Source: Gelidibacter salicanalis (GTDB lineage Bacteria; Bacteroidota; Bacteroidia; Flavobacteriales; Flavobacteriaceae). Taken from it: a stretch of DNA of 64,000 nucleotides. Made by a program: the position numbers and the translations under genes. Below the pieces are notes generated by a model that did no database searches, was not told the origin of the DNA, and worked only from the letters and a program-made list of their open reading frames with translations. This document shows, in pieces, positions 1-64,000 of this stretch (position 1 is its first letter; each line of letters begins with the position of its first letter). The stretch is taken from positions 1-64,000 of the forward strand of contig NZ_VORX01000006.1 of assembly GCF_007997285.1 (NCBI RefSeq), in the 5' to 3' direction.

Positions 1-135
1 CGAAATGGTTGATTAAAAATTCAGGAAGAATGAGTTTCAGTAGGTCCAAATAATTTTCCAAAGTCAGGTTTTTTTTGCAAAAATCAAAATTCTATTTCAA
101 TTCACACACAACTTTTAGGAATGATCCTCGAAGTA
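1..135. other. Left-edge sequence without an assignable gene
   Basis: A short plus-strand reading frame enters from the left edge and stops at 51-53 (its last residues end in FSRSK), so this could be the 3' end of a gene lying mostly outside the window. Too little is present to identify it. The hairpins at 161-194 and 274-307 would fit as terminators for such a gene. The rest is AT-rich and shows nothing else recognisable. Confidence 0.25.
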
Positions 136-283
136 AGCCCTAGTAGGCCAACAAGAATTGAAATCCCGATTTAGAAATAAGTCGGGATTTTTTGTTTGAC
201 AGCTCTATCTACTAGGGCGAGAAGTTTATGCTGAGCGAAGACGAAGTGAGCCCTAGTAGGCCAACAAGAATTGAAATCCCGAT
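136..283 (+). repeat. Direct repeat of about 35 bp, two copies, with an intervening inverted segment
   Basis: The same 35-bp stretch, starting agccctagtaggccaacaag and running into a hairpin arm, occurs at 136-170 and 249-283. Between them, 209-218 (ctactagggc) is the exact reverse complement of 137-146 and 250-259, so either copy could pair with it. A segment at 230-246 (gctgagcgaagacgaag) differs at two bases from the 23-bp repeat family found around 22249-22809. Function is unknown. It looks like a duplicated terminator region that also carries a small interspersed repeat. Confidence 0.7.
161..194 (+). terminator. Rho-independent terminator-like hairpin
   Basis: Stem aaatcccga (161-169) pairs with tcgggattt (182-190) and is followed by a T-rich run. 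The same stem recurs at 274-303 and in longer form at 37768-37792. Confidence 0.6.
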
Positions 284-307
284 ATAGCAATATGTCGGGA
301 TTTTTTG
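274..307 (+). terminator. Rho-independent terminator-like hairpin, second copy
   Basis: Stem aaatcccga (274-282) pairs with tcgggattt (295-303), followed by Ts. It belongs to the second copy of the duplicated block and differs from the first mainly in the loop. Confidence 0.6.
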
Positions 308-394
308 TTTTTTGGATTTTCTTTAAATAGAACATAGAAAATAGAATAGAGAGAAGAGAGAAGAGAGAAGACTGTTCGATTACTAAATTATCCC

Positions 395-1353
395 AAATTT
401 GATTATTAAGGCTGACTCAAGTCTAACAGCGCTGCGGTCTTGATTCTTGGTTCTAGCAGCGTAGCGATCTTTTTTACAAGAATAGAGAGAATAGAGAAGA
501 GATGATGGGGAGCTAGAATCAAGTTCTGACTTTTTATTCCAATTGTGTAAATTAGGCTTTATCCAGATTCCAAAAATCCAAATCTCAAAATAAAGCCCAC
601 TCCAATCTAACAGCGCAGCGGTCTCTATTCTCTATTCTAATAGCGAAGCGGTTTATTTCAACAGCGAAGCGGTCTATTTTAAAAGAACTGAGAGAATAGA
701 AAAAAGAGAAGAGATGATGGGGAGCTAGAATCAAGTTCTGACTTTTTATTCCATCCAATTGTGTAAATTTGGCTTTATCCAGATTCCAAAAATCCAAATC
801 TCAAAATAAAGCCCACTCCAATCTAACAGCGCAGCGGTCTTGATTCTTTATTCTAATAGCGAAGCGATCTATTTCAACAGCGAAGCGGTCTATTTTAAAA
901 GAACTGAGAGAATAGAAAAAAGAGAAGAGATGATGGGGAGCTAGAATCAAGTTCTGACTTTTTATTCCATCCAATTGTGTAAATTTGACTTTATCCAGAT
1001 TCCAAAAATCCAAATCTCAAAATAAAGCCCACTCAAATCTAACAGCGAAGCGGTCTCAATTCTCTATTCTAATAGCGAAGCGGTCTATTTCAACAGCGAA
1101 GCGGTCTATTTTACAAGAATAGAGAGAATAGAAAAAAGAGAAGAGACGCCTGGGAGCTAGAATAAAGTTCTGAGTTTTTATTCCAATTGTCTAATTTAGA
1201 CTTTATCCATATTCCAAAAATCCAAATTTTATTATCAAAGCCGAGTCAAATCTAACAGCGCAGCGGTCTTGATTCTTTGTTCTAACAGCGCAGCGGTCTA
1301 TTTCACAACAGCGCAGCGGTCTCTATTCTCTATTCTAATTGCGCAGCGGTCTA
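395..1353. repeat. Tandem array of about 216-bp units with the motif aacagcgNagcggtct
   Basis: Units begin at 561, 777 and 993 (spacing 216, 216), with a shorter unit boundary at 1205 (212). Degenerate partial units lie on both sides. Units 561-776 and 777-992 differ at only about six positions by eye. Each full unit carries three copies of a 16-nt motif (for example 609-624, 639-654, 660-675), giving about 16 copies over the array, all in one orientation. The array separates the duplicated hairpins from the usp gene. The unit length is a multiple of three, so minus-strand frames of 70 codons recur in it, but they have no protein-like features. The near identity points to recent amplification. 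Confidence 0.85.
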
Positions 1354-1358
1354 AATTC

Positions 1359-2183
1359 CTATATTTTAAAAGTAATCACTGGGCGTTTCGCATGATTCAC
1401 CAGGTCTTCACTAATGCTGCCATTAAAGAAATGCGCAATCCCCTGTCGGCCATGGGTGCTGATGCCAATTAAATCGGCATCAATCTCTTTTGAAAAGTTC
1501 AAAATGCCCATTTCAACACTCTCATCATTGTAAATGTGTGTGGTATAGTCTTTAAAATCAGAACCTTTTATGAAATCCTGGATCCGGCTGTTGGCTATTG
1601 CCGTAGGTGTAAAACTATTGGCGGTATTGACCATGACCAAATACATTTTGGCGCCAAACAATTTTGCGATGTCGGTGGCTTGTTTGTAGGTCTCTCGATT
1701 ATCTTTGTTAAAATCTGAAGCAAATACAAATCGATCTACACTAAATTCGGCGTGCTCATTCTTGATAACCATCACCGGAATATCTGAGGTGCGGACCACT
1801 TTTTCAGTATTAGAGCCAATAAACATTTCTTTCAGTCCTGAAGCTCCGTGAGATCCCATGACAATCAAATCGACATTATGTTCGTGGCAGGTATCAATAA
1901 TGCTGCTGAATGAGGGATAGTTTTTTACAATATCGTGCACCACAATACCTTTCAGATAATCTCGAGACAAAAGGTCTTCAAATTTTTGTTGGGCTAGTTT
2001 CACAAAAAACATGGCTTCTGGTAAAGGGCTGGCCGTGTTCATCATATCAACTTCTTGCATGGGCAGCTCGAGCATGTGCAAGATAAAGATTTCAGAACCA
2101 TGTTTTTTAGCCAACTGAGCGGCTACTTTTAGGGCGTTTTCGGCCTGTTCTGAGAAGTCGGTGGGTACAAGAATTTTTTTCAT
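1359..2183 (-). CDS. Universal stress protein, two tandem UspA domains
   Basis: A 274-residue cytoplasmic protein made of two UspA-type domains (about 1-141 and 149-274). The first begins with the usual ILVPTDFS and has the nucleotide-binding pattern G110-x2-G113-x9-G123-S. In the second the first glycine of that pattern is serine (S242-x2-G245-x9-G255-S), so ATP binding there is less certain. Tandem-domain Usps of this length are common in flavobacteria and are linked to stress survival; the ligand and client are not known. It is transcribed divergently from rimP across a 154-bp gap and ends at the edge of the 216-bp repeat array. Family call firm, specific role not. Confidence 0.92.
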   Translation of the reverse strand: MKKILVPTDFSEQAENALKVAAQLAKKHGSEIFILHMLELPMQEVDMMNTASPLPEAMFFVKLAQQKFEDLLSRDYLKGIVVHDIVKNYPSFSSIIDTCHEHNVDLIVMGSHGASGLKEMFIGSNTEKVVRTSDIPVMVIKNEHAEFSVDRFVFASDFNKDNRETYKQATDIAKLFGAKMYLVMVNTANSFTPTAIANSRIQDFIKGSDFKDYTTHIYNDESVEMGILNFSKEIDADLIGISTHGRQGIAHFFNGSISEDLVNHAKRPVITFKI

Positions 2184-2241
2184 GAGGTGGAAGATATGTA
2201 GTTAATCCTAAATTTAATAATAAAAATCGACTTTATATCCT

Positions 2242-2273
2242 TTGGATAAATCAATAAAAAAATTGTATATTTG
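2242..2273 (+). promoter_or_regulatory. Promoter of the rimP-nusA-infB operon
   Basis: A -7 box TATATTTG (2266-2273) matches the Bacteroidota consensus TAnnTTTG. A TTG -33 element lies at 2242-2244 with a 21-nt gap. Transcription would start near 2280, just before the leader hairpin. Confidence 0.65.
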
Positions 2274-2299
2274 CACCGCTGAATGGTAAAAGAAAACAC

Positions 2300-2326
2300 G
2301 AGGGGACAAGAAAGTCCCCTCTTTTT
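2300..2326 (+). promoter_or_regulatory. Leader hairpin with T-run upstream of rimP (possible attenuator)
   Basis: Arm gaggggac (2300-2307) pairs with gtcccctc (2314-2321) around a 6-nt loop and is followed directly by five Ts. It has the form of an intrinsic terminator yet lies between the predicted promoter and the rimP start at 2338, so it would act within the operon's own leader. NusA, encoded downstream, is a pausing and termination factor, which makes feedback attenuation plausible. That link is inference. Confidence 0.6.
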
Positions 2327-2337
2327 ATACTAATTAT

Positions 2338-2805
2338 ATGCTGAGTGAGAAGACAGTTAAAGACTTAATTAATAACGGATTAGAAGAAAGGCCAGATCTT
2401 TTTCTAATCGATTTGAAGATAAATTCTGATCATAAAATCAGCGTGGTTATTGACGGCGATAACGGTGTGACTGTAGAAGATTGCGTGTTTGTAAGTCGGG
2501 CCATTGAGAACGATTTAGACCGAGAAGAAGTCGATTTTTCTTTGGATGTGGCCTCAGCGGGTGCCACATCACCTTTGATTAATGAGCGTCAGTATAAGAA
2601 AAACATCGGCAGAACTTTGGAAGTGAAAGCAAAACCTGATTTGAAAATTGAGGGTGAATTAACGGAAGTTGATGAGGCTGGAGTGACTTTAGAGTGGACA
2701 ACAAAAGAACCGAAACCAGTAGGTAAAGGTAAAATAGTGGTAAATAAGCAGGCTAAAATTATGTATGATGATATTTTAGAAGCTAAAGTGATAATAAAAT
2801 TTTAA
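2338..2805 (+). CDS. rimP: Ribosome maturation factor RimP
   Basis: A 155-residue cytoplasmic protein assigned to RimP, which helps assemble the 30S ribosomal subunit. The N-terminal part has the characteristic acidic stretch with VVIDGDNGVTVEDC and a following LDVASAG segment; the C-terminal part is a small beta-rich domain. It is the first gene of a tight plus-strand operon with nusA 11 bp downstream and then infB, the standard rimP-nusA-infB order, which strongly supports the call. The ATG at 2338 follows the leader hairpin by about 12 nt, and no purine-rich Shine-Dalgarno sequence is evident. Confidence 0.95.
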   Translation: MLSEKTVKDLINNGLEERPDLFLIDLKINSDHKISVVIDGDNGVTVEDCVFVSRAIENDLDREEVDFSLDVASAGATSPLINERQYKKNIGRTLEVKAKPDLKIEGELTEVDEAGVTLEWTTKEPKPVGKGKIVVNKQAKIMYDDILEAKVIIKF

Positions 2806-2816
2806 TTCGATAAGTT

Positions 2817-4049
2817 ATGGAGAATATTGCGTTAATTGATTCTTTTTCAGAATTTAAGGACGATAAATTAATCGATCGTGTCACCTTAATGGCGATTTTA
2901 GAAGATGTTTTGAGAAATGCATTGAAGAAGAAGTATGGAGATGACGATAACTTTGATATCATTATAAATCCTGATAAAGGAGATTTAGAAATCTGGAGAA
3001 ACAGAATTGTTGTCGCTGATGGTGAGGTAGAAGAGCCTAACCAAGAGATTGAATTATCTGAAGCACGCAAAATTGAACCGGATTTTGAAGTAGGGGAAGA
3101 TGTTGCAGAAGCCGTAAAACTTATCGATTTAGGAAGACGTTCTATTTTGGCATTGCGTCAGAATTTGATTTCTAAAATTCATGAGCATGACAATACGAAT
3201 ATCTACAAGCACTTTAAGGATTTAGTAGGTGAAATTTATACGGCGGAAGTACACCATATCCGTCACAGAGCTATTATTTTATTGGATGATGAAGGCAACG
3301 AGATCATCCTTCCAAAGGAAAAACAAATCCCTTCTGATTTCTTCCGTAAAGGAGAAAATGTGAAAGGTATTATAGAAAGTGTTGAACTTAAAGGTAATAA
3401 GCCAACCATCATCATGTCTAGAACCGCTCCGGTATTTTTGGAGAAACTGTTCGAGCAGGAAATTCCAGAAGTTTTTGACGGTTTAATTACGGTTAAGAAA
3501 GTAGTACGTATGCCAGGTGAGAAAGCGAAAGTTGCGGTAGATTCTTACGATGATAGAATTGACCCTGTGGGCGCTTGTGTAGGGATGAAAGGATCTCGAA
3601 TTCACGGTATCGTTAGAGAGTTGGGCAATGAAAATATTGACGTCATTAACTACACCAGTAATATCCAGTTGTTCATCACCAGGGCTTTGAGTCCAGCAAG
3701 GGTGACCTCTGTAAAACTTAACGAAGAAACCAAACGCGCTGAAGTGCTTCTTAAACCAGAAGAAGTGAGTAAAGCAATTGGTAGAGGCGGTCACAATATT
3801 CGATTGGCTGGACAGTTGACAGGATATGAAATTGATGTCTTTAGAGAAGGTGCTGAAGAGGATGTTGAATTATCAGAATTTACTGATGAAATTGAAGGTT
3901 GGATCATTGCAGAATTCAGCAAAGCAGGTTTAGATACTGCTAAGAGTATATTAGAACAAGATGTTCAGGATCTGGTTAAGAGAACCGATCTAGAAGAAGA
4001 AACCATTTTAGATGTTATCAGAATTCTTAAGGAAGAATTTGAAGAATAA
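2817..4049 (+). CDS. nusA: Transcription termination/antitermination factor NusA
   Basis: A 410-residue RNA-polymerase-associated factor that controls pausing, termination and antitermination. Domains in order: N-terminal polymerase-binding domain (about 1-130), S1 domain (about 135-200), first KH-type region with VGMKGSRI (about 253-260), second KH region with the GRGG loop near 322-325, then a short acidic helical tail. It is shorter than the E. coli protein (about 495 residues) because it lacks the two full C-terminal acidic repeats, as is usual outside Proteobacteria. It lies between rimP and infB in one transcription unit. Confidence 0.97.
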   Translation: MENIALIDSFSEFKDDKLIDRVTLMAILEDVLRNALKKKYGDDDNFDIIINPDKGDLEIWRNRIVVADGEVEEPNQEIELSEARKIEPDFEVGEDVAEAVKLIDLGRRSILALRQNLISKIHEHDNTNIYKHFKDLVGEIYTAEVHHIRHRAIILLDDEGNEIILPKEKQIPSDFFRKGENVKGIIESVELKGNKPTIIMSRTAPVFLEKLFEQEIPEVFDGLITVKKVVRMPGEKAKVAVDSYDDRIDPVGACVGMKGSRIHGIVRELGNENIDVINYTSNIQLFITRALSPARVTSVKLNEETKRAEVLLKPEEVSKAIGRGGHNIRLAGQLTGYEIDVFREGAEEDVELSEFTDEIEGWIIAEFSKAGLDTAKSILEQDVQDLVKRTDLEEETILDVIRILKEEFEE

Positions 4050-4078
4050 CACATATTAAGTTATATTAGAAGCAATTT

Positions 4079-6925
4079 ATGGCTGATACAATTAGATTAA
4101 ATAAAGTATTAAGAGAACTCAATATTTCCATTGATCGTGCAGTTGATTTTTTAGAATCAAAGGGCGTGACGGTGGAGAAGAGTCCCAATACGAAAATATC
4201 AGAGGATGTTCACTCCATTCTTTCCAATGAATTTCAAACTGATGCCAATAAGAAAATGGCCTCCCAGGAGGTTAGTGAGGCAAAGTTGAAAGAAAAGGAA
4301 GAATTGCGTGAGCAACGTGAAAGAGAGATTGAGGAGAAACTGAAGAAGGAAGAGGCCAGCAAACAAGTTGTTAAAGCAAGAGCGTCTTTAAGTGGGCCAA
4401 AACAAGTAGGTAAAATTGATCTGGATCCTAAGAAGCCGGAAGCAGTTGAAAAACCTAAACCTGAAGCGCCAAAGGTTGAAGAGAAACCTAAGACTGAAGA
4501 GCCTAAGGTGGACAAGCCTGTTGAAGAACCAAAGCAGCCTAAGCCTTTGGAGCAACCTGCACCCGTTGAAAAAGCTGCACCTGTAGCTAGGGAAACGCCA
4601 AGGGTGGAAGCTAAGGAAGAGCCTAAAAAGGTAGAGACACCTAAAGAAGAGATTAAAAAAGAAGCTCCAGTTGTAAAAACTGAAACGCCAAAAACTACGG
4701 AGGCCCCTAAAGGTCCTGAAGTGGCGCAAACACCAAAAACTCCTGAATTTGGTGATGAGCAAATCAAAACACAATATCAAAAATTAACCGGACCTAAAAT
4801 TGCCGGTGAAAAGATAGATCTTTCTCAGTTTAATAAACCGAAGAAGAAAAAAGAAGAGAAAAAGCCTGCTATTAGTGACGCTAACAAGAAAAAGAGACGT
4901 CGTATTAGCAAAGGGCCTGCAGCTCCTGGCGATAAGCCGGCTTTTGGTGCTAATAGAGGTGCAAGTCCAAATTACAAAGGGAAACCTGGTAATAGAACCA
5001 GTACTGTAAAAGAAGAACCAAGCGAAGCTGATGTACAAAAGCAAGTTCGTGAGACACTTGAAAAACTTCAAGGGAAAACGAATAAAGGCAAAGGTGCTAA
5101 ATATAGAAGAGACAAGAGAGATCAACACCGTACACAAACGGAAAAGGATATCGAGCAGCAAGCAGCGGAAAGCAAAGTGTTGAAAGTAACTGAATTTGTT
5201 ACGGCAAGCGAGGTGGCTACGATGATGGATGTGCCAGTGACGCAAATCATCTCAGCATGTATGTCGTTAGGGATGATGGTGACCATGAACCAACGTTTGG
5301 ATGCTGAAACTTTATCAGTAGTTGCTGATGAGTTTGGGTATGATGTGGAGTTTGTAACCTCTGATCTTGAAGACAGCATAGTTGTTATTGAAGACAAACC
5401 TGAAGAGTTGATTGAACGTGCGCCGATTGTTACCGTAATGGGACACGTCGATCACGGAAAAACGTCACTTTTGGATTACATTCGTAAGGAGAACGTTATT
5501 GCTGGAGAATCTGGTGGTATTACACAGCATATTGGTGCTTACGGCGTACAGTTAGAAGGCGGTCAGAAGATGGCATTCTTAGATACACCGGGTCACGAGG
5601 CCTTTACAGCCATGCGTGCTCGTGGAGCTCAAGTAACCGATTTGGCGATTATTGTAATTGCTGCGGATGATGCGATCATGCCACAAACTAAAGAAGCTAT
5701 TGCCCATGCGCAAGCAGCGGGTGTGCCAATCGTTTTTGCGATTAATAAAATAGATAAACCTAGTGCAAATCCTGAAAAAGTAAAAGAAGGCTTGGCACAA
5801 ATGAACTTGTTGGTTGAAGACTGGGGTGGAAAAATCCAATCGCATGATATCTCCGCTAAAACAGGGGAAGGGGTTAAAGAATTATTGGAGAAAGTATTGC
5901 TAGAAGCCGAATTGTTAGAGCTTAAAGCAAATCCAAATAAAAATGCCGTTGGTACGGTAGTAGAAGCCTTTTTAGATAAGGGTAGAGGATATGTATCTAC
6001 CATCTTAGTACAAGCTGGGACATTAAAAGTTGGAGATTATGTACTTGCTGGTAAAAACAGTGGTAAAGTAAGAGCAATGCATGATGAACGTGGAAATGAC
6101 GTGAGAAGTGCAGGACCTTCTACACCAGTCTCCATCTTAGGATTGGACGGGGCGCCACAGGCAGGTGATAAGTTTAACGTCTTTGCTGATGAGCGCGAAG
6201 CGAAACAAATTGCAGCAAAACGTACACAGTTACAACGTGAGCAATCTGTAAGAACACAACGTCACATCACGCTTGATGAAATCGGTCGTCGTATCGCCCT
6301 TGGAGATTTCCAAGAGTTGAACATTATTCTTAAAGGTGATGTGGATGGATCAGTGGAAGCTTTGACCGACTCGTTCCAGAAATTGTCAACTGAAGAAATT
6401 CAGGTGAACATTATCCATAAAGGAGTAGGGGCCATTACTGAAAGTGATGTGTTGCTAGCTACTGCGTCTGATGCCATTATTATCGGATTTAACGTACGCC
6501 CAATGGGGAATGCACGTCAAATTGCAGACAAGGAAGAAATTGATATCAGAATGTACTCTATTATCTATGACGCGATCAATGATCTTAAAGATGCGATGGA
6601 GGGCATGTTGTCTCCTGAGCTGAAAGAAGAAATTACGGGTACCGCTGAGATCAGAGAAATCTTTAAAGTTTCTAAAATTGGAACGATTGCCGGATGTATG
6701 GTGACTACAGGTAAGATCTTCAGAAATTCAAGCATCCGCTTGATTAGAGAAGGTGTGGTTGTTTACACAGGAGAACTGTCCTCATTGAAACGATTTAAGG
6801 ATGATGTTAGAGAAGTTTCTAAAGGTTATGATTGTGGTATGCAAATTAAAAACTATAACGACATTAAAGAAAATGATGTTATCGAAGCGTTCCATGAGGT
6901 AGAAGTGAAAAAGAAATTGAAATAA
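4079..6925 (+). CDS. infB: Translation initiation factor IF-2
   Basis: A 948-residue GTPase that brings initiator fMet-tRNA to the 30S subunit. It has an N-terminal IF2_N helical domain (about 1-55), a long low-complexity linker rich in Lys, Pro and Glu (about 110-250), and a basic stretch. The conserved GTPase core has the P-loop GHVDHGKTS near 455, DTPGHEAF near 502, NKID near 555 and SAK near 593. Domains II to IV follow and end about residue 948. The linker makes it longer than average. The linker's biased composition creates long antisense frames that are not genes. It is the last gene of the operon and is followed by a strong terminator. Confidence 0.97.
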   Translation: MADTIRLNKVLRELNISIDRAVDFLESKGVTVEKSPNTKISEDVHSILSNEFQTDANKKMASQEVSEAKLKEKEELREQREREIEEKLKKEEASKQVVKARASLSGPKQVGKIDLDPKKPEAVEKPKPEAPKVEEKPKTEEPKVDKPVEEPKQPKPLEQPAPVEKAAPVARETPRVEAKEEPKKVETPKEEIKKEAPVVKTETPKTTEAPKGPEVAQTPKTPEFGDEQIKTQYQKLTGPKIAGEKIDLSQFNKPKKKKEEKKPAISDANKKKRRRISKGPAAPGDKPAFGANRGASPNYKGKPGNRTSTVKEEPSEADVQKQVRETLEKLQGKTNKGKGAKYRRDKRDQHRTQTEKDIEQQAAESKVLKVTEFVTASEVATMMDVPVTQIISACMSLGMMVTMNQRLDAETLSVVADEFGYDVEFVTSDLEDSIVVIEDKPEELIERAPIVTVMGHVDHGKTSLLDYIRKENVIAGESGGITQHIGAYGVQLEGGQKMAFLDTPGHEAFTAMRARGAQVTDLAIIVIAADDAIMPQTKEAIAHAQAAGVPIVFAINKIDKPSANPEKVKEGLAQMNLLVEDWGGKIQSHDISAKTGEGVKELLEKVLLEAELLELKANPNKNAVGTVVEAFLDKGRGYVSTILVQAGTLKVGDYVLAGKNSGKVRAMHDERGNDVRSAGPSTPVSILGLDGAPQAGDKFNVFADEREAKQIAAKRTQLQREQSVRTQRHITLDEIGRRIALGDFQELNIILKGDVDGSVEALTDSFQKLSTEEIQVNIIHKGVGAITESDVLLATASDAIIIGFNVRPMGNARQIADKEEIDIRMYSIIYDAINDLKDAMEGMLSPELKEEITGTAEIREIFKVSKIGTIAGCMVTTGKIFRNSSIRLIREGVVVYTGELSSLKRFKDDVREVSKGYDCGMQIKNYNDIKENDVIEAFHEVEVKKKLK

Positions 6926-6942
6926 TTTAACACTATAGAATT

Positions 6943-6972
6943 AAAAAAGCGACTCCGAGAGTCGCTTTTTTT
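6943..6972 (+). terminator. Terminator of the rimP-nusA-infB operon
   Basis: A 13-bp stem, aaaaaagcgactc (6943-6955) with gagtcgctttttt (6959-6971), and a 3-nt loop, ending in Ts. It starts 17 bp after the infB stop. With A and T runs on the two sides it may also work for the minus-strand gene beyond it. Confidence 0.9.
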
Positions 6973-7141
6973 ATGTCTTATAGTTTGGGATGTGAAATGT
7001 TCTTAAAGTCTCTTACGCCGTCTAAAAGGTGTTCAGTTTTATTTGAAAATTGAGTCCTCTATTGATCCCTAGAAACCTTTCATAAGAATTTTGATCTTAC
7101 GTAGTCTCGGCAACGATGACATGGGTTCAAACTGACTGTTT

Positions 7142-7519
7142 TTATTTGATTTTAGGCAACAGGATAAACGCATTAGCATAGCTTTTCTTAACCGTCATGA
7201 GGGCGCGGTCAGCTTCTAATCGTGTTCTAAAATTTCCCACCCAAATCTTGTAATTTGGTTGTTCGTATTCAATGGAATTACTCCATTCTGGGAACAAACT
7301 GGTGGCTTGGCTTTTTGCAGACTCTGCGCCACTTCTGGAGCCATTATACACCTGAATTCTAAAAGCCTCCATACTGCGCAAGTCTTTTTTAAACTCTAAC
7401 AGTTTTTCAATATCTTTTGGTTGTTCAACGGAAACCGTGCCTTGTTGGGCCACGACCACATGAGTGCTAGAAAAAAGAGTAAGGGCAATAAAGGCTAATT
7501 TTACAATAGGTTTTATCAT
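7142..7519 (-). CDS. Secreted SPOR-domain protein
   Basis: A 125-residue protein with an N-terminal signal peptide (hydrophobic residues 5-23, cleavage probably after VVAQ). Its C-terminal half resembles a SPOR domain (FRIQVYNGSRSGAESAKSQA through YKIWVGNFRTRLEADRAL, about 53-115). SPOR domains bind denuded peptidoglycan glycan strands, so a periplasmic cell-wall-associated role is likely, though no partner can be inferred. It is a lone minus-strand gene between the infB terminator and the divergent respiratory operon, with a 298-bp gap to actA. The family call rests on overall pattern, since SPOR sequences are poorly conserved. Confidence 0.8.
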   Translation of the reverse strand: MIKPIVKLAFIALTLFSSTHVVVAQQGTVSVEQPKDIEKLLEFKKDLRSMEAFRIQVYNGSRSGAESAKSQATSLFPEWSNSIEYEQPNYKIWVGNFRTRLEADRALMTVKKSYANAFILLPKIK

Positions 7520-7729
7520 GGTGTTTTATGCTTTTTAATTATATATTCCTTGTTTGATGTTGTAATTGATTTATACTTAACCATTCACAATTTGCAAAAA
7601 TATCAAATTTAATTTGCAATCCGCTCATGTCATTTTAATTAACTAGAATAAGGGTTGGTTTATTATTTAGAATGTTTATAAATTATCAATTAACAGAACT
7701 GTAACATTTCCATAATCGACTTTAAGTAT

Positions 7730-7737
7730 TACTTTTG
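7730..7737 (+). promoter_or_regulatory. Putative -7 box of the act-cox respiratory operon
   Basis: TACTTTTG fits TAnnTTTG and lies 36 bp before the first in-frame ATG of actA. No clear TTG sits at the -33 distance, so the promoter is only moderately supported. Confidence 0.45.
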
Positions 7738-7817
7738 CGAGAGATTTTATAACTGTATTTTTTTCTTTTTAAATGAAAAAATCATACCAAAGTTTGGAAG
7801 ATAATTCAACTAATAAT

Positions 7818-9113
7818 ATGAAACAGGTGATACACCGTAAATTGGCCGCTAATCTACTACAATTAGGGTTCCTTATTTTACTTACGTTTTCAACATCGCT
7901 TCACGCTCAAGATGGTGATCCTGCCAAGGGAAAAACATTATACAACTCCAATTGTGCCGCATGTCATAAGTTAGACGGGCCAAGTACGGGTCCAGCGCTT
8001 CGCAATATTGAGCAACGGTTGGCTGATGAGCAAGGTCTTGATAGAGCTTGGTTGACAGCGTGGATACACAATAGTGCCGGTCTTATTAAGTCTGGTGACC
8101 CTTACGCGAATCAAATTTACAACGAGTACAATAAAATGCCAATGAGCCCTTTCCCTCAGTTGTCAGATCAGGATATCAGTGATATCTTGGCCTACACTGG
8201 TGAAGAAAAAGCAGCTCCTCCAGCTCCAGTAGCTGGTGCTGAGCCTAATGCTGGTTCAGGCGGCGACTCTGGAACTTCAAATACATTAATTCTTGGAGCC
8301 CTTGCCGTTTTATTTGCCTTGTTGGCCATGGCGCTAATTTTGGTAAGACGCACATTAAACCGCTTTGCTGAAGCTAAAGGTGTGATGGTTGAAGATCAAA
8401 AAGGAGTTTCTATTTGGAAAGCATTTGTTCAGAATCAATTCTTAGTCATTGTAGCCGTTATTATGTTGTTATTAACTAGTGGCTACTTTGTATACGGTTA
8501 CTTTATGCAAGTGGGTGTTGATCAAGGTTACGCACCAGTGCAACCAATTCACTATTCCCATAGAATCCACGCGGGCGATAATGCTATCGATTGTAAATAC
8601 TGTCACTCCTCAGCGAGAGTTAGTAAGCAATCTGGTATCCCTTCCTTAAATGTGTGTATGAACTGTCATAAATCTATTTCTGAAGTGTCTCCAGAGACGC
8701 TCGCTGAAGGACAGGAATATGGTGTAGATTACAACAAGGAAATTGAAAAACTTTATGCTGCTACAGGGTGGAGTGTTGCTGATCAGAAATACATAGGAGA
8801 GCCACAGCCGGTAAAATGGATCCGTATTCACAACTTACCTGACTTTGCTTACTTTAACCACTCCCAGCACGTTACAGTTGGTGGTATTGAATGTCAAACG
8901 TGTCACGGTCCTGTTGAAACTATGGAAATCATGTCGCAACATGCACCATTAACTATGGGCTGGTGTATCAATTGCCATAGAGAGACCGATGTGAAGGTAG
9001 AGGATAACGCGTATTACACTAAAATTCACGAGCAGTTATCTAAAAAATATGGTGTTGAAAAACTTACCGTTGCACAAATGGGTGGTTTGGAATGTGGTAA
9101 ATGCCATTACTAA
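7818..9113 (+). CDS. actA: Alternative complex III subunit ActA: multiheme cytochrome c with a fused extra monoheme domain
   Basis: Membrane-anchored periplasmic c-type cytochrome of alternative complex III, which passes electrons from menaquinol to cytochrome c or directly to an oxidase. Numbered from the ATG at 7818, there is a signal peptide (about 1-30), a monoheme domain with CAACH near 46, two hydrophobic segments (about 155-180 and 207-231), then five CxxCH motifs near 259, 280, 359, 383 and 426, the last at the C-terminus. ActA is known as a pentaheme protein, so the N-terminal cytochrome c domain is an addition. An upstream in-frame ATG at 7773 would add 15 polar residues. I prefer 7818 because the signal peptide then starts at once. 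First gene of act-cox. Confidence 0.93.
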   Translation: MKQVIHRKLAANLLQLGFLILLTFSTSLHAQDGDPAKGKTLYNSNCAACHKLDGPSTGPALRNIEQRLADEQGLDRAWLTAWIHNSAGLIKSGDPYANQIYNEYNKMPMSPFPQLSDQDISDILAYTGEEKAAPPAPVAGAEPNAGSGGDSGTSNTLILGALAVLFALLAMALILVRRTLNRFAEAKGVMVEDQKGVSIWKAFVQNQFLVIVAVIMLLLTSGYFVYGYFMQVGVDQGYAPVQPIHYSHRIHAGDNAIDCKYCHSSARVSKQSGIPSLNVCMNCHKSISEVSPETLAEGQEYGVDYNKEIEKLYAATGWSVADQKYIGEPQPVKWIRIHNLPDFAYFNHSQHVTVGGIECQTCHGPVETMEIMSQHAPLTMGWCINCHRETDVKVEDNAYYTKIHEQLSKKYGVEKLTVAQMGGLECGKCHY

Positions 9114-9183
9114 ATACTAACAAGGAGCACAAGTTCTTTTACAGACGCTCTTTTGAACAAACAAAAAAAGGTATAATATCTTA

Positions 9184-9270
9184 GAATTACGATTGAAGAA
9201 TTACGATTGCCAAAACTAGTGACAATCTGTAAATTAGAATCGTAGATCGGAAATCAAAAATCGTAAATAT
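9184..9270. repeat. Short AT-rich repeat segment between actA and actB
   Basis: The 12-mer gaattacgattg occurs at 9184-9195 and 9198-9209 in direct orientation. A partly inverted version (aatcgta-type words) follows toward 9265. It occupies a 162-bp gap in an operon whose other gaps are 2 to 36 bp. Possibly a small mobile or hairpin-forming repeat; no function is evident. Confidence 0.5.
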
Positions 9271-9275
9271 AAATT

Positions 9276-12200
9276 ATGTCATCAAACAAGAAATACTGGA
9301 AAAGTGTTGAGGAGCTAAATACAGACAGCTCTATTGTTGAGGCACTTAGACAAAATGAATTTGTTACAGAAATTCCAACTGACGAATTTTTAGGTAATAA
9401 ATCCAATTTAGAAAAGTCTTCAACAACACGTCGTGATTTCTTAAAATATGTTGGTTTTAGTACAGCAGCAGCTTCTTTAGCAGCTTGTGAAGGTCCGGTG
9501 GTCAAATCGATTCCTTACGTTGTACAACCAGAAGAGATCATACCTGGTGTGGCTAATTACTACGCTACAACAATTGCTGATGGTTTTGATTTTGCTAGTG
9601 TTTTAGTGAAAACTCGCGAAGGTCGTCCAATTAAAATCGAAAGTAATGATCTAGAAGCTGCCAAAGGCGGTGTTAACGCTAGGGTTCACGCTTCTGTTTT
9701 AGGATTATACGACAACTTAAGAGTAACAGGCCCTCAGAAACAAGGTAAGAACATTTCGTGGTCAACTTTCGATTCTGAAACCAATCAGAAATTGACGGAT
9801 GTGATGAATGGCGGAAAAGAGATTGTGTTATTGACCCAAACTTTTGCAAGTCCCTCTACCAGCAAGTTGATTTCAAAATTTAAGGAAAAGTATGGTTCTG
9901 TACGTCACGTAGTATACGATGCCGTATCTGAATCTGCGGCATTAGACGCCTTTCAAGCAAAATACGGCGTACGCGCTTTTGCAAGTTACGATTTTTCGAA
10001 AGCAGCGGTAATCGTTTCTGTTGGAGCTGATTTCCTTGGCGATTGGCAAGGTGGCGGATTCGAAGTTGGTTATGCTCAAGGACGTGTCCCTAAAGACGGG
10101 AAAATGTCCAGACATATTCAAGTAGAATCTAACATGTCTTTAACCGGAGCCAATGCGGATAAACGTATTCCGGCGACGCCATCACAACAAAAACAGATAT
10201 TAGCTAAACTATTCGGTTATATCACTGGTCAATCTGTAGCTACAGATTTGCCTTCACACATTGATGAAAGCATCCAAAAGGTAGCTTCTGAATTGAAAAG
10301 AGCAGGAAGTAATGCTGTTCTTGTGACAGGTATTGATGATGTGAATGCACAAACGGTGGCATTAGAAATCAATGCGGCTTTAGGTAGTAAAGCTTTTGAT
10401 GCTGCAACGCCAGTTAAAACCAGACAAGGTAGTAATAAAGAGGTAATGACTTTAGTGGCTGATATGAAAGCCGGGAAAGTAGGTGCCCTTATCATGAGTG
10501 GTGTGAATCCACTATATACCTTGCCAAATGCAAAGGAATTTTCTGAAGGATTAAAGCAAACAGAATTGTCTATCGCATTCTCTATGAAAGCTGATGAGAC
10601 TGCTTCTGAATCACAATATATTGCTGCATCGCCTCACTATTTAGAATCTTGGGGAGATGTAGAACTTAAAAAAGGTCATTTTGGGTTAACCCAGCCAACC
10701 ATTCGTCCACTTTTTGACACACGTCAATTTCAAGATGCGTTGTTAAAATGGACAGGAAGTGATCTTTCGTATTACGATTTCATCAAAGAAAATTGGGATA
10801 CTGGTGTACTCGGTGGTGCTTCATTTAATCAAGCATTACACGATGGGATGTTCGTATCTACTGGGTTGACCAGTGTATTGGCATCAGGGCCTGAATCAGC
10901 ACCGGAAGGTGATGTTGCTGCCCAATCCATGACGGCCTCTTCTGGAGGAGAAGCTGCTAGAACATTAGCTAGCGCTGCCAAAGGTAAAGGCATGGAGTTA
11001 CAACTCTATACCAAAACTGGTATGGGCGATGGACAACAAGCTAATAACCCTTGGTTACAGGAGTTTCCTGATCCAATTACCAGAACGTCTTGGGACAACT
11101 ATGTAACGGTTTCTAGTGCAGATGCAAAAGAATTAGGCATCAAAAACTGGCATGTTGCTGATGGTGGTCTTAACGGTAGCGTGGTTGAAATAACGGTTAA
11201 TGGTGTTGCCATGACGGTACCTGCAATCATCCAACCAGGACAAGCAGTGGGCTCTTTAGGAATGTCATTTGGTTACGGACGTACCAAAGGTCTTAAAGAA
11301 GAAATGCAAACTGGAGTAAACGCTTATAAGTTATATACCAACTTCAATAACGTTCAAGATGTTTCAGTGAAGGTTGTTGCGGGAGAGCACGAGTTTGCGT
11401 GTATCCAATTGCACAACACCTTAATGGGACGTGGGGACATCATCAAAGAAACCACACTTGAAATTTTCAATACAAAGGATAAGGATTATTACAATGCCGT
11501 ACCAAAAGTTTCTTTAAATCACGTCGAAACTTCAATAAGATCTTCTGATGTTGATCTTTGGGATGAATTTGATCGCTCTATTGGACATCACTTTAACTTG
11601 TCTATTGATTTGAATTCGTGTACAGGCTGTGGCGCTTGTGTTATTGCATGTCACGCTGAAAACAACGTTCCGGTAGTAGGGAAAGCTGAAGTAAGAAAAA
11701 GTAGAGATATGCACTGGTTGCGTATTGATAGATACTATTCTTCTGAAGACACCTTTACTGGAGATATTATTAAGAAAGAATCTGCTAGTGGCTTAACTGG
11801 CGATACAGGTATTAAGAATACTTTACACGAAATGGAAATTGCTGCTGACAATCCTCAGGTAGCGTTCCAACCTATGATGTGTCAGCACTGTAACCATGCA
11901 CCTTGTGAAACCGTTTGTCCGGTGGCAGCAACATCTCATGGACGTCAAGGTCAAAACCATATGGCGTATAACAGATGTGTTGGTACACGTTACTGTGCAA
12001 ACAACTGTCCTTATAAAGTGCGTCGTTTCAACTGGTTCTTGTACGCTAAGAATGATGAGTTTGATTACCACATGAACAATGATCTTGGGCGTATGGTATT
12101 GAATCCTGATGTCGTTGTGCGTTCTCGTGGAGTGATGGAAAAATGTTCATTGTGTATCCAAAAAACACAAAAGACGATTCTTGATGCCAAACGTGATGGT

Positions 12201-12404
12201 CGTGAAATTAAGGATGGCGAATTCCAAACAGCGTGTTCTGCGGCTTGTGGCACTGGAGCGATGGTTTTTGGAGACATCAACGATAAAGAAAGTAAAGTTG
12301 CGAAACTCAAAGAAGATAAACGTATGTATCACGCACTGGAATACATTGGTACCAAACCAAATGTACAGTATCAGACTATTGTGAGAAATACAACCGAAGC
12401 ATAG
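9276..12404 (+). CDS. actB: Alternative complex III subunit ActB: fused molybdopterin-oxidoreductase-like and iron-sulfur protein
   Basis: A 1042-residue periplasmic subunit. The N-terminus has a twin-arginine motif (R52-R53 in TRRDFLKY) followed by a lipobox ending at C71, so it is probably exported folded and lipid-anchored. Residues about 80-760 resemble the large subunit of molybdopterin oxidoreductases; in ACIII this half carries no molybdenum cofactor. The C-terminal part has four cysteine clusters (about 780-790, 868-880, 900-912 and 956-990: CTGCGACVIAC, CQHCNHAPCETVC, CVGTRYCANNC, CSLC/CSAAC). In known ACIII these hold three 4Fe-4S clusters and one 3Fe-4S. Second gene of the act operon. 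Confidence 0.96.
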   Translation: MSSNKKYWKSVEELNTDSSIVEALRQNEFVTEIPTDEFLGNKSNLEKSSTTRRDFLKYVGFSTAAASLAACEGPVVKSIPYVVQPEEIIPGVANYYATTIADGFDFASVLVKTREGRPIKIESNDLEAAKGGVNARVHASVLGLYDNLRVTGPQKQGKNISWSTFDSETNQKLTDVMNGGKEIVLLTQTFASPSTSKLISKFKEKYGSVRHVVYDAVSESAALDAFQAKYGVRAFASYDFSKAAVIVSVGADFLGDWQGGGFEVGYAQGRVPKDGKMSRHIQVESNMSLTGANADKRIPATPSQQKQILAKLFGYITGQSVATDLPSHIDESIQKVASELKRAGSNAVLVTGIDDVNAQTVALEINAALGSKAFDAATPVKTRQGSNKEVMTLVADMKAGKVGALIMSGVNPLYTLPNAKEFSEGLKQTELSIAFSMKADETASESQYIAASPHYLESWGDVELKKGHFGLTQPTIRPLFDTRQFQDALLKWTGSDLSYYDFIKENWDTGVLGGASFNQALHDGMFVSTGLTSVLASGPESAPEGDVAAQSMTASSGGEAARTLASAAKGKGMELQLYTKTGMGDGQQANNPWLQEFPDPITRTSWDNYVTVSSADAKELGIKNWHVADGGLNGSVVEITVNGVAMTVPAIIQPGQAVGSLGMSFGYGRTKGLKEEMQTGVNAYKLYTNFNNVQDVSVKVVAGEHEFACIQLHNTLMGRGDIIKETTLEIFNTKDKDYYNAVPKVSLNHVETSIRSSDVDLWDEFDRSIGHHFNLSIDLNSCTGCGACVIACHAENNVPVVGKAEVRKSRDMHWLRIDRYYSSEDTFTGDIIKKESASGLTGDTGIKNTLHEMEIAADNPQVAFQPMMCQHCNHAPCETVCPVAATSHGRQGQNHMAYNRCVGTRYCANNCPYKVRRFNWFLYAKNDEFDYHMNNDLGRMVLNPDVVVRSRGVMEKCSLCIQKTQKTILDAKRDGREIKDGEFQTACSAACGTGAMVFGDINDKESKVAKLKEDKRMYHALEYIGTKPNVQYQTIVRNTTEA

Positions 12405-12436
12405 TAAATTAATTAAGATATAATTCTAAAAGCATT

Positions 12437-14185
12437 ATGGCGTCTCATTACGAAGCACCTATTAGAAGACCTTTAGTTAGAGGTGAAAAATCATACCACG
12501 ATGTTTCCGTGGATATAGCTAAGCCTGTAGAAGGAAAAGCCAATAAGTCGTGGTGGATAGTTTTTTCTATCTCGCTTCTCGCTTTTCTTTGGGGTATTGG
12601 TTGTATCATATATACCGTTTCCACAGGGATTGGTGTTTGGGGTCTAAACAAAACCATTGGTTGGGCCTGGGACATTACCAATTTCGTTTGGTGGGTAGGT
12701 ATCGGTCACGCAGGAACACTGATTTCAGCAGTATTGTTATTGTTTCGTCAAAAGTGGCGTATGGCAATTAACCGTTCTGCGGAGGCTATGACTATTTTTG
12801 CGGTAGTTCAAGCGGGATTGTTCCCAATCATTCACATGGGACGTCCGTGGTTAGCGTATTGGGTATTGCCAATTCCGAATCAATTTGGATCCCTGTGGGT
12901 TAACTTTAACTCGCCTTTACTTTGGGACGTGTTTGCAATTTCTACGTATTTATCGGTGTCATTAGTATTCTGGTGGACTGGTTTGTTACCTGATTTTGCC
13001 ATGTTAAGAGATAGAGCGGTAAAACCTTTCCAAAAGAAAATCTATTCTTTATTAAGTTTTGGATGGTCAGGTAGAGCTAAAGATTGGCAACGTTTTGAAG
13101 AAGTATCTTTGGTACTTGCAGGTTTAGCAACACCACTTGTACTTTCTGTACATACGATTGTATCTTTTGACTTCGCGACATCCGTTATTCCAGGATGGCA
13201 TACGACCATTTTCCCTCCATACTTTGTTGCTGGAGCGGTATTCTCAGGATTTGCGATGGTAAACACCTTGCTGATCATCATGAGAAAAGTGGTGAGTTTA
13301 GAAGATTATATTACAGTTCAGCATATTGAATTGATGAACATCGTGATCATGATTACGGGTTCTATAGTTGGGGTAGCGTATATTACTGAGTTGTTTATCG
13401 CATGGTATTCAGGAGTAGAGTATGAGCAGTACGCTTTCTTAAATAGAGCAACCGGACCTTACTGGTGGGCCTACTTATTTATGATGACGTGTAACGTGTT
13501 CTCACCACAGTTTATGTGGTTCAAAAAATTGAGAACGAGTATTATGTTTTCGTTCTTTATCTCTATCGTTGTAAACGTTGGGATGTGGTTTGAGCGTTTC
13601 GTGATTATCGCGACGTCATTACACAGAGATTACTTGCCATCATCTTGGACCATGTTCTCTCCAACCTTTGTTGATATTGGAATTTTTATCGGAACCATCG
13701 GATTCTTTTTTGTATTGTTCCTATTATATGCACGTACATTCCCAGTGATTGCACAAGCAGAGATTAAAACGATTTTAAAATCTTCTGGTGAGAGCTATAA
13801 GAGAATTAGAGATTCAGGCGGAAGCTTAGTCGGTACAGGTATTGATGCGCGTACACATCGTGTCATTGCACATTCAGGAGCACCTATAGTGAGTATGCCT
13901 TCAACAGCCACGCCACATGATCCTGAAGCTATCACCAAACTAATGGATGGTGTTGGAGCATTTGATCCGCTAACGCATACCAAAGACGACTTACAGCAAA
14001 TTAACGGGATAGGACCAAATATGGAAGAAGTTCTTAATGGTATTGGGATCTATTCTTATATGCAAGTGAGTAATATGACAAAAAGAGAATATGACTTGTT
14101 AGACGAAATCACAGCATCATCTCCAGGAAGAGCTGAACGTGATAATTGGGCAGGACAAGCGCTAACTTTAATTAACAACCAATAG
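12437..14185 (+). CDS. actC: Alternative complex III subunit ActC (NrfD/PsrC family) with a C-terminal helix-hairpin-helix-like extension
   Basis: A 582-residue polytopic membrane protein of the NrfD/PsrC family. In ACIII it forms the quinol-binding membrane domain next to ActB. About ten hydrophobic helices span residues 35-450, with family signatures such as FVWWVGIGHAGTLISA and the region around HMGRPWLAYW. Beyond the membrane core a soluble tail of about 120 residues includes DLQQINGIGPNMEEVLNGIG (518-537), which reads as a helix-hairpin-helix motif usually seen in DNA-binding or scaffold proteins. The tail's role is unknown. actD follows after 4 bp. Confidence 0.95.
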   Translation: MASHYEAPIRRPLVRGEKSYHDVSVDIAKPVEGKANKSWWIVFSISLLAFLWGIGCIIYTVSTGIGVWGLNKTIGWAWDITNFVWWVGIGHAGTLISAVLLLFRQKWRMAINRSAEAMTIFAVVQAGLFPIIHMGRPWLAYWVLPIPNQFGSLWVNFNSPLLWDVFAISTYLSVSLVFWWTGLLPDFAMLRDRAVKPFQKKIYSLLSFGWSGRAKDWQRFEEVSLVLAGLATPLVLSVHTIVSFDFATSVIPGWHTTIFPPYFVAGAVFSGFAMVNTLLIIMRKVVSLEDYITVQHIELMNIVIMITGSIVGVAYITELFIAWYSGVEYEQYAFLNRATGPYWWAYLFMMTCNVFSPQFMWFKKLRTSIMFSFFISIVVNVGMWFERFVIIATSLHRDYLPSSWTMFSPTFVDIGIFIGTIGFFFVLFLLYARTFPVIAQAEIKTILKSSGESYKRIRDSGGSLVGTGIDARTHRVIAHSGAPIVSMPSTATPHDPEAITKLMDGVGAFDPLTHTKDDLQQINGIGPNMEEVLNGIGIYSYMQVSNMTKREYDLLDEITASSPGRAERDNWAGQALTLINNQ

Positions 14186-14189
14186 TAGT

Positions 14190-14723
14190 ATGGAAGAATC
14201 TTCAAAAGTTATACACGCTATTTATACCGATGATGATGTCTTAATGGCTGCCGTTAAAAAAGTAAGGGCAGAACGCTATCACATTGAAGAAATATACACG
14301 CCTTTTCCAGTTCACGGATTGGACAAAGCGATGGGATTGGCACCAACGCGATTAGCAATCACTGCATTTATTTATGGCGTTATTGGTTTAGTCGTTGCAA
14401 CAGTAATGATGGATTATATCATGATTGAAGATTGGCCGCAAAACATTGGTGGAAAACCAAGTTTCAGCTATATTGAAGGCATGCCGGCATTCGTGCCGAT
14501 TATGTTTGAGTTGACGGTGTTTTTTTCAGCGCATTTAATGGTCATCACGTTTTACTTACGCAGTAAACTTTGGCCGTTTAAAGAAGCTGAAAACCCAGAT
14601 GTAAGAACAACAGACGATCATTTCTTAATGGAAATTAGTGCTGGTCATAATATTGATGAGCAGTTTGATATCTTAAGAAATACAGGAGCAGTAGAAGTTA
14701 CCTTAATTGATAAAGCACACTAA
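14190..14723 (+). CDS. actD: Alternative complex III subunit ActD (DUF3341)
   Basis: A 177-residue inner-membrane subunit of ACIII. It begins with a soluble part (about 1-50, including the family-typical YTPFPVHGLDKAMG), then two transmembrane helices (about 52-75 and 98-122, the latter preceded by PAFVPIMFELTVFFSAH), and ends with a short cytoplasmic tail. ActD has no cofactor and is thought to pack against the quinol-binding membrane subunits. The gene starts 4 bp after actC and ends 5 bp before actE, so translational coupling is likely. Confidence 0.93.
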   Translation: MEESSKVIHAIYTDDDVLMAAVKKVRAERYHIEEIYTPFPVHGLDKAMGLAPTRLAITAFIYGVIGLVVATVMMDYIMIEDWPQNIGGKPSFSYIEGMPAFVPIMFELTVFFSAHLMVITFYLRSKLWPFKEAENPDVRTTDDHFLMEISAGHNIDEQFDILRNTGAVEVTLIDKAH

Positions 14724-14728
14724 TACAC

Positions 14729-15310
14729 ATGAAAAGCTTATTTAAATTAGTAGTATTGATGGTAGTGTTGATCTCTTTTGCATCATGTCAGGAGAATTCT
14801 AGACCTAATTATCAGTATTTTCCAGATATGTATGAGTCTGTAGGCTATGAAGCTTATGGAGAAGCTGATTTTTTACCTGATGGAATGGAGGCCAAATTGC
14901 CCGCTGACGGATCTGTAGCCAGAGGCCATAAGCCTTTTGATATTGACGGATCTTTAGAAGGGTATGACTTAGCAAAAGCAACGTTAAAAAATCCTTTGGA
15001 TTCCACCACTATTGATTCGCCAAGAGGTGGTCAGCTATACGATATTTACTGTGCTGTTTGTCATGGTAAAAAAGGAGATGGTAAAGGTATTTTAGTAACT
15101 CGTGAAAAGATTTTAGGAGTGCCTGCATTTGACGATCCAGGAAGAGCTTTGACTGAAGGTAGTGTGTATCACACTATTCATTATGGTAAAAACGTGATGG
15201 GGTCTTATGCCAATCAATTGGATGAAGAAGAGCGTTGGCAAGTTGTGGATTATGTAATGCAACTTAAATCAGAATTAGGAGGAAGTCAGACTGTTAAAGA
15301 TTCAATATAG
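14729..15310 (+). CDS. actE: Alternative complex III subunit ActE: monoheme cytochrome c lipoprotein
   Basis: A 193-residue periplasmic cytochrome c. The signal peptide ends in a lipobox with C20 (ISFASC), so it is predicted to be lipid-anchored. Heme is bound by CAVCH at 108-112, and the likely axial Met lies in the GKNVMGSYA segment near 153. In known ACIII, ActE collects electrons from ActA and passes them to the oxidase. The N-terminal third (about 25-95) is an acidic wrap typical of ActE. Gaps to actD and actF are only 5 and 2 bp. Confidence 0.94.
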   Translation: MKSLFKLVVLMVVLISFASCQENSRPNYQYFPDMYESVGYEAYGEADFLPDGMEAKLPADGSVARGHKPFDIDGSLEGYDLAKATLKNPLDSTTIDSPRGGQLYDIYCAVCHGKKGDGKGILVTREKILGVPAFDDPGRALTEGSVYHTIHYGKNVMGSYANQLDEEERWQVVDYVMQLKSELGGSQTVKDSI

Positions 15311-15312
15311 AT

Positions 15313-16692
15313 ATGTACACAATTTCAAATAGATTAAAGACATTTTCCATCATCCTAATCGTCCTAGGAGTTTTAGGAGTGGCTTATGGTTTTATGACAT
15401 CTCATAAATCTTTAGAAGAGGTAAAAATAATGTTGGCGGATGACGGTCATGGTGGTGGACACGATGTACCTACAGAAGCACATGTTGTTGCAGGTGTAGA
15501 AAATCATGCTGATAATACACATGACATTGGAGCACATGATGCTACGGCAGATGTGGATCAAGGTGTTCATGATGACGAACATGCAGCACACGTTCAAGAA
15601 CGTTTAGCTAAGAGACCATGGTCTGCAATGTATGTCGCTGCCTTTTTCTTTATGATGATTTCTTTAGGAGTTTTAGCATTCTATGCGATTAACGTTGCGG
15701 CACAATCAGGATGGTCGCCATTATTAAATCGAGTGATGGAGGGTATTAGTGCCTATTTATTGCCAGGTGCAATTATCGTTGTAGCTATTGCAGTAGGCTC
15801 CCACTATATCGGTCACCATAATGAAATCTTTATTTGGATGAACCCAGAGGTGGTTGCTGATGATAAATTGATTCAAAATAAATCAAGCTATTTAAATATT
15901 CCTTGGTTCTTAATTAGAGCCGCGATATTTATTGCAGGTTGGGTGGGATACCGACATTTTGCGCGAAAGTTTTCTATCGCACAAGATACCGCTGAACCAG
16001 GTGATAAGAGTAACTTTAAAAAATCATTCAGAATTGCGGCAGGATTTTTAGTATTCTTTATTTATACCGAATCAATCATGTCTTGGGACTGGGTCATGAG
16101 TGTAGATCCACACTGGTTTAGCACCTTATTTGGTTGGTATGTATTGTCAGGAATGCTGGTTAGTGGTGTCACCGTGATTGCAATGGTGGCCATATTCTTA
16201 AAGTCATTGGGACATTTACCTCTTGTAAACGACAGTCATATTCATGATTTGGCAAAGTATATGTTCGGGTTTAGTGTCTTGTGGACATATTTATGGTTCT
16301 CACAATTCATGTTGATTTGGTATGCGAACATCCCTGAAGAAGTCACGTACTTTGTAACCCGCATTGAAGATTATAATTTACCATTCTTCGGAATGTTGGT
16401 GCTTAATTTCTTGTTCCCATTATTAATTTTAATGAACAGTGATTACAAGCGTATTCCATGGTTCGTGATGATGTGTGGTGTCCTAATATTAGTAGGTCAT
16501 TATGTAGATATCTTTGTCATGATCATGCCAGCAACAGTAGGCGATCAATGGTTTATTGGAATTCCTGAAATAGGATCAATTCTATTATTTGGAGGTTTAT
16601 TCTTATTGGTTGTGTTCTCGTCATTGGCAAAAGCACCGCTTACCGTTAAGAACAATCCATTCCTTAAAGAGAGCGAACATTTCCATTATTAA
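15313..16692 (+). CDS. actF: Alternative complex III subunit ActF (quinol:cytochrome c oxidoreductase membrane subunit)
   Basis: A 459-residue polytopic membrane protein, paralogous in fold to ActC (NrfD-like), with about ten helices. The first helix (10-28) is followed by a striking loop at about 41-98 with more than ten histidines and many acidic residues, which could bind metal. The core has conserved segments such as SIMSWDWVMSVDPHWFST (about 257-274) and LWFSQFMLIWYANIPEE (about 332-348), seen in ActF proteins. coxB starts 28 bp downstream, so the complex and its oxidase are probably co-transcribed. Confidence 0.94.
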   Translation: MYTISNRLKTFSIILIVLGVLGVAYGFMTSHKSLEEVKIMLADDGHGGGHDVPTEAHVVAGVENHADNTHDIGAHDATADVDQGVHDDEHAAHVQERLAKRPWSAMYVAAFFFMMISLGVLAFYAINVAAQSGWSPLLNRVMEGISAYLLPGAIIVVAIAVGSHYIGHHNEIFIWMNPEVVADDKLIQNKSSYLNIPWFLIRAAIFIAGWVGYRHFARKFSIAQDTAEPGDKSNFKKSFRIAAGFLVFFIYTESIMSWDWVMSVDPHWFSTLFGWYVLSGMLVSGVTVIAMVAIFLKSLGHLPLVNDSHIHDLAKYMFGFSVLWTYLWFSQFMLIWYANIPEEVTYFVTRIEDYNLPFFGMLVLNFLFPLLILMNSDYKRIPWFVMMCGVLILVGHYVDIFVMIMPATVGDQWFIGIPEIGSILLFGGLFLLVVFSSLAKAPLTVKNNPFLKESEHFHY

Positions 16693-16720
16693 TAATAATA
16701 TATAAAGAAGAGAAACGACA

Positions 16721-17791
16721 ATGACTGCTTTATTAACAATTATCATAGTACTATTCATAGCGGTAGCTATTTGGCAAATGGTCAAAATATTTGATCTTGC
16801 TCAAGTAAGTACTGACACGTCTCATAGTGGAATTGCAACAGATTACGATAATAAGATCAATGGTTATTTGATGATGGGCTTCTTGGTCTTTATCTATGCC
16901 ATTACTATTATTTCATTTGTAAAATGGGGAGATTTACCATTGGTGTCCAATGCGGCATCAGAGCATGGTTCAGAAATTGACAATTTAATGTTGATTTCTA
17001 TGGCTGTAATATTTACAGTTCAGATCATCACCCAATTTCTATTACACTGGTTCGCCTTTAAATACAGAGGAGAAAAAGGAAAGAAAGCTTTATTCTTTGC
17101 GGACAATAATACTTTGGAAGCCATTTGGACCATCATTCCTGTAATCGTTTTAGCTGGATTGATCATCTACGGCTTATTTACATGGACGTCTATTATGAAT
17201 GTTGATGAGGATGCTGACCCTATGATTGTTGAAATTTATGGACAACAGTTTAACTGGACCGCACGTTACGCTGGTCAGGATAATGTTTTGGGAATGGCCA
17301 ACGTTAGATTGATTGATATTGACAAGGCTAATGTGTTAGGTATCGATGAAGCTGATCCCAATGCACAGGATGATATTGTGGTTAAGGAATTGCATTTAGT
17401 TGTTGGGAAACCAGTGCTATTTGAAATCCGTTCTCAAGATGTACTGCACTCAGTTTACATGCCTCACTTTAGAGCGCAAATGAACTCTGTACCTGGAATG
17501 ATTACTAAATTTGGTTTTACACCGTCTATCACTACTAAAGAGATGCGTGAAACGCCAGATATGATTGATAAGGTTAATAATATTAATAATATTCGCGCAG
17601 AGAAAAGTAAAGAGTTAATGGCTAAAGGTGAAGGAGCTTTAGATCCTTACGAGTTCCATTTTCTATTACTTTGCAACAAGATTTGTGGGAAGTCGCATTA
17701 TAATATGCAAATGAATATTATAGTGGAAACCCAAGAAGAGTATGATGCTTGGATTAAAGAGCAAAAGACCTTCAAAGAATCATTGAAATAA
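16721..17791 (+). CDS. coxB: Cytochrome c oxidase subunit II (CuA)
   Basis: A 356-residue membrane protein of the aa3-type heme-copper oxidase. It has an N-terminal helix (1-22), two further helices (about 48-70 and 88-112) and one more at about 132-153 before the periplasmic CuA domain. CuA ligands are visible as H243 (VLHSVYMPH) and C318-x3-C322-x3-H326-x2-M329. The acidic loop between helices and the start of the domain is longer than in proteobacteria. It accepts electrons from ActE or from the ActA cytochrome domain. Directly between actF and coxA. Confidence 0.96.
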   Translation: MTALLTIIIVLFIAVAIWQMVKIFDLAQVSTDTSHSGIATDYDNKINGYLMMGFLVFIYAITIISFVKWGDLPLVSNAASEHGSEIDNLMLISMAVIFTVQIITQFLLHWFAFKYRGEKGKKALFFADNNTLEAIWTIIPVIVLAGLIIYGLFTWTSIMNVDEDADPMIVEIYGQQFNWTARYAGQDNVLGMANVRLIDIDKANVLGIDEADPNAQDDIVVKELHLVVGKPVLFEIRSQDVLHSVYMPHFRAQMNSVPGMITKFGFTPSITTKEMRETPDMIDKVNNINNIRAEKSKELMAKGEGALDPYEFHFLLLCNKICGKSHYNMQMNIIVETQEEYDAWIKEQKTFKESLK

Positions 17792-17827
17792 TAACAAAAA
17801 TCGTTTTATAAACAGTATATATAGATT

Positions 17828-19624
17828 ATGTCAACACACGCAGTAGATATTCACGCACACGACGACGATCACGGACATCATCACAAAGAAACCTTTGTAA
17901 CTAAGTATATCTTTAGTCAAGATCACAAGATGATCGCCAAACAATACCTTATTACTGGTACCTTAATGGGTATCATCGGGGTTTTGATGTCTATCATGTT
18001 CCGTATTCAAATTGCTTGGCCAGAAGAGCCAAACGTGCTTTTTGAAGCGTTATTGGGCAAATGGGCACCAGGCGGGGTCATGGATGCTGACATTTATTTG
18101 GCATTAGTCACCATTCACGGTACCATCATGGTATTCTTCGTATTGACTGCTGGTTTGAGTGGAACCTTTAGTAATCTTCTTATTCCGCTGCAAATTGGTG
18201 CGCGAGATATGGCTTCTGGATTTTTGAACATGGTATCCTATTGGTTGTTTTTCCTTTCAAGTATCATCATGTTGATCTCATTATTTGTTGAAGCAGGACC
18301 TGCAGCAGCGGGTTGGACAATCTATCCGCCGTTAAGTGCGTTGCCAATGGCTCAAGGAGGTTCAGGAATGGGGATGACCTTATGGTTAATCTCAATGGCT
18401 ATCTTTATTGCATCCTCTTTATTAGGGTCATTAAACTATATTGTTACGGTTATTAACATGCGTACCAAAGGAATGAGCATGACGCGTTTGCCATTGACCA
18501 TTTGGGCGTTCTTTGTAACTGCAATTATTGGTGTGGTTTCTTTCCCAGTATTGTTTGCAGCAGCATTATTATTGATCATGGATAGAAGCTTTGGTACGTC
18601 CTTCTTTTTATCAGATATTTTTATTCAAGGTGAAGTTTTGCATTACCAAGGTGGATCTCCTGTGTTATTTGAGCATTTATTCTGGTTCTTAGGACACCCG
18701 GAAGTATATATTGTGATTTTACCAGCCATGGGATTAGTGTCAGAAATTATGGCCTCTAATGCACGTAAACCAATTTTCGGATACCGTGCGATGGTTGCTT
18801 CCATTTTAGCAATTGCCTTCTTATCGACAATTGTTTGGGGTCACCATATGTTCGTGTCAGGGATGAATCCATTCTTAGGGTCTGTATTTACCTTTACCAC
18901 ATTATTAATTGCTATTCCATCTGCCGTAAAAGCATTCAACTGGATTACGACCTTATGGAAAGGAAATCTACAGATGAACCCGGCCATGTTATTCTCTATC
19001 GGATTCGTATCGACGTTTATCACTGGTGGTTTAACCGGAATTATTCTGGGAGATAGTGCCTTAGATATTAACGTACACGATACGTATTTCGTAATTGCTC
19101 ACTTCCATTTAGTTATGGGTATCTCAGCTATTTACGGAATGTTTGCAGGGGTGTACCACTGGTATCCTAAAATGTTTGGTAGAATGTTGAATAAAAACCT
19201 AGGTTATATTCACTTTTGGGTGACTGCAATTTGTGCGTACGGCGTATTCTTTCCTATGCATTTTATCGGTATGGCAGGATTACCAAGACGTTACTATACC
19301 AACTCAGCATTCCCGTTATTTGACGATTTAGCTGATGTGAATATTGTTATTACTATTTTTGCTATCATTGGAGGTATTGTTCAGATTGTGTATTTGTACA
19401 ACTTCTTTTCTAGCATGTTTATGGGGGCGAAAGCGGTTCAAAATCCGTGGAGATCAACGACGTTGGAATGGACGACACCAGTAAAACATATCCATGGCAA
19501 CTGGCCAGGAGCTATTCCTCATGTATACCGTTGGTCATATGATTACAGTAAACCAGGTCATGATGATGACTTTGTGCCTCAGAACGTCCCTTTAAAAGAA
19601 GGTGAAGAGGAACTTCAACACTAA
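17828..19624 (+). CDS. coxA: Cytochrome c oxidase subunit I (A-type heme-copper oxidase)
   Basis: A 598-residue polytopic subunit with the heme and heme-CuB oxygen-reducing centre. Key motifs are GHPEVYIVILPAMG near 289-302 (CuB His, and the D-channel Glu and cross-linked Tyr of A1-type oxidases), WGHHMF near 337-342 (two CuB histidines), and HDTYFVIAHFHLVMG near 418-432 (heme ligands). The N-terminus (residues 4-24) is unusually rich in His and Asp, with nine histidines before the first helix. It is the last gene of the act-cox operon and is followed by a terminator. Confidence 0.97.
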   Translation: MSTHAVDIHAHDDDHGHHHKETFVTKYIFSQDHKMIAKQYLITGTLMGIIGVLMSIMFRIQIAWPEEPNVLFEALLGKWAPGGVMDADIYLALVTIHGTIMVFFVLTAGLSGTFSNLLIPLQIGARDMASGFLNMVSYWLFFLSSIIMLISLFVEAGPAAAGWTIYPPLSALPMAQGGSGMGMTLWLISMAIFIASSLLGSLNYIVTVINMRTKGMSMTRLPLTIWAFFVTAIIGVVSFPVLFAAALLLIMDRSFGTSFFLSDIFIQGEVLHYQGGSPVLFEHLFWFLGHPEVYIVILPAMGLVSEIMASNARKPIFGYRAMVASILAIAFLSTIVWGHHMFVSGMNPFLGSVFTFTTLLIAIPSAVKAFNWITTLWKGNLQMNPAMLFSIGFVSTFITGGLTGIILGDSALDINVHDTYFVIAHFHLVMGISAIYGMFAGVYHWYPKMFGRMLNKNLGYIHFWVTAICAYGVFFPMHFIGMAGLPRRYYTNSAFPLFDDLADVNIVITIFAIIGGIVQIVYLYNFFSSMFMGAKAVQNPWRSTTLEWTTPVKHIHGNWPGAIPHVYRWSYDYSKPGHDDDFVPQNVPLKEGEEELQH

Positions 19625-19678
19625 TAAAATTTTAGAATGCGAGCGTCTTTAAGACCTCTCAAAATTCAATCCTAACTC

Positions 19679-19708
19679 AAAAGCCTTTCTTAATAAGAAA
19701 GGCTTTTT
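19679..19708 (+). terminator. Terminator of the act-cox operon
   Basis: Stem agcctttctta (19682-19692) pairs with taagaaaggct (19694-19704), flanked by As before and Ts after. A TATCTTTG box (19712-19719) directly downstream may start transcription of ruvB. Confidence 0.85.
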
Positions 19709-19795
19709 GTTTATCTTTGTTTTCTGTCCATCGGAATAATATCTATAGACACTAGTATTAATTAAAATAAGATTCCCACTGTTGTGGGAAATAAC

Positions 19796-20821
19796 ATGAA
19801 CGACAACCTCAATCCATCCAACGACAATTTTTCTCCTGAAGAATTTGATGTCGAGAAAAAATTAAGACCTTTATCCTTTGATGATTTCTCTGGTCAGGAT
19901 CAGGTGTTGGAAAATTTAAAAATATTTGTAGAGGCGGCAAATCAACGAAACGAAGCTTTAGACCATACCTTATTTCACGGCCCTCCTGGACTCGGTAAGA
20001 CAACCTTGGCCCACATCTTGGCAAGTGAGTTGGGTGCTAATATAAAGGTGACCTCTGGTCCTGTTTTAGACAAACCTGGAGATCTTGCCGGACTGTTGAC
20101 CAATCTTGATGAACGCGACGTATTGTTTATTGATGAAATCCATCGGTTGAGCCCCATAGTGGAAGAATATTTGTATTCCGCCATGGAAGACTATAAAATT
20201 GACATTATGATTGAGTCAGGGCCTAATGCCCGGACGGTGCAAATCAACTTAAATCCGTTTACATTGATTGGCGCTACCACGAGGTCAGGCTTACTTACCT
20301 CCCCAATGCGCGCACGGTTTGGAATCCAGAGCAGATTGCAATATTATGACACAGAATTGCTCACCACTATCACACAACGGAGTGCATCTATTTTAAATGT
20401 TCCCATTTCAATGGAAGCGGCGGTTGAAATAGCTGGTAGGAGTAGAGGTACCCCGCGTATTTCGAATGCCCTGCTACGACGCGTGCGCGATTTCGCTCAA
20501 ATCAAAGGCAATGGGAGCATTGATATCACGATAGCTAAATTCGCCCTTAAAGCACTCAATGTAGATGCTCACGGTCTTGATGAAATGGACAACAAAATAT
20601 TGATGACCATTATCGATAAGTTCAAGGGCGGTCCAGTAGGAATCACCACCTTGGCTACCGCGGTGAGTGAAAGTGCGGAAACCATAGAAGAAGTTTATGA
20701 ACCATTCTTAATTCAGCAAGGCTTTATCATGCGCACCCCTAGAGGTAGGGAAGTCACGGATTTGGCCTATAAACATTTGGGAAGAGTTAAGAGTAATATT
20801 CAAGGCGGTCTCTTCAATTAG
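19796..20821 (+). CDS. ruvB: Holliday junction branch migration ATPase RuvB
   Basis: AAA+ motor that drives branch migration with RuvA, followed by RuvC resolution. From the ATG at 19796 it has 341 residues: Walker [10 protein letters not shown] near 62-70, Walker B LFIDEIHR near 110-117, sensor 1 GATTRSG near 159, arginine finger region PMRARFG near 169-175, and a C-terminal winged helix (about 260-335). A GTG at 19784 would add four residues, but RuvB proteins of this group start MNxNL, which fits the ATG. ruvA lies 7.5 kb away beside sprA, so the two are not in one operon. Confidence 0.97.
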
Positions 20822-20903
20822 TTTAGCCTTTTCAGTGTTGTACTCGTCAATGAGGGGAAGCAGCAGTTCAAGTTTATAAATTAGCACCATAAAGTTCCAT
20901 ATA

Positions 20904-22238
20904 ATGCCAAGCAACAATGACATCCCTACTGTTCCTTTAATTGACTTTCTTAAGCATTCACTTGATATTCTTAAAAACCCTTTGCCATTTCATCACGCCA
21001 ACTTCACGGCAAAAGGCGATACCTTTAAATTAAAAGTCGGATTTACCAATGAAGTAGTCTTTTCACGAGACGCTGCGTTTGCCGAATATGTCCTGCAAAA
21101 AAATCAAAAAAACTATAAGAAGTCTAAAATTCAAACGGTAGACTTGGTCAAGTATGTGGGCCGAGGCTTGCTTACGGCTGAAGGTGAGCTGTGGAAAAAA
21201 CAACGCCAATTAATTCAACCTGCCTTTCATAAGTCGCATCTGTCAAATTTAATGAGTAAAGTGTTAGCGGCCATCCAATCCGAATATCAGCGTATCCAGC
21301 CGGGCAAAACTATGGATGCCTTCCCGGTGCTTAATGATTTGGCTTTTCAAACGGTGGTAAAATCCTTATTCAGCAGTGCTGCAAGTACAGAAGACATCAA
21401 CCGCTTACAGTTTATCACAGAAGCAGCCCAAAGAATGTTGGTAAGAGAATTGCGTCAACCCTATTTAGGATGGTGGTTTAAGGCTAGCGGCACTATAGAA
21501 AAGCATTTGGAACTCACCAGAGAAGCCCGTCAAATACTCAAAACTATTGTGAACACCAGACGCAATGCCTCAGAACGCCATGACGATTTATTAGACATGC
21601 TCTTGGAAGCGCGTTATGAAGATGGCAATTTTATGGACGAAGAACAATTGATAGATGAAATCTTGATTTTGTTTACGGCAGGTCATGAAACTACCTCCAA
21701 TGCACTCACGTTTACTTTTCAACTCTTAGCGCAACACCCAGAGTGGCAAGAAAAGATTTATAGAGAAAGTTTGGCAACACCATCAGATTCTGCTGATATC
21801 ATGCAAAGGGTAATGGCCTCCAAAATTTGCCAACAGGTTATTGAAGAAGCAATGCGTTTATACCCACCGGTGTATTTTATTGATCGGGTGAATATAGAAG
21901 AAGACGTATTTAATAATTTGCTGTTCAAAAAAGAATCGAATCTGTTATTTTCGATCTATGAAATCCACCGTCATCCAGATTTATGGAAAACTCCTGACCG
22001 CTTTATGCCAGAGCGTTTTAGCGAGGGAAGTCGTCAATTTTCTTCCCAGTACTTTCCATTCGGAGCAGGCCCAAGAAAATGTATCGGTAACAATTTCGCC
22101 ATGTCTGAAATGATTATCGCGGTAACAGAATTGATTAAAAACTATAAAATTCACCCAGAATTTGAGACTATTGAAATCACCCCTCTAATATCCTTAAAGC
22201 CTAAAAATGCGTTAATGCGATTTGAAAGGCGTGTTTAA
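20904..22238 (+). CDS. Cytochrome P450
   Basis: A 444-residue soluble heme monooxygenase. It has the I-helix oxygen-activation motif AGHETTS near 259-265, the K-helix ExxR (EAMR near 316), the PERF segment, and the heme-ligand loop FGAGPRKCIG with the cysteine thiolate at about 393. The pattern (AGHETTS, PERFSEG, FPFGAGPRKCIG) resembles bacterial P450s related to fatty-acid or xenobiotic hydroxylases, but the substrate cannot be read from sequence. No ferredoxin or reductase gene lies nearby, so redox partners must be elsewhere. It is 82 bp downstream of ruvB and followed by a repeat cluster. Confidence 0.95.
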   Translation: MPSNNDIPTVPLIDFLKHSLDILKNPLPFHHANFTAKGDTFKLKVGFTNEVVFSRDAAFAEYVLQKNQKNYKKSKIQTVDLVKYVGRGLLTAEGELWKKQRQLIQPAFHKSHLSNLMSKVLAAIQSEYQRIQPGKTMDAFPVLNDLAFQTVVKSLFSSAASTEDINRLQFITEAAQRMLVRELRQPYLGWWFKASGTIEKHLELTREARQILKTIVNTRRNASERHDDLLDMLLEARYEDGNFMDEEQLIDEILILFTAGHETTSNALTFTFQLLAQHPEWQEKIYRESLATPSDSADIMQRVMASKICQQVIEEAMRLYPPVYFIDRVNIEEDVFNNLLFKKESNLLFSIYEIHRHPDLWKTPDRFMPERFSEGSRQFSSQYFPFGAGPRKCIGNNFAMSEMIIAVTELIKNYKIHPEFETIEITPLISLKPKNALMRFERRV

Positions 22239-22248
22239 GGGTGAGGTT

Positions 22249-22271
22249 GTCAAGCTGAGCGCAGTCGAAGC
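22249..22271 (+). repeat. 23-bp interspersed repeat, copy A
   Basis: Contains the core gctgagcgcagtcgaagc. Differs from copy B by one base (a for g at the fifth position). Direct orientation, upstream of the GIY-YIG gene. Confidence 0.8.
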
Positions 22272-22303
22272 TTTAGATGAAAAACAGCGTTAACAAACGA
22301 ACT

Positions 22304-22326
22304 GTCAGGCTGAGCGCAGTCGAAGC
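22304..22326 (+). repeat. 23-bp interspersed repeat, copy B
   Basis: Reference copy: gtcag followed by gctgagcgcagtcgaagc. Same orientation as copy A, 55 bp further on and 52 bp before the GIY-YIG start. Confidence 0.8.
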
Positions 22327-22377
22327 CCTATTTAACTCAGAAATTAATAATAGTGATCAAAACCAAATCAAAACGAA

Positions 22378-22701
22378 ATGTGCCAGTATTACGTTTATAT
22401 TTTAAAATGTGCTGACGATTCCTATTACACCAGAATCACAAACGATGTTGCACGTAGATTTGAAGAGCATCAACTAGGAAAACATAAAGATTGTTACACG
22501 TTTAAGAAACGACCAGTCAAAATGGAATTTTATCAAGAGTTTAATGATGTGTTGCAAGCTATTTTTTATGAAAAGAAATTAAAAGGGTGGTCAAGGGCTA
22601 AAAAGAAGGCCTTAATTGAGGGGGATTTTGATAGATTGCAAATATTAGCGGAATGTCGGAATGCGACGCATTATAAATATGGGCCTGATAATGGAAAGTA
22701 A
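22378..22701 (+). CDS. GIY-YIG nuclease family protein (UPF0213-like), possibly inactive
   Basis: A 107-residue single-domain protein. It opens with YYVYILKCADDSYYTR (residues 4-19), matching the small UhbA/UPF0213-like GIY-YIG family, and continues with RRFEEHQLGKH, a FYEKKLKGWSR segment with the expected glutamate (about 64), and a C-terminal tail. The second half-motif normally reads Y-x-G; here it is YTR, so the conserved glycine is arginine and nuclease activity is doubtful. The gene is bracketed by two copies of a 23-bp repeat on each side in opposite orientation (22249-22326 and 22704-22809), as if it were the cargo of a small mobile unit. Activity and role are unknown. Confidence 0.88.
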   Translation: MCQYYVYILKCADDSYYTRITNDVARRFEEHQLGKHKDCYTFKKRPVKMEFYQEFNDVLQAIFYEKKLKGWSRAKKKALIEGDFDRLQILAECRNATHYKYGPDNGK

Positions 22702-22703
22702 GG

Positions 22704-22726
22704 GCTTCGACTGCGCTCAGCCTGAG
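22704..22726 (-). repeat. 23-bp interspersed repeat, copy C (inverted)
   Basis: Reverse complement of copy B except for the final base. Begins 2 bp after the GIY-YIG stop codon. Confidence 0.8.
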
Positions 22727-22786
22727 AGACGAGCACAGAGTTTAACGTGATAGGCGAGTACATCGCACTTTATGAGTTTCTTATGG

Positions 22787-22809
22787 GCTTCGACTACGCT
22801 CAGCCTGAC
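22787..22809 (-). repeat. 23-bp interspersed repeat, copy D (inverted)
   Basis: Reverse complement of copy B with one internal mismatch (cgactacgct instead of cgactgcgct). 83 bp after copy C and 74 bp before queG. Confidence 0.8.
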
Positions 22810-22883
22810 AAAAGTTTAACAACGTGCAGCCAGACGAATATTTAGATTGCCATCAGGCAGATAGTAAATTAACAAATTAAAGA

Positions 22884-23810
22884 GTGAATCATAAATCCAA
22901 ATACAGCCAACTCATAAAATCAGAAGCTAAACGCCTCGGATTTTTGTCTTGTGGCATTAGCAGAGCTCAATTTTTGGAGGAAGAAGCACCACGATTGGAG
23001 CGCTACCTCAAAAACAATATGCACGGGGAGATGCGCTATATGGAAAATCATTTTGACAAACGTTTGGACCCCACAAAACTGGTGGAGGATTCTAAATCGG
23101 TTATTTCCTTACTATTAAATTATTATCCCGAAGAACACCAAATAGACCACACCTATAAAATTTCTAAATACGCCTACGGGACAGATTATCATTTTGTCAT
23201 TAAAGACAAACTTAAATCACTTCTAAATTTCATTCAAGAGGAAATCGGCGAGGTGCACGGTCGCGCCTTTACGGATTCTGCTCCTGTATTAGACAAAGCA
23301 TGGGCGGCCAAATCTGGTTTAGGTTGGGTGGGAAAACATACCCTGCTGCTAACCCAACAAGCCGGATCATTTCATTTTGTGGCAGAATTAATTATTGATC
23401 TCGAATTGGAATATGATCTACCCACAACAGACCATTGTGGTACCTGTACCAAATGTATTGACGCCTGCCCCACCCAAGCCATTACGGAACCTTATGTGGT
23501 AGATGGCAGTAAGTGTATTTCATATTTTACCATCGAATTAAAAGATAAAATCCCTAGCGAATTTAAAGGCAAATTTGACGATTGGATGTTCGGTTGTGAC
23601 ATCTGCCAAGACGTCTGTCCTTGGAATCGTTTTTCGAAAGCGCATAGTGAACCCTTATTTAATCCGCATCCTGATTTATTATCCATGACCAAAAAAGATT
23701 GGGAAGATATTACTGAAGATGTGTTTAAGGATCTCTTTACAAAATCGCCAGTAAAACGCACAAAATTCGAAGGTTTAAAGCGTAATATTAATTTTATAAA
23801 AGAAGGTTAA
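22884..23810 (+). CDS. queG: Epoxyqueuosine reductase QueG
   Basis: A 308-residue cytoplasmic iron-sulfur and cobalamin enzyme that carries out the last step of queuosine synthesis, reducing epoxyqueuosine in tRNA. An N-terminal reductase domain (about 1-170, with [20 protein letters not shown]) precedes two 4Fe-4S motifs, [13 protein letters not shown] (about 183-195) and [11 protein letters not shown] (about 237-247). Start is GTG at 22884; no upstream ATG fits. It converges with the next gene, the two stop codons being 1 bp apart with no terminator hairpin. Confidence 0.96.
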
Positions 23811-23811
23811 T

Positions 23812-25692
23812 TTAATTATACCACACCGGTTTAGGTTTTCCTAAGTCGAAACTTTGAAATCCAAAATCGTCAGTTTCAAAAGCGTTGGATTTAATAATAT
23901 TTTCTCCATGTCCCGGAATTTGAGGATAAAAGGAAAAAGACACTTGAAAGGAACTGAAAACCAAATAGTCATTACGGATAATAAATCCGGCTCCAAAAGA
24001 GGTGTACACCTTACTATTGGTTATGGACGTGCCTTCGTCCCCCAAAGCAGCAGCACTAAAATTGAGGTACGGGTTCATTCGAAAACCCCATAAATCCCAA
24101 GGAGAATAGAACTGTGTTTGTAAAGACAGAACATATTTTTTGGTTCCCATAATGTCACTATCAAAGCCTCTAATTCCTGCGCCATTTTTAAGATCAAAGT
24201 TATGATCATAGACCCCTCTAAACTTATTGTTGTGGTCAATGGTGAGACGGTCTCCTTCTGAATCTAGCCGATTTGTACCAATCAGAATTTGAGGTTTTAC
24301 AAATTGACGCATCTTCCATTCTTTCCCCAAGGAGATGAGCTTTGTAAAATAATTGGCCTGCAATGAAATGGTAGTTTGCTCCAAATGGTTATTGTCCACA
24401 AAACTTCCGATCTCAAAATTGGTACTTAAAAATCCCCAATTAAAGTAATTGCCATGGGAAGCCTTAACACCCACATACATCCGATTGCGCTCATTTTTTC
24501 GCTGGTAACCTCCCGTCACCGCATACACCGTCCCAACGGGTACATCCTCAATGGTGCCATCTCTAAAAATATAATCATCTTTAACGAATTGTCTGGAAGC
24601 AATTCCCACACTGCCCAAATAAAATGTTTCATTAGCAAAATAACCCACAGGATCATATGCGGCTGTTGGGCGTTCTTTATAGTCAACATGCAGGTAGCGC
24701 AGACTGGTTATAAAATTTGTGGTTCGCTCTCTTTCTGAATTCCCTTTAAAAAGTTGATACGCCTGACCACCCCAAAAATCTTGGGTTAAGTACTTAAAAT
24801 CTTGAAGTTGAAGTTCTGGATCGCCGTTATGGATGTATTCCTTGCGATATTGTTCATCAAAATAAATTCCACCGGCCCATTTGGATAAGGCGGAATAAAA
24901 AGGGCGGTCAATTTTAAGCAGTTTTGTGTAATAGCCATTTAAATCCGTTCTGTAGGCTAATGTGGTTTCGATAAAGGTGTTCTTAAAATTTGGAACGGTA
25001 TAACTCATGTCGTAACCATAATTACCTTCTTCCAGACTTTTTACAACTGTATTGCTAAACTCATGGCCAAAACCTAAAAAATTTCTATTCTTTAATTTTA
25101 GTTTTGTTTTTGAGGTAGAGGCCGTTGCGTTAGGAATTAAACTCCATGAATCTAAAACTTCAACATTAAGGTCGATTGAATCGTTAGAGGTCTCTACAGG
25201 TTTTGCGGTCACTTCCACCCGACGGATATAATTTTGCGAACGTAACAACCGCTCACTCTCTCTCAAGAGAAACGTATCTAACGGCGTGTTCTCTTTAATG
25301 AGCAGCGTGTTTCTTATGGCAAACGCTTTTGTTTTGATATGGATAAAGTTTCCGGTTTTTTCTACCCAGCTATTCGCCGTTTCAGTGCTATCTGAAAAAG
25401 AGAATCCAAACGGGTCATGGCTCCCTATAGTAATGTTGCGGATAATTTTACCTTCAAACTGCGCAAAATCTTGCTTGGGCTGATTCTTAACCGCATTAAG
25501 CGGTTTTTTTGCGGTCGATCTGAAAACGAGTTTGTGAAGTGCTTTGGTGAATTTTCTTTTTTTAGAATATACCTCTAATTTTTGGTACATATTGGTAGAG
25601 TCTTTTTCAGTGCTCTTTTCTTGTGAAAAAACAACACCGTGACCTAAACAAAATAGACTTATAAAAAGCAGGGATTTTAAAAGCATCAGCAC
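23812..25692 (-). CDS. Outer membrane beta-barrel protein with a POTRA-like N-terminal domain
   Basis: A 626-residue protein with a signal peptide (about 1-23, ending VFSQ). Residues about 80-190 include a segment like a POTRA repeat (LRSQNYIRRVEVTAKPVE, then LNVEVLDSW). The rest, from about 195 to 626, alternates hydrophobic and polar residues with many aromatics, as in a transmembrane beta barrel, and ends in a short polar tail. It resembles Omp85/BamA-type proteins in layout but I cannot assign a subfamily. It is a lone minus-strand gene, convergent with queG and divergent from maeB. Two TAnnTTTG boxes lie upstream on the minus strand (25710-25703 and 25725-25718). Confidence 0.75.
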   Translation of the reverse strand: MLMLLKSLLFISLFCLGHGVVFSQEKSTEKDSTNMYQKLEVYSKKRKFTKALHKLVFRSTAKKPLNAVKNQPKQDFAQFEGKIIRNITIGSHDPFGFSFSDSTETANSWVEKTGNFIHIKTKAFAIRNTLLIKENTPLDTFLLRESERLLRSQNYIRRVEVTAKPVETSNDSIDLNVEVLDSWSLIPNATASTSKTKLKLKNRNFLGFGHEFSNTVVKSLEEGNYGYDMSYTVPNFKNTFIETTLAYRTDLNGYYTKLLKIDRPFYSALSKWAGGIYFDEQYRKEYIHNGDPELQLQDFKYLTQDFWGGQAYQLFKGNSERERTTNFITSLRYLHVDYKERPTAAYDPVGYFANETFYLGSVGIASRQFVKDDYIFRDGTIEDVPVGTVYAVTGGYQRKNERNRMYVGVKASHGNYFNWGFLSTNFEIGSFVDNNHLEQTTISLQANYFTKLISLGKEWKMRQFVKPQILIGTNRLDSEGDRLTIDHNNKFRGVYDHNFDLKNGAGIRGFDSDIMGTKKYVLSLQTQFYSPWDLWGFRMNPYLNFSAAALGDEGTSITNSKVYTSFGAGFIIRNDYLVFSSFQVSFSFYPQIPGHGENIIKSNAFETDDFGFQSFDLGKPKPVWYN

Positions 25693-25908
25693 ATTGGGGA
25701 TTCAAAAATACAACTTACAAATATAATTCAATTGCCGTGTTCACTATCAAAAATATAGTGTGGTAAAACTATTAATTTTCTTGGTTTAAAATCACGGAAT
25801 TTACGGACTTTAGGGATACTTGTTCTAGACTTAGTTTTACAGCATCCGTTAGGTAAATAAATTTATGCAATTCCATTTAATGTCAGTTTACATTTCTCAT
25901 AAAACGCT

Positions 25909-25916
25909 TACCTTTG
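25909..25916 (+). promoter_or_regulatory. -7 box of maeB
   Basis: TACCTTTG exactly fits TAnnTTTG and lies 24 bp before the maeB ATG. The TTG inside it should not be read as a start codon. Confidence 0.6.
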
Positions 25917-25940
25917 CTTCTTAGCAAAATTTTTAATAAT

Positions 25941-28244
25941 ATGAGCAAACAGAGCAAACGTAGAGAGGCATTAGTATACCACGCAAAACCGACACCTGGT
26001 AAAATTCAGGTCGTTCCTACCAAAAAATACGCGACACAACGCGATTTGTCCTTGGCTTATTCACCGGGAGTTGCAGAACCTTGTTTGGAGATTGCTAAAG
26101 ATGTCAACAACGTTTATAAATATACAGCCAAAGGTAATTTGGTAGCGGTAATCTCTAACGGTACTGCCGTTTTAGGATTAGGCAATATTGGTCCGGAAGC
26201 CTCTAAACCAGTGATGGAAGGAAAAGGACTTCTATTTAAAATATTTTCTGATATTGATGTATTTGATATTGAGGTGAATACTGAAAATGTTGAGGAATTT
26301 ATTCAGACCGTTAAAATGATTGCCCCAACGTTTGGAGGGATTAATTTAGAAGATATTAAAGCTCCAGAAGCTTTTGAAATTGAACGTCGATTAAAAGAGG
26401 AGTTAGACATTCCGGTCATGCATGATGATCAGCACGGGACGGCTATTATATCGGCAGCAGCCTTGTTGAATGCCTTAGAACTTGCGGGTAAGAGCATGGC
26501 AGAGGTGCAGATTGTGATTAGTGGAGCCGGTGCTGCCGCTATTTCATGTACCCGTTTGTACCAAGCATTTGGTGCTCAACGTGAACATATTGTGATGACC
26601 GATAGTAAAGGCGTTATCAGACAGACACGTACCGATTTAACTGCGGAAAAAGCAGAATTTGCAACCCACCGCGAAATTGATACCTTAGCAGAGGCGCTGC
26701 AAAATGCCGACGTTTTTATTGGTTTATCCACCTCTAATATTCTCTCTCCTGAGATGTTGCTGTCTATGGCAGATAACCCGATTGTGTTCGCTTTGGCCAA
26801 TCCGGATCCTGAAATTGATTACCAATTGGCAATTGACACACGTAAGGATGTCATTATGGCTACAGGCCGTTCTGACCATCCTAATCAAGTAAATAATGTA
26901 CTCGGATTTCCTTATATTTTTAGAGGTGCTCTAGATGTTAGGGCCACTAAAATAAACGAAGCCATGAAAATGGCCGCAGTAACCGCACTGGCTAATTTGG
27001 CCAAGCAAAATGTGCCTGAGCAGGTTAATATTGCTTACGGCGAAACCCATCTGACCTTTGGTAGAGAATACATTATTCCGAAACCTTTTGACCCTCGCTT
27101 GATTGCTGAAGTGCCACCAGCGGTGGCAAAAGCCGCCATGGAAAGTGGTGTAGCTAAAGAGGCCATACATGATTGGGAAAAGTACCGCGATAGTTTGTTG
27201 GAACGTTTAGGTTCTGATAATAAAATTGTACGCTTACTGACCAACCGTGCAAAAATGGACCCGAAGCGCGTGGTGTATGCAGAAGCTGACCATTTAGATG
27301 TTTTAAAAGCTGCTCAAATTGCTTTTGATGAAGGTATTTCCATTCCGATTCTTTTGGGAAGACGAGAAACGATATTGAGTTTGATGGCGGAAATTGAATT
27401 TGATGCCAATGTTGAAATTATCGACCCTAAAACGGACGATGAAGAACAACGTCGTAATAGATATGCGGAAGTGTATTGGTCACAACGCAAACGCAAAGGT
27501 GTGACCTTATATTCGGCCCAAAAATTAATGCGCGAGCGTAACTATTTTGCCGCCATGATGGTCAATGAAGGTGATGCAGATGCTTTGATATCTGGTTTCT
27601 CACGCAGTTATCCTTCTGTAGTAAAACCGATGTTAGAATTGATTGGTTTGGCCAAAGGCGCCACACGTATTGCTACGACAAACCTTATGATGACTCAACG
27701 TGGGCCTATGTTTTTAAGTGATACCTCTATTAACATTGATCCTCCGGCGGAAGATTTGGCCAAAATTGCCCAAATGACCGCAAGAACGGTAAGAATGTTC
27801 GGGATGGAGCCTGTTATGGCCATGATTTCCTTTGCAAACTTTGGTTCTTCACCTAGTCCGAGGGCGACCAAGGTGAGAGATGCAGTGAAAATTTTACACG
27901 AATCCAATCCCGAATTGGTGGTGGATGGTGAATTGCAAACAGATTTTGCTTTAAACCAAGACATGCTTCAGGAGTTCTTCCCTTTCTCAAAATTGGCGGG
28001 ACGCAAAGTAAACACCCTAATTTTTCCAAGTTTAGATTCGGCAAACATCACCTATAAACTTTTAAAAGAGTTAAATAAAGCAGAGTCTATTGGGCCAATA
28101 ATGATGGGGATGCGTAAACCAGTGCACATTCTTCAGTTGGATGCCAGTGTAGATGAGATTGTGAATATGACCGCTATTGCGGTGATTGACGCGCAGTATA
28201 AGGAGAAAAAGGAGCAAGAAGTGAAAGCGGCTTTAGCCAAGTAA
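25941..28244 (+). CDS. maeB: NADP-dependent malic enzyme with phosphotransacetylase-like domain (MaeB type)
   Basis: A 767-residue enzyme that decarboxylates malate to pyruvate with reduction of NAD(P). The N-terminal malic domain (about 1-160) has [14 protein letters not shown] and the metal/substrate motif HDDQHGTAI. The NAD-binding domain (about 165-400) has VISGAGAAA. From about 425 a phosphotransacetylase-like domain follows, which in MaeB proteins is regulatory and binds acetyl-CoA. The ATG at 25941 is preferred; a TTG at 25914 lies inside the promoter box. First gene of the maeB-ruvA-sprA cluster common in flavobacteria. Confidence 0.96.
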
Positions 28245-28299
28245 TCCGCTGAGCAATGAAAATAATTTTATTACATTTGAAATCATCTAAAGCCAGTAC

Positions 28300-28881
28300 A
28301 TGATTACACATATTCAAGGGAAACTTGTTGAAAAAAATTTAACTGATGTTGTCATAGATTGTAATGGGATAGGCTATCACATCAATATTTCATTGCACAC
28401 CTATTCTCAAATTCCCGATGTGGAATCCTTAAAGCTGTATACGTATTTGCAAGTCAAGGAGGACTCCCATACCTTATTTGGTTTTTCTTCCATTGCGGAA
28501 CGCGAAATCTTTAAATTATTAATTTCGGTTAGTGGCGTTGGTTCTAGTACGGCACGTACCATGTTGTCCTCTTTAACTCCTAAACAGGTGCGCGAGGGCA
28601 TTGCTCATGGTGATGTGGCATTAATCCAATCCATCAAAGGCATTGGCGCAAAGACCGCCGCTCGCGTGATCTTGGATCTAAAGGATAAAGTTCTTAAAGT
28701 GTATGACATAGATGAACTTTCTGTAGTCCAAAACAATACTCATAAAGATGAAGCGTTATCAGCTTTAGAAGTTCTCGGATTTGCACGAAAACAAGCTGAA
28801 CGTGTTGTTGAGAAAATTGTTGCCAACCAACCAGATGCCAACGTTGAAGTTATTATAAAGGCGGCATTAAAAAATTTATAA
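28300..28881 (+). CDS. ruvA: Holliday junction DNA helicase subunit RuvA
   Basis: A 193-residue DNA-binding subunit that tetramerises on Holliday junctions and loads RuvB. Domain I is an OB fold (1-62), domain II has two helix-hairpin-helix motifs (SVSGVGSSTARTML near 75-88 and SIKGIGAKTAARVILDL near 108-124), and domain III (about 145-193, DEALSALEVLGFARKQAE) contacts RuvB. Length and motifs are standard. It lies 55 bp after maeB and 6 bp before sprA. Confidence 0.97.
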   Translation: MITHIQGKLVEKNLTDVVIDCNGIGYHINISLHTYSQIPDVESLKLYTYLQVKEDSHTLFGFSSIAEREIFKLLISVSGVGSSTARTMLSSLTPKQVREGIAHGDVALIQSIKGIGAKTAARVILDLKDKVLKVYDIDELSVVQNNTHKDEALSALEVLGFARKQAERVVEKIVANQPDANVEVIIKAALKNL

Positions 28882-28887
28882 CCGATT

Positions 28888-31800
28888 TTGAGCACCACTA
28901 ACCCAAGCTTATTTCAGTCTTTAAAACGTGTATGGCTTCTGGTCATAGTAGTGTTCATCAGTCAATTCGGGTTTTCACAGGAAATTCCAGCAGCACAGGA
29001 CAGCACTAAAACGGGCCATGTGTTAGGCAGCATAAAAATGCCTAATCCTAAAAGTATTGTATCAAAATACACATATGATCCAATCACGGATCGGTATATC
29101 TTTACCCAAACAGTAGGAAGTTTTAATATCAATTACCCACTTATCCTAACGCCCACGGAATACCAGAAATTGGTATTGGAAGAGAATCTGAAAAATTATT
29201 ACAAGCAGAAAGTTGATATCGCCGAAGGAAAAAAAGACGGTACAGAAGGGCAGCAAAAAAATCTTTTACCAGAGTTTTACGTTAATTCCGGTTTTTTTGA
29301 ATCGATATTTGGCGGGAATACCATTGAGGTCGTACCGCAAGGCTCGGTAGAAATGGATTTGGGAATCCTGTTTACCAAACAGGACAATCCATCGTTTTCA
29401 CCTCGAAACCGCAGTAATTTTACCTTCGATTTTGATCAACGCATCAGCTTGAGTTTATTGGGTAAAGTGGGTACCCGTCTGCAGGTCACCGCTAATTACG
29501 ACACTGAATCCACTTTCGATTTTCAAAATCTAATCAAATTAGAATACACCCCAACTGAAGACGATATCGTCAGAAAAATTGAGGTAGGTAACGTTAGCAT
29601 GCCGCTCAACAGTTCATTGATTACCGGAGCACAGAGTTTGTTTGGGGTTAAAACCGAATTGCAATTCGGGAAAACACGGGTTACAGCGGTGTTTTCTGAG
29701 CAGAAATCACAGTCGCGCTCCGTTGTGGCACAAGGTGGCGGCACGCTTGAAGAATTCTCATTTTACGCGCGCGATTATGACGAGAATCGGCATTTTTTCT
29801 TAGCACAATATTTTAGAGACCGCTATGACGTTGCCCTGCAGCGTTACCCCTACATCAATAGTAATGTTCAAATTACCCGTATAGAAGTCTGGGTCACCAA
29901 CCGGAGCAACCAAACCGATAATGTGCGTAATGTGGCGGCTTTTCAGGATCTTGGGGAATCGCAACGGGTGGGGTCTGATGTGAGTATCTTAAGGCCAGGT
30001 CCACTCCCAGACAATAAAAACAACGGCTTTGATCCTACTAACATTGGAGGAGCCGGATCTAACTTAAATACTGCCGTTAGAGACATAACCCGTGTTGAGC
30101 AAGGAATCAATATTCCCGCAAATGAAGGTTTTGACTTTGGCAAATTGGAGAATGCGAGAAAGTTGATTGAAGGGTATGATTACACGCTTCAAACCCAATT
30201 GGGGTATATTTCCTTAAACCAACGCTTACTTAATGATGAGGTGCTTGCCGTGGCTTACCAATATACGGTGGGAGACAAGGTGTACCAAGTTGGGGAGTTT
30301 GCGAATGATGGGGTTGAGGCTACGGACTCAGCTACTGATCCTAATACCGGAAATATTGTGATCAATAACAATAACTTGATCCTAAAGATGCTAAAGAGCG
30401 CGATCACTAACGTGAATCAACCGATTTGGGATTTGATGATGAAGAATATTTATGACTCTGGCGCCTACCAATTGAGCCAAGAAGATTTTAAATTAAATAT
30501 TTTCTATACGGAAGCCTCACCGCTCAATTATATTAAACCAGTTGAAGGCACTGCTTTCCCACCTTATGATAATAATACTCCTGATCCTTCTGATGATACG
30601 CCCATAATGGAAACACCATTAATCCGCCTGTTTCATTTAGACCGGTTGAACTACAACAACGATCCGCAGCAAAATGGAGATGGATTTTTCGATTTTGTAC
30701 CGGGCATCACCGTGTTGACCCAAAATGGGAAAATTATCTTCACAAAAGTAGAGCCTTTCGGGAAATATCTTTTTGATGTTTTGGCAGATCCTGCCTATCC
30801 TTCAGATTATAATGATCCGACCTACACGAATCCCAATCAGGAAAAGTATGTGTACGACTTGCTTTATAAAGGCACCAAAACAGCCGCATTAGAAGAGGCC
30901 GACAAGAATAAATTCCAATTAAAAGGCCGTTATAAATCTACGGGAAGTGATGGCATTGCCATTGGTGCTTTTAATGTGCCGAGAGGTTCTGTTAAAGTAA
31001 CCGCGGGTGGCCGTGTGTTAGTAGAAGGGGTAGATTATACGGTGAACTATCAACTAGGACGGGTTGAGATTTTAGACCAAGCACTGAAAGCCTCCAACAC
31101 GCCGATTAATGTATCAGTAGAAAACAATGCGGTGTTCGGCCAACAGACCAAACGTTTCACCGGTATCAACGTAGAGCATCAATTTAATGAGAATTTTGTA
31201 CTTGGGGCCACGTTTCTAAATCTTAGTGAACGTCCCATCACCCAAAAAGCCAATTACAATTCAGAATCGATTAATAATACTATTTTAGGTCTGAACGGGA
31301 ATTACTCGACAGACGTACCTTTCCTAACCCGTTTGGCTAATAAACTGCCAAATATTGATACGGATGTGCCTTCCAACCTGTCGGTTAGAGGCGAATTTGC
31401 TTACCTCATGCCTGGCGCTCCAAAAGGCACCGATTTTCAGGGGGAATCAACCGCTTATGTAGATGACTTTGAAGGTTCGCAAGGGAGTATCGATTTATTA
31501 GCGCCACAAGCATGGTTCTTGTCCAGTCGTCCAAAAAAATTGGGAATTGGCGTCAATGAAGATGACATTGGCATCCAAAACGGGTACAATAGAGCGATGC
31601 TTAATTGGTACAGCGTTGATCCTATTTTTTACAGTTCGCAACGTCCTAACGGGATTACTGAGAATGATCTGTCCGACTTATATGCCAGACGTGTTTTTAT
31701 AGACGAGATTTTCCCGCAACGCGATTTGGTACAGGGGCAAAGCACGGTGATCCAAACATTAGATTTGGCCTATTATCCTAATGAACGCGGACCTTATAAT

Positions 31801-34800
31801 TTCCAGACTCAAAATATTAATTTGCCAAACACCTTAACTTCTCCTCGTGACAGTTGGGCGGGTATCACACGTCAAATTACCAGCACGGACTTTGAGCAGG
31901 CCAACGTTGAATATATTGAATTTTGGGTGCAAGATCCATTCTTGGATAATCCGACTAACCCGGGCGGGAAGTTGCTTTTAAATCTTGGAAATATTTCTGA
32001 AGACATCCTTAAAGACGGTAAAAAACAGTACGAAAATGGGTTGCCAGATACTGGTGATGTCAGCGGCTTGAATACTACCGAATTTGGTTCTGTGGTGCCC
32101 CGTAACCAATCCCTAATCTATGCATTTTCAAGTCTGGGAACAGAGCGCGAAAATCAGGATGTCGGTTATGATGGTTATAACGATGCTAAGGAAATCGCAG
32201 AATTTGGATCGCAATTTGGCGATGATCCTTCTAACGATAATTACCAGTATTTTTTACAGGCAGAAGGGAATATTTTTGATCGGTACAAAAAATATAACGG
32301 TACGGAGGGCAACTCACCTGATGTCTTTTCGGACACCAATCGCGGTAGCACCACGCAACCTGATGTAGAGGATATCAACAGAGATAACACCATGAACACC
32401 ATTGATAGTTATTATGAATATGAAGTTGATATTTCTCGTGCCAGTTTAGACAATCCTAACAATGCTTTAATAAATGACGTTAAAACCAGAAACATCACCT
32501 TGCCTAATGGCGAAAATAGAGATGTGAGATGGTACCAATTCCGAATCCCGATCGATGAGGCCACACGTGCTATTGGCGGAATTACAGATATCAGATCCAT
32601 CCGCTTTGCGCGAATGTATTTAAAAGAATTCTCTCAACCAACCGTCATGCGTTTTGCAAGTTTAGATTTGGTTAGAAGTGATTGGAGACGCTATGGTTTA
32701 GATTTAGATGCGGATCCTACCAACAACAGTAGTGATGCATCCTTTAGTGTGGGGGTTATTGGATTACAAGAAAATGAAGGTAATTACGTGCTGCCTCCAG
32801 GCGTAGAATTGGAGCAGTTGAATAACAACAACAATATCCAACGACAAAACGAACAGTCTTTGGTCGTTGAGGTATGCGAATTGGAAGGTGGCGACTCTCG
32901 CGGCGTCTATAAAAATATCAGCATTGACATGCGTCAGTACAAGAAACTTAAAATGTTTATGCACGCTGAAGCGACGGAAGGACGCACTTTAAATCCAGGC
33001 GAAATGGTCGGATTTATTCGCATGGGGAATGACTTTACCCAAAATTTCTATGAAATTCAAGTGCCATTAAACGTGGTATCTGGTGCCGGACGTGATCAGG
33101 TTTGGCCTTCTGAAAATGAAATTGATATCACCTTAGATGTTTTACAGCAAATTAAATCTATGGGAATTAGCGATGGTACGTTGTCCAATCAAATCCCAAC
33201 CCTTTATAACGTGACCTCAGCAGGGCCTGTATTAGTTTCTGGCGCCGATTCTTTTGAAGTGGGAGAAACCCGTGTCGCCATAAAAGGAAATCCTAACTTT
33301 GGAGATGTCAGAGTGTTGATGGTGGGCGTAAAAAACAACACTACCGCAACCAATTTATGTGGTAAAGTATGGTTTAATGAATTGCGTCTTTCTGATTTAG
33401 ATAATGAAGGCGGTTGGGCTGCAGTATTAAGTATGGACTCCAACATTGCGGATTTTGCTGACATCAGTGCTACTGGAAGACAAAGCACCGTAGGTTTTGG
33501 CGGGATAGAACAACGTCCTAATGAGCGCAGTCGTGAAGACGTGCAACAATACGATGTGGTGACCAATATGAATTTAGGTCAACTATTGCCTAAGAAATGG
33601 GGCATTCAAGTACCGTTTAATTATGGGCAGAGTGAAGAGATGATCACGCCTAAATACGATCAATATTATAACGATTTAACTTTAGATTCAAGACGTGAGG
33701 CAGCACGTTCGTCTGAGGAAGAGGATGAAATTCTAGAACAGTCTCAAGATTATACCAAACGGAAAAGCATCAATTTTATTGGGGTGCGAAAACAGCGTAC
33801 AGGCGATGAAAAACCGCGATTCTACGATGTGGAGAACCTGACCTTTAATTATTCCTATAATAAGGTAGAGCATCGCGATTTTGAAATTGAAAATGCCTTA
33901 GATCAAAATTTAAGGACCGGAGTTAATTACGCCTATAGTTTTGAACCGATTACGTATGAGCCTTTTGCTAAAAATGACTCGTTGTTCACCAACAAATATC
34001 TTAAAATTTTAAAGGACATCAATTTCAATTTATTGCCGAATAGTTTTACGGTTAATTCGGATATCTTGCGTCAATTCAATAAACAGAAGTTTAGAGAGGT
34101 GGAGTTGGCAGGCAATAATATTGGCTTGGAAGAATTGTTCCGACGAAATTACAGATTCGATTTTCAGTATGCCCTCAACTACCAATTATCAAAGTCATTA
34201 AACTTGAATTTTTCAGCGAACAACACCAATATCGTGAGAAACTATTTTGTGGATGATGTGATTAATGGCAGACAAGATCCAACCTTAACGGTGTGGGACG
34301 GCTTTTTTGATTTTGGAGATCCAAACATTCAGAATCAGCAGTTGCAATTAAATTATGAAATCCCACTTTATAAAATTCCGACCTTTAGTTTCTTAAAAGC
34401 GACGTATTCTTATACTGGCGATTTCCAATGGCAAAAAGGTTCAGATTTGAACACCAATCTGCCCATCATAGATGAAACCACGGGCGTTACTACCAATTAT
34501 AACTTAGGGAATTCCATACAGAACGCCAATACCCATAACATCAATTCCACTTTAAACATGGAAACTTTGTATAAGTACGTGGGGCTGGTCAGAAAAGGGA
34601 ATGCGAACGCTGCGGCGCAAAATAGGCGTCCTACGCCTGATGGTTTGGAACGCAGAACCAATCCGAACAATCCAAATGCTGAACAGCAGAAAAACCCTGA
34701 TTCTAATGCCGGCACCAAGGCTTTCAATACTTTTGTGGATGTGGTAACTATGGTTAAACGGGTGCAAGTTAACTACAGTGAAAATAATGGGTCGTTTTTA

Positions 34801-36084
34801 CCGGGCTACTTAAGAACTCCCGGTTTTATAGGGACTATGAAACCAACCTTTGGCTACACTTTTGGGAGCCAAAGCGATATAAGGGATTTAGTGGCTAGAA
34901 ATGGATGGCTAACCGTGTACCCTGACTTTAATCAGCAGTACTCCGAAGTGACCAATCGTATTCTGGATGTGTCTGCCAATATTGAAGTGATCAAGGATTT
35001 AAAAATTGATCTGATAGGGAGTAGGATGTATTCTGAAAACACTAATGAAAATTTCAACACTTTAGATTTTGACAATGATGGGATTAGTGATGCCTACAAC
35101 ACGCTCATTACCAATTCTTTTGGGAATTTCAATATCTCAACAGCGCTAATTAAAACCGCGTTTAGCCCGAGTGATGAGCAACAATCCGCGGCTTTTAATG
35201 ATTTCAGATCTAACCGATTGGTGATTGCGCAACGCTTGGCCCAAGATTTTTATGGAAACAATGCCTACCCTACGGATGCGGAAGGCTACCCTGTAGGTTT
35301 CGGTAAAAACAACCAAGCCGTATTATTACCCGCTTTTCTATCGGCCTACCAAGGGTCTAACCCAGATAATGTGAAACTCAAGGCATTTAGAGATATTCCA
35401 ATTCCTAACTGGACTTTAAAATATACTGGGTTAATGCGTCTAAAATGGTTTAAAGATAAGTTCAAGCGTTTTTCAGTGTCTCATGGCTACCGCTCTGGAT
35501 ATACCATTAATCAGTTCAGAACCAATTTAGATTATGATCAGGACACTCCGGAGGCACTTGACCAGGGTGGCAATTTTAAAAATCAAACCTTGTTCAGTAA
35601 TATCAACTTAGAAGAAATGTTTAGCCCATTGGTAAAATTGGATTTTGAAATGCAGAATTCAGTAAAGATTTTAGCTGAGGTAAAAAAGGACCGCATCCTT
35701 TCTTTAAGTTTTGACAATAATTTGCTCACGGAGATCAAGGGAAATGAGTATACCTTAGGCTTGGGTTATCGCATTAAGGACGTAAGAATACGTTCTAAAA
35801 TGGCGGGACCTACCCAAATCATCAAGGCTGATCTGAACATGAAGGCCGATGTGTCTTTACGCGACAATAAGACCATCATCAGGTATTTAGATTTAGATGA
35901 CAATCAGGTCACCTCAGGGCAAACCATCTGGGGTGTAAAATATTCTGCAGATTATGCGTTCAGTAAAAACTTGACCGGAATTTTCTATTTTGATTATACA
36001 TTCTCAGAATATGCCATATCCACGGCATTCCCACAAACCACAATACGGTCTGGCATTACCTTGCGATATAATTTCGGCAATTAA
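28888..36084 (+). CDS. sprA: Type IX secretion system translocon / gliding motility protein SprA (Sov)
   Basis: A 2398-residue outer membrane protein, the single-chain channel of the type IX secretion system, which exports proteins with C-terminal T9SS signals and is needed for gliding. It has a signal peptide (about 10-31, ending GFSQ) and two related N-terminal motility domains (for example LGKVGTRLQVTANYDTEST and YVDDFEGSQGSIDLL). A very long series of beta strands ends in the strand LRYNFGN. Size matches known SprA proteins (about 2400). It starts with TTG at 28888, six bases after ruvA; the next Met is at residue 49, after the signal peptide, so TTG is well supported. No frameshift was seen over 7.2 kb. 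Confidence 0.97.
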   Translation: MSTTNPSLFQSLKRVWLLVIVVFISQFGFSQEIPAAQDSTKTGHVLGSIKMPNPKSIVSKYTYDPITDRYIFTQTVGSFNINYPLILTPTEYQKLVLEENLKNYYKQKVDIAEGKKDGTEGQQKNLLPEFYVNSGFFESIFGGNTIEVVPQGSVEMDLGILFTKQDNPSFSPRNRSNFTFDFDQRISLSLLGKVGTRLQVTANYDTESTFDFQNLIKLEYTPTEDDIVRKIEVGNVSMPLNSSLITGAQSLFGVKTELQFGKTRVTAVFSEQKSQSRSVVAQGGGTLEEFSFYARDYDENRHFFLAQYFRDRYDVALQRYPYINSNVQITRIEVWVTNRSNQTDNVRNVAAFQDLGESQRVGSDVSILRPGPLPDNKNNGFDPTNIGGAGSNLNTAVRDITRVEQGINIPANEGFDFGKLENARKLIEGYDYTLQTQLGYISLNQRLLNDEVLAVAYQYTVGDKVYQVGEFANDGVEATDSATDPNTGNIVINNNNLILKMLKSAITNVNQPIWDLMMKNIYDSGAYQLSQEDFKLNIFYTEASPLNYIKPVEGTAFPPYDNNTPDPSDDTPIMETPLIRLFHLDRLNYNNDPQQNGDGFFDFVPGITVLTQNGKIIFTKVEPFGKYLFDVLADPAYPSDYNDPTYTNPNQEKYVYDLLYKGTKTAALEEADKNKFQLKGRYKSTGSDGIAIGAFNVPRGSVKVTAGGRVLVEGVDYTVNYQLGRVEILDQALKASNTPINVSVENNAVFGQQTKRFTGINVEHQFNENFVLGATFLNLSERPITQKANYNSESINNTILGLNGNYSTDVPFLTRLANKLPNIDTDVPSNLSVRGEFAYLMPGAPKGTDFQGESTAYVDDFEGSQGSIDLLAPQAWFLSSRPKKLGIGVNEDDIGIQNGYNRAMLNWYSVDPIFYSSQRPNGITENDLSDLYARRVFIDEIFPQRDLVQGQSTVIQTLDLAYYPNERGPYNFQTQNINLPNTLTSPRDSWAGITRQITSTDFEQANVEYIEFWVQDPFLDNPTNPGGKLLLNLGNISEDILKDGKKQYENGLPDTGDVSGLNTTEFGSVVPRNQSLIYAFSSLGTERENQDVGYDGYNDAKEIAEFGSQFGDDPSNDNYQYFLQAEGNIFDRYKKYNGTEGNSPDVFSDTNRGSTTQPDVEDINRDNTMNTIDSYYEYEVDISRASLDNPNNALINDVKTRNITLPNGENRDVRWYQFRIPIDEATRAIGGITDIRSIRFARMYLKEFSQPTVMRFASLDLVRSDWRRYGLDLDADPTNNSSDASFSVGVIGLQENEGNYVLPPGVELEQLNNNNNIQRQNEQSLVVEVCELEGGDSRGVYKNISIDMRQYKKLKMFMHAEATEGRTLNPGEMVGFIRMGNDFTQNFYEIQVPLNVVSGAGRDQVWPSENEIDITLDVLQQIKSMGISDGTLSNQIPTLYNVTSAGPVLVSGADSFEVGETRVAIKGNPNFGDVRVLMVGVKNNTTATNLCGKVWFNELRLSDLDNEGGWAAVLSMDSNIADFADISATGRQSTVGFGGIEQRPNERSREDVQQYDVVTNMNLGQLLPKKWGIQVPFNYGQSEEMITPKYDQYYNDLTLDSRREAARSSEEEDEILEQSQDYTKRKSINFIGVRKQRTGDEKPRFYDVENLTFNYSYNKVEHRDFEIENALDQNLRTGVNYAYSFEPITYEPFAKNDSLFTNKYLKILKDINFNLLPNSFTVNSDILRQFNKQKFREVELAGNNIGLEELFRRNYRFDFQYALNYQLSKSLNLNFSANNTNIVRNYFVDDVINGRQDPTLTVWDGFFDFGDPNIQNQQLQLNYEIPLYKIPTFSFLKATYSYTGDFQWQKGSDLNTNLPIIDETTGVTTNYNLGNSIQNANTHNINSTLNMETLYKYVGLVRKGNANAAAQNRRPTPDGLERRTNPNNPNAEQQKNPDSNAGTKAFNTFVDVVTMVKRVQVNYSENNGSFLPGYLRTPGFIGTMKPTFGYTFGSQSDIRDLVARNGWLTVYPDFNQQYSEVTNRILDVSANIEVIKDLKIDLIGSRMYSENTNENFNTLDFDNDGISDAYNTLITNSFGNFNISTALIKTAFSPSDEQQSAAFNDFRSNRLVIAQRLAQDFYGNNAYPTDAEGYPVGFGKNNQAVLLPAFLSAYQGSNPDNVKLKAFRDIPIPNWTLKYTGLMRLKWFKDKFKRFSVSHGYRSGYTINQFRTNLDYDQDTPEALDQGGNFKNQTLFSNINLEEMFSPLVKLDFEMQNSVKILAEVKKDRILSLSFDNNLLTEIKGNEYTLGLGYRIKDVRIRSKMAGPTQIIKADLNMKADVSLRDNKTIIRYLDLDDNQVTSGQTIWGVKYSADYAFSKNLTGIFYFDYTFSEYAISTAFPQTTIRSGITLRYNFGN

Positions 36085-36117
36085 TTTTGATTAACGGCTT
36101 TTAAAAAAGTACATTTG
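36085..36117 (+). promoter_or_regulatory. Promoter of gcvH
   Basis: TTTTG (36085-36089) and TACATTTG (36110-36117) are spaced by 20 nt and match the Bacteroidota -33/-7 pattern. They lie just after the sprA stop. Confidence 0.65.
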
Positions 36118-36142
36118 CTTTACTAATAAATTTATTACAATA

Positions 36143-36523
36143 ATGAATATACCAGCACAATTAAAGTATACCAAAGACCATGAATGGATTAGCATTGATG
36201 GTGATGTTGCAACTGTAGGCATTACAGATTTCGCACAAGGTGAATTAGGAGACATCGTTTATGTTGAAGTTGAAACTGTAGATGAAACTTTAGAGATTGA
36301 GGAAATTTTTGGAACCGTTGAAGCTGTAAAAACAGTATCTGATTTGTTCTTGCCACTTTCAGGAGAGATTATTGAATTCAACTCTGCATTGGAAGATGAG
36401 CCGGAAAAAGTGAATTCAGATCCTTATGGCGACGGTTGGATGATTAAAATTAAGCTTTCAGATGTGACTCAAATTGACGGGTTACTTTCAGCGGATGCCT
36501 ACAAAGAATTAATAGGTGCATAA
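36143..36523 (+). CDS. gcvH: Glycine cleavage system H protein
   Basis: A 126-residue lipoyl-carrier protein that shuttles the aminomethyl group between the P, T and L proteins of glycine cleavage. It starts [14 protein letters not shown], and the lipoylated lysine is K63 in [14 protein letters not shown]. Length is standard. No other gcv genes lie nearby. It has its own promoter between sprA and the gene and overlaps the next gene by 8 bp. Confidence 0.97.
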
Positions 36524-36878
36524 ATATTTTGCTTTAGCGCTGCTTATAGCTTATGCAGCTATATTGCTGGTGCTGAGCTTGGCTACACTTGGTAATATCC
36601 AAAACTTAGGGTCAACCTTTGATGATAAAATTTACCATTCAGGAGCTTATTTTGTACTCACCATTTTGGTGTACAATTATTTAAATACGTTAAAGAATAA
36701 AAACGCTTTAGTATTTGCCCTTGCTGCAGCAGCAATCTATGGGGTATTGATGGAATTGTTTCAAAATTATTTAACGAGTACCAGGACCTTTGACGTTTAT
36801 GATATGATTGCCAATGTTTTTGGTGCAATATTTGCTGTACTCTTAGTAGTCTTCTATAGAAAGTTAAAGTTAAATTAA
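36516..36878 (+). CDS. VanZ-like family membrane protein
   Basis: A 120-residue integral membrane protein with about four helices (3-22, 36-55, 62-84, 95-113) and the VanZ-type pattern [13 protein letters not shown] and YGVLMELFQ. VanZ-like proteins are loosely linked to cell-envelope stress and glycopeptide resistance in Gram-positive bacteria, but in Bacteroidota their function is not established. The gene starts with GTG inside the gcvH stop region (8-bp overlap), so it is translationally coupled to gcvH. This pair is often seen next to sprA in flavobacteria. Confidence 0.85.
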
Positions 36879-36942
36879 ATTAATCCCTTGCTTTTTTAAC
36901 AAATTATTGGTTATTTTAGCATTCCTAAAACACTCTAAGCAC

Positions 36943-37671
36943 ATGGAACCAAAAAAAAATAGAAAAGCAGACGTCGGTAGAAATAGTTCGATCTATTTCG
37001 CAGTAGGGCTTGCTTTAATGTTATTGTTAACCAATTTGGCTATCAATTACAAGACTTACGATAAAGAGGCCATTGATATTGGAATGATCAATATGGATGA
37101 CGAATTGGAAGAAGAAATTCCAATTACTGAGCAGTTACAAACGCCTCCACCTCCACCACCGCCGCCACCAGCAGCGCCAGAAGAGATAAAGATTGTTGAG
37201 GATGAGAAAGAAGTTGAAGAGACTATTATTGAGTCTACTGAAACAAATCAGGATGACAAAATAGCGAAGGTTGAAGATGTGGTTGTTGTAGATGCTCCAG
37301 AAGAAGATATTGAAGTCCCGTTTGCAGTTATTGAAAATGTACCAGTTTTTCCTGGTTGTGAAAACGAAAATGGAAACAATGCTAAAAAACAATGTATGTC
37401 TGATAAAATCAGTCAATTTGTAAATAAGAAATTTAATACCGATTTAGCATCAGAATTAGGTCTTTCAGGAAGACAACGTATTAGCGTGATCTTTAAGATT
37501 GATAAGTCTGGTAGTATTACCAACATTATGGCTAGAGCACCGCACCCTGGTTTAGAGAAGGAAGCACAACGTGTGATTGGCTTGCTACCTAAAATGAAAC
37601 CTGGTAAGCAAAGAGGTAAAGCGGTAACAGTACCGTATTCTCTACCAATCTTGTTCCAAGTTCAAGATTAA
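36943..37671 (+). CDS. Energy transducer TonB (paralog 1)
   Basis: A 242-residue inner-membrane protein that couples proton-motive force (via ExbB/ExbD) to outer membrane receptors. It has a short basic N-terminus, one helix (about 16-34), an acidic linker with a nine-proline run (about 66-76), and a C-terminal TonB domain (about 135-242) with VPVFPGCE and the MKPGKQRGK motif. Two cysteines (in FPGCE and KQCMSD) are shared with paralog 2. The ATG at 36943 is preferred over an upstream in-frame TTG at 36907. Followed by two terminator hairpins. No exbB or exbD is nearby. Confidence 0.92.
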   Translation: MEPKKNRKADVGRNSSIYFAVGLALMLLLTNLAINYKTYDKEAIDIGMINMDDELEEEIPITEQLQTPPPPPPPPPAAPEEIKIVEDEKEVEETIIESTETNQDDKIAKVEDVVVVDAPEEDIEVPFAVIENVPVFPGCENENGNNAKKQCMSDKISQFVNKKFNTDLASELGLSGRQRISVIFKIDKSGSITNIMARAPHPGLEKEAQRVIGLLPKMKPGKQRGKAVTVPYSLPILFQVQD

Positions 37672-37690
37672 CAAAACATATTACAATAGT

Positions 37691-37722
37691 AAAACCCCGT
37701 TGCGAAAGCTTCGGGGTTTTTT
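37691..37722 (+). terminator. Terminator after tonB paralog 1
   Basis: Stem aaaaccccg (37691-37699) pairs with cggggtttt (37712-37720) and is followed by Ts. Confidence 0.85.
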
Positions 37723-37767
37723 GGTTTTTAAGTGGTATTGCCTTCGGTGTCAATTCGTTAAAATAAG

Positions 37768-37796
37768 AATCCCGACTAATTTAGTCGGGATTTTCG
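37768..37796 (+). terminator. Second hairpin between the tonB paralogs
   Basis: Near-perfect inverted repeat aatcccgactaa / ttagtcgggatt (37768-37792) followed by a T-rich stretch. Shares the aatcccga stem with the hairpins at 161-190 and 274-303. Confidence 0.7.
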
Positions 37797-37852
37797 TTTT
37801 GGTATGCTTGTTGTGATTTTAGCATAATATTAACAGTTTAAATCTAAATATT

Positions 37853-38641
37853 ATGAAGAATTCTAAAAATACGAGTGAAATTGCTGGCCAGAGCAATCCA
37901 CGTCACGTAAAACCTCACAAGCATGATGCAAATTTACAAAAAAACTCCGCGCTATATTTTCAAGTCGGGTTGATTCTCTGTTTGCTTGTGACCTATACCT
38001 TATTTGAGATGAAATTTGAGAGCAAAAATGTTCAATTGAGTCAAGTAGTCATCGATGAGCCTTTTGCCGAAGTAACGCCTGAACTATTTAAGATGGAAGA
38101 AAACAAGTTAAGACGCATGGAACCTCAAAAACCAATCGTGTTATTAAACCAAACGCCAATCATCAAGCCAGACAATTTTGAAGCCCCGTCTGAAGTTTTG
38201 TTAACCGAGCCTGAAGTATATCATGAACCCATCAATCCTGACCACATCAATCTGGTTGCCCCACCAGAGCGTGATGAACCTGAAATTTTTAATATTTTAG
38301 GTGTTGAGCAAGTGCCAATTTACCCAGGTTGTGAAGCTGCGACTACTAATGACGAACGGAGATCCTGTATGTCCGATAAACTCAGTACACTTATCCAGAA
38401 AGGATTCGACACGAGTATTGCGAGTGACATGGGTATGACGGGCGTACAAAAAATTTATGTGCAATTTAAAATTGATGAAAAAGGGAACGTTACGGAAATC
38501 ATGTCTAGAGCACCTTCACCTAAATTGGAGGAGGAAGCCAAGCGGGTTTTAAGTAAAGTGCCACAATTAACACCAGGCAAACAACGCCACCGCCCGGTTT
38601 CTGTGATGTATACCTTACCTATTATTTTTGATGTGCAATAA
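37853..38641 (+). CDS. Energy transducer TonB (paralog 2)
   Basis: A 262-residue TonB-family protein with one helix (about 35-55) and a C-terminal TonB domain (about 155-262). The domain has VPIYPGCE, RSCMSDKL and LTPGKQRHR, clearly homologous to paralog 1. It lacks the long proline run; its linker has scattered prolines and is probably shorter in reach. Probably a tandem duplicate of the previous gene with a diverged linker, and separated from it by two terminators, so the two are likely expressed independently. Its receptor partners are unknown. Confidence 0.9.
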   Translation: MKNSKNTSEIAGQSNPRHVKPHKHDANLQKNSALYFQVGLILCLLVTYTLFEMKFESKNVQLSQVVIDEPFAEVTPELFKMEENKLRRMEPQKPIVLLNQTPIIKPDNFEAPSEVLLTEPEVYHEPINPDHINLVAPPERDEPEIFNILGVEQVPIYPGCEAATTNDERRSCMSDKLSTLIQKGFDTSIASDMGMTGVQKIYVQFKIDEKGNVTEIMSRAPSPKLEEEAKRVLSKVPQLTPGKQRHRPVSVMYTLPIIFDVQ

Positions 38642-38809
38642 GTCATCCAAAAACATCACCTAATTTCCTAGAGTTATTGAGTCACCTTTATGAGAAGCTT
38701 GATCTCAATAACTCTTTTTGAATTTGAATAAGGCGCTAACTTTTGACATAGTATCCATCTATTTTAAAAAAAATAGTATCTTTCCTTTAAAAATTGGTTG
38801 GAACTGTCT

Positions 38810-40921
38810 ATGAAGTATGTCTTCTTAAGTGTATGTCTCTGTTTTTATCTTAGCAGTATTTCTCAGAATGTCAAAATATATGAAAAACCACCCGTTTTTC
38901 CTGGTTGTAAGGACCAGCCCATCAACGATTTGAAGGCCTGTTTTAACTCTAAACTCAATCTGTATATTTTTGAAAATTTTGAGCTGCCACAAGAGCTCTT
39001 AAAAAATCAATATAAAGGCAATGTAAAAGTGCTTTTTGAAGTGGATAAGGAAGGCGACATCCATGTGCTTTACGTTGAAGCGCTATCTGAAGCCTTAAAA
39101 GATGAGGCCAAAAAAGTGTTTGCTGGCCTTCCTAAAACAGTGCCTGGTACTTACAATGGAAAGCCAACCTTTTATCAATATTCGTTAGCTATAAAAATCC
39201 CACTCGTCCACCCTTCAGAATTTGGTACGAGCACAATAGAAGAAGAAAAAAGGTTCACACAGGCTGAAGATCTCAATGCCATTATCTCCAATGAATTTGA
39301 TAGCATAACCAAAGCCATTAAAAAATATGAAGGTCTCGAATATAGCAGTCAGTTAAACATTCCATTTACGCACCAATACTATTCGCGTTTTGATCCTGAT
39401 ATGAACGCTTTGGGTACTAATAGCCATACAGCAGCAAAACCATTTGTGTATGAAGAAGTGGCACCATATTACAATTTTAAAGCTGAAAAAGCTGCTTTGT
39501 TAAAAGGTTCAGATGCTTGGTGGAGCAGAAAATTATTTGATGAGCATTTGGTGCAACTACAAGGAGCAGATTATTGGTTTACGATTGATCCAGTCTTCGA
39601 TTTGCAAGTTGGTAAAGATACTGATGCTGATTTTTCTACCACTTATAATAATACTAGAGGGATCTACATTCAGGGGGGTCTCGGTAGAAAGTTTAGTTTT
39701 TCAGCTTCTGTTTTTGAAAGTCAAGGGCGTTTTGCTCAATATTACAATCAATATGCCGAGAGTTTAAAAGCTTTTGGTCCTGATCCGGCCATTGTTCCTG
39801 GAAGGGGTATTGCCAAACGTTTTAAAGAGGATGCGTATGATTATCCGGTGGCCGAAGCGTATTTGTCTTATGCACCGGCCAAATTCATTAATGTGCAATT
39901 TGGCCATGGTAAGAATTTTATAGGGGATGGCTATCGTTCCTTATTGCAAAGTGACGTATCGAATCCGCAGACGTTTTTAAAATTAAACACCAAATTCTGG
40001 AAAATTAAATATACAAATACCTGGATGTGGCTCCGCGATGTGCGCGATGCCGTAGTTGAAGACAAGGCTTTTTTGACCAAGTATATGGCCAATCATTATT
40101 TAAGCTGGAACGTATCCAAACGCTTAAATATTGGGCTTTTTGAATCGGTAATGTGGACCGATACCAATGGCAGGGGCTTTGATGTCAATTACCTGAATCC
40201 CATCATCTTTTTTAGGGCGGTGGAGTTTGAAGCAGGGCAGGGTTCAGGAAATGCGATCGTAGGTGCTTCCGCAAAATATAAATGGAACAATAAAATCAAT
40301 TTGTACGGACAATTTGTATTAGATGAATTTTCCTTGAGCGATGTGAAAGCTCAAAATAAAAGTTGGAAGAACAAATTTGGATACCAATTAGGTGTCAAAT
40401 ATTATGACGCTTTTAAAGTGGACAATTTAATGCTGCGACTAGAATATAACCAAGTGCGCCCTTATACCTATTCGCATAATACCATAGTTAATAATTACGC
40501 CCACAGCAACCAGCCTATGGCGCACTTGTGGGGTGCTAACTTTAGGGAATTTATAGCTATTGGCCATTATAACTACGAGCGTTGGTTTGCAGATGCTAAA
40601 TTCATCTTTGGTACCCGAGGATTTGATTTTAATGACGGGACCGATAATTTCAGCTACGGCGGAGATGTTTACAGAAATTATAATGAGCGACCATTTGATT
40701 CTGGTGTAAAAATAGGGCAGGGCAACACGACCAAAACTTTTAATGCGGAGTTGCAGGCGGGCTATGTTGTGAATCCGGTGAGTCATTTAAAAATCTTTAC
40801 CAATGTGAGTTTTAGAAATTTTAATCCAGAAGCGAATACCGAAACCACGTTTAATAACAGTACGGTGTGGTTTAATGTGGGCGTCAAAACCGACTTGTTC
40901 AATTGGTATTTTGATTATTAA
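38810..40921 (+). CDS. remB: RemB-like gliding motility outer membrane protein with an N-terminal TonB-type domain
   Basis: A 703-residue protein. The signal peptide (1-19, ending SISQ) is followed by a domain (about 25-130) with PPVFPGCKDQ, a paired cysteine, VLFEVDKEGDI and a final PGTYNGKPTFYQYS segment that aligns by eye with the TonB C-terminal domains of the two genes upstream. A long beta-rich region (about 180-703) ends in aromatic strand NWYFDY. This part resembles RemB-type proteins linked to gliding in Flavobacterium and the Wzi-like capsule-assembly barrels. The gene name is assigned by recollection of family features and should be read as RemB-like. Start is ATG at 38810; a TTG at 38798 is in frame. 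Confidence 0.7.
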   Translation: MKYVFLSVCLCFYLSSISQNVKIYEKPPVFPGCKDQPINDLKACFNSKLNLYIFENFELPQELLKNQYKGNVKVLFEVDKEGDIHVLYVEALSEALKDEAKKVFAGLPKTVPGTYNGKPTFYQYSLAIKIPLVHPSEFGTSTIEEEKRFTQAEDLNAIISNEFDSITKAIKKYEGLEYSSQLNIPFTHQYYSRFDPDMNALGTNSHTAAKPFVYEEVAPYYNFKAEKAALLKGSDAWWSRKLFDEHLVQLQGADYWFTIDPVFDLQVGKDTDADFSTTYNNTRGIYIQGGLGRKFSFSASVFESQGRFAQYYNQYAESLKAFGPDPAIVPGRGIAKRFKEDAYDYPVAEAYLSYAPAKFINVQFGHGKNFIGDGYRSLLQSDVSNPQTFLKLNTKFWKIKYTNTWMWLRDVRDAVVEDKAFLTKYMANHYLSWNVSKRLNIGLFESVMWTDTNGRGFDVNYLNPIIFFRAVEFEAGQGSGNAIVGASAKYKWNNKINLYGQFVLDEFSLSDVKAQNKSWKNKFGYQLGVKYYDAFKVDNLMLRLEYNQVRPYTYSHNTIVNNYAHSNQPMAHLWGANFREFIAIGHYNYERWFADAKFIFGTRGFDFNDGTDNFSYGGDVYRNYNERPFDSGVKIGQGNTTKTFNAELQAGYVVNPVSHLKIFTNVSFRNFNPEANTETTFNNSTVWFNVGVKTDLFNWYFDY

Positions 40922-41063
40922 ATAAATGGTGTCGGAAACAAAATATCACTTACATCCATCACTATACTCAAGCTACAAAGTGGTGTTTTACGAGTTAGAA
41001 AACGGACTTCTATTTTGTTGAATATCAAATTCCCCATTCTAATTTATTTAATGCGAATTTGAA

Positions 41064-41094
41064 TTGCTCAAAACCAATTTTCAAAGTATCTTTG
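41064..41094 (+). promoter_or_regulatory. Promoter of the ctaB oxidase cluster
   Basis: TTG (41064-41066) and TATCTTTG (41087-41094) with a 20-nt gap, 34 bp before the ctaB start. Confidence 0.65.
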
Positions 41095-41128
41095 CACTCG
41101 CATTCAAAAGCGACAAATACAAGAGCAA

Positions 41129-42022
41129 TTGGCAATCACGCAAACTTCAATTTCAAAGGTCTCTATTATTTCTGATTTTAAGGAAATAACCAAGATGAGG
41201 TTGTCCTTAAGTGTGGTCTTCTCGGCCATAGCGGGGTATCTGCTGGGTGCTGAGTCTATTGACTTTGGTATTATTGTATTATTGGCTTTTGGAGGCTATT
41301 TTATGGTTGGCGCGTCTAATGCTTACAACCAAATTATAGAGCGCGATTTAGATGCGTTGATGGATCGTACCAAAAACAGGCCCATTCCTTCCGGTCGGAT
41401 GTCCGTCAATTCAGCCTTTACTCTTGCGGTTATTTTTACAATCTTGGGTATTGGGACCTTGTATGTGATCAATCCAAGAACCGCCATGTACGGCGCCATT
41501 TCTATATTTTTATATACAAGTGTCTATACTCCTTTAAAAACCAAAACGCCTTTATCAGTGTTTGCAGGAGCTATCCCTGGAGCCATACCGTTTATGTTGG
41601 GTTGGGTTGCCGCACGCAATGATTTTGGAATAGAGCCAGGAACCTTATTCGCGATTCAATTCTTTTGGCAGTTTCCACATTTTTGGGCCATCGGATGGTT
41701 TTTATTCGATGACTATAAAAAGGGTGGTTTTTTTATGCTGCCTACAGGAAAACGAGATAAAGGCACAGCCACCCAAACCATCATGTATACCATCTGGACC
41801 GTACTGATTTCCATCATTCCAGTGTTTGGAATCACCGGAGATTTGAAACTATCAATTGTGGCGGCAGTCATTGTCTTTGCTTTAGGTTTAGTGATGATTT
41901 ATTACGCATTGGAATTATTCAAAAAAAGAACAGCAACAGCAGCCAAACAATTAATGATTGCAAGTGTGTCTTACATCACCTTATTGCAAATTGTTTACGT
42001 TGCAGATAAATTTATACGATAA
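41129..42022 (+). CDS. ctaB: Protoheme IX farnesyltransferase (heme O synthase)
   Basis: A 297-residue inner-membrane prenyltransferase that adds a farnesyl group to heme B to make heme O, the precursor of heme A for aa3 oxidases. Seven to nine helices; the first prenyl-diphosphate binding motif is in NAYNQIIERDLDALMDRTKNRP (N-terminal half), and a second DDYKKGGFFMLP lies near 205. Start is TTG at 41129: the first ATG (residue 23, MRLSLSVV) would remove conserved sequence, so TTG is favoured. Opens the oxidase-maturation cluster and ends 1 bp before the next ATG. Confidence 0.95.
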   Translation: MAITQTSISKVSIISDFKEITKMRLSLSVVFSAIAGYLLGAESIDFGIIVLLAFGGYFMVGASNAYNQIIERDLDALMDRTKNRPIPSGRMSVNSAFTLAVIFTILGIGTLYVINPRTAMYGAISIFLYTSVYTPLKTKTPLSVFAGAIPGAIPFMLGWVAARNDFGIEPGTLFAIQFFWQFPHFWAIGWFLFDDYKKGGFFMLPTGKRDKGTATQTIMYTIWTVLISIIPVFGITGDLKLSIVAAVIVFALGLVMIYYALELFKKRTATAAKQLMIASVSYITLLQIVYVADKFIR

Positions 42023-42023
42023 T

Positions 42024-42605
42024 ATGGACTTGACACAAGGAACTTTCGAAGAGAAAAATAGCCGAGCAAAAAAGATGATGCTGTGGTTTGGGATTGTCTC
42101 CCTAATCATGTCTTTTGCCGGATGGACCAGTGCTTTTGTGGTGAGTAGCAGTAGGGAAGATTGGTTATCGGATTTTCAATTGCCAAACGCTTTTATTGTG
42201 AGCACAGTATTGGTCTTATTGAGTAGTGTGACCTTTATTTTAGCTAAAAAAGCACTCGAGAAAAATAATAGACAATTGACTACTATTTGGTTGTTTGCCA
42301 CCTTAGGATTGGGCATTGGTTTTATTGCCAATCAGTTTTTAGGCTTTCAGGAAATCATTGATTTGGGGTATAATTTTACGGGTCCAACCAGTAATGTTAC
42401 CATGTCTTACATCTATTTAATCGCTATGGTGCACATTGCCCACGTCATTGTAGGTCTGGTTTGCATTTTAGTGGTAATTTATAATCATTTTAAACAAAAG
42501 TATACTGCTGACCAAATGCTGGGTCTCGAACTGGCCGCTACTTTTTGGCATTTTATTGATATACTATGGGTATATCTCTTTTTATTTTTATATTTTGTAA
42601 GATAA
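42024..42605 (+). CDS. Cytochrome c oxidase subunit III family protein (short form)
   Basis: A 193-residue membrane protein with five helices (about 18-37, 55-75, 85-110, 130-152, 172-190). It has the subunit III pattern ending LAATFWHFIDILWVYLFLFLYF, which matches CoxC/CyoC family C-termini. It starts at ATG 42024; an upstream in-frame ATG at 41958 lies inside ctaB and is not used. It is the shorter of two adjacent subunit III proteins. Subunit III stabilises the oxidase core and helps oxygen access. Confidence 0.9.
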   Translation: MDLTQGTFEEKNSRAKKMMLWFGIVSLIMSFAGWTSAFVVSSSREDWLSDFQLPNAFIVSTVLVLLSSVTFILAKKALEKNNRQLTTIWLFATLGLGIGFIANQFLGFQEIIDLGYNFTGPTSNVTMSYIYLIAMVHIAHVIVGLVCILVVIYNHFKQKYTADQMLGLELAATFWHFIDILWVYLFLFLYFVR

Positions 42606-42707
42606 TTGCTGATTTTATTTGGTAACAATTAAGAGAAAACAGCAATAATCATTGCGTTTAGCGCCTCAAAATTTAATGAGGATGTTTCGTTAGATGAATA
42701 AATTGAT

Positions 42708-42715
42708 TATTTTTG
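42708..42715 (+). promoter_or_regulatory. Putative -7 box before the long subunit III gene
   Basis: TATTTTTG fits TAnnTTTG, 36 bp before the ATG at 42752. No clean -33 TTG is seen. Confidence 0.4.
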
Positions 42716-42751
42716 TGCAACTTTTTAAATTAATACAACTAATCACTACAT

Positions 42752-43729
42752 ATGGATACGACTGTCGTGAAAACTAGTGCCGAAAACAAGCGTTGGGGTG
42801 GAGGTACTGAACCGCTAAAAACTAGTTATGGCAAAATGATGATGTGGTTTTTTATCACATCAGATGCTTTAACCTTTGCAGGGTTCTTGGCTGCTTACGG
42901 ATTCTCAAGATTTAAATTTGCAGATTCCTGGCCAATTGCGGATAACGTTTTTACTCACGTTCCGTTTATTCACGGTAACTATCCGATGATTTTTGTGGCT
43001 TTCATGACCTTTATTTTGATCATGTCTTCTGTAACTATGGTATTGGCAGTAGATGCTGGCCATCATATGAAGAAAGCCAAAGTAACCATCTATATGTTCT
43101 TAACCATTATTGGTGGTTTGGTCTTCTTAAGCTCTCAAGCTTACGAGTGGTCTACTTTTATTAAAGGGACTTACGGCGCGGTTGCTACTGAAGGAGGTAA
43201 TATTTTGCACATTATGGATGCTGACGGCAATCAGGTAGCCTTAAAAGATTTTGCAATTGCACAAGGTTCAGATCGTGAACGTCATGAAAGTAGAACAGGA
43301 CTTTGGTTTACCAGTGAAAGTACATTACCAAGTTATACATTTGAGGAGGTATTAGACGGGTTTAAAGCCAATCCTAATCTTGTTGTAAGAACAACTTATA
43401 CTGGCGAAGATGGACATAAAACCACATTGTCTCGCAGTGAATCTCTTAGAGAGTTAGAAACAAAAGGAAAGAATGTTGTTGAAGGTGCCAACTTAAGACA
43501 AAATGAATATGGTGCGCCGTTATTCGCCAACTACTTCTTTTTTATCACAGGATTTCACGGATTCCACGTTTCTATTGGAATCATGTTAAATATCATCATC
43601 TTTTTTAACGTACTTATCGGAACCTACGAAAGAAGAGGATCCTATGAAATGGTAGAGAAAGTCGGATTGTATTGGCATTTTGTTGATTTAGTTTGGGTGT
43701 TTGTATTTACATTCTTCTACTTAGTATAA
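42752..43729 (+). CDS. Cytochrome c oxidase subunit III (long form with soluble insert)
   Basis: A 325-residue subunit III protein. Helices lie at about 28-50, 75-98, 108-128, 255-283 and 300-324; the C-terminus reads LYWHFVDLVWVFVFTFFYL. Between the third and fourth helices sits a soluble insert of about 115 residues (138-252), which is why the protein is far longer than its 193-residue neighbour. It ends 21 bp before the subunit IV-like gene. Which of the two subunit III proteins assembles with CoxA/CoxB at 16721-19624 cannot be told from sequence. Confidence 0.92.
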   Translation: MDTTVVKTSAENKRWGGGTEPLKTSYGKMMMWFFITSDALTFAGFLAAYGFSRFKFADSWPIADNVFTHVPFIHGNYPMIFVAFMTFILIMSSVTMVLAVDAGHHMKKAKVTIYMFLTIIGGLVFLSSQAYEWSTFIKGTYGAVATEGGNILHIMDADGNQVALKDFAIAQGSDRERHESRTGLWFTSESTLPSYTFEEVLDGFKANPNLVVRTTYTGEDGHKTTLSRSESLRELETKGKNVVEGANLRQNEYGAPLFANYFFFITGFHGFHVSIGIMLNIIIFFNVLIGTYERRGSYEMVEKVGLYWHFVDLVWVFVFTFFYLV

Positions 43730-43750
43730 CTTGAATAACTTATTTTAAAC

Positions 43751-44134
43751 ATGGCAGCAGACGCACATAAATTAGAAATATTTAGAGGATTAGTAAAGTT
43801 TAAATCCAATACCCAAAAAATCTGGGGCGTTTTAATCTTCTTATCCTTAGTGACAGCTATTGAAGTTGTTTTGGGGATCTTCAAACCTGAAATTTTAAAT
43901 GTTCAAGTTTTAGGTATGAAAGCTTTAAACTGGATCTTCATCATCTTAACCATTGTAAAGGCGTATTATATTACTTGGGACTTTATGCACATGCGTGATG
44001 AATTGGCAAGTTTTAGACGTATGGTGGTTTGGACCGGAGTCTTTTTAATTTCCTATTTAATCTTCATTATTCTACAGGAAGGTGGCTATATAGAGAGTGT
44101 TTTTGCAAACGGATTTGTAAAGACAGATTTCTAA
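43751..44134 (+). CDS. Cytochrome c oxidase subunit IV family protein
   Basis: A 127-residue membrane protein with three helices (about 22-43, 55-75, 92-112) of the CoxF/CyoD-like subunit IV family, common after subunit III in Bacteroidota (the segment ALNWIFIILTIVKAYYITWDFMHM is typical). It stabilises the oxidase and has no cofactor. The last gene of this oxidase unit, followed by a terminator. Confidence 0.88.
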   Translation: MAADAHKLEIFRGLVKFKSNTQKIWGVLIFLSLVTAIEVVLGIFKPEILNVQVLGMKALNWIFIILTIVKAYYITWDFMHMRDELASFRRMVVWTGVFLISYLIFIILQEGGYIESVFANGFVKTDF

Positions 44135-44181
44135 AAAATACCACGCTGTAAAACAGCAGGATATTAGTGTTAAACATACAG

Positions 44182-44212
44182 AAAAGGGCGGTTATTTGAA
44201 CCGTCTTTTTTA
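44182..44212 (+). terminator. Terminator after the subunit IV gene
   Basis: Imperfect stem with ggcggtt and aaccgtc arms around 44186-44205, loop atttg, followed by a run of Ts. A TATTTTTG box (44211-44218) overlaps its end and may start the next unit. Confidence 0.75.
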
Positions 44213-44295
44213 TTTTTGCACAACGGTACTTCAGGAGGAGTTTTTAGAAACAACATCTCACATTCAAGAACAAAAAATCATGCAAATCATCTCTA

Positions 44296-45009
44296 ATGGA
44301 TAAAAAACTTGTCATACGTTATGCAGTGCTTAGCATTCTGTTTTTTCTTCCCGTTGCATTCCTTTTGATGTTACTTCCGGCAAAACACAACTATAATGCC
44401 TTGGATATCGTTAAGGAGAACGTCCAAGACCTACAATCGGATAGTGACAATGCTTTAAAAGACCACATTACTGTGTTGGCCTTCTTTGGAAAAGATCCGC
44501 TTCAGAATATAATAGCCGCATCTAACTTAAAAGAACTGATCTACGACAAGTTTAAGGGGTTTAAGAAATTTCAGATCATTGCTGTAGTCTCACCTGAAGC
44601 AAAGGACAATCTCGATTTGCTTAAAAAGGAAATTGAATCACATGAAGATTTAAAGTACTGGCATTTTGTGTTTTTGTCTGATGACGCGACCAAATCTCTT
44701 TTTAATAGCTTAAAGACTGACCGACCTTTAAACAGTAATCTTTCTACCTCTCGAGTGTTTATTGTTGATATGGACTTAAACCAACGCGGTCGTTTAGATG
44801 ACCGGACGGAGCGTGAAGTGGAAACAAAGGTGGCAGCCTATGATTTGACCTCTTACGATTGTATAGAAGTGGCCATACTGAAAAATAAAATGAGTGAAGA
44901 TATGCGCGTGTTATTTACGGAATACAGAGAGAAGCGTAAAGGCAACTTTGATTCTACAACACGACGTGCTAACGATTTAAAAGGAGTTACAGATGAGCAA
45001 GAAGACTAA
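44296..45009 (+). CDS. Membrane-anchored protein with cysteine-poor thioredoxin-like domain (uncharacterised)
   Basis: A 237-residue protein with an N-terminal anchor or uncleaved signal (about 8-28) and a periplasmic domain. The alternation HITVLAFFGKDP, KFQIIAVVSPEA and YWHFVFLSDD suggests a thioredoxin/Sco-like fold, but the usual CxxC or CxxxC is missing: the domain has a single cysteine, late in the protein. I do not recognise a named family. It overlaps sco by 17 bp, so the two products are probably made together, and it may be a structural partner or degenerate paralog of Sco in oxidase assembly. The fold guess is inference from hydrophobic pattern. Confidence 0.8.
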   Translation: MDKKLVIRYAVLSILFFLPVAFLLMLLPAKHNYNALDIVKENVQDLQSDSDNALKDHITVLAFFGKDPLQNIIAASNLKELIYDKFKGFKKFQIIAVVSPEAKDNLDLLKKEIESHEDLKYWHFVFLSDDATKSLFNSLKTDRPLNSNLSTSRVFIVDMDLNQRGRLDDRTEREVETKVAAYDLTSYDCIEVAILKNKMSEDMRVLFTEYREKRKGNFDSTTRRANDLKGVTDEQED

Positions 45010-45751
45010 TTATTCTTACGTAGGTGTATCATTTATTGTATTGTTATTTGGTATCTATTTTGTGCCTAAAATTATAGATCGCGTCAGCAATAAAGATGTG
45101 GTTAGAGATGAAAGTAGGACCGAGGATATCAATTTAAATCCTAAAAAGAAGCCTGGAAATCTTTCAGATTTGGCATTTATCGAACTTAATGGCGTGCGTA
45201 AGAAAGTCCCATCGTTTAGTTTTACAAACCAGAATGGCGAAACCATTACTAATAAAGATTATGAAGGTAAAGTGTATGTGTTAGAATTTTTCTTTACCAC
45301 GTGCCCAACCATTTGTCCGAAAATGAATTTCAATATGTTGGAGCTTCAAAATACTTTTCCTAATGAAGATGATTTTGGGATTGCCTCGTTCACCATTGCC
45401 CCTAGTATTGATACCCCTGAAGTCTTAAAAGAGTATGCCAAAGAGCACGGTATATCAAACCCTAATTGGCATTTGATGACGGGTAACCAAGATGATATTT
45501 ACAAATTGGCCAACGAAGGGTTTTATCTTTACACTGCGAAGGATGATAGCGTTGAAGGCGGATTTGAACACTCTGGCAATTTTGCCTTGATAGATAAAAA
45601 CGGCTATATAAGATCACGTACCGATGCTTCCGGGATGCCGCTTATTTACTACAATGGGATGGTTTCTGAAGAAGAACAAACCGATGACGAAGGCATGGAA
45701 CAACAAATCACCATGTTAAAGGAAGATATTGCTAAATTATTGAAAGAATAA
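44993..45751 (+). CDS. SCO1/SenC family copper chaperone
   Basis: A 252-residue membrane-anchored copper chaperone that loads or reduces the CuA site of cytochrome oxidase subunit II. An N-terminal helix (about 9-24) is followed by a thioredoxin-like domain with the copper ligands C104-x3-C108 (TTCPTICPK) and H193 (GFEHSGN). The domain order and spacing are standard for Sco. It overlaps the gene before by 17 bp and abuts the DUF420 gene (stop and start share a base), so a single mRNA is likely. Confidence 0.95.
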   Translation: MSKKTNYSYVGVSFIVLLFGIYFVPKIIDRVSNKDVVRDESRTEDINLNPKKKPGNLSDLAFIELNGVRKKVPSFSFTNQNGETITNKDYEGKVYVLEFFFTTCPTICPKMNFNMLELQNTFPNEDDFGIASFTIAPSIDTPEVLKEYAKEHGISNPNWHLMTGNQDDIYKLANEGFYLYTAKDDSVEGGFEHSGNFALIDKNGYIRSRTDASGMPLIYYNGMVSEEEQTDDEGMEQQITMLKEDIAKLLKE

Positions 45752-46296
45752 TGGAGACCCCGAATCTAGCTGCTGAAAAAAAATACAATAAGTGGATCAT
45801 CATTTTATCTATCGTGATTCCATTAGTGGTTGCCGGCTTGTTCGGAGTCAACTTACGCGATATGGGCTATGATGTTGCCCCACTTACGTTCTTACCACCC
45901 ATTTATGCCACAATCAACGCTCTTACGGCTGTACTATTGGTGATTGGCTTTGTGGCTATTAAAAATAAAAAAATTGCGCTTCATAAAAAATTGATGACTA
46001 CTGCAATTGGCTGCTCGGTGTTGTTTTTGGTCATGTATGTAGCGTATCATATGACCAGTAATTCTACGTCTTATGGTGGGGAGGGTGTGATGAGAACGGT
46101 GTATTTCTTTATATTAATTACTCATATTATATTATCTATTATCATCATTCCTTTTGTTTTGATTACCTATGTGAGGGCGATTACCAACAATATTGAACGC
46201 CATAAAAAAATTGCCCGAATCACTTTCCCGTTATGGTTGTATGTTGCGATTTCAGGAGTTGTTGTTTATATTATGATTTCACCTTATTATGCTTAA
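45751..46296 (+). CDS. DUF420 family membrane protein (possible oxidase assembly factor)
   Basis: A 181-residue protein with five hydrophobic segments (about 14-33, 45-66, 82-103, 118-143, 155-177). It resembles the DUF420 family (related to CtaM of Firmicutes), which is linked to heme-copper oxidase assembly, and has histidines in LHKKLMTTAIG and in YHMTSN. Its place directly after sco supports that role. The reaction, if any, is unknown. Confidence 0.85.
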   Translation: METPNLAAEKKYNKWIIILSIVIPLVVAGLFGVNLRDMGYDVAPLTFLPPIYATINALTAVLLVIGFVAIKNKKIALHKKLMTTAIGCSVLFLVMYVAYHMTSNSTSYGGEGVMRTVYFFILITHIILSIIIIPFVLITYVRAITNNIERHKKIARITFPLWLYVAISGVVVYIMISPYYA

Positions 46297-46297
46297 C

Positions 46298-46519
46298 ATG
46301 AAGAAGAAAATTTTCTTAGTGCTCTTTACGCTGTTTACATTCGTCAATACAAATGCACAGTGTGCCATGTGTCGCGCGGTTTTAGAAAGTGAAGATGGAC
46401 AATCTACTGCAAAAGGGGTAAATGACGGGATTGTTTACCTCATGGTCATTCCTTATTTATTGGTGGGCGGCATTGGACTTGCCATTTATATGAAGTACTT
46501 CCGCAAGAAAAAAGCATAA
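46298..46519 (+). CDS. Small secreted or membrane protein with a CxxC motif (uncharacterised)
   Basis: A 73-residue protein that starts with a signal peptide (about 1-20, ending TNAQ), which would leave a mature N-terminus QCAMCRAVLES with the CxxC pair at once exposed, then a single helix (about 48-66) and a basic tail. The layout suggests the CxxC domain sits in the periplasm and the helix anchors the protein. It begins inside or next to the DUF420 stop (an alternative ATG at 46289 adds three residues). The sco-DUF420 setting suggests metal or redox work in oxidase maturation, which is inference. Confidence 0.75.
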   Translation: MKKKIFLVLFTLFTFVNTNAQCAMCRAVLESEDGQSTAKGVNDGIVYLMVIPYLLVGGIGLAIYMKYFRKKKA

Positions 46520-46651
46520 AATTTAAGTTACTTGTGTAACAATTTCTCTTTTTAATAGTCTAAATAGAGCACATTTAGTACAAGTCTTAACAATTTGTTA
46601 ATAGAGTTAGCGTCTTGTTTTATGTAACATTGTACAATCAACCGTCTCTAT

Positions 46652-47353
46652 ATGATACAAATAAAAGATTTACACAAGTCCTATCACATGGGAAACAATT
46701 CACTTCATGTTTTAAAAGGAATTAATTTTGACGTGAAAGAAGGTGAATTGGTATCTATCATGGGATCTTCAGGATCAGGAAAATCGACCTTACTTAATAT
46801 CTTGGGCATGTTGGACGAAGCTGATGAAGGATCTTACACCTTAGACACTGTTCCCATTAAAAATCTAAATGAGAAAATTGCCGCTAACTACCGCAATAAA
46901 TTCCTCGGATTTATTTTTCAATCGTTTAATTTAATCAATTATAAATCGGCTTTAGATAATGTGGCGCTACCCTTATATTATCAGGGTGTAGCACGTAAAG
47001 AACGTGTAGAGCGTGCAATGCACTATCTCGATAAGGTAGGCTTAGCACCGTGGTCTCACCATTTGCCCAGTGAGTTGTCTGGTGGTCAAAAACAACGTGT
47101 TGCCATTGCCAGAGCTTTGGCAAGTGACCCTAAAGTATTATTGGCCGATGAACCTACCGGCGCTTTAGATACAAAAACGTCTTATGAAGTAATGGATCTC
47201 ATTCAGGGGATTAATGACGAAGGCAAAACCATTTTAGTGGTTACCCATGAACATGATATTGCCCAAATGACCAAACGTATTGTCAATTTAAAAGACGGTG
47301 TTATTATTGACGATAGCTTTGTAGAACAAGTAAGAGCCTCTCAGTATGTTTGA
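46652..47353 (+). CDS. ABC transporter ATP-binding protein (MacB/LolD type)
   Basis: A 233-residue ATPase of the MacB/LolD group. Walker A GSSGSGKST at 38-46, Q-loop near 90, signature LSGGQKQR at 142-149, Walker B LLADEPTGALD near 162-172 and the switch His (VTHEHD near 195) are all intact. Its partners are the two permeases directly downstream; the gene overlaps the first by 8 bp. Together with the adaptors and TolC it forms an export pump, probably for a toxic compound, lipid or peptide, but the substrate is unknown. Confidence 0.95.
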   Translation: MIQIKDLHKSYHMGNNSLHVLKGINFDVKEGELVSIMGSSGSGKSTLLNILGMLDEADEGSYTLDTVPIKNLNEKIAANYRNKFLGFIFQSFNLINYKSALDNVALPLYYQGVARKERVERAMHYLDKVGLAPWSHHLPSELSGGQKQRVAIARALASDPKVLLADEPTGALDTKTSYEVMDLIQGINDEGKTILVVTHEHDIAQMTKRIVNLKDGVIIDDSFVEQVRASQYV

Positions 47354-48590
47354 TATTGAACGGTGGCAAGAAATATTTGAAACCTTAAGTAAAAACAAGC
47401 TTCGTACGTTTTTAACGGGGTTATCTGTCGCCTCAGGGATTTTTATTTTAGTCATTCTTCTTGGCTTTAGTTCTGGAATTCAGAACGGGGTCACCTCTCA
47501 ATTTGAAAAGGACGCCACCAACAGCATTTCCGTCTGGACAGGCGTCACCACCAAAGAATACAAGGGCTTAAACCCCGGACGACGCATTCAACTCAAAAAT
47601 CAAGATTTTAATGATATTGTCACCAAGTACGACGACAATTTAGAATATAAATCGGCCTTCTATACCATTTGGGGCGGATTGGTCAATTATAAAAATGAAT
47701 CCGGAAACTACAGGATTCAAGGCGTTATGCCAGATAATCAATTTATCGAAAATGCAGACATTCACCAAGGGCGGTTCATTAACCACTCAGATGTCGTAGG
47801 CAATAAAAAAGTTGCGGTTATTGGGAATAAATTGAGCGTCGATCTGTTTAAGGGCGACAACCCTATTGGCAAGGATATTTCGTTATATGGCATCAACTTC
47901 AAGGTCGTAGGCGTTTTTTTTGATCCAGGAGGTGAACGTGATGAGAGTAAGGTGATGATGCCTATTACCACGGCACAAAAGGCTTTTAATGGCGGTAATG
48001 ATATTAGAAGCATGATGTATACCGTTAAAATGTCCGATAATTTTGATGAGGCCGTAAAACTTTCTGAACAAGTGTCTTTAGGTATTGAAAATGATATCAA
48101 AACCACCCACATTATTGCACCTGATGATATTAGTGCCATTCGCGTTAACAACACCTTGGAGGAAGCGCGTAAAATCTATTCCTTGGTAGACACCATTAAA
48201 GCCGTGTTCTGGTTTGTAGGCATCGGGACAATCATTGCCGGCGTGGTTGGCGTGGGCAATATTATGCTCATTATCGTTAAAGAACGTACGAAGGAAATCG
48301 GCATCAGAAAAGCATTGGGCGCAGAACCTATGTCTATTGTAGGCATGATTTTACAGGAATCTGTTTTCGTCACCATGTTTTCAGGACTCTTCGGGTTGGT
48401 GGCGGGATTAGCACTGCTCGAATTTGTAGGACCACTGATAGAAAGCGATTTTATAAAATATCCACAGGTAGATTTTAATACCGCATTATCCACCGTATTT
48501 GTGTTGGTTTTTGCTGGCGCCATTGCAGGATTTATTCCTGCCTACCGCGCGGCTAGAATCAAACCTATTGATGCACTAAGAGACGAATAA
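47346..48590 (+). CDS. ABC transporter permease, MacB-type (first)
   Basis: A 414-residue permease with one helix at the N-terminus (about 22-43), a periplasmic MacB_PCD domain (about 50-265), and three C-terminal helices of the FtsX family (about 285-310, 335-360, 375-398). Its C-terminus has the common motif IPAYRAARIKPIDALRDE, and the segment KERTKEIGIRKALGAEP marks the family. It overlaps the ATPase gene by 8 bp and lies 1 bp before the second permease. Confidence 0.94.
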   Translation: MFDIERWQEIFETLSKNKLRTFLTGLSVASGIFILVILLGFSSGIQNGVTSQFEKDATNSISVWTGVTTKEYKGLNPGRRIQLKNQDFNDIVTKYDDNLEYKSAFYTIWGGLVNYKNESGNYRIQGVMPDNQFIENADIHQGRFINHSDVVGNKKVAVIGNKLSVDLFKGDNPIGKDISLYGINFKVVGVFFDPGGERDESKVMMPITTAQKAFNGGNDIRSMMYTVKMSDNFDEAVKLSEQVSLGIENDIKTTHIIAPDDISAIRVNNTLEEARKIYSLVDTIKAVFWFVGIGTIIAGVVGVGNIMLIIVKERTKEIGIRKALGAEPMSIVGMILQESVFVTMFSGLFGLVAGLALLEFVGPLIESDFIKYPQVDFNTALSTVFVLVFAGAIAGFIPAYRAARIKPIDALRDE

Positions 48591-48591
48591 T

Positions 48592-49851
48592 ATGTTCAGT
48601 AAAGACCGTTGGGACGAGATATTAGAAGCATTGAACGCCAATAAGTTTAGAACTTTGTTGACCGCATTTGGTGTGTTCTGGGGCATTACAATTTTAGTGC
48701 TGTTGTTAGCCCTAACCAATGGCCTTAAGAATGGCGTTACTGCAGGCTTTGGTAATTTTGCTACCAACTCTATGTTCGTCTGGACACAACAAACTTCTAA
48801 ACCCTATAAAGGGTTGCCTAAAGGACGCCGTTTCAACTTTAAGTTGGACGATGTTACGGCCTTAAAAAATGATTTTCCACAACTTAAATATGTTTCTCCC
48901 CGTAATCAATTGGGCGGTTATAGTGGGGCAAACAATGTCATCCGTGGGACTAAAACAGGGGCGTTTCAAGTGAATGGTGATTATCCTGAGTTTATCATGC
49001 AACAACCTATGGACATCCTTCAGGGACGTTTTGTGAGTTATTCTGATATCGACGCCAATCGGAAAGTTTGCGTGATTGGTACGGGTGTAGTCAACGGACT
49101 TTATGATAAGGGGGAAGACGCTTTAGGGACATATATTAAAATTAATGGCGTTAACTTTATGGTGATTGGTACGTTTAAGGTGAGCAATAGCCAAGGCGAT
49201 AAGGAAGAAGATGCGAACACTATTTTTGTGCCTTTTACCGCCTTTGGACAAGCTTTCAATTTTGCAGATAATGTGGGTTGGCTTGCATTGACTGCTCATG
49301 ATGGTACGAGTATCACGACCATCAAACCCCAAATTATGGAAACTTTAAAAAGTCGACGTAAAGTGCACCCGGACGATGAACGTGCTATTGGAAATTTCGA
49401 TTTGTCTGAAGCCTTCGGGCGGGTTAACGGTTTGTTCGCCATCCTCGGATTTGTGGGCTATTTTGTAGGCGCACTTGTATTGATGTCCGGTATAATTGGA
49501 ATCAGTAACATCATGTTAATCGTGGTGAAGGAGCGCACTAAAGAAATCGGGGTACGACGCGCCTTAGGGGCCTCTCCTTGGACCATCAAATCACAAATAT
49601 TACAAGAAAGTTTGATTCTGACTATTTTATCGGGAATGGTAGGAATTACTTTTGCTGCCGGAATCATTTGGGCTTTTAATTATGCCCTGGATGCCAATGG
49701 CCCTGTAGAAAATTTTGCCAATCCGAGTGTGAGTATGTCTGTCGTCATTGTTGCATTGGTTATTCTTGTGGTATCCGGATTGTTAGCAGGATTGATACCT
49801 GCCAATAGCGCGACAAAAATGAAACCTGTAGATGCTTTAAGAATTGATTAA
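48592..49851 (+). CDS. ABC transporter permease, MacB-type (second)
   Basis: A 419-residue paralog of the previous permease with the same layout: N-terminal helix (about 20-40), MacB_PCD region, FtsX-like helices at the end, and the motifs KERTKEIGVRRALGASP and IPANSATKMKPVDALRID. Both halves of the pump can therefore be supplied as a heterodimer with the single ATPase. A 233-bp gap with a duplicated leader follows before the adaptor gene. Confidence 0.94.
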   Translation: MFSKDRWDEILEALNANKFRTLLTAFGVFWGITILVLLLALTNGLKNGVTAGFGNFATNSMFVWTQQTSKPYKGLPKGRRFNFKLDDVTALKNDFPQLKYVSPRNQLGGYSGANNVIRGTKTGAFQVNGDYPEFIMQQPMDILQGRFVSYSDIDANRKVCVIGTGVVNGLYDKGEDALGTYIKINGVNFMVIGTFKVSNSQGDKEEDANTIFVPFTAFGQAFNFADNVGWLALTAHDGTSITTIKPQIMETLKSRRKVHPDDERAIGNFDLSEAFGRVNGLFAILGFVGYFVGALVLMSGIIGISNIMLIVVKERTKEIGVRRALGASPWTIKSQILQESLILTILSGMVGITFAAGIIWAFNYALDANGPVENFANPSVSMSVVIVALVILVVSGLLAGLIPANSATKMKPVDALRID

Positions 49852-49909
49852 TTACTAACATAACGTCCTAGTCACCTTGACCATTATAAAATAATAAATT
49901 TTATTAAAG

Positions 49910-50089
49910 GAACCACCTTACAGTACATTAGTACTCATAAACCATAGGATTGGAGGTACAACATTTGTCCATTAAAAAACAATAATAATCATCAAATGAA
50001 CCACCGATTGCGTATTGTCTTATTTGTATACAACTATCTGCTAGGTGCACCATTTGTCCAATAAAAAACAATAATAACTATCAAATGAA
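49910..50089 (+). repeat. Tandem duplication (about 89-bp period) of the adaptor gene leader
   Basis: Segment 49954-50000 and segment 50043-50089 match at about 42 of 47 positions and both end in a start-like atcaaatgaa context; the words gaaccacc at 49910 and 49998 extend the match. The true adaptor start (50085) sits at the end of the second copy. The first copy ends in an ATG at 49996 that opens a 22-codon frame ending at 50064, inside the second copy. Confidence 0.75.
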
Positions 50090-51248
50090 AAGAACAAAAA
50101 CAGTCATCATTTTAGTGTTAATCGTTGCTTTGTTCGCAACGGCCTTAATCTATTTGTATTTAAAGAATCAAGAAGATCCAGTCACTTACACCACCGATTC
50201 TCCTATTGAGCAGACTATTGTCGTAAAAACGGTAGCCACAGGAAATATTGTCCCAAAAGATGAAGTCCTCATTAAATCGAATATTTCTGGGGTCATTGAA
50301 GAAGTTTTTATTGAAGCAGGGGAATATGTAAAGTCGGGCGATTTAATTGCTCAGATTCGTGTCATCCCAAATGTGTCCTCCTTAACCAGCGCAAAAAATA
50401 ATATTTCGTCCAACCAAACAGCATTGCAGACGGCAAAAATTAATCTGCAAACCCAGCAAACTAATTACGACCGTCAAAAAGCCTTGTTCGATAAAGGCGT
50501 CATTTCTTCCAATGAATTTGAGAGCATCCAAAATACTTTTCTTCAAACGAAACAAAGTGTACAACAGGCGGAAATCAACTTAAATTCTTCCCGTCAAAAT
50601 TATGATATCGTTAAAACTGGTACCACTTCAGGATTGGGTAATATTGCCCAAACGCAGGTAAGAGCTACGGTTTCTGGGATGGTGTTAGATGTTCCCGTAA
50701 AAGCGGGGAACCAAGTTATTGAAGCCAACAACTTTAATGAAGGCACTTCAATTGCTTCTTTGGCAGATGTGAAGAAGATGATTTTTGAAGGCAAAGTGGA
50801 CGAAAGTGAAGTGGGTAAAATTAAAGAAGGATTACCGCTTGAGATTACTGTGGGTGCTATCGAAAATGTCAAATTTGACGCAGTATTAGATTATATCGCC
50901 CCTAAAGGTATTGCTGAAAATGGCGCCATTCAATTTGAAATTAAGGGCACCTTGCAATCGATTGATTCTACATTTATCCGAGCTGGCTTAAGCGCCAACG
51001 CGTCCATTATTTTGGAGAGGGCTGAAAACGTTTTGGCCATTAAGGAAGCTCTGGTACAATATGATCCTAAAACAAAAAAACCATTTGTGGAAGTGATGGT
51101 AGGCGATCAAAAATTTGAGCGTCGGGATTTGGAGCTGGGAATCAGTGATGGTATTTTTGTTCAGGTAAAGAATGGCATCAGCAAATCCGATAAAATCAAG
51201 GTTTGGAACCAAGTTCAAGGCATTCCAGATTACGCACAACAGAAATAA
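50085..51248 (+). CDS. Efflux transporter periplasmic adaptor subunit (MacA/HlyD type, first)
   Basis: A 387-residue membrane fusion protein with an N-terminal anchor (about 5-25), a biotinyl-lipoyl-like half-motif (VIEEVFIEAGEYVKSGDLIAQ... near 66-86), a coiled-coil hairpin (about 100-185), the second lipoyl half, and a beta-barrel domain. It would bridge the MacB-like permeases and TolC. Start is ATG at 50085 at the end of the duplicated leader. The gene lies 51 bp before tolC. Confidence 0.93.
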   Translation: MKRTKTVIILVLIVALFATALIYLYLKNQEDPVTYTTDSPIEQTIVVKTVATGNIVPKDEVLIKSNISGVIEEVFIEAGEYVKSGDLIAQIRVIPNVSSLTSAKNNISSNQTALQTAKINLQTQQTNYDRQKALFDKGVISSNEFESIQNTFLQTKQSVQQAEINLNSSRQNYDIVKTGTTSGLGNIAQTQVRATVSGMVLDVPVKAGNQVIEANNFNEGTSIASLADVKKMIFEGKVDESEVGKIKEGLPLEITVGAIENVKFDAVLDYIAPKGIAENGAIQFEIKGTLQSIDSTFIRAGLSANASIILERAENVLAIKEALVQYDPKTKKPFVEVMVGDQKFERRDLELGISDGIFVQVKNGISKSDKIKVWNQVQGIPDYAQQK

Positions 51249-51299
51249 TTCGTATTTAAGTGTAACACTTTAATTGATACATAGACCTATAAATTAATT

Positions 51300-52742
51300 A
51301 TGAAAAAATCAATACTTATCGTTTTTGCTCTTGTAGCAATCACATCTCAGGCACAAGTAAAGAAATGGACACTTAAAGAATGTGTGGCATATGCGTTGGA
51401 AAACAATATTTCTGTAAAGCAAAGCCAACTGGATTTAAAGTTGACAGATATTGAAAATCTACAGGCAGTTGGTAATTTTTTGCCAGACGTTAGCATGAGT
51501 GCGAATGCATCAGAAAATACCGGATTGAGTTTTAACCCGGTAACCAACAATGCGCAAACCACCACATTTTTCTCGGCATCAGGGCGTTTAAATGTTGGCT
51601 ATACCATATTTAACGGTCTGCGTAATTTTAGGGAAGTGCAACGTGCTAAAATATCAAAAATGTCAGCCCAATATAGATTGACTAAAATGGAGGATGATAT
51701 TTCATTATTCGTAGCCAACAACTATTTGCAAGTTATTTTGAATAAGGCAAATCTGGAGGTTTTGACTTCACAAAACACAGTGACTAATGATCAAATGCAA
51801 AGAACGCAGGACCTAGTTGATGCAGGGGTTTTACCCCAAGGTGATCTTTTGGAAATCAGAGCTACGGATGCTGGTGAAAAACAAGCCATCGTAAATGCTG
51901 AAAATGCCGTGCAAGTGTCGTTGATTAGCTTGGCACAATTATTATTGATTAAAGATTATCAGAATTTTGATATTGAAGATGAAGGGTACGATATTGTAGA
52001 TGAGGGTATTTCGGACAAGGATGTTTACGAAATTATTGGAAGTGCAAAAGAAAACAGAGCAGAGATCAAAATTGCCGAAAAAAGTGTAGACTTGGCAGAG
52101 AAAGATGTTCAAATTGCGAAAAGTGCCAATTATCCGACACTTTCAGCATTTTTTGGTTATGATACAAGATACACGGATGCCGCTTCGTTCATCAATACAA
52201 TTGACCCTAACAATCCTATTGTGACTAGAGAGATTGGTGTGGTGCAGGAAACTGGACAATCGGTTATTGGAGAATTTCCCAACTCTGTACCCATGCTTGT
52301 GGGAGCAGATCCATTTGTAGACCAGTTGTACCAAAATGATGGTATTTCATACGGTCTGTCCTTGAACATTCCAATTTTGAATGGATTTTCTACCAAAGGA
52401 AATATCCAAAGAAGTAAAATTAATTTAGAGCGTACACAGAATCAGTTAGAACAGGCACAATTAGATTTAGAATCGACTGTATACCAAGCTTATGTTGATG
52501 TTAAAGGCGCTTTAAAATCTTACGAAGCGGCCCAATCAGCTTTAGAATCTCAGGAGTTGGCTTATGATTACGCAAAAGAACGTTACGACGTTGGCCTGAC
52601 CAATGCTTTCGATTTCAGTCAATCGAAAGTCCGATTTGACAATAGTAAAATTGAGTTGAACCGCGCTAAATATGATTATATTTTCAAATTAAAAGTGCTT
52701 GAACTTTACTTTGGAATACCTGCCTTGGAATTAAAATTTTAA
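51300..52742 (+). CDS. TolC family outer membrane efflux protein
   Basis: A 480-residue outer membrane channel-forming protein with a signal peptide (about 1-18, ending TSQA). It has the two internal repeats of the TolC family (WTLKECVAYALENNISVKQ at about 22-40 and the later AEKDVQIAKSANYPTLSAFFG), long alpha-helical stretches, and a C-terminal ELYFGIPALELKF end. An insertion near residues 285-340 is probably the beta-strand or surface loop. It completes the tripartite pump and lies between two adaptor genes. Confidence 0.93.
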   Translation: MKKSILIVFALVAITSQAQVKKWTLKECVAYALENNISVKQSQLDLKLTDIENLQAVGNFLPDVSMSANASENTGLSFNPVTNNAQTTTFFSASGRLNVGYTIFNGLRNFREVQRAKISKMSAQYRLTKMEDDISLFVANNYLQVILNKANLEVLTSQNTVTNDQMQRTQDLVDAGVLPQGDLLEIRATDAGEKQAIVNAENAVQVSLISLAQLLLIKDYQNFDIEDEGYDIVDEGISDKDVYEIIGSAKENRAEIKIAEKSVDLAEKDVQIAKSANYPTLSAFFGYDTRYTDAASFINTIDPNNPIVTREIGVVQETGQSVIGEFPNSVPMLVGADPFVDQLYQNDGISYGLSLNIPILNGFSTKGNIQRSKINLERTQNQLEQAQLDLESTVYQAYVDVKGALKSYEAAQSALESQELAYDYAKERYDVGLTNAFDFSQSKVRFDNSKIELNRAKYDYIFKLKVLELYFGIPALELKF

Positions 52743-52795
52743 TTCGAAAGAAATCACTACAAAACAACACACACCTTAATTATAAACTAACCATT

Positions 52796-54094
52796 ATGAG
52801 CAAGAAAAAAATAATAATTATCATAGCCACAGTCGTCGTGCTGATCTTGGTATTGATTGTAGGAAAAAAAGCAGGATGGTTTGGCAAAACAGGAAACTTT
52901 AAAGAGGTTGAAATACAACAAGTAGCCTTGATGGACATTGTAGAAAAAGTTTCTGCTACAGGTAAAATCCAACCGGAAGTTGAGGTCAAAATTTCTAGTG
53001 AGGTTTCTGGCGAAATTATTGACCTTCCGTTTAAAGAAGGACAGCAAGTTAAGAAAGGTGAATTATTGGTACGCGTCAACCCTGATTTAATTCAATCCGC
53101 AGTGAACAGAAGTCAAGCCACCTATCAAAATATCAAATCAGGTTTAGAGCAGGCTGAAGCCTCATTAAGGGAAGCTAAATCTAATTACGATCGTAACAAA
53201 CAGCTTTTTGAAAAAGGAATCATCTCTAAATCCGAATGGGATAAAGCGGTATCTGGCTATGAAATTGCACAAGCTAGTAGACAATCCGCCTATTACAATG
53301 TGCAAAGTGCTGGTGCTTCAGTTAGTGAAGCGCGAGACAATTTAAACAGAACGACGATTTACGCACCCATGAGTGGTACCATTTCTAAATTAGATGTAGA
53401 ATTGGGCGAACGTGTTGTAGGAACCCAGCAAATGGCGGGTACTGAAATTTTAAGGGTGGCCAATTTAAACAATATGGAAGTTGAAATTGATGTCAACGAA
53501 AATGATATTGTTAAGGTTCAGATAGGCGACTCAGCCATTGTGGAGGTGGATGCGTATCTTAAAAAAGAATTTAAAGGCATTGTCACTGCAATTGCCAATT
53601 CGGCAGCAGGAGCGCTTACAGCAGATCAGGTGACTAACTTTAAAGTGAAAGTTAGAATCATTGAAGAGTCTTATGAAGATTTGATGGAAGGAAAAGGTGA
53701 AAACTATTCGCCATTCCGACCGGGAATGACTGCTACTGTTGATATTATTACCAAACGACGTAAGAATGTGGTGAGTGTGCCCATTAGTGCAATTGTCATA
53801 AAAACGGATACGTCATCTGTAAAGAAAACCGCAATCAAAACAGAAGACGGTGAAGAAGGCATTGTAATGTCTCAAAGTGGTGAGAAATTTGAATGCGTTT
53901 TCGTGAAAGTAAATGATGAGGCTAGGCTGAGAGTTGTAAAAACAGGTATTCAGGACGATTCTAACATTGAAATCTTATCCGGATTAAAAAAGGATGACGT
54001 CATAATTGTGGGGCCTTACAATGTGGTGAGTAAAACCTTGAATTCTGGCGATAAAATTGAAGTAAAGAATGAACCAGCGGCTATTGAGAAATAG
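52796..54094 (+). CDS. Efflux transporter periplasmic adaptor subunit (MacA/HlyD type, second)
   Basis: A 432-residue membrane fusion protein with an N-terminal anchor (about 6-24), a lipoyl half-motif (GEIIDLPFKEGQQVKKGELLV), an alpha-helical hairpin (about 95-180), the second half-motif (SGTISKLDVELGERVVG), a barrel and a C-terminal membrane-proximal domain. It shares its layout with the first adaptor but is about 45 residues longer. Two adaptors for one TolC and one pump is unusual; they may act as a mixed hexamer or with different pumps. tsaB follows after 18 bp. Confidence 0.93.
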   Translation: MSKKKIIIIIATVVVLILVLIVGKKAGWFGKTGNFKEVEIQQVALMDIVEKVSATGKIQPEVEVKISSEVSGEIIDLPFKEGQQVKKGELLVRVNPDLIQSAVNRSQATYQNIKSGLEQAEASLREAKSNYDRNKQLFEKGIISKSEWDKAVSGYEIAQASRQSAYYNVQSAGASVSEARDNLNRTTIYAPMSGTISKLDVELGERVVGTQQMAGTEILRVANLNNMEVEIDVNENDIVKVQIGDSAIVEVDAYLKKEFKGIVTAIANSAAGALTADQVTNFKVKVRIIEESYEDLMEGKGENYSPFRPGMTATVDIITKRRKNVVSVPISAIVIKTDTSSVKKTAIKTEDGEEGIVMSQSGEKFECVFVKVNDEARLRVVKTGIQDDSNIEILSGLKKDDVIIVGPYNVVSKTLNSGDKIEVKNEPAAIEK

Positions 54095-54112
54095 TCCATA
54101 AAATAGTTTCTA

Positions 54113-54784
54113 ATGTCTTATATACTCAATATTGAAACCGCAACAACCAATTGTTCTGTCTCTCTTTCTAAGGAAGGAGAGATTTTGGTTTTAAAGGAAG
54201 ATTATAATTCCAATTATTCCCATGCCGAATCCTTACATCTTTTTATGGATGCTGTACTGAAGGAGGCCAATTTAAAACCAGAAGATCTTAATGCCATTGC
54301 GGTGAGTAGGGGCCCGGGTTCTTATACGGGGTTGCGGATTGGGGTGTCTTCAGCAAAAGGGCTCTGCTTTTCTTTAGACAAACCGTTGATTGCTGTAGAT
54401 ACGTTAGAGTCATTGTCCCATCAGCTGAATATTGAAGAGGGCTGTATCGTCCCCATGCTCGATGCACGTCGGATGGAGGTATACGCGGCGGTGTATGATA
54501 AAGATCACCAACAAATCAGACCTATTGAAGCGGAAATAGTAGATGCCAACAGTTTTAAAACGTTTTTAGAAGCAGGGAAAGTTTATTTTATTGGCAATGG
54601 TGTGGAGAAAACTAAACAGATTATTACGCATCCCAATGCCTTGTTTATTGAGAATAAGCTACCTTCCGCTAACGAAATGGGCAAACTGGCCACTATAAAG
54701 TACAAAAAAAGCGACATTGAAAATGTCGCCTATTTTGAGCCTTTTTATTTAAAGGATTTTATTGGTACTAAAGCAAAGTCTTAA
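54113..54784 (+). CDS. tsaB: tRNA threonylcarbamoyladenosine biosynthesis protein TsaB
   Basis: A 223-residue partner of TsaD in making the t6A37 modification on ANN-decoding tRNAs. It has the ASKHA-fold start ILNIETATTNCSVSLS and the conserved segment AVSRGPGSYTGLRIGVSSAKGLC (about 63-85), which is the family hallmark, then a shorter C-terminal half than TsaD. It is probably non-catalytic and structural. The 3' end overlaps the convergent mscS gene by 4 bp. Confidence 0.95.
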   Translation: MSYILNIETATTNCSVSLSKEGEILVLKEDYNSNYSHAESLHLFMDAVLKEANLKPEDLNAIAVSRGPGSYTGLRIGVSSAKGLCFSLDKPLIAVDTLESLSHQLNIEEGCIVPMLDARRMEVYAAVYDKDHQQIRPIEAEIVDANSFKTFLEAGKVYFIGNGVEKTKQIITHPNALFIENKLPSANEMGKLATIKYKKSDIENVAYFEPFYLKDFIGTKAKS

Positions 54785-55593
54785 CCTTCTTTATGAATTT
54801 CCACCTGGTGTGGGTAAGGGATATCGATACCTGCAGCATCCAATGCTTCTTTAGTGCTTTCCATCAAGTCATAATACGTACTCCAATAGTCAGCATTTTT
54901 AACCCATGGCCTAACGTTAAAATTAAGTGAACTGTCTGCAAGTGCTGACAACCTCACTAACGGAGCGGGTTCTTTTAAAACTGCAGGATGTGAAGTTAAT
55001 TGATGCATCAAAATTTCTTTAGTTTTTTTGATATCTGAGTCATAGCCTACCCCAAATACTAAATCAACCCGGCGCAATTCCATAGTAGAATAATTGACGA
55101 TATTGTCATTTGAGAGTTTTCCATTTGGGATGATGATTTCTTTATTGTCTGGAGTGGTTAATTTCGTCGTAAAAATCTGAATTTCCTTTACAGAACCAGC
55201 TTCACCCTGCGCTTCAATAAAATCGCCCACTCTATAGGGTTTAAAGATCATAAGCAATACGCCACCAGCAAAGTTGGCCAATGAGCCCTGCAGCGCTAAA
55301 CCGATAGCTAAACCTGCAGCGGCCAAAATTGCAGCAAAAGATGTGGTTCCTATGCCAAAAATTCCCAAGACCACAATTATTAAAATTATTTTAAGAGCCC
55401 AGTTAATGAGGTTCAAAAGAAATTTCTGAAGACTTACTTCGTAGTTGCCACGCTGCATTGTTTTACTTGCGCCTTTCATGATCATCTTAATCACCCATGA
55501 GCCTACAATCCAAATCACAATAGCCCCTAATAATTTTGGGCCATATATAATTATGAGTTCAAAACCTCTGTCAATCCAATGCTGTAATTCCAT
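54781..55593 (-). CDS. Small-conductance mechanosensitive channel MscS family protein
   Basis: A 270-residue inner-membrane channel that opens under membrane tension to release solutes in hypo-osmotic shock. It has three helices (about 12-35, 50-85, 90-115); the pore helix has AAAGLAIGLALQGSLANFAGGVLL, rich in Ala and Gly, as in MscS TM3. A cytoplasmic beta domain and C-terminal mixed domain follow (about 120-270). ATG at 55593 is preferred; an upstream in-frame ATG at 55629 would add 12 polar residues. Convergent with tsaB by 4 bp. Confidence 0.94.
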   Translation of the reverse strand: MELQHWIDRGFELIIIYGPKLLGAIVIWIVGSWVIKMIMKGASKTMQRGNYEVSLQKFLLNLINWALKIILIIVVLGIFGIGTTSFAAILAAAGLAIGLALQGSLANFAGGVLLMIFKPYRVGDFIEAQGEAGSVKEIQIFTTKLTTPDNKEIIIPNGKLSNDNIVNYSTMELRRVDLVFGVGYDSDIKKTKEILMHQLTSHPAVLKEPAPLVRLSALADSSLNFNVRPWVKNADYWSTYYDLMESTKEALDAAGIDIPYPHQVEIHKEG

Positions 55594-55736
55594 GTAATCG
55601 TTTTTATGGTTAAAATGCAAAGTTATCATTTATCAAAAGGAATAAAAAATTTCGCGAGGCTTTATGGAGCATTTGAGGAAGCAAAACCCAGTGTTTTAGT
55701 AGATTCTAAAGAAAAACGATCAGATTTGTAGCAAAA

Positions 55737-55763
55737 AAAATAGCGCTTAAAAAGCGCTATTTT
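55737..55763 (-). terminator. Terminator of the dodecin gene
   Basis: Stem aaaatagcgctt (55737-55748) pairs with aagcgctatttt (55752-55763). It lies 22 bp beyond the dodecin stop, with A/T runs that allow function on the minus strand. Confidence 0.8.
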
Positions 55764-55784
55764 AGAAAAAGGTCTCTATCGAAA

Positions 55785-55985
55785 TTAGTTCACTTCGAAA
55801 GTGATTTTTAAGTTTACTCTAAACTCCGTAACCTCGTCATTTTTAACGATGGCACTTTGTTCCTTTACATAAACAGATTTAATGTTTTTAACGGTTTTAG
55901 AAGCGTGTTTGACGGCTTTCTTGGTAGCGTCTTCCCAGCTATCATTTGAATTTGATAAAATTTCAACTACTTTTAATACTGACAT
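55785..55985 (-). CDS. Dodecin family protein
   Basis: A 66-residue protein of the dodecin family, which assembles into hollow 12-mers that store flavins or related ligands. It has the family pattern VVEILSNSNDSWEDATKKAV near the start and the strand FRVNLKITFEV at the end. The aromatic ligand residue expected near position 36 is not confidently seen (V or I instead of W), so the bound ligand is unclear. Monocistronic by its flanking terminator. Confidence 0.88.
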   Translation of the reverse strand: MSVLKVVEILSNSNDSWEDATKKAVKHASKTVKNIKSVYVKEQSAIVKNDEVTEFRVNLKITFEVN

Positions 55986-56046
55986 TTTTATAGATTTTTT
56001 AATTAATAATTTACTACTTGCTTAAAGATAAGCATAATAAATTAAA

Positions 56047-56949
56047 TTACCCATTGATGGCTTCAACAGTCAGTTCTTTATCCTTCAACATTTCCTTGAG
56101 CATGTTCTCAATACCATTCTTTAAAGTGTAGGTAGAAGACGGGCAACCGCTACAGGCGCCTTGCAAAATAACTTTCACTGTTTTAGTATCGGGATCATAG
56201 GACTGGAATTCAATATTACCGCCATCATTGGCTACTGCAGGCTTTACATACTCTTCAAGAATGATGATAATCTCTTTTGAAATATCATCGTAATCTTCAA
56301 ATTCTGCTGTGGCATCTGCTTCTGACTGTTTTGTTGCTTTTGGAGCATTAGCGGCTATGATATCCTTACCGCTTTCAATATAGTTTTTTAAGAAATCTCT
56401 TAATTCCGTAGTGATTTCACTCCAGTCCGCGTTATCGTGCTTGGTAATGGAGATGAAATTCTCATCAAAGAACACACTTTTTACAAAGGGTAAATGAAAC
56501 AATTCAGTAGCTAAAGGCGAATGTTTGGCTTCTTCAAGAGTGACAAATTCGTAAGAAGTAGGAACCAATTTTTTGTTCACCACAAATTTCATGGCCGTAG
56601 GGTTGGGCGTGCTTTCCGCATAAACGGTTGTTGGTGTATGCTTAGGTGTGGAAGATTCGGTGACCACCTGTTTGCCTGCATTGATATAATTTGCAATCTG
56701 CTCAGCAACTTCTTCTTGTACATCTGCCCATTCTACAATGTCAAATCGCTCTAAGGCAACAAAGTTTCCTGAGATATAGACTTTTTTGATAAAGGGTAGG
56801 TAGAACAATTCTTGGGCTAAGGGCGATGCCTTTGCTTCGTCAATATTATTAAATTCGAAGCTTTCGTGATTGGTTAAAAACTTGTCAGCTTCAAATTTCA
56901 GTATGGTTGGGTTACTTGTAGTCTGTATTGAAATTGTGATCGTTTCCAT
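56047..56949 (-). CDS. NifU-like iron-sulfur scaffold with duplicated N-terminal Nfu domain
   Basis: A 300-residue protein. Two N-terminal Nfu-type domains, residues about 4-95 and 110-200, repeat the same pattern (SPLAQELFYLPFIKKVYISGNF and SPLATELFHLPFVKSVFFDENF). The C-terminal NifU domain (about 222-300) has the cluster-binding C266-x2-C269 (CSGCPSS). It probably carries or delivers 4Fe-4S clusters to apoproteins. Duplication of the N-terminal domain is a noteworthy extra. A minus-strand TATTTTTG box (56974-56967) lies 18 bp upstream of the start. Confidence 0.93.
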   Translation of the reverse strand: METITISIQTTSNPTILKFEADKFLTNHESFEFNNIDEAKASPLAQELFYLPFIKKVYISGNFVALERFDIVEWADVQEEVAEQIANYINAGKQVVTESSTPKHTPTTVYAESTPNPTAMKFVVNKKLVPTSYEFVTLEEAKHSPLATELFHLPFVKSVFFDENFISITKHDNADWSEITTELRDFLKNYIESGKDIIAANAPKATKQSEADATAEFEDYDDISKEIIIILEEYVKPAVANDGGNIEFQSYDPDTKTVKVILQGACSGCPSSTYTLKNGIENMLKEMLKDKELTVEAING

Positions 56950-57362
56950 AGGTTCATTTCTTTATGCAAAAATATGAAAACTAAAGGGTAAAAGAGATTT
57001 TTTGAGGCGACTTAATGCACACTGTTAGTGGATGCCCTTAGGATGACATCTAACCAGATGCTTTTGCCCTAATCGGAACGCGGAAATTACGGAATTTGTA
57101 ATAACTCATCTGTCAATATGAGTTCAATTTTAATTGTTTATCTTGTTCTATCTAATTAGTTAGCGATTTTAAGGCTGGAAGATCTCAAGCTCATTTATCG
57201 ATGTAATGAATATTTTTCGGACGAATGGTAATGCGAGCGTAAAAATTTATATATTTGACGGGTATATAAATTTGCGAGAGTGATTGGCATACGAGAAAAT
57301 TGAATGGTACGAGTAGTGATAGAAATTACTATATTTTAGATACCTCAAGACACTAACAACCT
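56950..57362. other. Intergenic region before the PorP/SprF gene
   Basis: 413 bp between divergent genes, with no plausible coding frame. It holds the minus-strand promoter box of the NifU-like gene at its left and two TAnnTTTG boxes on the plus strand (57250-57257 and 57267-57274) at its right, with long AT-rich sequence between. No repeat or hairpin of note. Confidence 0.6.
57250..57274 (+). promoter_or_regulatory. Two tandem -7 boxes before the PorP/SprF gene
   Basis: TATATTTG (57250-57257) and TAAATTTG (57267-57274) both fit TAnnTTTG. The second lies 88 bp before the ATG, leaving a longish untranslated leader. Confidence 0.5.
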
Positions 57363-58373
57363 ATGATGTTTAAAAAAATTTGTGTAATAATACTTATAGT
57401 GTTTGCTGCACAGCTTAGTACTGCGCAAGAAGGATTACCTATATATTCTGATTATTTAACTGACAATTATTATTTGATACATCCTTCAATGGCTGGTGTT
57501 GCTAACTGTGCAAAGATACGTTTGACCGCTCGTAAGCAATGGTTTGGTCAAGATAATGCGCCTGCATTGCAAACGATGAGCATCAATAGTAGAATTGGCG
57601 AAACGCAGTCCGCCGTAGGTGCTATTGTTTATAACGATAAAAACGGCTATCATAGCCAAACCGCGGCGTATTTAACTTATGCACACCACTTAATGTTTTC
57701 TCGTAATGAGATTGATTTGAATATGCTGTCCTTCGGATTGAGCGCTGGGGCAATTCAATACAAGTTGGATGAATCTACATTTTTAAGTGATGGCTATGAT
57801 CCCATTATCTCTGGAGTTGAACAGAGTGCTACAAATTTTAATATCGATTTTGGCTTTTCCTACCATTTCATAAATTTTTATGCGCACGCCACCGTCAAAA
57901 ATGTGTTGAACAATGATGGGATAAACGTTAACGAAAGAGGCATTTATAAATTTGATAATCTGCGGACTTTATTGTTTAGTGCAGGAAATGTATTTAATAA
58001 ATTGGGAAGTGACTGGAGTTATGAGCCTTCTATTTTGTTTTTGTATAGAGATGGTACCAAAGAATCTTCTATTGATTTAAACGCAAAAGTGTATAAGGAG
58101 ATGGAATTTGGCAAGTTATGGGGAGGCATGTCTTACCGGAGAAGTCTGGACGGTGCCGAATTTAATAATGGAGCGGGGGTAAGCAGTCAGAAATTGCAAT
58201 ATATCACGCCGTTTGTAGGTGTAGATTATAAAAACTTTGTATTTGCCTATACTTATTCTTATCAAGCCAACTCTGTAGTTTTCAATAACGGTGGCTTCCA
58301 CCAATTGACTCTTGGTTATAATTTCGGTTGCCGCAAGCGTAAATATGAGTGTGCATGTCCGGCAATTAATTAA
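57363..58373 (+). CDS. PorP/SprF family type IX secretion membrane protein
   Basis: A 336-residue outer membrane protein. It has a signal peptide (about 1-22, ending LSTAQ) and the PorP/SprF opening YSDYLTDNYYLIHPSMAGV, followed by RLTARKQWFGQDNAPALQT. The remainder is beta-strand rich and consistent with a 14-strand barrel. PorP/SprF proteins work with the T9SS, and many act on a particular secreted adhesin encoded next to them. Here no such partner gene lies nearby. A second ATG (57366) directly follows the first. Confidence 0.92.
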   Translation: MMFKKICVIILIVFAAQLSTAQEGLPIYSDYLTDNYYLIHPSMAGVANCAKIRLTARKQWFGQDNAPALQTMSINSRIGETQSAVGAIVYNDKNGYHSQTAAYLTYAHHLMFSRNEIDLNMLSFGLSAGAIQYKLDESTFLSDGYDPIISGVEQSATNFNIDFGFSYHFINFYAHATVKNVLNNDGINVNERGIYKFDNLRTLLFSAGNVFNKLGSDWSYEPSILFLYRDGTKESSIDLNAKVYKEMEFGKLWGGMSYRRSLDGAEFNNGAGVSSQKLQYITPFVGVDYKNFVFAYTYSYQANSVVFNNGGFHQLTLGYNFGCRKRKYECACPAIN

Positions 58374-58433
58374 TCATTCAGAAAAGATAGCCTACTTTAG
58401 CCAATCAATTTCATAAAAATTAAATCTGAGATC

Positions 58434-58952
58434 ATGCCTATCATAAAATCTGTAAACGGAAAACACCCACAAATTGCGAACGACTGTTACATTGCTGAAA
58501 ATGCCACTATTGTAGGCGATGTGACCATTGGACTTCAATGCAGCGTGTGGTTTAATGCCGTAATTAGGGGCGATGTGCATTATATAAAAATTGGCGACAA
58601 GGTCAACATTCAAGATGGAGCTGTGATCCATGCCACCTATCAAAAATCGCCCACCACGATTGGAAATAACGTATCCATAGGTCATAATGCGATTGTACAT
58701 GGCTGTACCATTCAGGAGAATGTGTTGATTGGCATGGGAAGTATCGTAATGGACGACTGTGTTATAGAAAGCAATAGTATTATTGCTGCAGGCGCTGTGG
58801 TTACGAAGAATACAAGAGTTGAATCTGGCAGTATCTATGCGGGGGTTCCGGCCAAGAAAGTGAAGGATATTAGCGAAGAACTCATTTCTGGTGAAATCCA
58901 TCGCATTGCTGAAAATTATGTCACGTATTCCAGTTGGTTTAAAGACGATTAA
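58434..58952 (+). CDS. Gamma-carbonic anhydrase family protein
   Basis: A 172-residue left-handed beta-helix protein (hexapeptide repeats, about 10-140) of the YrdA/PaaY/gamma-carbonic anhydrase group. The repeats show the pattern IGxxxxI. The metal-binding histidines are likely H64 (VIHATY) with the pair in IGHNAIVHGC (about 82-90), and the conserved RGDVHYIKIGDKVNIQDG is present. It may hydrate carbon dioxide or only bind metal; activity cannot be decided from sequence. It lies 60 bp after the PorP/SprF gene and converges with murI. Confidence 0.92.
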   Translation: MPIIKSVNGKHPQIANDCYIAENATIVGDVTIGLQCSVWFNAVIRGDVHYIKIGDKVNIQDGAVIHATYQKSPTTIGNNVSIGHNAIVHGCTIQENVLIGMGSIVMDDCVIESNSIIAAGAVVTKNTRVESGSIYAGVPAKKVKDISEELISGEIHRIAENYVTYSSWFKDD

Positions 58953-58993
58953 AAAATCGTCTTCCTAATCATTCTCAAGCTAGTCCAATTTCT

Positions 58994-59773
58994 TTAAAAT
59001 TTGACCTTTTCAATGGCATAAGAACCATTTAAAATAGCTTCTAAAACGGTTGTAGTGCCATTGGTGTAAAATACATTCTTAATTGTTGCGGTCTGGTTAT
59101 TTAAAAGATCATGACGCTCCAAAACTGCACGCGTCTGTCGCGCGACCGCCTGCCCAGAATCGATAATTTTGACGTGATCTGGTAGCATCTCTAATAATAA
59201 AGGCATCAAATAGGGGAAATGGGTGCAACCCAAAACCAAGTAATCTATATTTGCATCAAGCATTGGTTTGAGGTATATACGCAGTAAATGGCGCATGGCC
59301 TCACTGTGCGTTTTGCCCTCTTCTATAAGGGCTACAATGCCTTCGCCTACTTGTTCGATAACCTTGATGTGCTGACTGTACAAATCAGCGCTTTTATGGA
59401 ACAATTCACTGCTCAGCGTCCCTTTGGTAGCTAAGATGCCGATAGCCTTTGTTTGGGTGCTTAAAGCGGCAGGCTTAATGGCGGGTTCAATGCCTACAAA
59501 AGGAATATCATAGCGCTCCCGTAATTCCTTAATCGCATTTGTGGTAGCAGTATTGCAAGCCACGACAATTATCTTGCATTGTTTCGCCAGTAAATATTCG
59601 GTGTTTTTAATGCTTAGCGCAAGGATTTCGGCTTTGGATTTATTGCCGTAGGGCGCATTAAAACTATCGGCGAGATATAAGGTATGCTCAAAAGGAAGCA
59701 AAACCTTTATTTCCTTAAAAATAGAGGTGCCGCCAATACCAGAATCGAATATGCCAATAGGTTGGGAACTCAT
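58994..59773 (-). CDS. murI: Glutamate racemase
   Basis: A 259-residue cytoplasmic enzyme that makes D-glutamate for peptidoglycan. The two catalytic cysteines are C73 (VVACNTATTN) and C183 (LGCTHFPYL), and the N-terminal IGIFDSGIGG is intact. Typical length. It is the last gene of the minus-strand bamA-ompH-ompH-murI group; a hairpin terminator (59788-59811) separates it from ompH, so it may have its own promoter or depend on readthrough. Confidence 0.97.
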   Translation of the reverse strand: MSSQPIGIFDSGIGGTSIFKEIKVLLPFEHTLYLADSFNAPYGNKSKAEILALSIKNTEYLLAKQCKIIVVACNTATTNAIKELRERYDIPFVGIEPAIKPAALSTQTKAIGILATKGTLSSELFHKSADLYSQHIKVIEQVGEGIVALIEEGKTHSEAMRHLLRIYLKPMLDANIDYLVLGCTHFPYLMPLLLEMLPDHVKIIDSGQAVARQTRAVLERHDLLNNQTATIKNVFYTNGTTTVLEAILNGSYAIEKVKF

Positions 59774-59787
59774 AGTACAAAAATAGA

Positions 59788-59811
59788 AAAGCCGCTTAAA
59801 TAAGCGGCTTT
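59788..59811 (-). terminator. Hairpin between ompH and murI
   Basis: Stem aaagccgctta (59788-59798) pairs with taagcggcttt (59801-59811). On the minus strand it follows the ompH stop at 59843 by 31 bp and is followed by Ts. Confidence 0.8.
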
Positions 59812-59842
59812 CTTTGTGATATAATGTTGAATTGAAAAGGTC

Positions 59843-60352
59843 TTAGAATCCTAATTCCTTTTTAACGTCAGCCATAAGGTCTTTCCCGTCAGCTAAAAGA
59901 ACGCCTGATCCTTGAGTTGAATCCAACACATATTGAAAACCTTGAGCTTTTGCTACTTTTTTAATAGCTGCTTCTGCTTTATCAGTAATTGGTTTCAATA
60001 AATCAAATTCTTTCTTTTGAAGATCTTGTTGTGCAGTACCTTGGTACTCACGAATGCTTTGTTGCATCCCTTGAACTTCTTGAGATCTTTTAGCATTTTC
60101 TTCATCCGTCTTGCTTTCAACTTCAGCTTGGTATTGCTTCATTTTATTTTGAAGCTCTGTAGCCATCGTTTGAATTTCAGTTTCGTATGTTTTTTGTAAT
60201 TTTTCTAATTCTGCTTGGGCACTCTTCATTGCTGGCATCGCTTTAATAAGCTCTTGCGTATTAACATGGGCAATTTTACTTTGAGCATTAGTAAAGGATG
60301 TTGCTCCAATAAAAAGTAGTCCGGCAAATAAAAGGGTCTTGAAATGTTTCAT
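59843..60352 (-). CDS. OmpH/Skp family periplasmic chaperone
   Basis: A 169-residue periplasmic chaperone that holds unfolded outer membrane proteins for BamA. A signal peptide (about 1-23, ending FTNAQ) precedes the Skp body: IAHVNTQELIKAMPAMKSAQAEL, long charged coiled-coil arms (about 45-115), and the C-terminal KVAKAQGFQYVLDSTQGSGVLLADG region. Length is standard. It is the second of two adjacent OmpH genes downstream of bamA. Confidence 0.94.
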   Translation of the reverse strand: MKHFKTLLFAGLLFIGATSFTNAQSKIAHVNTQELIKAMPAMKSAQAELEKLQKTYETEIQTMATELQNKMKQYQAEVESKTDEENAKRSQEVQGMQQSIREYQGTAQQDLQKKEFDLLKPITDKAEAAIKKVAKAQGFQYVLDSTQGSGVLLADGKDLMADVKKELGF

Positions 60353-60398
60353 TTTTAAAATAGTATTACGTGTTATAATTATTAATTGTTTTTACTTA

Positions 60399-61394
60399 TT
60401 ATTTTACAGGAATTGAATCCTTTTGATTTGATTTGGCTTCTCGCTCTTGTTTAGCTTTTTTGCGATCTTCCAATATTTTTTTTCTTCGGTCATCAAGCTC
60501 TTTTTGTCGGGCTTCACGATTTGATTGCTGCTCTTGCTTCTTTTCTTCTGCAATTTCAGCTGCCGTTTTTTTGGCGTTGTTATCTCTTTTTACAGAAGTG
60601 CTATCCTGAGGATTATTTCTGTTTTCTCTTTCAGCTCTCTCTTTGGCGCGGTCATCCAGTATTTTTTGACGTCTTGCCTCTACAGCCGACTTCAAAGAAT
60701 CTCGGGTGGCTTGTTGTTCAGCTCTTCGTTGTTCAATATCTGTCAAACGTTGGGCTCTCTTATCGTCCAAAGCTTTTTCACGCGCTTCGACTGCTTCGTT
60801 ATAATCAGGCACGATTTCTTCTTCTGAAGCGGCTTTGCGTTCTGCCTTATTCGTGGCTTGGGTTCGCTTGGAAGATCTAGTAATACTTCTCAAGACCAAC
60901 TCACTGATATCAAATCGCTCTGCAGAATATAACATGACCACATCTGCTGACTTGTCAAAGATAAAATCATAATCCCTACTGCTGGCAATTTCTTGTACTG
61001 CAGCAAATATCTGATCTTGTATCGGCTGAATCAGCTGTTGTTTCTGAATCATCAAATCGCCGTTAGGGCCAAATCGCTTCTGTTGATAGTCTAAGATTTC
61101 CTTTTCTTCAAAACGGATATCTTCAAACCGTTCTTCAAATAATTCCTTGGTCAAAAGTACGCGCTCATTGTTGAGTTGTGATTTTTTCTGATCCAATTCT
61201 GCCAAGCGTAAATCAACTTCAGACTTCCACTGTATGACCTTAGTGTCTAATTGCGCTGTAGCGTCTTGATATTCTGGAACGTTCTGTAAAATATATTCGG
61301 TGTCAATATAACCTATTCTTACCCCACGTTGGGCATTTGAAGAAACGCTCAAAAGACTAAAAACTGCCAATAAAAAAAGAACTTTATGTTTCAT
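60399..61394 (-). CDS. OmpH/Skp family protein with long charged C-terminal extension
   Basis: A 331-residue relative of Skp. After a signal peptide (about 1-22, ending SNAQ) comes the Skp domain (about 25-175: IGYIDTEYILQNVPEYQDATAQL through YDFIFDKSADVVMLYS), followed by about 145 residues of highly charged, mostly Lys/Arg/Glu/Asp/Gln sequence. The tail has repeats of RRQKILDDR/RRKKILEDR type. Such a tail is likely a long helix or coil and makes the protein about twice the usual Skp length. ATG at 61394 is preferred over 61412. It lies 46 bp before the shorter ompH, and follows bamA in the operon. Confidence 0.92.
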   Translation of the reverse strand: MKHKVLFLLAVFSLLSVSSNAQRGVRIGYIDTEYILQNVPEYQDATAQLDTKVIQWKSEVDLRLAELDQKKSQLNNERVLLTKELFEERFEDIRFEEKEILDYQQKRFGPNGDLMIQKQQLIQPIQDQIFAAVQEIASSRDYDFIFDKSADVVMLYSAERFDISELVLRSITRSSKRTQATNKAERKAASEEEIVPDYNEAVEAREKALDDKRAQRLTDIEQRRAEQQATRDSLKSAVEARRQKILDDRAKERAERENRNNPQDSTSVKRDNNAKKTAAEIAEEKKQEQQSNREARQKELDDRRKKILEDRKKAKQEREAKSNQKDSIPVK

Positions 61395-61565
61395 CCGGTT
61401 ATAGTTTATCATTTACGAGTCAGGCTATAATTTCTAAAACGACAGATTAACGTAACGATTCTGCCTGATCAGCGTATTAGTTTTCAAATTAACGAAATAT
61501 ATTCTAAAAAATTTTAACGCTGGGATTAAATCGTTAATGTGTAGTTAGAAAATATCGTGCCAAAC

Positions 61566-64000
61566 TTAAAACTGCTGTCCGATAATAAAGTGGGTTTCCC
61601 AACCATTCTTAGCATTCTGTCCAGGTAATGGATCAAAACCATGACCAAAATCGATACCTAAGAGACCGAATGCAGGCATGAAAATTCGTAAACCAATACC
61701 CGCTGAACGTTTCAGATTGAAAGGATTATAATCTTTAAAATTGTCAAATGAATTACCACCTTCCATAAATCCGAGGGCGAAAATTTTAGCTTGCCCACCT
61801 AGGGTGATTGGGTAACGTAATTCCAATGAAAATTTATTATAAATAGTTCCTCCATCCTGAGAGGAAAGCGATTGATTTGGATATCCTCTCATGGCAATAG
61901 ACTCTCTACCATCTAAAGAATAGTTTCCTAACCCGTCACCACCAACAAAGAAACGTTCAAAAGGGATAACGCCTCTGTCATTGTTATAAGCACCTAAAAA
62001 GCCAAATTCCATACTCGATTTGAGGATCAATTTATTGGCGACCACATTGGTATACCAATCTCCTTTAAATTTTACTTTATAAAATTCCAACCATTTGTAA
62101 CGCTCTTGGTCAATTTCTCCCATACGCGCCAAATCATCAGGATTAGATGGGTTTAGTCCAGCTCTCTCGTCTTTCAATGCCGTATAATCCACATCATTGA
62201 GAAGGGAGTAAGGTAAAGACATCTTAGCGGTAACGCCAAAGTTAGAACCACCCGTAGGGTAAATTGGATCTGTACGAGTATCATTTCTACTCAATCCAAT
62301 AGTATAGGACAGGTTGTTTGAATACCCATTACCAAAGGTAAAAAGACCCGTGTTGTAGTTTTGTAAATCGTAATGCTGAAAACTTACGGCCTGAGATAAG
62401 GTAAAGTAATCATCAGGAACAGTTAAACGCTTGGCAAGACCAACTGTAACACCGGTAATATTAAAACGCTTACTTTTATCAGCATCTCTCGTTATAGGAT
62501 TATATAAAAACTGTTTGGTATGGGATAATGACGTTGAGAATTGAATGGGACGTTCGCCACCTAGCCAAGGCTCCGTAAATGAGAAACTATAGGTTTGATA
62601 AAAACGAGAGGCCTGTAAACGTAAGGCTAAACTTTGGCCATCTCCAGTTGGTACTGGTTTATAAGCATCTTTTTTAAAAATGTCCTTGATTGCAAAATTG
62701 TTAAAAGACAGTCCTAGTGTTCCGATAAAGCCACCGCCACCATAACCTCCTTGCAATTCAATTTGGCTTGATCCTTTTTCAACAACTTCATACTCCATGT
62801 CTAAGGTACCGTCATTAGGATTGGCATTTTTAAAGTTAGGACTTAGTTGCTGAGCATCAAAAAATCCTAATTGACCTAGTTCCCTTACCGTTCTTACCAC
62901 TGCCGTTTTGCTATACAATTGTCCTGGGCGTGTTCTTAACTCTCTGTAAATAACCCGGTCATTGGTTTTGTCATTTCCAACTACGGTGATATTGTTAAAG
63001 TAGGCTGGTTTACCTTCAGAAATACGGATCTCCATATCGATCACGTTACCATCGGCACTTACTTCAACCGGATTGATGGTTGAAAACAAATAACCACTAT
63101 CCTGATAGAGGTTGGTAATGTCTTGCGCATCTGGTCTTGAGTTGTCAGCAATACGCTTTTTAAGTTCAACACCATTATAAGTATCTCCTTCTTTTAGGCC
63201 CAGCATCACCCCCAATTGTTGGTCGGTAAAAATTGTATTTCCTACGAAGGCAATTTTACCAAACGTATATTTTTCTCCCTCTTCAACATTTACGTTTATA
63301 GATATGGTGCCGTCTTGGTTGCTGTAAATAGATTCAGAAAGGATACGGGCGTCTCTATAACCATTCTCTTTATAGGCATCAACAACACTCACTAAATCTT
63401 CTTTATAACTTGCCTTAACATATTTTGAACGCTTCAGGAATCTCAAGAAATTTTTCTCCTTGGTATTCTTCATAGCTTTTTTAAGCTTTTTATCGCTCAG
63501 TTTTTCATTGCCCACAAAATTGATGTCCTGAACCTTTACTTTAGTGTTTTTCTCGATGTTCACCACCATATTAACCCTGCTTTTCTCGATAGAATCAGTT
63601 ACGGGAGTGGTGGCAACGGTAACCTTCGTGTTATAATAGCCTTCTTTTGTGTATTTGTTAGTCAGGTAGTTTTGAGTTGTTGTGATGAGATTTTCAGTAA
63701 CCTTAACACCTTTATTAAGTTTGTTGTCCTTAATTAGAGCTTCTTTTTTTCCTTTTTTAACCCCGTTGATGACCACGACATTAAGTTCAGGTAAATCTTG
63801 TAGACTAATTTCCAGATAGGCTTGGTCGTCTATTGTTTTGGTAAGATAAATGTCAATATTGCTAAACAGGTTAGAACCCCATAGCTTTTTGAGCGCTTCA
63901 CTAATACGCTCCCCTGGAATGGCGATGACTTCGCCTTTTCTCAGACCTGAATAGGTGACGATTGTTGCTTCGCTAAAGTTGGTATCGCCAGTAACGACAA
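61566..64000 (-). CDS. bamA: Outer membrane protein assembly factor BamA (partial, N-terminus beyond the window)
   Basis: Outer membrane Omp85 protein that folds and inserts barrel proteins. The reading frame is open to the right edge, so at least 811 codons are present and only the first part (signal peptide and start of POTRA 1) is missing. Visible are the POTRA repeats (for example VTGDTNFSEATIVTYSGLRKGE, VQDINFVGNEKLSDKKLKKAM, FGKIAFVGNTIFTDQQLGV, FNNITVVGNDKTNDRVIYREL) and a C-terminal barrel ending THFIIGQQF with the terminal Phe typical of outer membrane proteins. The VRGYPN-like motif is MRGYPNQSLSS near the C-terminus. First gene of the bamA-ompH-ompH group. Confidence 0.95.
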   Translation of the reverse strand, partial: VVTGDTNFSEATIVTYSGLRKGEVIAIPGERISEALKKLWGSNLFSNIDIYLTKTIDDQAYLEISLQDLPELNVVVINGVKKGKKEALIKDNKLNKGVKVTENLITTTQNYLTNKYTKEGYYNTKVTVATTPVTDSIEKSRVNMVVNIEKNTKVKVQDINFVGNEKLSDKKLKKAMKNTKEKNFLRFLKRSKYVKASYKEDLVSVVDAYKENGYRDARILSESIYSNQDGTISINVNVEEGEKYTFGKIAFVGNTIFTDQQLGVMLGLKEGDTYNGVELKKRIADNSRPDAQDITNLYQDSGYLFSTINPVEVSADGNVIDMEIRISEGKPAYFNNITVVGNDKTNDRVIYRELRTRPGQLYSKTAVVRTVRELGQLGFFDAQQLSPNFKNANPNDGTLDMEYEVVEKGSSQIELQGGYGGGGFIGTLGLSFNNFAIKDIFKKDAYKPVPTGDGQSLALRLQASRFYQTYSFSFTEPWLGGERPIQFSTSLSHTKQFLYNPITRDADKSKRFNITGVTVGLAKRLTVPDDYFTLSQAVSFQHYDLQNYNTGLFTFGNGYSNNLSYTIGLSRNDTRTDPIYPTGGSNFGVTAKMSLPYSLLNDVDYTALKDERAGLNPSNPDDLARMGEIDQERYKWLEFYKVKFKGDWYTNVVANKLILKSSMEFGFLGAYNNDRGVIPFERFFVGGDGLGNYSLDGRESIAMRGYPNQSLSSQDGGTIYNKFSLELRYPITLGGQAKIFALGFMEGGNSFDNFKDYNPFNLKRSAGIGLRIFMPAFGLLGIDFGHGFDPLPGQNAKNGWETHFIIGQQF

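Follow-up and report, generated by a model that had tools for sequence, protein, structure and literature searches.

The small GIY-YIG nuclease gene between the cytochrome P450 and queG genes of Gelidibacter salicanalis, together with the four short repeats that frame it, probably forms a single mobile unit, an analogue of the RAYT 'REPtron' that is built on an unrelated nuclease and disperses REPs of its own. Stem-loop repeats, commonly with a (C/T)GTCA tag, flank both sides of small GIY-YIG genes in most of the cases that we tested, often in inverted orientation. The loci of these units are unrelated to each other; at an orthologous junction, gene and repeats are either both there or both missing; and nuclease and repeat type are inherited together. 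The enzyme behind the spread of a large and long-unexplained class of bacterial repeats has been missing, and the small GIY-YIG nuclease is a strong candidate for it.

The unit lies in a window of 64,000 nucleotides (the whole stretch of DNA analysed), in which ruvB, the P450 gene and queG are consecutive on one strand, with a P450-queG spacer of 645 bp (Table 1). The 107-aa ORF in this spacer contains a GIY-YIG domain (Pfam PF01541, E 3e-15) and no other Pfam domain, and no HUH tyrosine transposase is encoded in the unit. The AlphaFold model of the protein (pLDDT 90.5) gave its best Foldseek matches with the UPF0213 proteins 1ZG2 and 1YWL (E <= 0.001), followed by weaker matches with the branched-DNA nuclease Slx1 (E 0.01-0.15), so that, on the fold search, the nuclease appears to belong to the UPF0213/COG2827/prokaryotic Slx1-like group. 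Six positions are conserved in 117 repeat-labelled proteins (Y7 99%, Y17 98%, G19 99%, R27 99%, H31 99%, E65 100%), and the window nuclease keeps Y7, Y17, R27, H31 and E65. The glycine of its YIG motif is replaced by arginine (G19R), and this particular copy may be inactive or decayed, judging from the substitution. The Gelidibacter sediminis copy retains the glycine. Rfam gave no match in the region, and NCBIfam and PADLOC gave none with the nuclease protein, which therefore receives no defence label.

Table 1. Features of the P450-queG locus in the window
Feature	Position	Strand	Basis
ruvB	19784-20821	same as P450 and queG	Pfam
Cytochrome P450, left neighbour	20904..22238	+	Pfam
P450-queG intervening segment without counterpart in four congeneric genomes	22239..22883	.	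genome comparison
Unit proper (four repeats and GIY-YIG gene)	22248-22809		
REP copy A, GTCA tag and hairpin (TGTCAAGCTGAGCGCAGTCGAAGC), facing the gene	22248..22271	+	core match, arm comparison
REP copy B (TGTCAGGCTGAGCGCAGTCGAAGCCC)	22303..22328	+	core match, arm comparison
Small GIY-YIG nuclease, 107 aa (PF01541)	22378..22701	+	ORF, Pfam, predicted fold
REP copy C, inverted, tag CTCA	22702..22725	-	core match, arm comparison
REP copy D, inverted, tag GTCA	22785..22809	-	core match, arm comparison
queG (epoxyqueuosine reductase), right neighbour	22884..23810	+	Pfam

A sequence-only reading of this DNA had described two repeats upstream of the gene and two downstream in the opposite orientation. 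Their places and orientations hold, and the inverted arms around the gene (28 nt) are 96% complementary. Copies B and C lie close to the gene, with the core of B ending 51 bp before the start codon and the core of C starting 2 bp after the stop codon. The window contains three exact core matches (22254-22271 and 22309-22326 on the plus strand, 22704-22721 on the minus strand), a fourth with one mismatch (22787-22804, minus strand) and a fifth with three mismatches (230-247), that is, five matches versus a shuffle mean of 0.02. A genome-wide search found the core, TGAGCGNAGTCGAA, to be dispersed, with 36 exact copies in 3.78 Mb versus 0 for the reversed control. GTCA makes up the four bases preceding the stem in 31 of these 36 copies; within the unit, it is the tag of every copy except C. 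Over 18 distinct copies, 50 of 54 cells of the outer stem pair (shuffle mean 29.3; 0 of 2000 shuffles reached 50), and the three base pairs around the core covary between loci (GGC/GCC, CAC/GTG, CCC/GGG, GGT/ACC, CTC/GAG, GTT/AAC). An unpaired tag followed by an imperfect stem-loop is the anatomy of a REP. The stem of the window repeat is short and imperfect, and when free, DNA of this type folds only weakly (-2.1 kcal/mol, against -2.8 to -8.9 for other types).

The match at 230-247 and loci L056 and L059 share a longer motif, roughly CTAGGGCGAGAAGTTTATGCTGAGCG.AG.CGAAGT, which may mark another repeat family akin to the core. In-frame copies inside protein genes of the window's genome (G000) encode VTLSAVE (L058, G000:C21:182439; L052, G000:C8:260228). 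One of these, a solitary REP within the reading frame of a 3-hydroxyacyl-CoA dehydrogenase gene, occurs in G000, G064 and G013 and is missing from six congeners; we do not count it as a clean insertion, because the spot is a variable linker in which no clean insertion point is readable.

That gene and repeats form one unit inserted between P450 and queG, as had been proposed, agrees with the comparison of nine congeneric genomes. Both are present in four of them (G000, G013, G064 and G065; in G064 the nuclease gene lacks its 5' end and the protein its N-terminus) and jointly absent from another four (G061, G062, G063 and G066), where 5-8 nt separate the end of the P450 match from the queG match. 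The ninth, G060, has no gene at this junction, and its queG match stops after 21 residues. Likewise, neither gene nor repeats were found in the P450-queG gap of two other genera (23 and 8 nt). G065 nests among the empty genomes (P450 clade 100/100, ruvB clade 96/99), and the unit therefore either arrived twice at one junction or was cleanly lost more than once. Nuclease and P450 diverge alike between G065 and the window (74 versus 76%). Signs of flanking target duplications are only suggestive: by eye, AGAA stands on either side of the unit in G065, and G013 shows an imperfect match of ~11 bp, but no convincing, repeated duplication was found at the P450-queG units. A further junction, between a MaoC/aldehyde-dehydrogenase and an enoyl-CoA hydratase gene and upstream of the latter, is occupied by different units (identity judged by eye). 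Here, the nuclease of G000 belongs to one clade and comes with one type of hairpin, whereas that of G013, G064, G065 and G060 belongs to another clade and comes with other hairpins, so that, by eye, gene and repeats differ together.

We surveyed the flanks of similar genes across phyla, at 80 loci chosen by similarity to the nuclease alone. After dropping 19 long-frame loci and, from the 61 short-ORF loci, five near contig ends, 56 small GIY-YIG genes were testable. Repeats were present on both sides within 150 bp at 42 of them (14 failed); of the other genes at these loci, 1 of 80 passed, and 0 of 24 when small genes are taken. Considering intergenic positions only, 35-36% were repeated within 300 bp of the gene versus 4% at 1-3 kb. 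Two-sided repeats were found in Bacteroidota (17/21), Pseudomonadota (11/15), Vulcanimicrobiota (5/7), Chloroflexota (4/5) and Ignavibacteriota (2/4), and at three of four further single loci. In some Pseudomonadota, the GIY-YIG match lies inside a longer open frame of 289-636 codons (L098, L112, L116, L120, L123, L126, L129, L137, L139 and L141); these may be fusions, or simply long frames in GC-rich DNA. Two-sided repeats within 300 bp occurred at 7 of the 19 long-frame loci versus 50 of the 61 short-frame loci.

Within the family (60 genomes), 101 of the 105 small matches among those listed were tested, and 69 had two-sided repeats, tandem copies included, while 32 failed; leaving out tandem loci, the count among the matches listed was 52 of 80. 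Controls passed once in 20 UvrC genes and once in 19 other ORFs, the latter being one of eight small ones. We also examined a set of 20 proteobacterial genomes chosen by nuclease similarity (16 alpha-, 2 beta- and 2 gammaproteobacterial), in which 23 of 39 small GIY-YIG genes passed the two-sided test (22 of 35 among the alphaproteobacterial ones) and 0 of 2 control genes did; the 39 were taken from 55 matches (35 alpha, 4 gamma examined), and at least six are shared with the multi-phylum survey. The sequence-only reading had asked whether repeat and GIY-YIG gene co-occur more than chance allows. Small GIY-YIG genes carry a strong excess of repeats, and relatives differ in whether they have the arrangement, so the outcome that would have refuted its cassette model did not arise.

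All six small GIY-YIG genes of the window's genome are adjoined by palindromic repeats, of five families by eye. Two of them (C8:153015 and C21:188169) fail a strict 13-mer test, and their inverted hairpin pairs still exceed the 95th percentile of cross pairs. The same percentile was exceeded by inverted flank similarity at 40 of 86 small GIY-YIG genes versus 0 of 20 UvrC genes; direct similarity was above threshold more often (53 of 86), probably because repeat arrays build up. GTCA occurs at the outer end in only 40 of 84 inverted pairs; it is the commonest tetramer there, and it is absent from the twelve commonest tetramers at the inner end. These 84 pairs come from 168 genes and do not represent an unbiased share, because the 168 include 16 loci of the 20-genome set that were picked by eye for visible inverted pairs. 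The count of repeats per genome also went with the presence of the gene (p 9e-6). We rejected it as main evidence: part of it is circular, since copies at the gene itself are included and the eight 'with' genomes were hand-listed, and G066, with 31 repeat cores of which none is near any listed GIY-YIG match, contradicts a strict dependence. At least one core occurs in 17 of the 52 family genomes not listed as holding such a nuclease gene.

We mapped repeat types onto a tree of 119 family proteins, built from 100 columns and with weak support for many of its forks. The regexes that define the repeat classes were written once the flanks had been seen but before the tree had. Removal of 27 rows labelled 'none' and 25 labelled 'tRNA', of which at least two look miscalled (G013:C1:1363319 and G062:C26:361905), left 67 labelled rows with seven types, over which the type changes 10 times. 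Free shuffling of labels gave at least 35 changes and shuffling within genomes at least 21, and the genome of origin changes 57 times on the tree. A check that made no use of regexes, limited to pairs from different genomes with no common neighbouring protein, counted flanks as alike at a score over 14, which held for 28 of 32 close, 85 of 155 middling and 49 of 1726 most distant protein pairs. Loci of the same type lie mostly in different neighbourhoods (T1 13/16, T2 6/7, T4 11/12, T5 8/11), with higher neighbour sharing in T3 (18/130 pairs) and in the tRNA set (40/292). Related nucleases with the window's repeat type are found at other loci in other genera; for instance, a Winogradskyella relative (69% identical) shares the repeat core and is located between type I restriction and methylase genes. 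More than one repeat type is present in 17 genomes, and up to eight small GIY-YIG genes, with several types, are listed in a single one (G044). The agreement between nuclease clades and repeat types strengthens the analogy with RAYTs that had been drawn earlier from the sequence.

As in the RAYT/TnpA-REP 'REPtron', the GIY-YIG gene is framed by tagged hairpins of its own family, each enzyme lineage has its own REPs, a genome may hold several types, and solitary copies are scattered between genes; unlike there, where an HUH tyrosine transposase goes with a GTAG tag, a GIY-YIG nuclease goes here with a (C/T)GTCA tag. Di Nocera et al. (2013, PMC3733652) sorted REPs into GTAG-tagged, RAYT-associated families and CGTC-tagged families. 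According to the accessible part of that paper, the latter 'apparently lack a dedicated transposase', are reported from five bacterial phyla and often have TGTC as the tag, stems of 8-9 bp starting with AT, a loop of 4-5 and mostly CCA tails. Hairpins with an unpaired CGTCA or TGTCA tag occur at many family and alphaproteobacterial loci. Some alphaproteobacterial units look as if framed by the CGTC-tagged REPs described in those sections: in the 20-genome set, flanks such as CGTCATTCCCGCGCAGGCGGGAATCCAG, found by eye on both sides of units whose paralogs carry different repeats, share the tag, the AT-led stem and the CCA tail. Conversely, the imperfect-stem types of flavobacteria misfit the families as set out there. 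The window protein resembles UPF0213/COG2827/prokaryotic Slx1-like proteins (1ZG2, 1YWL; PMC1564403) in fold, size and conserved residues; unlike it, these are known, in the accessible part of that source, as structures and predicted repair nucleases with no link to repeats. The accessible portion of the open-licence PMC literature yielded no statement linking small GIY-YIG nucleases with REPs, and one may be in print elsewhere.

The excess of repeats at these genes and the non-fixed arrangement support the mobility model of the sequence-only reading, and we infer that the nuclease catalyses the movement of the repeats. The enzyme would recognise a hairpin of its own family, extruded or single-stranded, and nick it at the GTCA tag; the released or copied hairpin would then be joined elsewhere through host replication and repair. 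Two inverted hairpins would carry the gene between them, whereas single hairpins would travel alone, and solitary REPs would be the non-autonomous products. GIY-YIG enzymes hydrolyse DNA and, to our knowledge, none rejoins it, so that a host ligation or repair step would be needed; this chemistry is the weakest step of the mechanism. On balance, it also seems likely that small GIY-YIG nucleases are dedicated mobilisers of CGTC/TGTC-tagged REPs throughout Bacteria, a second, non-HUH kind from which many intergenic palindromes would derive, in which case a nuclease of ~100 aa with two inverted hairpins would perhaps be the smallest autonomous mobile DNA unit. With a nuclease inside the REPs, co-inherited with their type and polymorphic at orthologous sites, the spread of CGTC-REPs becomes directly testable. 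If this reading is correct, small UvrC/Slx1-like proteins, until now regarded as repair nucleases without a known substrate, gain a role, and partnerships of REP and enzyme arose at least twice, on unrelated nucleases.

GIY-YIG homing endonucleases are selfish GIY-YIG nuclease genes, and by a similar process the gene could have invaded pre-existing REPs as targets and been copied in by break repair, with the REPs spreading otherwise. This would fit the trpB-trpA junction, where the gene is found in two of nine congeners (G000 and G064; gene calls from the match list) and, by eye, the gap of the other seven (that of G060 read in part) holds palindromes without a gene. It would also fit separate GIY-YIG clades that sit in tRNA genes with a palindrome at the anticodon arm, as if hairpins were the targets. 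However, the short empty P450-queG sites are free of REPs in the genus and in the two other genera, and repeat type follows the nuclease clade, a pattern not necessarily expected if many nucleases simply targeted common repeats. Unlike in homing endonuclease genes, a GIY-YIG domain is the only one found in the window ORF, and the unit ends in hairpin repeats. We thus consider a homing-like origin unlikely. Rather less probable still is a role in host maintenance, in which a structure-specific repair enzyme resident in the genome would trim the hairpins of its own family and co-evolve with them, in the manner of SbcCD or Slx1 and with no mobilisation. Slx1 is the nearest fold after the UPF0213 proteins, and three small COG2827 proteins of Caulobacter have been proposed as back-up excision-repair nucleases (accessible part of PMC1839093), but a host enzyme of this kind is hard to reconcile with genes that lie at different loci and are missing from close relatives, with as many listed copies and repeat types as in G044, and with repeats placed at the gene itself, on both sides.

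Mobilisation of the REPs by a tyrosine (HUH) transposase, with the GIY-YIG gene as a passenger, appears very improbable. RAYTs are linked to other REPs (PMC6006769, accessible part), and the window's genome has one Y1_Tnp (RAYT-like) match, L062 (G000:C15:324496-324834). That gene, however, lies away from the unit, and the palindrome around it is another one, CCTCACAGG..CCTGTGAGG; according to the accessible part of PMC3733652, no gene for a tyrosine transposase was found with CGTC repeats at its flanks; and a passenger would not track repeat type across the 17 multi-type genomes. We give the least credence of all to chance or bias, by which small genes in long intergenic gaps would merely collect repeats. 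REPs are indeed intergenic, repeats stand on at least one side of 5 of 20 UvrC genes and 6 of 19 other ORFs in the family survey, and one of the eight small control ORFs has them on both. Against this, two-sided repeats are rare among the controls of both main surveys (1 of 80 other genes and 0 of 24 small ones across phyla; 1 of 20 UvrC genes and 1 of 19 other ORFs in the family), and the excess near the gene persists when intergenic positions alone are counted. The reading that we favour remains that of a mobile GIY-YIG/REP unit.

Several minor observations concern other arrangements of these genes and palindromes. The palindrome that frames the RAYT-like gene also occurs in the trpB-trpA gap of G062 and G065. 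In the window's genome, locus L042 (G000:C15:33500-37000) is a tandem array of ~181-bp repeats that encloses two GIY-YIG genes with identical protein, 1,036 bp apart, flanked by TCGAGTG..TATCGAGA hairpins; a similar gene pair is present in G013. In genomes of the family and the genus, other GIY-YIG clades lie inside or beside tRNA genes (L195, L230, L289, L278, L274, L280, L292, L198, L221 and L190), with a 5' tRNA part, an anticodon-arm region replaced or interrupted by a palindrome, and then the GIY-YIG ORF. This arrangement suggests a branch of such elements that targets tRNAs. An intact tRNA is found nearby at 17 of 19 scanned loci, including Leu, Pro, Ala, Arg and Val tRNAs, and the loci are sometimes tandem, with three copies in G026.
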